Assembly: GCA_023511795.1 (NCBI GenBank)
Contig: JAIMAU010000021.1
Location: 1-34,265, forward strand
Origin: Armatimonadota bacterium
GTDB taxonomy: Bacteria > Armatimonadota > UBA5829 > DTJY01
Direction: 5' to 3'
DNA: 34,265 nucleotides
The notes below the pieces were generated by a model. The model did no database searches, was not told the origin of the DNA, and saw only the letters and a list, made by a program, of their open reading frames with translations. The translations under genes were made by a program, and so were the position numbers. The number at the start of each line of letters is the position of its first letter. Within the stretch, counting starts at the first letter, position 1. Below are positions 1-34,265 of the stretch, one piece after another.

Positions 1-1
1 G

Positions 2-199
2 TCGGCCCGGGGCGGGCGGGCGCAGCACCCGCAGGCCGTGGGACCGCAGCAGCGCCCCGATCGGCTCGGCGAGCGGCTCGCCGGTGGCGGCGTCCCGGGC
101 GTGGGCCTTCACGAAGAACCGGTCGGTGCGCCCCAGGTACCGGCCCATCCCGGTGAGCACCTTCAGCTCGGCGCCGTTCACCTGGATGTCGGCCACGCA
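2..199 (-). CDS. Fragment resembling an FkbM-type methyltransferase on foreign high-GC DNA
   Basis: The minus strand reads open across this stretch with a peptide containing ADIQVNGAELKVLTGM followed by DRFFVKAH. The D-I/V-x-G-A-E-L-x-V-L-x-G pattern resembles the SAM-methyltransferase core of FkbM-family proteins. Third codon positions are almost all G or C, as in actinobacterial genes and unlike everything else in the window. Both ends are cut, by the window edge and by the composition break near 198. I infer this DNA belongs to a different organism and was joined here by assembly. The family call is tentative because only about 65 residues are visible. Confidence 0.3.
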
Positions 200-472
200 A
201 ATCTAATGACTGAACATAATCTCACGCTTGAATTAGCTACGTTATTCTGCGACAGGCTCGAACACGTACATTTCTCTGATAATAAGGGGGGCGAACTTGA
301 TTTACACCTCCCACTTGGCGTAGGTCACATTGACTGGAAGTGGATCGTACATATTCTCAAGCGTGTGGGCTATGATGGTACTATAACCCTCGAAATTTTT
401 TCCGAAGATCGTGATTATCTACTCTTCAGCCGCGATAAGCTACGAAGATTATGGGAGACAGTAAAAATTTAA
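182..472 (+). CDS. Sugar phosphate isomerase/epimerase family protein (TIM barrel), C-terminal fragment
   Basis: Only the last ~96 residues are present. They carry the hallmarks of the xylose-isomerase-like / AP-endonuclease-2 TIM-barrel family: LDVGHANL near the break, then HVHFSDN, then DLHLPLGVGHIDW and a final GTITLEIF strand. The His and Asp residues in these motifs are the usual metal ligands. The natural start lies in missing sequence, since the reading frame upstream of 182 continues into the foreign G+C-rich DNA. It ends 110 nt before the sulfatase on the same strand, so the two may have shared a transcript for sugar catabolism. The exact substrate cannot be read from the fragment. 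Confidence 0.75.
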   Translation: MDVGHANLMTEHNLTLELATLFCDRLEHVHFSDNKGGELDLHLPLGVGHIDWKWIVHILKRVGYDGTITLEIFSEDRDYLLFSRDKLRRLWETVKI

Positions 473-582
473 CTATCACTCCCCCATAAACACCCCCCTA
501 CCATTGATTTCTCACGCCGAAATCTGTAGAATGCGTAAAATTAGTAACATAGCTTTCGTCAACAATTCAGGAGGCGGCTTTC

Positions 583-2109
583 ATGCGTTATACTAGGCGC
601 GAATTCATCAAGGCTGCTGGCGGTTTCGTGTGTGCATACACGCTAAGCCCAAATCTCCTAGAAGCCAACCAAACAGTAAGCACAAACATCCTCTTTTTAA
701 TAACTGACCAACATCATCATGGGGTGCTCGGCTGTTCAGGCAATCCATTGGTCAAGACGCCTTATATAGATAGACTAGCATCACAAGGTGCCCGTTTTAC
801 AAATGCAGTATGTGCAACGCCATTCTGCTCCCCCACCCGTGCTTCCTTTGTAACAGGGCAATGGCCACATACTCATGGTATTGTACGCAATATCGAGAAA
901 GGCGATGTGGGTTTAAAAGACGATGTTGTCGCCTGTGAACAAATCTTGTTTGACAAAGGTTACTGCACTCGCCAAATGGGCAAATGGCACCTAGGCAATG
1001 TTCGCGATCTGCGTTGTTACAACAACGATGAAGAAGATACCGTCTCCCAACAGACATATCATAAATGGCTAAGAAAACAGCCTGTTGAAAGATGGCATAA
1101 ACCCCGGGAGGGAGATGCCATTATTGACGATGCAGCGTTAACACCTGAAATGGCAAAGCTTTTCGAGGTATGGTCTAAGGAGAAAAACCGTTCTGCACAA
1201 AATCTCGCCTACATAGGCCGCTCCTTATGTCCTCCTGAGTATACCTTTGAATCGTGGCTTGCTGAGAGGTGTATCGAGCTTATCAAAAAATACAAGAATG
1301 GGCGTTTTATGATAACGTATTCGGTTAGCCCGCCACACCCATGCTGGGTCGTACCGGAGCCATACTACAGCATGTATGACCCAGCAAAAATTCAGTTTTC
1401 GCCTAATTTCACCCACCGTCCCGAAGCATACAAGAATTCCCAACCCGCCCGAATTGGACAACTGATGAGCGATGATCTCTTCCGTGAATATCTGCGATGC
1501 TACTACGGCTTAGTTACAATGGTTGACGATTGCATCGGAAGAATACTTGACGCATTGAAAGCCGAAGGGTTAGAAAAGAATACGCTTGTCGTATTCACTA
1601 GTGACCATGGCGATATGCAAGCAGGTCACAGAATGGTGGGCAAATCACTCCCAACTTTTTATGAAGAAATAGTGAGAGTGCCGCTAATAATCCGCTACCC
1701 CGGACACATAAAACCAGGAACGGTAATTAATACGCATGCCGCGTCGGTTGACCTTATGCCTACTTTCCTTGACTATGCCGGTGTGAAAATCCCTAAAAGC
1801 GTACAAGGAATTTCACTTAGGCCATTGCTTGAAGGAAAAATAAAGGAAAATGACCGACCTGCCTTTTGCGAACGAGGATTGGGCGACAAAGGGTCTTTCA
1901 GCAGAATGATTCGTACAAAGAAATGGAAATACTGCGTTTTTGCTGACGGCCGCCGTGAACTATTTAACTTAGAAAAAGACCCTTGGGAAACAAATGACCT
2001 TGGCATGAACTCAGCATACAAAGATATTAAGCAAAATCTACATAAACAACTAATAGAACATATGGAAGCCACCAAGGACCCTGCTCTCGCTAAATTGGGA
2101 AAAGCTTAA
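583..2109 (+). CDS. Sulfatase (formylglycine-dependent, arylsulfatase type), exported
   Basis: This 508-residue protein is a complete sulfatase that should hydrolyse sulfate esters, probably on glycans. The N terminus has a twin-arginine-like signal (TRREFIKAAGG), so export through Tat is likely. The catalytic signature CSPTRA is at residues 82–87; Cys82 would be matured to formylglycine by an anaerobic or aerobic maturase encoded elsewhere. QMGKWHLG (about 132–138) and FTSDHGD (about residue 345) are further metal/active-site motifs. The usual N-terminal DD metal pair appears as TDQHHH, a variant seen in some members. The ATG follows a strong AGGAGG Shine–Dalgarno. It converges on osmC-like with only 12 nt between the stops. 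Confidence 0.92.
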   Translation: MRYTRREFIKAAGGFVCAYTLSPNLLEANQTVSTNILFLITDQHHHGVLGCSGNPLVKTPYIDRLASQGARFTNAVCATPFCSPTRASFVTGQWPHTHGIVRNIEKGDVGLKDDVVACEQILFDKGYCTRQMGKWHLGNVRDLRCYNNDEEDTVSQQTYHKWLRKQPVERWHKPREGDAIIDDAALTPEMAKLFEVWSKEKNRSAQNLAYIGRSLCPPEYTFESWLAERCIELIKKYKNGRFMITYSVSPPHPCWVVPEPYYSMYDPAKIQFSPNFTHRPEAYKNSQPARIGQLMSDDLFREYLRCYYGLVTMVDDCIGRILDALKAEGLEKNTLVVFTSDHGDMQAGHRMVGKSLPTFYEEIVRVPLIIRYPGHIKPGTVINTHAASVDLMPTFLDYAGVKIPKSVQGISLRPLLEGKIKENDRPAFCERGLGDKGSFSRMIRTKKWKYCVFADGRRELFNLEKDPWETNDLGMNSAYKDIKQNLHKQLIEHMEATKDPALAKLGKA

Positions 2110-2121
2110 ATTATTATATTT

Positions 2122-2508
2122 TCAAACTAATTCAATCTTGACTTCAGGCGGATTGTGAAGTGTGTTATGTATTAAACACTGCTTTGCTACCACCATGATA
2201 GCCTGATGTCTATCTTCTGGTACTGCAGCAGGCAAATTTACCTTTACGTTTAAGCTAGTAATCCTAGCTGAAGGTTTATCTTCCTTTTCGTAACCCACTT
2301 CAATATTTAAGCCTTCGGTCGAAATCGCAGATTTGTTTAAATAGTTTGCAACATACACACCAACACATGAACCAAGCGAAGCTGCGAGAAGTTCCGGCGG
2401 CATCATTCCTGAATCTGTTCCACCTAGGTCTGGAGGCAAATCTATAACGATGCGATGCCCCCTTGATTCCGCAATAAACTTCTGCCCACCTTCATAAGAA
2501 ATAAGCAC
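2122..2508 (-). CDS. OsmC/Ohr-family protein
   Basis: The 128-residue length and sequence fit the OsmC superfamily of peroxide-reducing or sulfur-handling proteins. The first redox cysteine is in the helix containing PPELLAASLGSCVGVYVA, and the second is in the AKQCLIHNTL segment. The general OsmC fold acts as a dimer with the two cysteines at the interface. The start is GTG at 2508. It lies 64 nt downstream of the tiny DUF6132-like gene on the same strand, suggesting a small thiol or sulfur-metabolism pair. Whether it is an organic hydroperoxide reductase or a YhfA-like protein of unknown substrate is not resolved. Confidence 0.88.
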   Translation of the reverse strand: MLISYEGGQKFIAESRGHRIVIDLPPDLGGTDSGMMPPELLAASLGSCVGVYVANYLNKSAISTEGLNIEVGYEKEDKPSARITSLNVKVNLPAAVPEDRHQAIMVVAKQCLIHNTLHNPPEVKIELV

Positions 2509-2572
2509 TTTTCTATCCCCTTTCGAAAGTTCGAATTGTCCTTGCTATAGTTAATCACCTTCACCGAATCTT

Positions 2573-2737
2573 TTATTGGCCCTTACCAAGGGTAAATAGC
2601 AATCCAATTATAGCACCTAAAGCAATGCTAACGTACGGATTGCATGTAATTTTTCACCCACCTCCCAATGCCTTACTAACAAGAAATAGCATATAACCAG
2701 CAGCGCCGCCTAAAATCAATCCAAGAATTATTTTCAT
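2573..2737 (-). CDS. DUF6132-like small membrane protein with in-frame TGA (candidate selenocysteine codon)
   Basis: An ATG at 2737, nine nt after a GAGG, opens a frame reading MKIILGLILGGAAGYMLF, then SKALGGG, then TGA (2654–2656), then KITCNPYVSIALGAIIGLLF and a TAA at 2573. Read through the TGA, the 54-residue product has two glycine-rich transmembrane helices around a short loop. From memory, DUF6132 proteins have the pattern GY(x)7-C-(x)4-C-P-I-T-S-x-P. The present protein aligns without a gap from GY onward, with the TGA exactly at the second Cys and a new Cys at the Ser of TS. Either the TGA encodes selenocysteine, or it is a point mutation or error from TGC/TGT. It sits between prs and osmC-like. 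Confidence 0.55.
2622..2643 (-). promoter_or_regulatory. Possible bacterial SECIS-like hairpin just after the in-frame TGA
   Basis: On the minus strand GCAAT (2643–2639) pairs with ATTGC (2626–2622). Inside is a C·C mismatch, then a C–G pair closing an 8-nt loop that begins with GU (2636–2629). The loop starts 17 nt after the TGA. Bacterial SECIS elements lie within the coding region about 16–37 nt downstream of UGA and have a guanine and uracil in a small apical loop, so spacing and loop fit. The stem is short, and such hairpins occur by chance. Confidence 0.25.
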
Positions 2738-2869
2738 CCTTTTCAGCCTCAATTCAATCTTTGGATAAATTGCCGATTAACGAGACCGTATTTATTTTAA
2801 CCTTGTCTTTTGTAAAACCCTTTTCCTATTAACTTTTTTCCATGAATTATTGTGGTTCGATTGGTCTCA

Positions 2870-3829
2870 TCAAACAAACAATTGACTTACTGAGCTATCG
2901 GTATGGATGCTTCTGATGGCGTCCGCAATTAAGTGGGCGATAGAAACAATGCGGAACTTTTTAAGAGTTTTTCCAGCAGGAAAAGGAATTGTATTTGTTA
3001 CCAGTACCTGTTTTATGGCAGCATTTGCAAGGCGACTGATTGCCGGCTCCACAAAAACCGGATGAGTAGCAGCCACGTAAATTTCCTCCCTAGCTCCATG
3101 TTCGAGCAAAGCTTTCACACTTCTTTCAATCGTCCCTCCGGTTGTTATCATATCATCAATTATGATAGGACGTTTCCCTTTCACATCACCAACAACATGA
3201 ACTGCTTCTGTAAGTTCTGGCCCAACACGTCGCTTGTGAATTATAACAACGGGCAGACCAAGGCGGTTTGCATATTCAGTAGCTAACTTAACACGACCTG
3301 CATCAGGAGAAACGATAACAGCATCTTTTATCTCAAGTGAATGGAGCTCCCGACACAAAGCCCCAACAGCAGTAAGATGATCAACTGGAATCCTAAAGAA
3401 CCCTTGAATTTGGGGAGAATGAAGGTCCATGGCAACAATCCTATCCGCCCCACCCGTAGTAAGCATATCAGCAACCATACGGGCTGTGATTGGCTCCCTG
3501 CCGGTTGTTTTCTTATCTTGCCGTGCATAGCCATAATAAGGGATTACAGCCGTTATTCTGCCTGCAGATGCGCGATACAATGCATCAAGTATTATTAGAA
3601 GTTCGGTAAAATTTTCATTTACAGGTGGGCAAGTCGGCTGAATAACAAAAACATCCTTGCCTCGAACGCTTTCCTCTATCTGCACGTGAATTTCTCCGTC
3701 AGGAAACCGCGAAACATTCAAACGCCCAAGGGTACGGTCGAGCCTAATCGCTACTTCAAGCGCCAGCTCTGGGTGGGCTGTTCCACTAAATATCTCAAGC
3801 TCACCACGAGGACGCTGAAGTTCGCTCAA
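2870..3829 (-). CDS. prs: Ribose-phosphate pyrophosphokinase
   Basis: This makes 5-phosphoribosyl-1-diphosphate from ribose-5-phosphate and ATP for nucleotide, His and Trp synthesis. The 319-residue length is standard. Visible family segments are RFPDGEIHVQI, the PYYGYARQDKK loop, the metal-binding MDLHSPQIQGFF, the VSPDAG segment, and the PRPP-binding DDMITTGGT. The start is TTG at 3829, overlapping the stop of the BON-domain gene by 4 nt, with GGAGGTG just upstream; this implies translational coupling. It is cytoplasmic and probably hexameric, as in the family. Confidence 0.95.
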   Translation of the reverse strand: MSELQRPRGELEIFSGTAHPELALEVAIRLDRTLGRLNVSRFPDGEIHVQIEESVRGKDVFVIQPTCPPVNENFTELLIILDALYRASAGRITAVIPYYGYARQDKKTTGREPITARMVADMLTTGGADRIVAMDLHSPQIQGFFRIPVDHLTAVGALCRELHSLEIKDAVIVSPDAGRVKLATEYANRLGLPVVIIHKRRVGPELTEAVHVVGDVKGKRPIIIDDMITTGGTIERSVKALLEHGAREEIYVAATHPVFVEPAISRLANAAIKQVLVTNTIPFPAGKTLKKFRIVSIAHLIADAIRSIHTDSSVSQLFV

Positions 3830-4092
3830 ATCCCCACCTCCAATTGATTTTCTATTTTTACCACGCCAAGGACTTCCGATGCCGCCTGCTCAGCCTCTTG
3901 CTTGGCTAACTCATCTCGAACTTTTCCTTTTAGGATAATAACCCCATCGTTAACGATTACTTCTATATCCTTTGGTTGTATCACATCATTTTCATTAATT
4001 AGGTTTATTACATCTTCACGAATCTGGTCCGATGTCCGAAAAACACTTGACTGAGCTGGCCCTATTAGACTGCTATCATATTCCGGCTGCAT
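3826..4092 (-). CDS. BON-domain protein
   Basis: This 88-residue protein has one BON domain over about residues 22–86: an amphipathic SDQIREDVINLI helix, then VIVNDGVIILKGKV, then a second helix and VVKIENQLEV. No signal peptide is seen, so it is probably cytoplasmic, unlike many periplasmic BON proteins such as OsmY. BON domains are thought to bind membranes or ligands, but no reaction is known. AAGGAG lies upstream of the ATG. It overlaps prs by 4 nt and is the first gene of that short operon. Confidence 0.8.
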   Translation of the reverse strand: MQPEYDSSLIGPAQSSVFRTSDQIREDVINLINENDVIQPKDIEVIVNDGVIILKGKVRDELAKQEAEQAASEVLGVVKIENQLEVGI

Positions 4093-4184
4093 GTTTGCAC
4101 TCCTTCCCTGGCCAGATGGCCTTATATTAGGCTAATGACCCGTATTTTTCATACCCTCCATTTTTAGGCTCGAAAACAAGGGAA

Positions 4185-7100
4185 TTAAAGATTGAAGGTA
4201 AAAGTGCCGATATCTAGGGGGAAATCCTTTGCGTTAAGGTGAACTTGGGCAGGAGTATTGCATTTTGCTTGCAGCTTTTTGTTTTCGCTCACAATATGAA
4301 CAAACGAGGGAATTTCAAACATGTCACCATCTTGTATGTCATAAATTATAAGTGATTTGCCCTTTGGAAAAATTGACGCATCTGGGACAAGAATCGTTCG
4401 CTTACCACCGGCGGCAAGAACATTAATTATTCTTGAGCTTCTACCGTCTTCCCCTTGAATAAGCTTTCCGCGATAATAACCCGTATCCGTGCGGATACAA
4501 GATGCAGCTTTCTCAAGGGGAACAATATTGTGGACCTCGTGCATTCCCGGCTCGTCATCTGGACTAGTGAACCCTTTTCCGAGAACTAAGGTATCTGCGT
4601 CAAGCTGGATTATAAATCGCCCACATTTCCTTATTACTGACTTAATTCGGTAAGCAGATTTATGACTGTAGTCTCTCCTGCCTATGTATATAATTTGCCC
4701 AACAAGAGAACCATCTGTTGGAAGCTCACGTGTTGTTTCTATTTGGCAACTGTCGTAATCAACTGAATTAATCCGACCCCAATACTCTGATATCCCAGTC
4801 GTGATTGTTATTCCGCTGGCTGAAACATGCGTTCCACCAATCAATAATGCTTCGCACAATTTGCCACGCTTTGTCCTAACGAATGCAAATCTACCTTTCA
4901 ACCTAATAATTTCACCATTAGTAGAAAACTCATATTCCTTCGTAGGATTAATCGAGGAAAGAACATAATCTTGAATATCATTGTTAATATCAACATGCAA
5001 GCCCACAGGTAATCCATCATCATCATCTTTTACAGCTAAGCGCCCAACGTCGATACCAGCACTCATGCCTTCGTATGGCTGTAAAACACTCGCAAAAGCC
5101 GAAGATAGGTCATCACCTTTCCTTCGCACAATTGCAAAGAGCGCTTTGGGGAACTTAGGCAAAACTCCAGGCGCTGTTGCAGTAACGATTTCGGACCCCG
5201 GTGGTGGTGCAAGGTATATCTTCAGCATACCTTGACTTTTTGAATCTATTGCCCAGTTTGCCGAGCAGCTTTTTCCTATAGGTCCATGCCGTATATCATA
5301 CAAGAAGCCATACCCATTCCCAGGAGGTGGATTCCAGTAAGGCCTTGCATCGCTTACGCCAATTATGTCGCCGTCTGGCCCAACTCTACGCCCCCAATCA
5401 TACTCCTTGCCTGCTAGGCTTCCTTCGCTGTCCAAATTGCTAAGTTCGCTGCCCTCGACAGCAAGTCTATCACCAATGGCATGCCAAAAAAGATCATGAC
5501 TATCCCCACCTCGAACACGAAAGATGTCTGCAAGATATAAACACTCGCTATTAGTCCCAACGAGTGCAAGGGTTCGTCGGTAAAGTGATACCCCTTCTGA
5601 CTTGTATGAATTCTCTGCCGAAGCCTCCACCATTCTAATCGCGTTTCCCTCAGCGAATAGATGAGCACTTCCGCCTGTCAAACCCTCAAGCATCTGCGAG
5701 CGTTCATTGACAACTACCAGGTTATGGCTTGCGGTTTGATGAGCCCACCCTTTTTGGACGTGCGCACTGCCTAGCACATAACCAAGGTCATACGTAAGCT
5801 CTCTGCCTAGTGCAAAAAAGTTTATGTTAAGATCATCCAAATGCCCATGGCAAACCGAAGGTCCATATCTCAAAAGTACTGCGCTACCTTTCGGTCCATC
5901 ACCAGCCCTCAAAATTGCTATTCCTTTTCCATCAAGAAGCTTTGACCGTTGGGGCTGAAAAGTTTCAACTCTTACCTTTGGTATAGGTTCAGCATGAAAG
6001 AGTAGCCAGGTTTTATTAGGCAATGAAGCTCTTGCGGTCTCAACATCGCCGTCAGACATCTTATTAAGCAACCTTGCCCACTCTTCTTTGGCCTTTTGTG
6101 AACTTGCTCGCCTATAAAGATATTCTACTCGCATGAACGAGAGCGGTTCGAAGGTCTTGCTATCGCCTTCAAGCTTCACTACGTCGGGCAAACTATCTCC
6201 AAATCTTGGCTTGTGTCCTGCGCACATCATATCCAATTCGCTATAAGCCAATGCTTTAGATAGTTTTGGGTGCTCATAGAGATTGATTCCATTTGGGTAC
6301 TCAGGACTCCGATAGTTCACCAGCATTTCAGCCATATCAATATATAGGTTCAGCGCATGGTCAGCATATCCAGTCGAAGTTTCAAAGTATTGCCCATCAC
6401 GGTCCAGATTATTTTCTATGAAATTCCATACATTTTGAGGACCTTTAAGAGCCCATTGTGTATAATTATCATCGCCTAAGATAAGCCCAACTACCAAAAC
6501 TCCTCTAGTAAAATCTGCTTGCCCATTGGTAAGACCATAAAGCCCTGTTTGGGACTGCTCTAGGCAGTAATCTGCACCATTTCTGAGCACATTTTCCTCA
6601 ACTGCTTTTCTTATCGTTGCTTTTCCAGTCGCAGATGGTGCATTCAACGCAGGGCTGTCGTACAAAAGATCAAAGTACCGTGCGAAATGAACCAATACTC
6701 TTGCAACTTGGTATTGTGTTCTCTCAAACCGTCCTCCAGGAGCGCCGGGGTAATCAATTGAACCAGTAGTACATGTGGGATATGCTTCCGCTATTCTATC
6801 TAAAAGAACCGATGCCGCATGAGCATACCGCTCATCTTTGGTGAGGATGTAGGCGTTTGAAAGAACATCTAGTGCACGCAGAGTAACTGCTTGGATTGCA
6901 AAAGAGTTATATATTCCTACGAAGTAATAGTGCTTTCCGTTATTATCAACCCAGCCCTCGCCATTATCGGGATGCTTTTCATCTGGAAAAATACGCCCGC
7001 ACGAAGGGCATTTAACCTTAAGTGGGCGCGAGAAATCGCATATTCCGCCTGCGCCCCACCAAGGCCAGGAGACATGACACTCCGGACAGCTTGAAAATCC

Positions 7101-7373
7101 ATAGGCGTATATGGACCCCGGTGGAGGAACACGCTCTCTTAGCTCTGCGTCTGAAAGCGAAGCCCATTTATCAGCCTCGCTAATGATTGCATCGAATATC
7201 TTGCGAGCCCATGTGTAGCGCTCAATATTTGTTTTTGCCCGCTCAACATCCGACGCTGTAATATATAAATAAGGATGAACTCCTTCCGAAGCCATGCTTA
7301 TCTCGGCACTTTTTGAACCAAGCACTGCTGCCAATAAAAAGCCTAAAATAAATCTTACAGAAAAACAGCTCAT
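4185..7373 (-). CDS. Heparinase II/III-like polysaccharide lyase, exported, very large
   Basis: The 1062-residue protein begins with a hydrophobic signal segment (residues ~5–22). An N-terminal alpha/alpha toroid domain follows (about 30–430), interrupted near residues 95–125 by a CPECH…CPSCGRIFP zinc-ribbon-like insertion typical of environmental members. The central heparinase II/III beta-sandwich contains CHGHLDDLNINFFALGREL and AHQTASHNLVVVNE; the His residues and nearby Tyr are the likely catalytic and metal-binding residues. A C-terminal beta-rich region of about 300 residues is unassigned. The family cleaves uronic-acid glycans such as heparan or alginate by beta-elimination. Substrate is unknown, but the neighbouring sulfatase makes a sulfated glycan plausible. 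Monocistronic. Confidence 0.85.
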   Translation of the reverse strand: MSCFSVRFILGFLLAAVLGSKSAEISMASEGVHPYLYITASDVERAKTNIERYTWARKIFDAIISEADKWASLSDAELRERVPPPGSIYAYGFSSCPECHVSWPWWGAGGICDFSRPLKVKCPSCGRIFPDEKHPDNGEGWVDNNGKHYYFVGIYNSFAIQAVTLRALDVLSNAYILTKDERYAHAASVLLDRIAEAYPTCTTGSIDYPGAPGGRFERTQYQVARVLVHFARYFDLLYDSPALNAPSATGKATIRKAVEENVLRNGADYCLEQSQTGLYGLTNGQADFTRGVLVVGLILGDDNYTQWALKGPQNVWNFIENNLDRDGQYFETSTGYADHALNLYIDMAEMLVNYRSPEYPNGINLYEHPKLSKALAYSELDMMCAGHKPRFGDSLPDVVKLEGDSKTFEPLSFMRVEYLYRRASSQKAKEEWARLLNKMSDGDVETARASLPNKTWLLFHAEPIPKVRVETFQPQRSKLLDGKGIAILRAGDGPKGSAVLLRYGPSVCHGHLDDLNINFFALGRELTYDLGYVLGSAHVQKGWAHQTASHNLVVVNERSQMLEGLTGGSAHLFAEGNAIRMVEASAENSYKSEGVSLYRRTLALVGTNSECLYLADIFRVRGGDSHDLFWHAIGDRLAVEGSELSNLDSEGSLAGKEYDWGRRVGPDGDIIGVSDARPYWNPPPGNGYGFLYDIRHGPIGKSCSANWAIDSKSQGMLKIYLAPPPGSEIVTATAPGVLPKFPKALFAIVRRKGDDLSSAFASVLQPYEGMSAGIDVGRLAVKDDDDGLPVGLHVDINNDIQDYVLSSINPTKEYEFSTNGEIIRLKGRFAFVRTKRGKLCEALLIGGTHVSASGITITTGISEYWGRINSVDYDSCQIETTRELPTDGSLVGQIIYIGRRDYSHKSAYRIKSVIRKCGRFIIQLDADTLVLGKGFTSPDDEPGMHEVHNIVPLEKAASCIRTDTGYYRGKLIQGEDGRSSRIINVLAAGGKRTILVPDASIFPKGKSLIIYDIQDGDMFEIPSFVHIVSENKKLQAKCNTPAQVHLNAKDFPLDIGTFTFNL

Positions 7374-7478
7374 TTTATAATTTCAAAATGAAAAAACGGA
7401 TTCCACCCAAGGGTAGTATTCTATGGGCTGGGGTTTAATCCTGCTGATATCAAAAATAATAAGCTAAAATACTTAAAG

Positions 7479-7506
7479 CACGCTGGCTTGCATGGAAACC
7501 AGCGTG
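7479..7506. terminator. Stem-loop terminator downstream of the DUF2795-like gene
   Basis: CACGCTGG (7479–7486) and CCAGCGTG (7499–7506) form a perfect 8-bp stem with a 12-nt loop. A TATTTTT tract follows on the plus strand, and a weaker CTTTAAGTATTTT on the minus strand. The position, between the heparinase gene and the end of the DUF2795-like gene, suggests termination of the latter and possibly insulation in both directions. Confidence 0.6.
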
Positions 7507-7537
7507 TATTTTTCGCAAAGAGGAAGCAGGGAGGCTA

Positions 7538-7735
7538 TTACATTATTTCACTGAGGGCATCCCATACACTTGCCATGCTGTAATACAAACCATCAGGCGG
7601 GTCAGGCATTTCGTAAAGAATGTCTAATACTTCTGGTGGCGCATGGCGGTCCTCGGCATAATCAATAAGTTCCTGCTTCGTAGCAGGAAAGTCGAGTCCC
7701 TCAAGGTATTCCGCAACAGCAGCAATAGAAACCAT
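7538..7735 (-). CDS. DUF2795-like small protein
   Basis: I chose the ATG at 7735 because GAAGGAGGT precedes it at ideal spacing; a longer frame upstream adds 24 unlikely residues. The 65-residue product reads VAEYLEGLDFPATKQELIDYAED, then APPEVLDILYEMPD, then YYSMASVWDALSEI. This matches the DUF2795 pattern of a helical domain with a conserved YLxGLDFPATKxEL motif. Its function is not established; homologues often sit near regulatory or stress genes. A palindrome, CCTTCGAAGG, overlaps the ribosome-binding site and could affect its accessibility. Confidence 0.8.
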   Translation of the reverse strand: MVSIAAVAEYLEGLDFPATKQELIDYAEDRHAPPEVLDILYEMPDPPDGLYYSMASVWDALSEIM

Positions 7736-7862
7736 AGCGGCACCTCCTTCGAAGGAATTATTCTCAGACTCTACTTTCCCGCCGATGAACAATCTCAAAC
7801 AAAACATTTAGATTCGGTTTTAACTAAAACACTATTATCTCGTTTATGCCTCTCATTAAAGC

Positions 7863-8945
7863 TTACTGTCCTGATTCTTCCTCTACTCGTGCACCCTGGT
7901 CTATAGTTAGCATATATGCCTTGCCGCCTGCTCTTTCTAGTGCCTCGGCTGCTTCACATTCATGACCAGGAGCATATACAAACATGCACCCCCCGCCGCC
8001 TGAGCCGTTTATTTTTCCACCAAGAACCCCAGCTTCTAATGCCGCTTGAAGCATGCAGTCTATCTTAGGCGTTGAAACACGAATGCCATCCCTCAATTGT
8101 TCGTGATGCCTTGTTAGCAGTTCGCCCAGCTTCCTTGGTTCAAATTTTCCTTGCAATAGCCTAATCGCCTCAATTGTTATGTCTCGATTGATTAAGTTCG
8201 CTTTTACTTTAAGTGCCGAAGCTTCAGGGAGAAAACCAATTAAGCTTTCAACCTCGCTCAACGGAGTCTTGTGGAGGTCGAAATTTGGATGCAATTCTTT
8301 CAGTTTGGCGATTCCATCTACCACATCAGTTTTTGAACCAGCCAAGACCCCAAGCGTTTCCTTCTTTTGAAGTGAATCTGCCAACACAAAACCGCTCAAC
8401 TCCACTGGCAAGCGCTCCGCACGAAATGGCGGCTGGCAGTCAACATAAATGACTCCCCCCAAAGCGGCGGCAAAGTGGTCCATCATGCCGCCAGGCTCAC
8501 CAAATTCGAGGACCTCCGCCTGATGGCCTAGCCGCGCTAGGTCCTCAGGCGAAAACTGGTTGCCCAAACCCGCTGCTTCAATGAGAAATTTAAGCCATGC
8601 AATTACCAGCGCAGACGAGCTTGAAACACCGGCATTAATTGGGATGGTGCCGTATATCTTGCAGTCATAGCCGCGCTTGAGACTCCATCCTTTGCGGCGA
8701 AGGACATTGACACACGACCGAAGGTAATCCCTCTTGTGTTTGTAAATGATTTCGCCACTGAGTTCAATGCAGTCGTGCTGACCGATATCAGGCATGTCTA
8801 TGGTGAGAGTCAAATCATTTCGAGCTCTGCCTTCAATCCATATTCTAAGGTTAATCGCAGCCGCTATTACCGGCAGTCCTAAGAAGTCCTGATGTTCGCC
8901 AAACAAACATATTCGCCCTGGGGCAGAAACCTTCAGCCTTTCCAT
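7863..8945 (-). CDS. GHMP-family sugar kinase, galactokinase-like
   Basis: This 360-residue ATP-dependent small-molecule kinase shows the three GHMP motifs. Motif 1 is APGRICLFGEHQDFLG at residues ~8–23, close to the galactokinase GEHxDY signature. Motif 2 is the ATP loop PINAGVSSSSAL near residue 107. Motif 3 is GGKINGSGGGGCMFVY near 315. The GEPGGMMDH segment supplies the catalytic Asp. The galactokinase signature is imperfect, so other sugars such as arabinose or heptose derivatives remain possible. It starts 55 nt after the GHL10 gene and is probably co-transcribed with it, phosphorylating a sugar released by that enzyme. Confidence 0.8.
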   Translation of the reverse strand: MERLKVSAPGRICLFGEHQDFLGLPVIAAAINLRIWIEGRARNDLTLTIDMPDIGQHDCIELSGEIIYKHKRDYLRSCVNVLRRKGWSLKRGYDCKIYGTIPINAGVSSSSALVIAWLKFLIEAAGLGNQFSPEDLARLGHQAEVLEFGEPGGMMDHFAAALGGVIYVDCQPPFRAERLPVELSGFVLADSLQKKETLGVLAGSKTDVVDGIAKLKELHPNFDLHKTPLSEVESLIGFLPEASALKVKANLINRDITIEAIRLLQGKFEPRKLGELLTRHHEQLRDGIRVSTPKIDCMLQAALEAGVLGGKINGSGGGGCMFVYAPGHECEAAEALERAGGKAYMLTIDQGARVEEESGQ

Positions 8946-9000
8946 ATTCCTCTCCTACATTTTCCAGCCTGCTTTTAAAATGCCGGCACTATAAGCCAAT

Positions 9001-10908
9001 CTACTGCTGAAACCTAATTTCTCCAAATCGTTTTGGAGTATGCAGCGAACCATAGGTCGGCGACCAACAAGTAGTTTCAGCTTCGCTGTATACAAGCACG
9101 CGATTGCGGCAAAAGTTTGCCCGCCACGATTCGCCGCTAACTGGCATTTTGCCCAATGAACTAAAGGGAACTGATACCTCAACAACCCAGCCATTGCTTT
9201 CTCTTCCCGCCGCGGCCCTCCAATCAGCGTTCCATGACGCATCATAACCTTTGGCATCATAACGAACCCCTTCGGCATTCACCACAAAGTGGAAATAATC
9301 TTTTGAGTTCCATCCAATGAAAATTTCCACCGAGTCATCTTGGAATACTAGTCCGTCCCGTTCTCTTGCTTTTGTGTGCACTGCGTTTAACTTTGGCTCG
9401 AAACACTGAAAAGCTATGTACAAATTATTATTGTCGTACGTCAACATTACTATCGTAGGCTGAGTAGCTTCCTTACCTAACAAAGTATATTCTATCTTAG
9501 CTTTTGCCGCCGAGCGCCAAATTGAATCATCCAACTTCCCATCAATTGTCGGCGCTTCTGACGCACTTCGAGCTTCAATTGACGGAATTGGCAACACAAA
9601 ATCTGGAATAAATATATCTGGTGGTTTGGGTTCCACATACTCAGCCGTTTTACTCCAAAACAACGCATTATCGGTTATCTGCTTTGCAAGCCCAAGTTCA
9701 TGCGAAGCCTCCTTCAGCACATCGGACGAAGCCGGTGCTTTAAGCTTCTTTCTTACTTTCGCCATGATGCGCCTAACTTGCTCCAGCGAAGCACGAAACG
9801 GAAGCCCAGCCTTTTTCCTAAATGGCCCAATAGCCAGCGTTTTCAAATGCCTTTCGTCAAGATACGCCGATGCAAAGAGGCTTACCCCAGCAACTCCGGA
9901 CTCTCTGGATATGCTTATCTGCTCAATCATTTTTTCAGGATTCTTATCAAGAAAAAAGAGCCCAATGCCCGGCGCAAGAAACGAAAAGAAACCTATTGAC
10001 TCCACCGCTTTGGATATGGTCCTCTGAAAATCCATTGCACCCCGGGTGTAGCTCATGGGTGCCAAGAAGTCTACCCACCCATTCACAGCCCAATGCAGCC
10101 AATCTTGAAGCACGCTTAGACGTGCCCCCTTTGCGTCGGGAAAAACAGCCGCCGAAACTTTGAGATTCTGCCTGGTCTTTCTTAACTCGCTGCTGATATC
10201 GCGAACAAAAGTATTCACAAGGTTTTCGCGCCACATATGCCAGATAACCGCCTGATTGGTAAAGTCCTTTATTTCCATTGGGTCAATGCCATGTTCTTTC
10301 ATAAACTTTCTCCGACAGCGGTCGCAATAGCAAGTTGGCACTGGTTCTTGGTAGTCGAACCGAATGTAGTCGAGCTGGATTCCATCAACGGGATACTTCA
10401 CCACCAGCTCTGTGATTGCCCGCATAAGTAGCCGACGGGCAGCAGGATGCGAGGGGCACAGCCAACAGCCACCTCTTTCGGATAAAACCTTCCCTTCTTT
10501 ATTCACCGCAGCCCAATCAGGATGGCGTTTCAATATTCCTCCCATGTCGTTAATATTGCCAACTCTGAATACCCAGACCCAAGGATGTACCTCAATTCCA
10601 CATTTGTGAGCCTCGTCTACCAAAATGCCAAGCATATCTATGCCGTCCCACAAATCCATCTGTGTGAGATATGAGCTTGGATAAGCAGAGTAGCCATTAA
10701 AAATTACTTCGGGATAGACAATATTAATGCCAGCTTTCGCATAACTTCGGATCAACTCGCGAATGCCCTTCTCGGTCTTTGGGATGCTCTTTCTATCCAT
10801 CCACACACCGCGTATCTCAACCGACCGCGAAGGCATTGATGCCGTCAGGACCACGGAACCTGTAAATAAAAGGAACAAACTCAAACAACAATTACGCAAG
10901 GCTCGCAT
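9001..10908 (-). CDS. GHL10-type family 10-like glycoside hydrolase with C-terminal CBM9-like domain, secreted
   Basis: I place the start at the ATG at 10908 because it begins a good signal peptide (MRALRNCCLSLFLLFTGS); the frame extends 26 residues further upstream without sense. After the signal comes EIRGVWMDR and a TIM barrel with YPEVIFNG, GIEVHPWVWV, PVDGIQLDYIRFDY and FLAPMSY, the pattern of the GHL10/DUF187 glycosidase-like family. Linker and helical residues precede a C-terminal carbohydrate-binding domain (about residues 450–635) beginning IDGKLDDSIWRSA and containing VEIFIGW and WVVEVSVPF, typical of CBM9-like modules. Substrate unknown. It heads an operon with the GHMP kinase. The trailer end of the CRISPR array lies about 100 nt upstream. 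Confidence 0.85.
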   Translation of the reverse strand: MRALRNCCLSLFLLFTGSVVLTASMPSRSVEIRGVWMDRKSIPKTEKGIRELIRSYAKAGINIVYPEVIFNGYSAYPSSYLTQMDLWDGIDMLGILVDEAHKCGIEVHPWVWVFRVGNINDMGGILKRHPDWAAVNKEGKVLSERGGCWLCPSHPAARRLLMRAITELVVKYPVDGIQLDYIRFDYQEPVPTCYCDRCRRKFMKEHGIDPMEIKDFTNQAVIWHMWRENLVNTFVRDISSELRKTRQNLKVSAAVFPDAKGARLSVLQDWLHWAVNGWVDFLAPMSYTRGAMDFQRTISKAVESIGFFSFLAPGIGLFFLDKNPEKMIEQISISRESGVAGVSLFASAYLDERHLKTLAIGPFRKKAGLPFRASLEQVRRIMAKVRKKLKAPASSDVLKEASHELGLAKQITDNALFWSKTAEYVEPKPPDIFIPDFVLPIPSIEARSASEAPTIDGKLDDSIWRSAAKAKIEYTLLGKEATQPTIVMLTYDNNNLYIAFQCFEPKLNAVHTKARERDGLVFQDDSVEIFIGWNSKDYFHFVVNAEGVRYDAKGYDASWNADWRAAAGRESNGWVVEVSVPFSSLGKMPVSGESWRANFCRNRVLVYSEAETTCWSPTYGSLHTPKRFGEIRFQQ

Positions 10909-11011
10909 AAAAATCGCTACTCTCCCACAGCCTAAATAAAATCTTGGAGATGTTTCAGTGTAGCATCCAATAAAACGAGGTGTCAACGCAAGATGAGGTT
11001 TCTCTTATTCT

Positions 11012-11127
11012 TGCCGGCTTAAACACTTACTGAGGAATTATCTGTAACCAAAAGAAGTTATTGCGGTTGAGATTATTGATTTGAACCGTGCTTTCAGTCC
11101 TCTACTTACTGAGGAATAGTCTGTAAC
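11012..11127 (-). CRISPR. Trailer end of a CRISPR array: repeat, 42-nt spacer, degenerate terminal repeat
   Basis: Repeat R3 (11091–11127) and terminal repeat R4 (11012–11048) enclose a 42-nt spacer (11049–11090), the only gap of normal spacer size. Read on the minus strand the 37-nt repeat begins GTTGCAAACAATTCCTC and ends GTAGAGGACTGAAAG; TCCTC and GAGGA form the hairpin expected for Cas6 processing, and the GACTGAAAG end fits a crRNA 5' handle. R4 keeps its first 24 nt (11025–11048, two differences) but its last 13 nt are unrelated, destroying the hairpin. This is typical of the repeat farthest from the leader, so the array is read from high to low coordinates. Confidence 0.85.
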
Positions 11128-11282
11128 TGCCCTCCGGTTTCCCAAAGCCAAATCGCCGCGATAAGCGCTCCGATGCCCAGAACCGCGGCCAGATCTTTCA
11201 GCGTAGTCAGCTGTCCGTACGCTGTCGCAGTAAGCGCCAGCGTCAGCACAAATCGCACTAGCTGATCTGCAAGCTCTCCCAT
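11106..11282 (-). CDS. Small two-helix membrane protein, holin-like, ending inside CRISPR repeat R3
   Basis: The ATG at 11282 follows AGAGGGAG at good spacing. The 58-residue product has hydrophobic helices LVRFVLTLALTATAYG and LAAVLGIGALIAAIWLW, an architecture common in phage holins and small plasmid proteins. The final six residues LQTIPQ and the stop come from the repeat, so the natural C terminus is missing or the junction is artificial. Upstream genes in the same segment are tightly packed as in mobile elements. The holin label is a guess from topology only. Confidence 0.45.
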   Translation of the reverse strand: MGELADQLVRFVLTLALTATAYGQLTTLKDLAAVLGIGALIAAIWLWETGGQLQTIPQ

Positions 11283-11342
11283 GCTTATCTTCTCCCTCTT
11301 GTTGTTGTTCAAGCCAGCTCGCCGGCTCAGATGTCAACGGGT

Positions 11343-11597
11343 TCATCTTTTCGAAACTTCTTGCGGCAGTTTTATCTCAAGCCAATATGGCGGCTCTATC
11401 CCATAGCGCGAGCACGCTTCAAGCATGAGCGCGCGCAGAAGATCCCAAGTCCCGTTCGCCGCCGCATCCATCCGCTCGCTTACGTCTAAAAATCGGTTCT
11501 TAAACCGTTCGTATTCTAGCCGTGTGAGCCGTCTGTATGTTGTCTTCAGTATTTGCTGAACATCATCTGGCAAGGGTCGTTTCCGCGACTTAGCCAT
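11343..11597 (-). CDS. Hypothetical basic protein, mobile-element-like
   Basis: The start is the ATG at 11597, preceded by AAGGAGG and overlapping the stop of the upstream helicase fragment (ATGGCTAA). The 84-residue product starts MAKSRKRPLPDDVQQIL, is highly charged and mostly helical, and ends IKLPQEVSKR. I do not recognise a family. The overlapping stop/start arrangement and base composition richer in G+C than the flanking host genes suggest a phage or plasmid gene. It is the only complete gene in this inter-repeat segment. Confidence 0.5.
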   Translation of the reverse strand: MAKSRKRPLPDDVQQILKTTYRRLTRLEYERFKNRFLDVSERMDAAANGTWDLLRALMLEACSRYGIEPPYWLEIKLPQEVSKR

Positions 11598-11907
11598 TGC
11601 TTTTTGCCTCCTTCTTCTTTTTGGATCCGCCTCTGGTCCCCTGTTGCTTGAGTTTTTTGCGCAAAGCATCGACTTCAGCTCTCGTTATGCCCGCAAGCTT
11701 CAGGAAGTCATCGTAAGTCAGTTCGGGCGGCTCTTCAGAGAAGTCGCCGTGGACAATGGCCTTCTGGCCCGCGGCTTTTCTCTGCACAAGCTCAAGCTTG
11801 TGCCTTTCGACGCTGTTGTCCATCATCAGTCTTATAATCGCCACGTCGGACTTCTGCCCAGGCCGGTAGATTCGGCCCTCCCTCTGCTCAAGGATATCCG
11901 GCCGCCA
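11590..11907 (-). CDS. C-terminal fragment of an SNF2/DEAD-type helicase, cut by CRISPR repeat R2
   Basis: The frame is open from the repeat edge and reads ILEQREGRIYRPGQKSDVAIIRLM followed by SVERHKLELVQRKA. This matches helicase motif VI (Q-x-x-G-R-x-x-R-x-G-Q) and the segment after it in SNF2-like proteins, which many phages encode. The tail is acidic and then very basic (GGSKKKKEAKSNG). All upstream helicase motifs are missing because the repeat sits exactly at the break. The fragment therefore cannot be functional as assembled. Confidence 0.6.
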   Translation of the reverse strand, partial: WRPDILEQREGRIYRPGQKSDVAIIRLMMDNSVERHKLELVQRKAAGQKAIVHGDFSEEPPELTYDDFLKLAGITRAEVDALRKKLKQQGTRGGSKKKKEAKSNG

Positions 11908-11908
11908 A

Positions 11909-11945
11909 CTTTCAGTCTTCTACTTACTGAGGAATTGTCTGCAAC
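11909..11945 (-). CRISPR. Isolated CRISPR repeat R2
   Basis: This copy matches the 37-nt repeat with G instead of A at minus-strand position 7 and one change in the right arm of the hairpin (GAAGA for GAGGA). It separates two protein-coding stretches of 483 and 781 nt, far longer than spacers. A TAA stop on one side directly abuts it, and an open frame on the other side starts at its edge. Confidence 0.85.
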
Positions 11946-12271
11946 TTATGAATGCTGGCATTGATCGTCCTCATCCTCAACTTCCTTCATCAGCTCCGCA
12001 AGCGACTTCACTACTTCCTCGGCGTTGTGCGGATGGGCAAGCACTTCCGCATAGCTTGACATCCAGCAGTAAATCTGATATGCAAAAGCGGCGATCTCGG
12101 CGGCCGCACTCCACCGGTCTTTGGGCGGCGAAAGCGGCAGAATAGCAGACGCAAGCGCAAGACTTCGCTGTTCAATATAGCCAGAAACAGCGTCGATGTC
12201 CGAAAGAAACTCAAAAAACTGACCATTCGGTCGACATCTGCCGCATTTTTCTTTGTTTTTATCAAACTCAT
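11946..12271 (-). pseudogene. Hypothetical mobile-element-like gene with a homopolymer frameshift
   Basis: The ATG at 12271 has AAAGGAGA upstream and begins MSLIKTKKNAADVDRMVSF. At a run of six T on the coding strand (12213–12218) the sensible frame switches; adding one T gives a continuous ~108-residue protein continuing FFEFLSDIDAVSGYIEQR, a helical middle, and an acidic tail VEDEDDQCQHS. The TAA at 11946–11948 directly touches repeat R2. I recognise no family. The indel may be a sequencing error or real decay. Confidence 0.45.
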
Positions 12272-12309
12272 GGCAATCTCCTTTACTTGTAATTGCTCCT
12301 TTGCTATCC

Positions 12310-12426
12310 CTAGTCACTCTGCAAGCCAAACAAGTATTCGCGCATGTCTCTGTAAGCTTGCGCCCGAACTTCCGCATAGCGAGCTTCAAGCTTTTTCTCG
12401 TAGTTATGCGAGCGGCTAGCCTTGCG
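12310..12426 (-). CDS. C-terminal fragment of an unknown protein, cut by CRISPR repeat R1
   Basis: The frame enters from the repeat edge and reads RKASRSHNYEKKLEARYAEV, then YRDMREYLFGLQSD and TAG. The charged heptad-like helix looks like true coding sequence. The start is lost at the repeat. It is followed 38 nt later by the next gene with its own Shine–Dalgarno, a compact arrangement expected of a phage or plasmid. Confidence 0.35.
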   Translation of the reverse strand, partial: RKASRSHNYEKKLEARYAEVRAQAYRDMREYLFGLQSD

Positions 12427-12428
12427 CG

Positions 12429-12465
12429 CTTTCAGTCCTCTACTTACTGAGGAATTGTTTGCAAC
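12429..12465 (-). CRISPR. Isolated CRISPR repeat R1, abutting the Cas3'-like gene
   Basis: This is the best-preserved of the four repeats with an intact TCCTC/GAGGA hairpin. Divergence increases from R1 to R4, so R1 is nearest the leader side. No AT-rich leader precedes it: the Cas3'-like reading frame runs straight in and uses the repeat's own TAA as its stop. Confidence 0.85.
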
Positions 12466-14476
12466 GTCAAATCCGCCACGGCGTTCAACCGTTCACCAAT
12501 GCGCCCTAATTGCTCATTGATAAGGTAATGGCTGGCATCCAGCAGTTGTGAAGCCGACGCATAATTGCGGCAGGGAAACGCTCCGACGATCTTCGCAGAG
12601 AAATCTTCACGGCTTATCTTCTTTTTGTCAAGACCGCCAAGTTCACTGTAAACGTCGCCGCTCACAAATGTGATGACCTTGCTTCCTTTCCCGTGTCGCC
12701 CTACGCAACCGAACCTTTGTAGAAACGAGTTACCTTCGCATTCTTCAGTGATTAGAACATCAGCGTCAAAATCAACGCCGACTTCTACCGCCGACGTTGA
12801 AATAAGCACAGCTCTCTCCAAATCGGTAAAAACGTTTATCAAGCCTTCACGCGCCTGCTTTGCCATGCTACCCGAATAGATGATAACAGGCACGTCAGTA
12901 TCCTTCCACAAGCCGATGTGCCGACAATCGATGTCTAGTTCACCAGAATCTAAACCTGCTTTAACTGCCTCACGTATTTTATCCGCTTCGTCCTTTTCAA
13001 CCAGCCATTCCAACCATCGTAGATAGACCGGGCGATGACTAAAGCTGCTAGTTGGAAGTTGAGCTGGATCGGCATTCATCTCAAAGGTAAGTCGTTTTGT
13101 TAGTAGCAACGCTAATTCATTATCCAAGCCTGCAGAAACAAAAGTATTTGTTAGGTCTGAAAACTTAGTTGCTTTGCAACAGATAGGATCATCTGCAATG
13201 TTGCTCAACTTCTCTACTGTGTCAGTGAGCCATTCGTCAATGATGGCTTGTTGCTTATCTTCGCCTTCTACCCGCTCTAACCGATTACGTACGGCGCCAA
13301 TAATGCGATATGGCAAAGGGCGATTGTTCAAAAGAGACTCCCACGTCTCACCTGTGCGTTGGCTTCGTTCATGCACAGCTCGTTTGACCTGCCAGCATTG
13401 CCTCTCTAAAATCTCAGTGGTGTGGGCGACGACCTCTTGCAATGGCAGTTTAAGCTCTACTCCATCTCGGGCATCTGCTAGAACAACGTCTTTCGCGCGA
13501 AATAATTTTTCGTTCAGTTTGTCTAGGATTTGTTTCTCGATGCTTTTTTTCTAACAATTCAATTAAGTCCCCAAACTTAACAGCGCAAAAATTTTAGGCG
13601 ATGTTCGACAGGAATTGCGGATGACTCGTTGACCTTACATTTTTCAAATAATTGGTGCGCCATGCGAGCTGAATTGCAGATGACTAATACCTTATGGCAA
13701 CCTTTATTAAGCGTTTCATCGACAGCGCTTACAAAACATTCAACGCGGTTTCTCAAACTACTAGAATGAAATTCTACTTGCACATCACAGCACTTGGATT
13801 TTCCACAAATTTGTTTTGCGTTGTTCAGGCATTGTAATGCTCTTGTCGGCGTTGCAGTAAGAATGTGAAGTCGAAGTGTTCTACCTATGAAATTAGCAAG
13901 CGTTTTTATACGTCTCCACAAATGCTCAAAATTTTTCAACATTAATCCGTTAAATAGATGCGCTTCATCCAATACAAATTCGTCTACCTGACATAATCTA
14001 TAAAGAAGCAGGGCGTTATATTTTACATTTTTTCGAAAGAACCAATAGATCTCATCAGGTGTTGCAAGAAGAATGCGCTTACTCAGACATTGTATGAGCT
14101 CAGAGCGCGACATTCCTCCCTGAATTTGTCCTATCTGATTACTAAAGCCAATTGCTTCTGCAAGAGATTCCATAACTCCCCTTTGATCCTCGAGGAGAGC
14201 AACTGTAGGGTACATAAACAAGACTTTACTTATTTTTCCTTGCTGGAGCTTGCAGAAGAGTGGAATAGCAACTGCCAAAGTCTTGCCGGATGCAGTACCA
14301 GCGGTAAGCATGACCTCCTTATCTTTAGAGATAATATGAAATACATCGTTCTGGTGTTCGAATGGTAGTACATCTTCCCTACCCAGGTAAGAACGCAAAA
14401 GTATTAAATGCTCTTTACGTACCCTTCTTTTGTTTTCAAAAATAGGACGAGTATTCTGCACAATAGCTCTAATCAT
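12444..14476 (-). pseudogene. cas3: CRISPR-associated helicase Cas3' (type I-D-like), frameshifted and C-terminally cut
   Basis: The N-terminal part (14476–13577) has the ATPase core: FEHQNDVF (Q motif region), TAGTASGKT (Walker A), VLDEAHLFNG (DEAH box) and LTATPT (motif III). The second part has ISTSAVEVGVDFDADVLITE and SFLQRFGCVGRHG, very close to the VDVGVDF…QRLGRLGRH pattern of type I-D Cas3'. Two indels join the halves: one extra T in a T5 run near 13592–13600 and one extra A in an A7 run near 13544–13550. Removing both gives a single ~660-residue frame. Motif VI has Cys where Arg is normal. The 3' end runs into CRISPR repeat R1 and stops within it, so the usual C-terminal domain is missing. 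No HD nuclease is seen. Confidence 0.75.
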
Positions 14477-14945
14477 AAACTACAAATCCTCTTGAATGAT
14501 TTCACTGCCTGCCAACCTATTTTAGCCGCTGAAAATCAATATTTCATATCACCACATGAGAATTTTGGGAAATTCTTTTTGGGGTGGTGGGGTGGCGGTG
14601 GTGGTTTCAATTTGCAGTAAATGGGCGCTTTGATGTCAGATGCTTTCTCCAAAATATCTTTTCAATCAAACGCTAGCCACACCTTTGCTTACTATCTTCC
14701 AATAAAATTTCCCCTTTTCCAATCGTCCTCCTTGCCTCTACTACTTAACTAATTGAATAATTATCCTATTTTATCCTTGCTTTTCTTTGCTGTCAATAGC
14801 AGACCTTCTAATATTTCTAGTAATTATTCGCCCGTTCTTTACAAATATGTGCTTTGTTGACTGCAAACAAAGCGCTCCATCGTGTTCGGCAGTTCTTGCT
14901 TAAATCAATTTTTAGAAGGTTTTTGATTTTTTCCTTGATACTGCC
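14477..14945. other. AT-rich intergenic region upstream of cas3' with no clear gene
   Basis: No convincing protein is encoded here. It holds the putative cas3' promoter (separate entry). A minus-strand AGGAGG is followed by a TTG-initiated 18-codon frame at 14666–14722 that could be a leader peptide (low confidence). A G-rich run at 14581–14604 has several GG/GGGG tracts on the plus strand and could form a two-tier G-quadruplex. Short proline-rich and lysine-rich open stretches on the minus strand hint at decayed coding sequence but cannot be assigned. Confidence 0.4.
14768..14796 (-). promoter_or_regulatory. Sigma-70-type promoter, likely for cas3'
   Basis: A perfect TTGACA (-35, 14796–14791) and TAAAAT (-10, 14773–14768) are separated by exactly 17 nt on the minus strand. 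It points toward cas3', whose ATG is about 290 nt downstream, leaving a long leader. Confidence 0.6.
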
Positions 14946-15033
14946 CTAATCTTCCCCGCCCCACCCGCCAACAATTAGTGTTGGACCGCTCACCCAATAG
15001 CTGTACTGATTAGCAGTCGCTTGGGTGACTTGC

Positions 15034-15327
15034 CCCATCCAAAGGGACTCTCGCCCCATCAAAAGGGTCCCAAGCACCATGCGATGGGACCCAAGTACCA
15101 TCCCAAGGTTATCGCATACCATCCGGCGGTTGCTTTCTACCATCCGACGGTTGCTTTCTACCATCCGACGGTTGCTTTCTACCATCCGATGGTTGCCTTC
15201 TACCATCCGATGGTTGCCTTCTACCATCCGACGGTTGCTTTCTACCATCCGATGGTTGCCTTCTACCATCCGATGGTTGCCTTCTACCAAGCGATGGTTG
15301 CAGTGTGCCAGCCGATGGAAACTGCGA
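15034..15327. repeat. 21-nt tandem repeat array, about 14 units
   Basis: Units of exactly 21 nt run without gaps; the best eight (15118–15285) differ at three positions only. Two linked variants alternate: A has ACGG with GCTTTC, B has ATGG with GCCTTC, ordered A'-A-A-B-B-A-B-B. Units decay toward both ends. Each B unit has ACCATC-C-GATGGT, a 6-bp inverted repeat with one central base; the A change still allows a G·U pair if transcribed from the minus strand. Because 21 is a multiple of three, several frames stay open, giving heptapeptides such as MVEGNHR (minus) or YHPTVAF (plus). I see no reason to call any of these a real protein. It ends about 57 nt before the FnIII-like gene. Confidence 0.9.
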
Positions 15328-15383
15328 TTCTTTGATGGACAGTTGCTGGATGACGGTACTATTTATTTGGGGAGTAGAATAGA

Positions 15384-16040
15384 ATGCGAGATTACGTACC
15401 AAGAAACGATGAGGAGCTTCGTGATTGGATGAGCAACTTCCTGACTGTGCTGACGCCGCATTTGGCGGAGTTCGGCATGGTCGCCGCTGATTTGCAAACT
15501 CTGCAGGACTTGAGCAACGGCTTCAGCGATGATTTGACAGCCTACGTGCAGTTGGCTCAGGAGACGCTGGCAATGTCGGCACAGAAGAAGAACTCCCGCA
15601 AAGCCATGGTCGCCGAACTGCGCCCAATCGTCCAGCGCATCAACCATCACCCCGCTATGACCGATGCAATGCGCGTGAGCCTAGGCCTAAAGCCATCCAA
15701 TGTCTCCACTAATTCGTTTCCAATTGAGGAGCTGATTCCAGACATCTTCCTCGAGACAACCCTCGGAAAGGTTACCGTCCACTGGGGTCCCAATCCGATG
15801 AATGAAGGCCGAAATGGGAAGCCAGAGGGCGTTAAGGGCGCGAACATCTACCGCAAAGCCGCCGGCGAGGATAAGTTCCAGCTAATTGCTTTCTCATCAT
15901 CTTCGCCATATTACGACTACGTCACGGGCCCTGCTAGAGATTATACGTACATCGTTCGCTATCGGGGAACGAAGGAAACAGATTTAAGCAACGAATCCAC
16001 CGAGGAGACGGTTGCCGCAAGGGGCGCACTGGCGACGTAG
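15384..16040 (+). CDS. Hypothetical protein with N-terminal helical region and C-terminal fibronectin-III-like domain
   Basis: The ATG at 15384 follows GGGGAG at good spacing. Residues 1–95 are predicted helical (NDEELRDWMSNFLTVLTPHL, then ADLQTLQDLSNGF and a lysine-rich helix). Residues ~125–212 form a beta-sandwich-like segment with KVTVHWGP, GVKGANIYRKA, PYYDYVTGPARDYTYIVRYRG, as in fibronectin type III domains. Proteins with this layout are common in environmental bacteria but have no established function. No signal peptide or membrane segment is visible. Its reading frame is clean, unlike the cas genes on either side, and it is on the opposite strand, so it looks like an insertion within the cas region. 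Confidence 0.7.
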   Translation: MRDYVPRNDEELRDWMSNFLTVLTPHLAEFGMVAADLQTLQDLSNGFSDDLTAYVQLAQETLAMSAQKKNSRKAMVAELRPIVQRINHHPAMTDAMRVSLGLKPSNVSTNSFPIEELIPDIFLETTLGKVTVHWGPNPMNEGRNGKPEGVKGANIYRKAAGEDKFQLIAFSSSSPYYDYVTGPARDYTYIVRYRGTKETDLSNESTEETVAARGALAT

Positions 16041-16080
16041 ATTTTCCTCATAGGGCTTCCACATCAGTGCATTAGGAGCA

Positions 16081-16114
16081 AAAAAGGGCAGGTATCTGCT
16101 TCCTGCCCTTTTTT
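16081..16114. terminator. Bidirectional intrinsic terminator
   Basis: AAAAAGGGCAGG pairs with CCTGCCCTTTTTT around a 9-nt loop. T tracts follow on both strands. It can end the FnIII-like gene (plus) and cas6 (minus), which converge here. Confidence 0.9.
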
Positions 16115-16169
16115 GGCAGTTTGAGCATTGAGCAAATAATTAGGCTTTCACATAAGGGCACCTGACTGC

Positions 16170-17127
16170 TTATCCTACGATTTCATATTTTCCCATGCCG
16201 AATACTGGGGAGTCGCCGACGTGGGTGAACATGCCCAAGACGAGGTATGGAAGGAACTCCTCCATCTCTCCTTTGTAGGTTACGTCGCCAACGATGCCTT
16301 CGTGGGGTATTCGCCGCCCTTGGCGGTTCGAGACATGCTCCCAATATATTTGGTCGAGATTTCCACTGGCGATTTTCACCTTTTCTGCGCGCTCGTGAAT
16401 GCCTGCGTAGTCTAGCTGGGGCCATTCGCCGCAGTGGCCGGCGGAGAGAAGTGATATTCGGCGGAGAAGGTTTCGCATTAGGATGTGGAATTCTGGCCGA
16501 AATGCGGGCTTATGGTTGTATGTTAATCGCGTGCAGGTTAGAAAGCGAATTTTCAGGTTATCTTTTGGCAGTCGCTCTGCATATTTGACCATGTCGGGGT
16601 ACTTCAGCACGACTGTAGTGGAGCGGACAACTGAGTCGGCGGGGTCGTAGACGACTTCGCTGCTGGCAGTTAAATCATTAACCGCGTAGATTTTCCCTAA
16701 CGTAAAAGGCGCTCTTCCTTTTCCGATGCCAGCCTCTCCGAGTTCTCGAAGGGTTACTAACGAAGTATGGAAGATATTCTATTGCGTTGCCGAAAAGGAT
16801 AAGCCGCATTAGCAGGAGTTCCCCCTCTTCGTATTCCTGCTTATTTTCTAGGGGAGGCTCGATGACGAAGGGGCGAGGGAATTTGCTGTACCCAACGGTG
16901 CCTTTCTGCTCTGGAGTCGCAGGGGTTTCGAATATGTAGGCATATGCGCATTTTGGTTCCAGCTCACAGCCTTCGCAGGTCTTTACGGACGGCTGATAGC
17001 AGACAAGCCGCTTGAACTGCATGGTGAGTGCGCCGCGAAGGGTACTGCCCTTGAACGGCGGGAGGAAAAGCGGCCCAGCACAAATCAGCTCGATTTCGTA
17101 TGAGCTCAAAAGAAATTTGGAAAGCAC
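16170..17127 (-). pseudogene. cas6: CRISPR endoribonuclease Cas6, one-base frameshift
   Basis: Cas6 cuts CRISPR transcripts at the repeat hairpin. The N-terminal part (17127 to about 16762) has the RAMP signature GPLFLPPFKGSTLRGAL and a CEGCELEPKCAY cluster. After EYLPYF the original frame degenerates, while the +1-shifted frame reads VTLRELGEAGIGKGRAPFTL and continues to the glycine-rich C-terminal motif FTHVGDSPVFGMGKYEIVG. One missing base near 16759–16762 accounts for the break. The restored length of about 318 residues is normal. A promoter lies just upstream. The gene is separated from the Cas3'-like gene by the tandem repeat and FnIII-like gene. The frameshift could be decay or a sequence error. 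Confidence 0.85.
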
Positions 17128-17222
17128 TTTGCCAACTCCGTTATTTTAGTATCAAGCTTTCTGCTTTCAAATGCTATTACAGACAGTGAACTGCTATATA
17201 AAGCAAGGAGTAGTTTGGCTAT

Positions 17223-17251
17223 ACCATAATTCAGCTGTCCCAAATTGTCAA
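17223..17251 (-). promoter_or_regulatory. Sigma-70-type promoter upstream of cas6
   Basis: TTGACA (17251–17246) and TATGGT (17228–17223) are separated by 17 nt on the minus strand. The -35 box overlaps the stop of the histidine kinase gene. The cas6 ATG is about 96 nt downstream. Confidence 0.5.
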
Positions 17252-19035
17252 GCCAAGTTTTCGGGCTCCATTTTTGGGATAGCAATTGTGAAGGTGCTTC
17301 CAACGCCGACAGTGCTTTCAACAGATATCCTGCCGCCGTGCGCTTGGACGATATCCTGCACGATTGACAAGCCTAAGCCTGTGCCGCCAAGCTGTCGCGA
17401 CCTCGCCTTGTCCACACGGTAGAACCTTTCGAATATGCGGTCAATATGCGCAGGGGGTATGCCGACGCCTGTATCGCTTACGCTCAATATCCAATCCTCG
17501 CTGGTTTCGGAAGCCGATATTTCGACGGAGCCTTTCTCAGGCGTATACTTAATCGCATTGTCTATTAGGTTTATAAGCACCTGATGCATTTGGCGTTTGT
17601 CCACATACATCTGCATTTGATGTGGAACGTTTATTTTAACGCTGACTTCGTATTGGAGGGCTTTTTCCGAAAGGTTCTCGACTGCCTGCTCAACTAATTC
17701 TCGCACCAAAACGTTTGAACGCTGTGGCCTGCGTTTGCCTGATTCAAGCTCTGAGATATTAAGCAAATCGGCTAGGAGAAGAGAAAGTCGCTCTGTTTCC
17801 GAATCGAGGCTGTTTACGAAACGATCCAGAACCTCTGGGTCTTCTTTGGCACCGGACTGGAGAGCGCCGACAATTGCGCGAATTGCGGCGACGGGCGTTC
17901 GGAGCTCATGGCTAACGTTCGCCACGAAGTCCTTCCGGACTTCTGCCAACATGCGAATCTCGGTAACATCGTGGAGACCCAGTACTACTCCTATTATTTG
18001 GCCACTTTCATCGCTTACTGGCGCTGAGTAAGCATTTACAATTCGCTCTACAGGGGCGTGAATCTTCAATTCCTTTCTCAGCGTGCGGCGTGATTTCACG
18101 GTCCCGTGAATCATTTCGACGGCATCGGGAATCATGCTAAGCGCTCCGATTTGTTCTCCTACAACCTTTTCTGATTTAATGCCTAAAATTCGTTCGGAAG
18201 CAAGATTAAACAAGATAATTCGTCCACGCTTGTCAGTTACCACTATACCATCCGCCATTGTTCGAAGGATGGTTTCCATTCTTTTTTTCTGTTCGGCTAC
18301 TTGCTCGATATTCTCGCAAAGGCGGTCAGCCATCAAGTTAAGGCTAGCGGCGAGCTCGCCTACTTCATCTTTCGACATCACAGGCACTCGCTGGCTAAGG
18401 TCTCCAGCCGCCATTGTTCTAGCCATCTCATTCATTTTGCTGATTGGGTCGGCTATGCTAGAGGCAAGTCGCATGCTAATTGCGATTGCTACTGCGCTTG
18501 TTATGGCTAGCGTTACTAGTATAATGCGGTGGATTCTGCCGGCGGCGCGGCGTGCTTCGTATAAAGAGGCTTGGAGCACGACCTTTCCGGCGGATTTTCC
18601 ATTTGCCTTTAGTGGAACAACGACAACAGCGCCTTTGACTTCGCGGGCTTCGCTGTGGCAAATCTTGCATCCGAAACCTTCCTGCAGTCCTTTGATAGAG
18701 TGTGCAAAATCCTCGACGCCGGGAGCGTTGAAGCCGGTTCCACTGCTTCCAATAACGCGGCCTTGGTTGTCGTACACGGTAATGCTTGCGCGAATATCAG
18801 CTGCAAGGCGTTCGCAAAGTCTGTTAAGGTCAACGCTATCAGTTGATTTTGACTGGCGTATTTTTGGCTCAAGCACGTCTTTAACGAGCGTTCCATGTCC
18901 GTGGAGTGCGGCTTCGACTTCGGCAATGAATTGGCGTTCGACAAAGTATGAAAATGTGAGGCCAAGGCTAAAAATAGCCAAGAAAGTAACAACGAGGTAG
19001 GTTAAGACAAAGCGCCATTTAATCTTCTTTGTCAT
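17248..19035 (-). CDS. Membrane sensor histidine kinase with periplasmic CxxCH motif (PhoR-like)
   Basis: I start it at the ATG at 19035, overlapping the response regulator stop by 17 nt; the frame upstream belongs to that gene's tail. The 595-residue order is: TM helix 11–30; periplasmic region 31–165 with FGCKICH (CxxCH at 123–127), the covalent c-type heme motif; TM helix 168–188; HAMP 190–242; PAS 250–360; phospho-acceptor VSHELRTP (His376); then the ATPase with LINLIDNAIKYTP (N box), VSDTGVGIP (G1) and GGTGLGL (G2). It should phosphorylate the adjacent OmpR-type regulator. The heme motif suggests redox, oxygen or NO sensing rather than phosphate, but that is inference. Confidence 0.9.
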   Translation of the reverse strand: MTKKIKWRFVLTYLVVTFLAIFSLGLTFSYFVERQFIAEVEAALHGHGTLVKDVLEPKIRQSKSTDSVDLNRLCERLAADIRASITVYDNQGRVIGSSGTGFNAPGVEDFAHSIKGLQEGFGCKICHSEAREVKGAVVVVPLKANGKSAGKVVLQASLYEARRAAGRIHRIILVTLAITSAVAIAISMRLASSIADPISKMNEMARTMAAGDLSQRVPVMSKDEVGELAASLNLMADRLCENIEQVAEQKKRMETILRTMADGIVVTDKRGRIILFNLASERILGIKSEKVVGEQIGALSMIPDAVEMIHGTVKSRRTLRKELKIHAPVERIVNAYSAPVSDESGQIIGVVLGLHDVTEIRMLAEVRKDFVANVSHELRTPVAAIRAIVGALQSGAKEDPEVLDRFVNSLDSETERLSLLLADLLNISELESGKRRPQRSNVLVRELVEQAVENLSEKALQYEVSVKINVPHQMQMYVDKRQMHQVLINLIDNAIKYTPEKGSVEISASETSEDWILSVSDTGVGIPPAHIDRIFERFYRVDKARSRQLGGTGLGLSIVQDIVQAHGGRISVESTVGVGSTFTIAIPKMEPENLA

Positions 19036-19726
19036 CGCTCTGTCCGACGTACATGTAGCCAATGCCGCGAACCGTAACAATGCGTTTTGGCAAGCTGGGA
19101 TTATCTTCTATTTTCTCGCGGAGCCAGCGGATGTGGACGTCGAGTGTTCTGCTGGTTTCGTAAGCATCCTCAGCCCAAACGGCGTTCAGCAGCATGTCGC
19201 GAGTCATGACACGGTCTCTATTTTTCACAAGAATTCGAAGAAGGTCGAACTCCTTCAAGGGAAGGTAAATAGTTTTGTCGCCCAGCTTAACAATTCTTCT
19301 GGAGCAATCGACAGTTAGGTCGCCCACGCGCAAAACTTCATGCCTACCCGATTCCTCAGCAAGGCTTGAGCGTCTCAATACCGCCTTTAGACGTGCGATT
19401 AGCTCTCGAATGCTGAAGGGTTTAATTACGTAGTCATCTGCACCCAGCTCTAAGCCGACTACGCGGTCAACCTCTTCGCCTTTTGCCGTTAGCATAATAA
19501 TTGGGATGCTTGTTTCTTTTCGAAGAATGCGGCATATTTCGAAGCCGTCTATCGTGGGAAGCATAATATCCAGCAGAATGAGGTCGGGCGATTGTTCGCG
19601 AGCCATTGCCAAGCCTTGAGCGCCGTCTGTAGCCACTAGGACCTGGTAGCCTTCTTTTTTGAGGGCATAGCTAACGGAGTCTGCAATCAGTGCTTCATCT
19701 TCGATAATCAAGATTTTTTCATTCAT
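19019..19726 (-). CDS. OmpR/PhoB-family response regulator
   Basis: This 235-residue DNA-binding regulator has a receiver domain with the acidic pair IIEDE, phosphorylated Asp53 in LILLDIMLP, Thr/Lys switch residues (MLTAK and VIKPFS), and a C-terminal winged helix (about 130–230) with LPLKEFDLLRIL, TSRTLDVHIRWLREKI and VRGIGYMY. It is the first gene of the pair with the sensor kinase, which overlaps its end. A good promoter precedes it. PhoB, ResD and WalR families all share this layout, so the regulon is not predictable from sequence. Confidence 0.93.
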   Translation of the reverse strand: MNEKILIIEDEALIADSVSYALKKEGYQVLVATDGAQGLAMAREQSPDLILLDIMLPTIDGFEICRILRKETSIPIIMLTAKGEEVDRVVGLELGADDYVIKPFSIRELIARLKAVLRRSSLAEESGRHEVLRVGDLTVDCSRRIVKLGDKTIYLPLKEFDLLRILVKNRDRVMTRDMLLNAVWAEDAYETSRTLDVHIRWLREKIEDNPSLPKRIVTVRGIGYMYVGQSDDKED

Positions 19727-19793
19727 GATGGAGAAGTCCTTACTGGTGGATAAGAGTAAGAACTTGGCTTTTTGAGAGTCGAAGTTCTTGAGA

Positions 19794-19823
19794 AGTATAA
19801 CTAATCTTAAGACTTCTTGTCAA
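19794..19823 (-). promoter_or_regulatory. Promoter of the two-component operon
   Basis: TTGACA (19823–19818) and TATACT (19799–19794) are separated by 18 nt on the minus strand. Several CTTCT/CAAG-type half-sites nearby, such as ACTTCTCAAGAACTTC just downstream, could be regulator binding sites. Confidence 0.55.
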
Positions 19824-19852
19824 GCATTTAAAGTATTAAGTACAGAATGACA

Positions 19853-21589
19853 TTACCGCACAGCCTCCATCATTTCAGAAATTGTAACGAAGCGGTAGCC
19901 TCGACTGCGAAGTTCGCTCACGATTTGGGGGAGTGCGCTGAGGGTTGCAGGCTCACCATTATGCATAAGGATAATCGCGCCATCGTTCACATTGTCTACT
20001 ACCGAGCGAGCAAGGATTACATGGCTGGCTCCTTCATACTTAGTGCAGTTTATGTTCCAGAATACGCCGGTTAGCCCTAAGCGGGCGGCGGCTTTAAGGA
20101 CAACGTTGTTCGCATGTCCTCCTGGGGGCCTGAAAAAGCGCGACTCTTTGCCGGTAATGGCGCGGATGACAGCGGCTCCTTTTGCCAGCTCCATCTCCAC
20201 CTGCTTTTGGGATAGGTTCGCAAGGTTTTCGTGACTGTAGGTATGATTTTCGATTTGGTGGCCGCCCGCTTCGATTAATTTTACAAGCTCTGGCTGTGCC
20301 TCTGCACGAAATCCGACTAGGAAGAAAGTTGCACGGACCCCAAGGTTGCGCAGTATCTTGAGCGTTTCCTCTGTGCGCTCATTTGGTCCGTCATCGAAGG
20401 TGAGTGCAACCATCCGTAAGCCGGCGGGACCCTGGCGCAGTTCGGCATATTCGGGCTTCCGTCCCTGGAGAATAATCAGCTGGTCGCGTGCATCAAGGAA
20501 ATTCGAATCGTATGCGACTGTATACTCGAAATGCTTTGCGGCGTTTTCTTTATCTCCAATCTCGAGGAAAATTTTTGCTAATTCGTAGTGTGCCAGCTTT
20601 CGCGACTCGGTCAAGCGAATGCAACTCCATATGCGTGCTGCAAGTTGCTCTGCTTTAGGACCTTTCAGATTTGGGAACTTAAGAGGATTAGCGTTTTCTA
20701 TTCGAACCCATGTAGATTTTCTGCTGACGATAGCGCCGTTTTGATCGCGCGCCTCGATTTCAACCTCGTGCAAGCCATTTGGGTGGTTGAGGGTATTCCA
20801 ATCGAACCTGAATGGGCTGTAATTTGTTACACCTACAAAATTTTTATCAACGAAAAACACAACATATGCAACCTGCTCCAGCTTGCTTGCATCTGCAGTT
20901 AGGGTTACGATACCGGACACAACAGGGGCATTTTTTTGTTCTGGGGGCTTCCTGGAAAGCTTTCCGTTTGGCAAGGCTATTGGTTGTTTCTTGTCAAATG
21001 TGGCGATAGGAGCCCGAAATTCCTCAAACCCTGGGGGCGCCAGGCTTTGAAGTACATCCACAAGCAGGTTGGAAGCGGATTCAATATCGCCTGCTTTCAA
21101 CTTCGCCATTGCGTGAATTTGCTTTGCAAGTGTTGATTGGGGTGCAGTGCAGTCGGCAACCTTGCCGTCTAGATAATCCAAATAGCACCTTAGCAATGAA
21201 ATCTCCTTGGAGCTATTGTCTATTTTTTCTGCCAATTTCGCCCATTTTTCCATTCCGGGCCTATCGCCTTTGAGCAGAGCGCAAATTGCGAGAGCGTAAT
21301 GGGCGCGCCATTCACTTGGATTAGCCGCAATGGCGTGGTGGTATTCTTTTTCCGCATCCGAAAGGTTTCCCGCATGAAGATAAATAGTGCCAAGTGCGAG
21401 ATGACCAAGCGAATCAGATGAGTTTAGGGCAAAGGCTTTTTCAACTGCTTGAAGGGCATCATCGTATTTGCCCAATTCGATATTTGCGACTGCTTCTTGT
21501 AGCAAGTCGCTGTATTCGGCTCCCAATGCCGCCGCACACAAGATTAAGGATAGGAAATATAGTTGGAGCAGTCTAGAAACGGTGCGCAT
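19853..21589 (-). CDS. TPR / Ig-like / polysaccharide deacetylase (NodB) fusion, exported
   Basis: The 578-residue protein starts with a signal peptide (LLQLYFLSLILCAAALGA). TPR motifs follow (about 25–135), then an Ig-like domain (222–297, SGIVTLTADAS…YSPFRFDWNT), a further TPR pair (about 320–375) and a NodB domain (about 390–575). NodB motifs are TFDDGP (397–402, catalytic base and metal Asp), NHTYSH (two metal His), RPPGG, and the final LMHNG where most enzymes have LMHD. It should remove acetyl groups from cell-wall or exopolysaccharide sugars outside the membrane. Bacillus has a NodB gene (ylxY) in the equivalent pnp region. It stands alone on the minus strand. Confidence 0.9.
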   Translation of the reverse strand: MRTVSRLLQLYFLSLILCAAALGAEYSDLLQEAVANIELGKYDDALQAVEKAFALNSSDSLGHLALGTIYLHAGNLSDAEKEYHHAIAANPSEWRAHYALAICALLKGDRPGMEKWAKLAEKIDNSSKEISLLRCYLDYLDGKVADCTAPQSTLAKQIHAMAKLKAGDIESASNLLVDVLQSLAPPGFEEFRAPIATFDKKQPIALPNGKLSRKPPEQKNAPVVSGIVTLTADASKLEQVAYVVFFVDKNFVGVTNYSPFRFDWNTLNHPNGLHEVEIEARDQNGAIVSRKSTWVRIENANPLKFPNLKGPKAEQLAARIWSCIRLTESRKLAHYELAKIFLEIGDKENAAKHFEYTVAYDSNFLDARDQLIILQGRKPEYAELRQGPAGLRMVALTFDDGPNERTEETLKILRNLGVRATFFLVGFRAEAQPELVKLIEAGGHQIENHTYSHENLANLSQKQVEMELAKGAAVIRAITGKESRFFRPPGGHANNVVLKAAARLGLTGVFWNINCTKYEGASHVILARSVVDNVNDGAIILMHNGEPATLSALPQIVSELRSRGYRFVTISEMMEAVR

Positions 21590-21726
21590 TTAAAAACTCC
21601 GAAGCAGATAACGAATGCGAAGTAATACTACCCAATGATGCGTTAAAAGTCAACGAGGATATTTGTTTTACATGCCGAAAAGACCGACTGCGGCATACTT
21701 TCCCACGGCACTGACAACATCGAACA

Positions 21727-22029
21727 TCAGGACCTAGAGAAGAACTCTGCTGGCGGGAAATGGGTTTCGCGGTACACCAAATCAACAATAATTTCGTCGA
21801 GCCATGCGTCAATTTTCAGAGCGATGCGCCCCTCGCCTGGTACTTTCTGATCACAGAGCGCTTCGTTGAATGCTTTTGTTACCGCAAGCTGAAGGTCAGT
21901 TACTTCTTGAGGCGTAAGATTTGTTCCTCGCGCAATCTCTCTGATAAATCTTCGCAGGATTTACGCTGCCGCAGGATCGGCGGGCAAGCTGAAGCGAGTG
22001 ATTTGAGGACAGCTTGTATACGTTTTCAT
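21727..22029 (-). pseudogene. RsbW-like anti-sigma factor / HATPase remnant with internal TAA
   Basis: From the ATG at 22029 the frame reads ITRFSLPADPAAA, then a TAA (21961–21963), then ILRRFIREIARGTNLTPQEV, LQLAVTKAFNEAL and a beta-rich end to the TGA at 21727. This follows the N-terminal pattern of RsbW/SpoIIAB-type serine kinases, where 'dLxLAVxEAxxNAxxH' is the ATP N-box; here the box is changed to KAFNEALCD. Changing one base (TCA to TAA) explains the stop. It is also shorter than a normal RsbW (~140) and lacks the glycine-rich ATP lid, so decay seems likely. A promoter precedes it. Confidence 0.55.
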
Positions 22030-22127
22030 TTTCGGCTAGGTCTTCCTCTCACCTGATATTTCGAGAATTTTCCGGGCTGGGGGTTAATCTCCATGCTCTG
22101 AGGGCATGTTTATTCGCTAGCCCTTTT

Positions 22128-22156
22128 AATGTATAATAAATTGACCCAAGCGTCAA
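22128..22156 (-). promoter_or_regulatory. Promoter with overlapping palindrome upstream of the RsbW-like remnant
   Basis: Minus strand TTGACG (22156–22151) is followed after 17 nt by TACATT, with TATACA one register earlier. The -35 is part of an inverted repeat TTGAC-N6-GTCAA (22141–22156), which could be an operator. The remainder of 22030–22315 shows no gene. Confidence 0.35.
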
Positions 22157-22315
22157 CTAGTAAAAATAACAGTTTTTTACCTATCTATTATATTTTCTTA
22201 CGCTCCCCCCACCAACCTAGAAGTTTTCCTCGACCTCTATCTATACGACGGCAAACGAAACAGTATGGTTCCTGAGATTTGTTGTATCCGAGGAATCAAA
22301 CAAATAAACGTGAAT

Positions 22316-22927
22316 TTAGCCTTCTGGTTTAAGGTGGTGGTAGAGCCAGAAGACAAACGCAACACCGATTAAAACAGCAATTACGATGTCTGCATTGTGG
22401 AAGTACGAGCGGATTGAACTCCAATTTTCACCGAGCACCTTGCCAACATAGGCAAGGAAATAGCACCACGGGACAGAGCCTACAAACGAGTAGACCATGA
22501 AGCGGCCGAAATTCATGCGGGAGACGCCTGCGGGGAAAGAGATGAAAGTTCGGATTACAGGAAGCAAGCGACTTATAAAGACTATTGGCTCACCATATTT
22601 ATCAAACAAGTAGTCGGCGCGGTCCATATCCTTTCCCTTGATTAGCAAATATTTTCCGTATCTCTTGATGAAAGGCCTTCCGCCGCGCATCCCGGCGTAG
22701 TACGCAACCGCCGAGCCAATTGCACAACCGAGTGCACCTGAGAGCGATGCGAGATGGAGGTCGAAAATACCTTTATATACCAAAAAGCCCGAGAATGGCA
22801 TTATTATCTCGCTGGGCAGAGGAATGCATGCGCTTTCTATCGCCATCATCGCTATAACGGCGGGATATCCAAATGAGCCTATTTGCTCTATCACCCAATT
22901 CGCTATTGGCTTGAGGAAATGGTCCAA
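22316..22927 (-). CDS. DedA/SNARE-associated family membrane protein
   Basis: The 203-residue integral membrane protein has the DedA signature: ESACIPLPSEIIMPFSG near residues 29–45, the GYPAVIAMM helix, then SRLLPVIRTFISFPAGVSRM around 120–139 with the conserved Arg residues and re-entrant loop. At least four transmembrane segments are visible, ending in a hydrophobic helix (IVIAVLIGVAFVFWLY). DedA proteins act as lipid scramblases or transporters, including undecaprenyl phosphate recycling. It starts 18 nt after the RNase J stop and is probably the last gene of the dapB–asd–rnj operon. Confidence 0.92.
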   Translation of the reverse strand: MDHFLKPIANWVIEQIGSFGYPAVIAMMAIESACIPLPSEIIMPFSGFLVYKGIFDLHLASLSGALGCAIGSAVAYYAGMRGGRPFIKRYGKYLLIKGKDMDRADYLFDKYGEPIVFISRLLPVIRTFISFPAGVSRMNFGRFMVYSFVGSVPWCYFLAYVGKVLGENWSSIRSYFHNADIVIAVLIGVAFVFWLYHHLKPEG

Positions 22928-22945
22928 CTCCAGACGCCTCCTGAG

Positions 22946-24610
22946 CTATATTTCCATAATTACAGGCAATATCATGGGATGGCGGCGAGTCCGACTAGAT
23001 ATAAGCTTTGCTACAGCAGAACGAACGTCGGATTTAGCCGTTGTCCATTCGGTTGCCGCATCAACTGCCAACCCCTCGATTGTTTGTGTTACCACCTCTT
23101 TGACTTCTTCGATTAAATCTTCTGCTTCTTCAAGATAAATAAAACCACGGGAAATTATATCAGGACCAGCGACTATATCGCCGGTTGCTTTGTCGATGCC
23201 CAAAACGACGATAAACACTCCATCCTGCGCCAGGTGCCGGCGGTCTCGAAGAACCACATCTCCCACATCGCCCACTCCAATTCCATCCACTAGAACATCG
23301 CCTGCTGGGACTTTGCCAACAATTTGTGCGTTTGACTGACTAATCTCCAAAACGTCACCGACTTCCATCGCGAAGACGTTTTCTCGCTGAATTCCCATCT
23401 CTACGGCAAGCTCGATATATTTTGCGATGTGTCTGTGCTCGCCATGAACTGGAACCACATACTTGGGTTTAGTCAAGTTGAGCATTAGCTTTAGTTCTTC
23501 GCGATTGCCATGACCTGAGACGTGGACAGGCGCAATTGCATCGTAAATAACGTCTGCTCCGCGTTTGAATAGATGATTTATAGTTCGTAAGATTAGGTCT
23601 TCATTGCCAGGGATTGGGGTTGCGGAGATTATTACTGTATCGCCCTGTTGAATTTTAACGATTGGGTGGTCATCCATTGCAATGCGCGTCAAAGCGGAAA
23701 GTGGCTCACCTTGGCTGCCGGTAGTCATGCAGACAACCTGGCTCGGAGAAAGCTCTGGGACGTCTTCAACGCGAATCTTAGTGTTATTTGGAATTTTGAG
23801 ATAGCCAAGTTGCTCAGCAATTTCGACGTTCTGCGCCATGCTACGCCCAATTATTGCAACTTTACGTCCAAACTTGGCAGCGGTGTTGAAGACTTGCTGT
23901 ATGCGGTGGATATTTGAGGCAAACGTGGCGATGATTATCTTTCCCTGTGCTTTGCTGAAAACCTGTTCGAACATCGCTCCGACAACGCGCTCTGAGGGAA
24001 CATGCCCAGGCTTTTCGACATTAGTACAGTCAGTTAGCAACACCAATACGCCCTCAACCCCAATTCGTGCAAAGGCTGGGAAATCTGCCAATTTGCCATC
24101 AATTGGCGTCTGGTCGAACTTAAAATCCCCTGTGTGGACAATGGTGCCTACTGGCAGTCTTATTGCAATTGCAAAACCATCCGGTATACTGTGGCTTACT
24201 CGGATAGTTTCCACGTCGAACACTCCGATATTGAAGCGCTGCCCGGGCTCAACCTGGTGAAGTTCTGCAACGTCTGTAAGCTTAAACTCATCAAGCTTGG
24301 CTTGAACAAAGCCTAATGTTAACTTTGTCCCCCAAATTGGCACATTTAATTGGCTAAGCACATAAGGAAGAGCCCCAATGTGGTCTTCGTGTCCATGGGT
24401 CAGGACGATTCCCTGAACCCTATCTGCCTTGTTGAGAAGATAGGTAATATCGGGGACGACAAGGTCAACTCCGAGTAATTCATCGTCAGGAAACATCAGA
24501 CCGCAGTCAACCAAAAGAATTTGGCCGCAATATTCGAATGCGACCATGTTCTTGCCAATTTCACTAACGCCGCCTAAGGGAATTATGCGAACTGCCTCTT
24601 GGTTTTCCAT
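22946..24610 (-). CDS. rnj: Ribonuclease J
   Basis: The 554-residue metallo-beta-lactamase/beta-CASP nuclease carries out 5'-to-3' exonuclease and endonuclease mRNA decay and rRNA maturation. The metal motif HGHEDHIG is at 72–79, followed by GDFKFD, the beta-CASP motifs (TDCTNVEKPGH, TTGSQGEPLSAL), and VHVSGHGNREELKLML and PVHGEHRH. A C-terminal dimerisation domain is complete. It lies 33 nt after asd and 18 nt before dedA. Co-location with pnp and rpsO makes an RNA-turnover cluster, as in Firmicutes. Confidence 0.96.
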   Translation of the reverse strand: MENQEAVRIIPLGGVSEIGKNMVAFEYCGQILLVDCGLMFPDDELLGVDLVVPDITYLLNKADRVQGIVLTHGHEDHIGALPYVLSQLNVPIWGTKLTLGFVQAKLDEFKLTDVAELHQVEPGQRFNIGVFDVETIRVSHSIPDGFAIAIRLPVGTIVHTGDFKFDQTPIDGKLADFPAFARIGVEGVLVLLTDCTNVEKPGHVPSERVVGAMFEQVFSKAQGKIIIATFASNIHRIQQVFNTAAKFGRKVAIIGRSMAQNVEIAEQLGYLKIPNNTKIRVEDVPELSPSQVVCMTTGSQGEPLSALTRIAMDDHPIVKIQQGDTVIISATPIPGNEDLILRTINHLFKRGADVIYDAIAPVHVSGHGNREELKLMLNLTKPKYVVPVHGEHRHIAKYIELAVEMGIQRENVFAMEVGDVLEISQSNAQIVGKVPAGDVLVDGIGVGDVGDVVLRDRRHLAQDGVFIVVLGIDKATGDIVAGPDIISRGFIYLEEAEDLIEEVKEVVTQTIEGLAVDAATEWTTAKSDVRSAVAKLISSRTRRHPMILPVIMEI

Positions 24611-24643
24611 GTTTTTGGTAATACGGGGTCTGCTTACTGGGTT

Positions 24644-25687
24644 CTAGCGACTGCGGATTAAGCCACGAGAAATCATCAATTCTGCAATCTGGACTGCATT
24701 TAGAGCCGCTCCCTTTCGGAGGTTATCTGCCACCACCCACATACTAAGCCCCGTTTCGATGAATGGATCCTCGCGTATTCTGCCGACGTAAACTTCGTCC
24801 TTTCCTGAGGCATCAATTGGCATCGGATAGGTGCGGCAATTTGGGTCGCTGTCGGTCGGATTAGGCTCATCTACGACAATTATTCCAGGGAAGGAAGCGA
24901 GAATTTCCCTAGCCTCCTCTGCCGTGATTTTTTCTTCTGTCTCGACATAAACCGCTTCGGAATGGCCATTGAACACTGGAACGCGCACCGTGGTTGGAGT
25001 AATCTTTATTTCTCTATCGCCCAATATTTTATGGGTCTCAGCCACCATCTTCCATTCTTCACTTGTATAGCCATCGGGTCTAAAATTGCCGATATGGGGA
25101 AACAAATTAAAACCTATTTGATAGGGATATACTGCTGGCGGGTCAATTTCTTTCCCTGCTACCAATTTCGTAGATTGTTCATGTAGTTCCTTAATCGCAT
25201 CGCGACCGGTGCCAGATACTGCTTGATAAGTGCTAACTACGACTCTTTTTACACGCGAGCGGTTGTATATAGCTTTAAGTGGAAGCACCATCTGGATTGT
25301 TGAACAATTTGGATTGGCGATAACTCCCTGATGCCAATTGACGTCATCCGGATTGCATTCCGGCACGACTAGCGGAACGCGGTCGTCCATCCTAAAAGTC
25401 GAGGAGTTGTCAATTACAACTGCCCCACGCTTTGCTGCTTCCCAAGCATAAAGCTTGCTTGCACCGCTTTCGCCTTCGGTTCCTGCAAAAAGAGCAATAT
25501 CTACATCGTCAAATTCCTCTGGTATAGTCTCCTTAACCTCATATTGTTTTCCATTGATTTCCATTACTCTGGCAGAACGTGCAAGGAGCTTTAGCTTGTT
25601 TATGGGAAAATTCCGCTGTTCAAGCGTCTTTAGCATCTCTTGCCCAACGGCTCCGACGCCAACTACAGCAACGTTGAACCTTTCCAT
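24644..25687 (-). CDS. asd: Aspartate-semialdehyde dehydrogenase
   Basis: This converts aspartyl phosphate to aspartate semialdehyde with NADPH, at the branch to lysine/DAP, threonine and methionine. The 347-residue protein has VGVGAVGQEML (a short variant of GATGxVG) for NADP, NSSTFRMDDRVPLVVPE, the active-site IANPNCST with Cys128, and ITPTTVRVPVFNGHSEAVYVE carrying the catalytic His. It starts 16 nt after dapB. All key residues are present. Confidence 0.96.
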   Translation of the reverse strand: MERFNVAVVGVGAVGQEMLKTLEQRNFPINKLKLLARSARVMEINGKQYEVKETIPEEFDDVDIALFAGTEGESGASKLYAWEAAKRGAVVIDNSSTFRMDDRVPLVVPECNPDDVNWHQGVIANPNCSTIQMVLPLKAIYNRSRVKRVVVSTYQAVSGTGRDAIKELHEQSTKLVAGKEIDPPAVYPYQIGFNLFPHIGNFRPDGYTSEEWKMVAETHKILGDREIKITPTTVRVPVFNGHSEAVYVETEEKITAEEAREILASFPGIIVVDEPNPTDSDPNCRTYPMPIDASGKDEVYVGRIREDPFIETGLSMWVVADNLRKGAALNAVQIAELMISRGLIRSR

Positions 25688-25703
25688 AGAGCAACAACCT
25701 TCC

Positions 25704-26492
25704 TTACAGAATTTTTTCTAACCCATAAATTACATCGGTTAATCCAACAGCTCGCTTTATTGCAAGAAGGACACCCGGCATAAATGACTTCCTATCTATC
25801 GAATCGTGGCGGATTGTCAAGGTTTGACCAACTCCGCCAAAGATTACCTCTTGGTGGGCAACCAACCCAGGCAATCTGACACTGTGAATATTCACCCCGT
25901 GAAACTCTGCCCCTCGTGCTGTATTATCGCCTTTGCTAGCACTGTCTCGAGAACGGACGTTAGATATCATCTGCGCTGTTTTAATTGCGGTTCCTGACGG
26001 CGCATCAAGCTTTTTGTCATGATGAAGTTCTATAATTTCTACTGCCGGAAAATATTTTGCAGCTTCTGCAGCGAACTTCATCATCAGTACTGCTCCGATG
26101 GCAAAGTTAGGAGCGATAATTGCTCCAATTCCTTTCTTTTCCGCAAGTTCTTTAATTTCAGCCAGGTTCTCCTCCGTTATCCCCGTTGTGCCTACCACTG
26201 GAACAGCTCCTGCATTCATAGCTGTTCGAATATCAGACATAGCCGCTGAAGGAACACTGAAAACCACAGCAACATCTGCTGGCGCTGAATCAAGTGCTTC
26301 CGTCAAGCTTCCTTTTATTTCTATAGGGCAATCGATTGCAAGCAATTCCGAGAGTGTTTTTCCTGTATATGCGGGGTCCGCGGCACCTACCAAAACCATT
26401 TCGTGGGCTTCGCCATAAACCGCCAATGCCGTCTCACGGCCCATTCTTCCGCCTGCGCCCGATATCGCGACTCTTATTATTGGTTTATCCAT
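25704..26492 (-). CDS. dapB: 4-hydroxy-tetrahydrodipicolinate reductase
   Basis: This is the second committed enzyme of the diaminopimelate/lysine pathway, reducing hydroxytetrahydrodipicolinate with NAD(P)H. I choose the ATG at 26492, nine nt after a GAGG, over a TTG three codons earlier. The ~262-residue protein has the nucleotide motif ISGAGGRMGRE, VGTTGI, APNFAIGAVLMM, and the catalytic ELHHDKKLDAPSGTA segment. It lies between the M16 peptidase and asd, all on one strand with short gaps. Confidence 0.96.
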   Translation of the reverse strand: MDKPIIRVAISGAGGRMGRETALAVYGEAHEMVLVGAADPAYTGKTLSELLAIDCPIEIKGSLTEALDSAPADVAVVFSVPSAAMSDIRTAMNAGAVPVVGTTGITEENLAEIKELAEKKGIGAIIAPNFAIGAVLMMKFAAEAAKYFPAVEIIELHHDKKLDAPSGTAIKTAQMISNVRSRDSASKGDNTARGAEFHGVNIHSVRLPGLVAHQEVIFGGVGQTLTIRHDSIDRKSFMPGVLLAIKRAVGLTDVIYGLEKIL

Positions 26493-26510
26493 TGATATCA
26501 ACCTCGCACA

Positions 26511-27734
26511 TTAGTTAAACGGTCCAATTGCCGCTAAAGACATCGTCGAGTCATCGAACACCTCATTGGCTACCCGGATAATGTCAGCCATGGAAACACT
26601 CATTATAGAACCAATTATCTCCTCCAGCGGGATAATCCGACCTAGGTATAGCTCCGTCTTGCCCAACCGCATCATTCGACTACTCATGCTTTCCTGGCCG
26701 AGAACAAGTGCTCCACGAATCTGATTTTTTGCTCTTTCCAATTCTTTATCCGTAAGGCCAGCTTCTCGAATGCTCACAAACTCTGATTTCACCAATCCCA
26801 TAACCTCATCCAAACTCTGCATGCTTGTGCCTCCATAGGCGGCGAACAATCCACTTTCCCTATAGGAAATGGAATATGAGCCGATAGAGTAAGCTAGCCC
26901 CCGTTTCTCACGAATTTCCTGGAAGAGGCGCGAACTCATTCCACCGCCGAGCACAGCATCTATAATTGCCAATGTGTACTTATCCTTTTCGCCGTGAGCA
27001 AATCCTCGAGTGCCGATGCAGAAATGCACTTGCTCGGTCGTTTTTTGCGTTAAGTTTGACCGCGCACAGAAGGTAGGTGCATATTGGTTAGTCTCAACCT
27101 TTTCGCCCGAAAGCAACCCAAAAATGTCAGCAATTCTGCCAACGAATTCTTTGTGATTTAAGTTGCCTGCTGCTGCAATGACCATATTCTCGGGAATATA
27201 ACGTTTGCTCATATAGGAAACTACGTCATCTCTGGTTAGTTTGCCAACCGTTTCCCTATCGCCTAGCACCGAACGACCAAGGGGATGTCCACCCAATATT
27301 GTCTGGGCAAAAATATCGTGCACCAGGTCATCAGGTGAGTCCTCGTGCCGCTTTATTTCTTCCAGAACAACATTCTTTTCTCTTTCGATTTCATCACAAT
27401 CAAATATTGAGTTTAATAGCATGTCGCCGATTACTTCAATAGCAATCGGAGTATGCTCGGCAAGCACCTTGGCAAAGTAACAGGTGTATTCCTTTTCGGT
27501 AAACGCATTCAAATGACCGCCGATAGAATCGAATTCGTCTGCAATCTGTTGAGCCGTGCGGTTTGCAGTTCCTTTGAACAGCATATGCTCAATGAAATGA
27601 GAGATACCCCTGTTTGAATCATCCTCATCTCTTGAGCCAGAGCCGACCCACACGCCAACAGCCACTGACTGAACATGTGGTATAGTTTCAGTTACAACTC
27701 GAATACCATTCGGTAATATATCTTTATTGAACAT
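26511..27734 (-). CDS. M16-family zinc peptidase (MlpA/YmxG-like)
   Basis: The 407-residue M16B processing-peptidase-like protein has the inverted zinc motif HFIEH at 46–50 followed by MLFKGT, and the downstream glutamate in EEIKRHEDSPDDLVHD. A second inactive-type domain holds RGFAHGEKDKYTLAI and GGGMSSRLFQEIREKRGLAYSI. No signal peptide is present, so it is probably cytoplasmic. Its position right after pnp matches mlpA of Bacillus. AAAAGGG precedes the ATG. Confidence 0.93.
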   Translation of the reverse strand: MFNKDILPNGIRVVTETIPHVQSVAVGVWVGSGSRDEDDSNRGISHFIEHMLFKGTANRTAQQIADEFDSIGGHLNAFTEKEYTCYFAKVLAEHTPIAIEVIGDMLLNSIFDCDEIEREKNVVLEEIKRHEDSPDDLVHDIFAQTILGGHPLGRSVLGDRETVGKLTRDDVVSYMSKRYIPENMVIAAAGNLNHKEFVGRIADIFGLLSGEKVETNQYAPTFCARSNLTQKTTEQVHFCIGTRGFAHGEKDKYTLAIIDAVLGGGMSSRLFQEIREKRGLAYSIGSYSISYRESGLFAAYGGTSMQSLDEVMGLVKSEFVSIREAGLTDKELERAKNQIRGALVLGQESMSSRMMRLGKTELYLGRIIPLEEIIGSIMSVSMADIIRVANEVFDDSTMSLAAIGPFN

Positions 27735-27810
27735 TGCTACCCTTTTGAAAAATTATGGGGGAGGGTGAAGTGGAATATGTACCCTTTCAATTTGCCCCCT
27801 GATATGCAAG

Positions 27811-27852
27811 CCGGCCGAAAAGCTGGCTCGTAAGCCACACTGCTTCGGCCGG
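27811..27852. terminator. Strong stem-loop between pnp and the M16 peptidase gene
   Basis: CCGGCCGAA (27811–27819) and TTCGGCCGG (27844–27852) form a perfect 9-bp stem, with TGGC/GCCA pairing inside. On the minus strand no T tract follows, so it may stabilise the 3' end of pnp mRNA or attenuate rather than fully terminate; the T-rich side (TGCTTTTAT) faces the plus strand. Confidence 0.5.
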
Positions 27853-27877
27853 TGCTTTTATTCGGCTTTGGACCGAG

Positions 27878-30115
27878 TTATCGTTTTGGTCGGAATTTCG
27901 CACGCGGAAATTCGTCGTCATCTAAAAAGCTTCGACCCTTATCCGGTTTTATGTCTTTTTCTCTTCCCTTTTGTGGTTCCCGTAGCGCAGGAGAAACAAA
28001 ACGCTCTGGCTTTGGCCCCTCGCCAGGTTGAACTACTCCTTTCCTTGTTAGACTTATCTTCCCTTGAGGCGTTGCTTCTATAACTTTCACAAGCACTTCA
28101 TCGCCTACGTGGAGCACATCCTCCACTTTTGCTATCCTCGCTGGGCCAATTTGCGATATATGTAACAAACCTTCTCTCCCGGGGAGTATCTCTACAAACG
28201 CACCAAAAGGAGTAATTCTCGTAACTTTGCCAGGGTAGGTTTCGCCAACTTTAACATCTCGCGCTATGTCGTCTATCATCTTCAAAGCGCGTTCGCCACC
28301 AGCCTTGTCTACAGCGGTTATGTAGACTCGGCCATCTTGCTCGATGCTTATGCTGGCGCCTGTTTCCGCTTCTATTTTCTTGATGATTTTACCGCCCGGG
28401 CCTATAACATCACCTATTTTATCAGGATGTATCTCAATCATCAATACCCTTGGAGCATATGGGGAAAGCTCTTCTCGCGGCTTTGAAATCGTCTCAAGCA
28501 TCTTATCAAGAATATAAAGCCGTCCAACTTTTGCTTGTTCAAGCGCAGCGCTTAGGACCTCTCTGGGTATACCGCTGATTTTGGTATCCATTTGTAATGC
28601 AGTGACGCCAGTTGTCGTCCCTGCAACTTTGAAATCCATATCGCCAGCAAAATCCTCAAGGTCCATTATATCGCTTAGTATGACATAGTTGGAACCATCA
28701 GTCATTAGCCCCATTGCCACACCAGCTACGGGTGCTTTTATAGGCACTCCTGCATCCATCAAACTCAGCGTGCTTCCACAAACGCTTGCCATTGAAGTGG
28801 ACCCGCTTGACTCCAAAACCTCGGATGTGAGCAGAATTGCATAAGGGAAATCTTCCTCTGACGGAATCATTGGCGCCAATGCCTTCTCTGCTAGTTGTCC
28901 GTGGCCAATTTCCCGTCTTCCAGGCCCTCGCAACGGCCGCGTTTCTCCCACGCTGAAAGGAGGAAAATTGTAGAAGTGCATGTAGCGCTTTGTGCCATCC
29001 TCTTCAAGGCTATCTACAATTTGCGCCTCGTCTAACGATCCAAGCGTAACAGTTGTAAGCACTTGGGTTTGCCCGCGCGTGAACAATCCCGAACCATGCA
29101 CTCTTGGAAGCAAGCCTACCTGGGCGCTGATGGGGCGAATTTCATCTGGCCGCCTGCCATCCATGCGAACCCGTTCGTTGATAATAAGACTCCGAAACTC
29201 CCTCTTTATAATCTTGTCAACAGCTTCGGCAACCTCAACTTCACGTTCTGGATAGTCTGCTACCAAGCTCTCAATTAACTCGGCTCTCAAATCATCTAGA
29301 ACATCTGCACGCTCTGCTTTGCCCAACTTCTTCGCAGGAAGTTCGTGGATTACTTGCCGGACCTTTTCAGAAACTTTTGTGTCTATATCTTGGAAAAGTT
29401 CCGAATCAAGTTCAAAAAGCGGAACTTCAGCTTTGGGCTGACCGATACGTCGGACAAGCTCATTTTGAATTCCAACTATCTGCTTTATGTGTTCATGCGC
29501 AATGTCTACTCCGGCAAGAATTTCTTCTTCGGGCACCTGGTTGGCATCGGCATCTACCGTAGTGACGGCATCGAATGTTCCGGCAACTACAAGATTCAAA
29601 TCGGATATTTCTAGCTGTTCCAATGATGGATTTACGATAAATTCGCCATCAATTCGCCCGATTCTTACTGCTCCAATAGGGCCATTGAAGGGAATGGGAG
29701 AAATGCTAAGTGCCGCTGACGCAGCAATAATTGCCAACACATCGGTGGGATGTTCAGGGTCATACGAGAGAGGCATGCAGATTATTTGTACTTCATTTCG
29801 CATGCCCTCGGGGAAAAGCGGCCGAAGTGGTCGGTCGATTAACCTCGAAGTCACTACCGCCTTCTCTGAGGGTCTGCCCCCACGCTTTACAAAACCACCG
29901 GGGATCTTTCCAACAGCATACTTCCTCTCTTCGTAGTCACAAACCAAAGGGAAGAAGTCAACGCCTTCTCGCGGCTCCTCACTCATTGTTGCGGTGCCGA
30001 GAACAATACTGTCTCCCTGTTTTACCAAAACAGACCCGCTAGCTTGCCTCGCGATATCCCCTGTTTCGATGGAGAGGATACTGCCACCTACCTCAAGCTC
30101 TACTTTTTCTGACAT
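27878..30115 (-). CDS. pnp: Polyribonucleotide nucleotidyltransferase (PNPase)
   Basis: The 745-residue phosphorolytic 3'-to-5' exoribonuclease has two RNase PH domains (GGFVKRGGRPSEKAV and RGQTQVLTTVTLGS; catalytic region DFPYAILLTSEVLESSGSTSMASV and DLEDFAGDMDFKVAGT), a KH domain (IGPGGKIIKKIEAETGA, near 570–590), and an S1 domain (GKVTRITPFGAFVEILPG). A basic, proline-rich tail of about 50 residues follows, of a kind that can bind RNA or partners. It starts 17 nt after rpsO, a linkage conserved across most bacteria. Confidence 0.97.
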   Translation of the reverse strand: MSEKVELEVGGSILSIETGDIARQASGSVLVKQGDSIVLGTATMSEEPREGVDFFPLVCDYEERKYAVGKIPGGFVKRGGRPSEKAVVTSRLIDRPLRPLFPEGMRNEVQIICMPLSYDPEHPTDVLAIIAASAALSISPIPFNGPIGAVRIGRIDGEFIVNPSLEQLEISDLNLVVAGTFDAVTTVDADANQVPEEEILAGVDIAHEHIKQIVGIQNELVRRIGQPKAEVPLFELDSELFQDIDTKVSEKVRQVIHELPAKKLGKAERADVLDDLRAELIESLVADYPEREVEVAEAVDKIIKREFRSLIINERVRMDGRRPDEIRPISAQVGLLPRVHGSGLFTRGQTQVLTTVTLGSLDEAQIVDSLEEDGTKRYMHFYNFPPFSVGETRPLRGPGRREIGHGQLAEKALAPMIPSEEDFPYAILLTSEVLESSGSTSMASVCGSTLSLMDAGVPIKAPVAGVAMGLMTDGSNYVILSDIMDLEDFAGDMDFKVAGTTTGVTALQMDTKISGIPREVLSAALEQAKVGRLYILDKMLETISKPREELSPYAPRVLMIEIHPDKIGDVIGPGGKIIKKIEAETGASISIEQDGRVYITAVDKAGGERALKMIDDIARDVKVGETYPGKVTRITPFGAFVEILPGREGLLHISQIGPARIAKVEDVLHVGDEVLVKVIEATPQGKISLTRKGVVQPGEGPKPERFVSPALREPQKGREKDIKPDKGRSFLDDDEFPRAKFRPKR

Positions 30116-30132
30116 TATTGTCTATTTGTCTC

Positions 30133-30402
30133 CTATCTCCTCAAGCCGAGACGTGCCACGATTGAGCGGTACCTCTCGATGTCTTTCTTGCTGAGGTAAT
30201 TCAGTAACCTGCGCCGCTGTCCAACCATCATAAGCAATCCGCGCCGCGAATGATGATCTTTTTTGTGCTGCTTAAGATGTTCGGTTAATTGATTGATGCG
30301 TGCCGAAAGTAAGGCAATTTGGACCTCTGCAGACCCAGTGTCACTTTCATGGATGCGGAATTGGTCTATGATGGCTGTCTTTTCTTCCTTTTGCAAAACC
30401 AT
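30133..30402 (-). CDS. rpsO: 30S ribosomal protein S15
   Basis: The 89-residue S15 sequence is complete, with [31 protein letters not shown] and RRRLLNYL; these contact 16S rRNA helices 20–22. The ATG follows AAGGGATAGAGAACAG. The 5' leader has an unusual nested set of inverted repeats and its own promoter inside ribF. S15 controls its own mRNA in several unrelated ways in different bacteria, so such regulation is plausible here. Confidence 0.98.
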
Positions 30403-30438
30403 CTGTTCTCTATCCCTTCTTTGGAATCTTAGATTAAC

Positions 30439-30571
30439 CGCGGGCGACTCTCAGCAAGAATCGGGGAGACAATAGACTGGAGACTGTAGACAGAAAACTC
30501 CCTTCATCGTACAAAACGACCTGTCTACAGACTTGGGTCTACAGCCTCACCGATTCGACAAAGTGCCCGCG
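30439..30571 (-). promoter_or_regulatory. Structured rpsO leader with nested inverted repeats
   Basis: Three perfect nested stems exist: CGCGGGC with GCCCGCG (30571–30565 and 30445–30439), GAATCGG with CCGATTC (30556–30550 and 30464–30458), and CTGTAGACAG with CTGTCTACAG (30530–30521 and 30493–30484). A second CTGTAGAC (30544–30537) competes for the same partner strand, giving an alternative hairpin. The structure ends 36 nt before the rpsO ATG. It fits an autoregulatory RNA, but no known S15 leader motif could be matched by eye. Confidence 0.55.
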
Positions 30572-30592
30572 TTATTTTCTGAACTGCGTTAT

Positions 30593-30621
30593 ACTCTACC
30601 ATAATTGGCAATCCGTGTCAA
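30593..30621 (-). promoter_or_regulatory. Promoter for rpsO–pnp inside the 3' end of ribF
   Basis: TTGACA (30621–30616) and TAGAGT (30598–30593) are separated by 17 nt on the minus strand. A transcript from here would begin just before the nested-stem leader. Confidence 0.45.
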
Positions 30622-31564
30622 ATACCATATTACAGAAAGAGCCCTCTGTCGCCTGAACTTGCACAACATCGGCTTCAATCTGCTTAATCAAATCTTCTTT
30701 AACTGCAAACTGTATCTCGCTTCGTAACCTTTGATGAAATGCAACATCGAGTTTTTCACCGTATATGTTTCCTGAGAAATCCAGAATGTAAACCTCCACA
30801 GTAAGGCTACGACCGCCCACCGTAGGCCTTGTTCCTATGTTGACCGCGGCAGAATATCGGGTCTGTCCAATCCTAACCGATGCTGCGTAAACGCCTCTTG
30901 CTGGCAGGATTTGTTTCTCAGCTGGTTGAAGATTTGCCGTTGGGAAGCCAAGCTTTTCGCCGATGCCATCGCCGTGAACAACGGTTCCCCTTAAAACAAA
31001 TGGGTGGCCAAGCATTGCTGCTGCCTTTTCTACTGCGCCCGAAGAAATCAACCGTCTAACTTCTGTGCTACTTATTATCGTCCCATCCATAACTATTTGC
31101 GGTACTACTATTGTCCCAAACCCTAACTTTTCTCCCATTTCTCGAAGAAGCGCCGGCCTACCTCGCCTTCCCTTTCCAAATGCAAAGTTAGAACCTATTA
31201 CAATAGTTTCAGCCTTCAACTTTTCGAGCAGAATGTGTATTAAGAAATCCTCAGCCGACATTTCTGCAAGTTTATGGTTGAACTCTAATACGAGCGCTAG
31301 GTCCATTCTGCGCCATGCAATAAGTTCAAGCTTTTGTTCAAGCGTATTGATATAATGTGGTGCGTATTTGGGCTGCAAAATTTCCTTGGGATTGCGATCG
31401 AATGTAACAGCTACGGCAAGAGACCTAGAATCATCAGCAGTTGACCTCACCAGTCGCATGATTGCTTGATGACCAAGATGGACGCCGTCGAACACTCCAA
31501 CAGTCACCACCGACTTATCCAAAGCAGGTAGGTTTTCAATTCCCCTTGCTATCTGCATATACAT
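30596..31564 (-). CDS. ribF: Bifunctional riboflavin kinase / FAD synthetase
   Basis: The 322-residue enzyme makes FMN and then FAD. The N-terminal adenylyltransferase has VGVFDGVHLGHQAIM and VIGSNFAFGKGRRG, then SSTEVRRLI. The C-terminal kinase has VHGDGIGEKLGFPTANL and GVYAASV, with VEVYILDFSGNIYGE carrying the catalytic Glu. It starts 3 nt after the stop of the GT-C glycosyltransferase gene. The order ribF–rpsO–pnp is conserved with Bacillus. Confidence 0.96.
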   Translation of the reverse strand: MYMQIARGIENLPALDKSVVTVGVFDGVHLGHQAIMRLVRSTADDSRSLAVAVTFDRNPKEILQPKYAPHYINTLEQKLELIAWRRMDLALVLEFNHKLAEMSAEDFLIHILLEKLKAETIVIGSNFAFGKGRRGRPALLREMGEKLGFGTIVVPQIVMDGTIISSTEVRRLISSGAVEKAAAMLGHPFVLRGTVVHGDGIGEKLGFPTANLQPAEKQILPARGVYAASVRIGQTRYSAAVNIGTRPTVGGRSLTVEVYILDFSGNIYGEKLDVAFHQRLRSEIQFAVKEDLIKQIEADVVQVQATEGSFCNMVFDTDCQLW

Positions 31565-31567
31565 TCT

Positions 31568-33544
31568 TTATCTATTAAGTCTTCGCAATTTCTCACTCAA
31601 TGCATTCAAAAAATTGACAGATGGCTCTACACCATACTTGCGTGCAAGTTCTACTTCTTTCCATGCTTTCAAATATTGACCTTTTCCGTATAACAATTGT
31701 GCAAGAGTTAAATGTGCTTCTGCGTAATTGGGCCTGAGAGCTAATGATTTCCTAAGGCTTTTAATTGCTTTATCTACTTGCCCTAAATTGGCCTGTACAC
31801 TTCCCAACACATAATACGCCATATAGTCATCAGGAACAAGACGGCTTGCTTCTTCCAGCGCCTTCAAAGCCTCTTCGTATTTCCCCATTTCAGCAAGTGC
31901 AACACCCTTGTTGAAATGAGCAGCAGCATAGGTTGGCCTTATACGAATTGTTTCCACAAACTCTCTTAAAGCATCAGCAATCCGTCCTTGTCGTGCAAGA
32001 GCAACACCTAAGTTATAATGTGCATCAGCATAGTTTGGCTTGGCTTGAATCGCACTATGGTATTCTCCAATTGCTTCTGTTAAGTGGCCTGTTCTTTCAT
32101 ACCTAACACCTCGGTCAAAGTGCCATTTAGCAACATTTGGCTCATACCTTGCAAAGTTTTGTGAAGTTAGGCAAAACACCGCAACCCAAATTAGCAGCCA
32201 ATTAGCAAGACTTCGCCAAGCATGAGAGGCAGCCATCCGCAATGCGTTATCTATCCCGATAGATGCGAACAACAACAGGAAGGGAATAATGGGAACGCGG
32301 TATCTTCCTGCCACAAAAAATGGCAAATAAGAAATGAAATACGACAAGATAAAGAATAAAATTAATATTGTCACCTCATTATGATGGTCAAGTTTGTAGG
32401 TTTTCACGCTTTTTGGAAACTTCTTCAGCATCAGCAAACCAACCAAAGCAAGTGAAAAAATTATCGAGAAATTGCCAGGAAGTTTCCTTAAAATCTTTGA
32501 ATTGGCTCGCTCAAGCTCGTCTTCCTTTTCATTCCCAACCTCTTTTGGTCCCCAGAATAAAAGCGCCTTTTTTCCAGTAAGCTTCAAAACGTCTAATGGG
32601 TGACTTTTAATATAATTCAGAGCTTCCTTTGCAAAAAATTTAGAAGCCTCCGAATATCCAAGCCTCTTATTAAGTTTTCTCTCAAGCAAGCGAACGATAT
32701 CTGGATAGTCATAGCAAGACCATCGCCTAATACTTGGCGAAGCTGGAGTATATCCATCAGCTGCCGGGTTATTACCGAGGAACAAATTAATTCCACCATT
32801 GGAGCAAATCAAAACAGGCTCCTTTGCTACAATGAAATTTCTAATAGTCGCTGGCAAAATAGTAACCAATGCTCCAGTTAAAAAGCCCACAATCGCAATG
32901 CCCAGTGGCAGTTGCCAATTCCTTCTATGAGCCAGCCAGACCACCCAAGCAATGACAACTGGAATGAAAACGAGAATATTCGGCCTAGTAAGAGCATAAA
33001 TGCCTAATAATACTCCACCAGCGATTGAGCGCTTCAATGTAATCTTTTCAGTCCAAAGTGACAATATAATTATTAAGCAAAGCGCCAGACTAACAAGGAG
33101 TACTGGTTCAAGAAGCTCACCTTCGAAGTAAACGAAAACCCAATAAATAGCCATGAAGGCAGCAAATAATAGGCCTACATTTGAATTAAACCAACGCTTT
33201 CCCAGATAAAATGCAAGAACGCAATTAATTAATCCGAGAAACATTTGGAATATGCATGCCCATAGATGGCTCGATTTAGTAATCAGGTAAACCAAAGCTA
33301 GAAAATACGGGTAGCCTGGGGGACGAAAAAAGGGCGTTGAGTTAATTTGGGGGTCTTGAAAACCCCTAGGCGGAGCCCAATCTCCCGAGACCAACGCCCG
33401 CGCCCAATAATCGTGGTAACCAGCATCTAATCCGGGGCTAGCAAAGTCTGGTGTGTCAACTATTTCATTTAAATAGAACCCTCTAATTGCGGCGCCTAAA
33501 CACAGAATTAAAACTAAAATTATTAGCTCTCGCGGCCATTTCAT
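31568..33544 (-). CDS. GT-C-type membrane glycosyltransferase with C-terminal TPR repeats
   Basis: Residues 1–430 hold about ten transmembrane helices. The first periplasmic loop has PGLDAGYHDYWARALVSGDW and FFRPPGYPYFLALVY, as in the PMT_2/ArnT-like superfamily that uses polyprenyl-phosphate sugars. From about residue 455, five TPR units follow (for example GHLTEAIGEYHSAIQAKPNY). The 658-residue combination resembles TMTC-type proteins. The tail (KYGVEPSVNFLNALSEKLRR) is homologous to that of the next TPR protein, indicating duplication. Substrate is unknown. Confidence 0.82.
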   Translation of the reverse strand: MKWPRELIILVLILCLGAAIRGFYLNEIVDTPDFASPGLDAGYHDYWARALVSGDWAPPRGFQDPQINSTPFFRPPGYPYFLALVYLITKSSHLWACIFQMFLGLINCVLAFYLGKRWFNSNVGLLFAAFMAIYWVFVYFEGELLEPVLLVSLALCLIIILSLWTEKITLKRSIAGGVLLGIYALTRPNILVFIPVVIAWVVWLAHRRNWQLPLGIAIVGFLTGALVTILPATIRNFIVAKEPVLICSNGGINLFLGNNPAADGYTPASPSIRRWSCYDYPDIVRLLERKLNKRLGYSEASKFFAKEALNYIKSHPLDVLKLTGKKALLFWGPKEVGNEKEDELERANSKILRKLPGNFSIIFSLALVGLLMLKKFPKSVKTYKLDHHNEVTILILFFILSYFISYLPFFVAGRYRVPIIPFLLLFASIGIDNALRMAASHAWRSLANWLLIWVAVFCLTSQNFARYEPNVAKWHFDRGVRYERTGHLTEAIGEYHSAIQAKPNYADAHYNLGVALARQGRIADALREFVETIRIRPTYAAAHFNKGVALAEMGKYEEALKALEEASRLVPDDYMAYYVLGSVQANLGQVDKAIKSLRKSLALRPNYAEAHLTLAQLLYGKGQYLKAWKEVELARKYGVEPSVNFLNALSEKLRRLNR

Positions 33545-33599
33545 TTTTAATTTACTTGCCCTTGCGCTTATAGTATTTCCATTTGAGAGTTCGAAACAG

Positions 33600-34265
33600 C
33601 TATTGCGACTTATTAATCTTCTCTGAAATTGCTTTGATTAAGCCGGGATGCGGTCGGCCGCCGTATTTCTCACACAATTGGATTTCCTGTTGAGCACGAA
33701 CGTAGTCGCCTTTGAAATATAGAGCGGCGGCGAGATTATTGTGTGCTTCTGCATATTCCGGCTTTATCTCCAGGGCTTTGGTAAAGTGGAATATCGCTTC
33801 GTCAAGTCTTCTCTGTGCAACTAGCTCAATCCCAAGATTACTATGAGCCTCTGCATAATTAGGCTTTAGTCGAATTGCTTCCGAATATTGCTCAATAGCC
33901 TCTTTTCCTTTCCCCAGCTTCGACAAAGCAACTCCGAGATTAAAGTAAGCATCAGCAAAACTTGGCGCCAAGCGAATTGTTTCATTATAGTGACCGATTG
34001 CTTCCTCAATACGACCTACCTCAACCAAAGCAATCCCCAAATTCAAGTGCGCCTCCGCCAGCTTCGGATTGTACTTCAATGCCTCATAATAATGCTCGAT
34101 TGCCTCGTCTCTATTTCCTTTTCTGGAAAGGATATTTGCCAAGTTATTGTGTGCAAGTGCGCTTTTCGGATTTGCCGCAATTGTATATCGCCAAAGTGTT
34201 TCAGCATCTTTATATGCATGTCCCTGGCGCCATGTTAGAACTGCAAGCACAACAAGAATCGCCGC
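33600..34265 (-). CDS. TPR-containing membrane protein, C-terminal part (cut by window edge)
   Basis: The frame is open to the window edge, so only the last ~221 residues are seen. It begins in a hydrophobic segment (AAILVVLAVLTW), continues YKDAETLWRYTIAANPKSALAHNNLA, then has about five TPR units (NPKLAEAHLNLG, PSFADAYFNLG, PNYAEAHSNLG, PEYAEAHNNLA) and ends RPHPGLIKAISEKINKSQ. The LW-x-x-T-x-x-x-NP motif before the TPRs is typical of TMTC-like glycosyltransferase proteins. It precedes the GT-C gene by 55 nt and probably shares a transcript. Confidence 0.75.
   Translation of the reverse strand, partial: AAILVVLAVLTWRQGHAYKDAETLWRYTIAANPKSALAHNNLANILSRKGNRDEAIEHYYEALKYNPKLAEAHLNLGIALVEVGRIEEAIGHYNETIRLAPSFADAYFNLGVALSKLGKGKEAIEQYSEAIRLKPNYAEAHSNLGIELVAQRRLDEAIFHFTKALEIKPEYAEAHNNLAAALYFKGDYVRAQQEIQLCEKYGGRPHPGLIKAISEKINKSQ

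What the first reader, a model, noticed from the sequence alone, without database searches (positions are those of the whole stretch)
11012..12465. CRISPR repeats separated by 483- and 781-nt protein-coding segments instead of spacers
Seen: four copies of one 37-nt repeat, decaying in order from R1 to R4. R3–R4 are 42 nt apart as in a real array, but R1–R2 and R2–R3 enclose gene pieces: a helicase motif-VI fragment, a holin-like protein, an 84-aa basic protein and two others. Reading frames are cut exactly at repeat edges, and two unrelated frames end in the same LQTIPQ because the repeat supplies the stop. The most economical explanation is an assembly that left the array through a spacer identical to a protospacer, ran along the targeted element, and returned through another spacer. 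If so, the first and last ~35–45 nt of each segment are spacers, and the inserts identify a co-occurring element that this host targets. The alternative, real kilobase-scale insertions flanked by CRISPR repeats, would be new biology.
Basis: partly seen in the sequence, partly recalled or inferred. Interest (0 to 1): 0.75.

Follow-up and report, generated by a model that had tools for sequence, protein, structure and literature searches.

The report
Phage gene fragments between CRISPR repeats
A broken bacterial CRISPR locus shows two pieces of what looks like virus DNA, 781 and 483 bases long, exactly where 40-base immune memories should sit; this is most likely a genome-assembly error made possible by virus-matching spacers, but a real capture of oversized virus pieces is not ruled out and a simple read check would decide it.

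Summary
Four copies of one 37-nt CRISPR repeat lie at 11012-12465. R1-R2 enclose a normal 42-nt spacer; R2-R3 and R3-R4 enclose 781 and 483 nt of coding-like DNA. (The finding places the 42-nt gap at R3-R4; it is at R1-R2.) A sister species (G001, same genus) carries a normal 45-repeat array with the same repeat at the same locus, beside III-B and type I cas genes. Against it, G000 lacks about 16 kb: no cas1 or RAMP genes in the genome, cas6 frameshifted, and a different cas3 frameshifted and cut within 15 nt of R4. cas6 dN/dS of 0.08 means inactivation is recent. Segment 1 is phage DNA: a helicase tail 60% identical to IMG/VR phages, with the next gene also matching, and homology running to the exact R3 edge. 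Segment 2 has no relatives. Best explanation: the assembly switched between spacers and identical protospacers (0.45). Rivals: oversized spacer integration (0.22), in vivo spacer-protospacer recombination (0.12), ordinary decay (0.12). The cas3 junction, mutated repeats, dead cas genes and failed indirect PAM tests weigh against the assembly reading; intact phage frames and lack of precedent weigh for it. Reads are needed to decide.

The parts
11012..11048 (-). R1, trailer-end degenerate repeat (24-nt core 11025-11048), abutting the flank conserved with G001
11049..11090 (-). normal-length spacer (42 nt)
   Evidence: G001 spacers are 35-44 nt
11091..11127 (-). R2, repeat
11128..11908 (-). segment 1 (781 nt, GC 54%): phage helicase C-terminal tail 11590-11907, 108-aa ORF 11343-11669 (overlapping it), holin-like 52-aa frame running into R2 (11131-11286)
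11909..11945 (-). R3, repeat
11946..12428 (-). segment 2 (483 nt, GC 50%): frame open from the R4 edge (147 aa from its first start codon) whose TAA stop lies at the R3 edge, plus a 38-aa C-terminal-like frame at the R4 edge; no relatives found
12429..12465 (-). R4, repeat
12466..14476 (-). cas3 fragment (model PDLC01533, 897 positions): matched over 5-306 and 304-661, frameshift at the T7 tract about 13544-13553, then cut within 15 nt of R4; last ~236 model positions absent
16170..17127 (-). cas6 with a 1-nt insertion relative to intact G001 cas6 (dN/dS 0.08)

Best explanation
The four repeats and the flanks are the real trailer end of a recently inactivated CRISPR-Cas locus. The phage pieces between R2, R3 and R4 are most likely not in the chromosome: the assembly left the array through a spacer identical to a co-occurring phage, followed the phage for 781 or 483 nt and came back through another matching spacer. 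The outermost 35-44 nt of each segment would then be true spacers. The R4-cas3 junction would be the same kind of switch (a spacer matching cas3) or a real deletion. Shown: repeats, locus homology, phage identity of segment 1, exact edge at R3, inactive cas genes. Inferred: that the junctions arose in silico.
For: Segment 1 is colinear with IMG/VR phage contigs (helicase 60% over 83 aa, next gene 38% over 53 aa) and homology stops within 1-2 nt of the R3 edge, whereas in the phage about 900 further helicase residues lie upstream. G001 has a normal array with the same repeat at the same place and no long spacers, so long spacers are not a property of this system. The phage frames are open despite private repeat mutations, as expected of live phage DNA. 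The segments occur nowhere else in G000 or 100 relatives. The last spacer base in crRNA sense is A/T in 33 of 40 G001 spacers (p=3e-4); segments 1 and 2 both end in A. [quoted passage not shown]
Against: It needs about five switches, one into a host cas3, which implies a spacer against the host's own cas3 or an independent deletion ending within 15 nt of R4; that edge ends in C, the last base of only 1 of 40 G001 spacers. R2, R3 and R4 each carry mutations, whereas nearly all G001 repeats are identical, so they look like one old, decaying array end, where perfect matches to a current phage are unlikely. The system that should hold fresh spacers is dead in this genome. A C at -2, the only PAM feature inferred (indirectly), is absent upstream of a 35-44 nt spacer at the left end of segment 2, and YCN is absent there and at cas3. 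The assembler and read type are unknown, and switching requires k of about 38 or less.
Confidence: 0.45

Rival explanations
1. Real oversized spacers: the adaptation complex (Cas1-Cas2, perhaps without proper trimming by Cas4) inserted untrimmed phage fragments of 781 and 483 bp, duplicating the repeat each time exactly as for a normal spacer; later a deletion from within cas3 to R4 removed the leader and adaptation genes.
For: Repeat-segment-repeat with exact edges and a conserved crRNA-sense 3' base is what integration would give. R3 and R4 share T28, as expected if one leader-proximal repeat was copied. The phage codon just upstream of segment 1 is a conserved proline, so CC probably lies at -2/-1, a possible PAM at the outer end, while inferred PAMs at internal candidate spacer starts are mostly missing. 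Loss of Cas4 shifts spacers to greater lengths in one system, though only slightly (PMC9419969).
Against: All 44 G001 spacers are 35-44 nt. I know of no natural spacer of this size and found none in the papers searched. Cas1-Cas2 measures its substrate with a fixed ruler (own knowledge). The phage frames show no decay.
Confidence: 0.22
2. Real recombination in the cell at spacer-protospacer identity: array DNA between two spacers was replaced with phage DNA between the matching protospacers, and recombination between a self-matching spacer and cas3 deleted the cas genes in between. The topology equals the assembly error, but the product is in the chromosome.
For: One rule explains all five junctions. 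It would explain why cas1, the RAMP genes and the rest of cas3 are missing from a 97.6% complete genome. Self-targeting is known to provoke deletions at the target in Haloferax (PMC7521656, abstract).
Against: About 38 bp of identity is short for homologous recombination, and two double exchanges with phage DNA are needed. Ku was not found in G000 or G001, so classical end joining is not available as an alternative. The PAM and last-base tests fail at the cas3 edge.
Confidence: 0.12
3. Ordinary decay: a dying array was rearranged by unrelated insertions and deletions, and the precise edges are partly coincidence (only the R3-segment 1 edge is fixed by homology).
For: The locus is inactivated and about 16 kb shorter than in G001. 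The cas3 junction is known only to within 15 nt, and three of the four segment edges have no homologue to fix them. In G001 a 7.7-kb cmr module and a cas1 remnant also sit between repeats of this locus.
Against: The one edge that can be measured is exact to 1-2 nt, and coding frames run to the other edges.
Confidence: 0.12

Closest known systems
G001 CRISPR-Cas locus of the same genus (45-repeat array, cas4-cas1, Cas7/Csa2-Cas8a-Cas3, plus III-B cmr operon)
   Same: Same 37-nt repeat, same chromosomal site, 93% identical flanks, same cas6 and 218-aa gene.
   Different: Normal spacers of 35-44 nt, near-identical repeats, intact cas genes, a different cas3 type; no segment 1 or 2.
IMG/VR phages L015-L017 (UViG_3300045930_000277 and two others)
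   Same: Helicase C-terminal tail and the following gene match segment 1 in order and orientation.
   Different: Only 60% and 38% protein identity, so not the source phage; nothing like segment 2 in the 17-20 kb fetched.
Chimeric contigs at CRISPR arrays in short-read metagenome assemblies
   Same: Repeats or spacers shared between replicons make assembly graphs join unrelated DNA.
   Different: No published case with two successive phage inserts was found here; no reads are available to prove it.
Spacer integration by Cas1-Cas2(-Cas4)
   Same: Foreign DNA between two copies of the repeat with exact edges.
   Different: Segments are 12-20 times a normal spacer of this system.

Membership tests
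CRISPR array | direct repeats conserved in sequence and found in a bona fide array elsewhere | tested here: met
CRISPR array | regular spacing by unique spacers of similar length | tested here: not met
   42, 781 and 483 nt, against 35-44 nt in G001
CRISPR array | adjacent cas genes including adaptation genes | tested here: not met
   only frameshifted cas6 and truncated cas3; no cas1 or RAMP genes in G000
Assembly chimera through spacer-protospacer identity | segment is contiguous foreign phage DNA up to the repeat edge | tested here: met
   segment 1 at R3; untestable for segment 2
Assembly chimera through spacer-protospacer identity | PAM upstream of a 35-44 nt spacer at the internal ends | tested here: inconclusive
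   PAM not known for G000; CCN at none of three internal ends, TCN at one; no protospacers found
Assembly chimera through spacer-protospacer identity | no reads span the junctions; coverage differs from flanks | not testable with these tools
   no reads held
Oversized spacer integration by Cas1-Cas2 | foreign fragment with a repeat copy at each side and exact edges | tested here: met
   (sequence as assembled; exactness measured at one of four edges)
Oversized spacer integration by Cas1-Cas2 | adaptation genes present | tested here: not met
   no cas1 in G000 now; may have been lost recently (cas6 dN/dS 0.08)
Phage-borne solitary repeat or mini-array | repeat lies between intact phage genes | tested here: not met
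   R3 cuts the phage helicase mid-gene and segment 2 is not its missing part

The most novel reading that the evidence does not exclude
The segments are physically present: this bacterium inserted phage fragments of several hundred base pairs precisely at CRISPR repeat borders, by oversized spacer integration or by recombination between spacers and phage targets, shortly before the system died.
Probability: 0.36. Interest if true: 0.85.

Novelty: not a real feature. Interest (0 to 1): 0.4.

Why it matters
If the segments are real they would show that the adaptation machinery, or repair at CRISPR repeats, can capture pieces of phage DNA of gene length, a possible route for phage genes into chromosomes and a challenge to the fixed-ruler view of spacer acquisition. 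If not, the case is a clear example of how spacers that match phages in the same sample can write phage genes into host genomes during assembly, a trap for anyone reading CRISPR loci in metagenome bins, and a way to name the phage a host targets.

Tried and rejected
Phage-borne solitary repeat: rejected because R3 cuts the helicase mid-gene. Integron-like cassettes: rejected, genes are cut at the edges. Shared microhomology between edges: longest shared word 7 nt. Classical end joining: Ku not found in G000 or G001. Source phage inside the bin: only unrelated SNF2-type helicase hits on other contigs. Other genomes or viral contigs with the repeat: none in genome contigs or viral contigs; only G001 among 40 relatives. 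Protospacers of G001 spacers, to fix the PAM: none convincing. Relatives of segment 2 and of the 108-aa ORF by peptide scan of viral contigs: none. Homologues of this cas3 in 291 genomes of the phylum: none. A seeming match of segment 2's first bases to a G001 spacer is mostly repeat and was taken as chance.

Full report
WHAT IS THERE. The window is the whole contig C21 (34,265 bp) of a 3.09-Mb, 35-contig genome, 97.6% complete. Four direct copies of one repeat lie at 11012-11048 (R1, only a 24-nt core), 11091-11127 (R2), 11909-11945 (R3) and 12429-12465 (R4). Shuffled windows never gave a 37-nt match better than 14 mismatches; R2-R4 have 1-2. One detail of the finding is wrong: the 42-nt spacer is between R1 and R2; the 781-nt segment is between R2 and R3 and the 483-nt segment between R3 and R4. 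No other copy exists in the genome.

THE LOCUS. A species of the same genus (G001) has the same repeat 45 times in a regular array (spacers 35-44 nt) at the same place. The two contigs are colinear at about 93% left of 11018 and right of 14540. Between these points G001 has about 19.7 kb: a lone repeat, a III-B cmr operon, the array, a leader, cas4, cas1, Cas7/Csa2, Cas8a and a Cas3. G000 has only 3.5 kb. Its leader-proximal side is R4 and its trailer end is R1, by the orientation of the G001 array (degenerate repeat at one end, leader and cas4-cas1 at the other).

THE LOCUS IS RECENTLY DEAD. No cas1 and no RAMP gene is found in G000. cas6 has one inserted base but dN/dS 0.08 against the intact G001 copy, like its neighbours (0.04-0.17), so it was under selection until recently. 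The cas3 at 12466-14476 is of another family than that of G001; it matches PDLC01533 at model positions 5-306 and 304-661 of 897, with a frameshift at a T7 tract near 13550, and its homology ends 15 nt from R4. About 236 model positions and everything downstream are gone. The two frameshifts in about 3 kb of cas genes contrast with none counted in about 14 kb of flanking genes (p=0.03; small indels at the very start of two alignments were taken as edge effects), which speaks for real inactivation rather than a generally poor sequence.

THE SEGMENTS. Segment 1 read on the minus strand begins at R3 with WRPDILEQREGRIYRPGQ, motif VI of an SNF2-type helicase, and runs to the natural stop; it is 60% identical over 83 residues to a 986-aa helicase of three IMG/VR phages, at residue ~900, and the next gene also matches. 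At DNA level the match reaches to 1-2 nt from the repeat edge and stops. So this edge is exact. Upstream in the phage the codon is a proline (conserved in this motif, own knowledge), hence CC probably at -2/-1. Segment 1 ends in a holin-like frame that runs into R2. Segment 2 has an open frame from the R4 edge (147 aa from its first start codon) that stops at the R3 edge, and no relatives, so its phage origin is only likely by analogy. Neither segment occurs elsewhere in G000 or 100 relatives.

HOW IT AROSE. All models must explain repeat-exact edges. An assembly that switches between a spacer and its identical protospacer does so without new biology, and explains intact phage frames. It needs about five switches at a k of about 38 or less, including one into the host's own cas3. 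The last base of G001 spacers in crRNA sense is A/T in 33 of 40 (p=3e-4); segments 1 and 2 end in A, the cas3 edge ends in C, seen once in 40. So the segment ends look like spacer ends, the cas3 edge less so. The PAM could not be fixed: no protospacers of G001 spacers were found. Overlapping spacers in G001 suggest TCN at one site (my inference from an aspartate codon), and I-A systems commonly use CCN/TCN (own knowledge). CCN occurs at none of the three internal candidate starts and TCN at one. This is weak evidence against spacers at the far ends, which both switching models need, and for capture of whole fragments. R2-R4 each carry mutations, as in an old array end, where exact matches to a present phage are unexpected; R3 and R4 share one change, as if copied from one repeat.

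JUDGEMENT. The prior against kilobase spacers is strong: none in G001, none found in the literature searched, while chimeric contigs at arrays are acknowledged (PMC6617893). I keep the assembly reading first at 0.45, with real capture in its several forms at about 0.36 together. The novelty label follows the leading reading and is not a demonstration that the inserts are false.

Noticed in passing
window 15035-15301; also G000:C14:3123-3302 (L050) and G001:C15 about 56.1 kb: A 21-bp tandem repeat (TACCATCCGATGGTTGCCTTC and variants, with an inner CCATC..GATGG inverted repeat) recurs at several places in both genomes.
   Followed up: partly
G001:C15:35945-43720 (L013:945-8720): In the sister species a 7.7-kb III-B cmr operon lies between a lone repeat and the array's degenerate terminal repeat, and a cas1 C-terminal remnant (NQLQCRRVVSFLRGERDYKPFI) sits about 40 nt from that terminal repeat.
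   Followed up: partly
window 12466-14476 versus G001:C15:53162-55507: The two species carry cas3 genes of different families at the same locus while sharing cas6 and the repeat: the effector module was exchanged.
   Followed up: partly
G001:C15:43955, 44783, 44857: Three spacers start at exactly the same position of three homologous viral-like sequences (crRNA sense GTYTCTAYCGTGCCNACAYTTAYAA), a sign of PAM-fixed acquisition from related viruses.
   Followed up: partly
G000:C14:5960-6370 (L050): Another C-terminal fragment of an SNF2-type helicase, joined out of frame to the end of an unrelated 229-aa gene.
   Followed up: no
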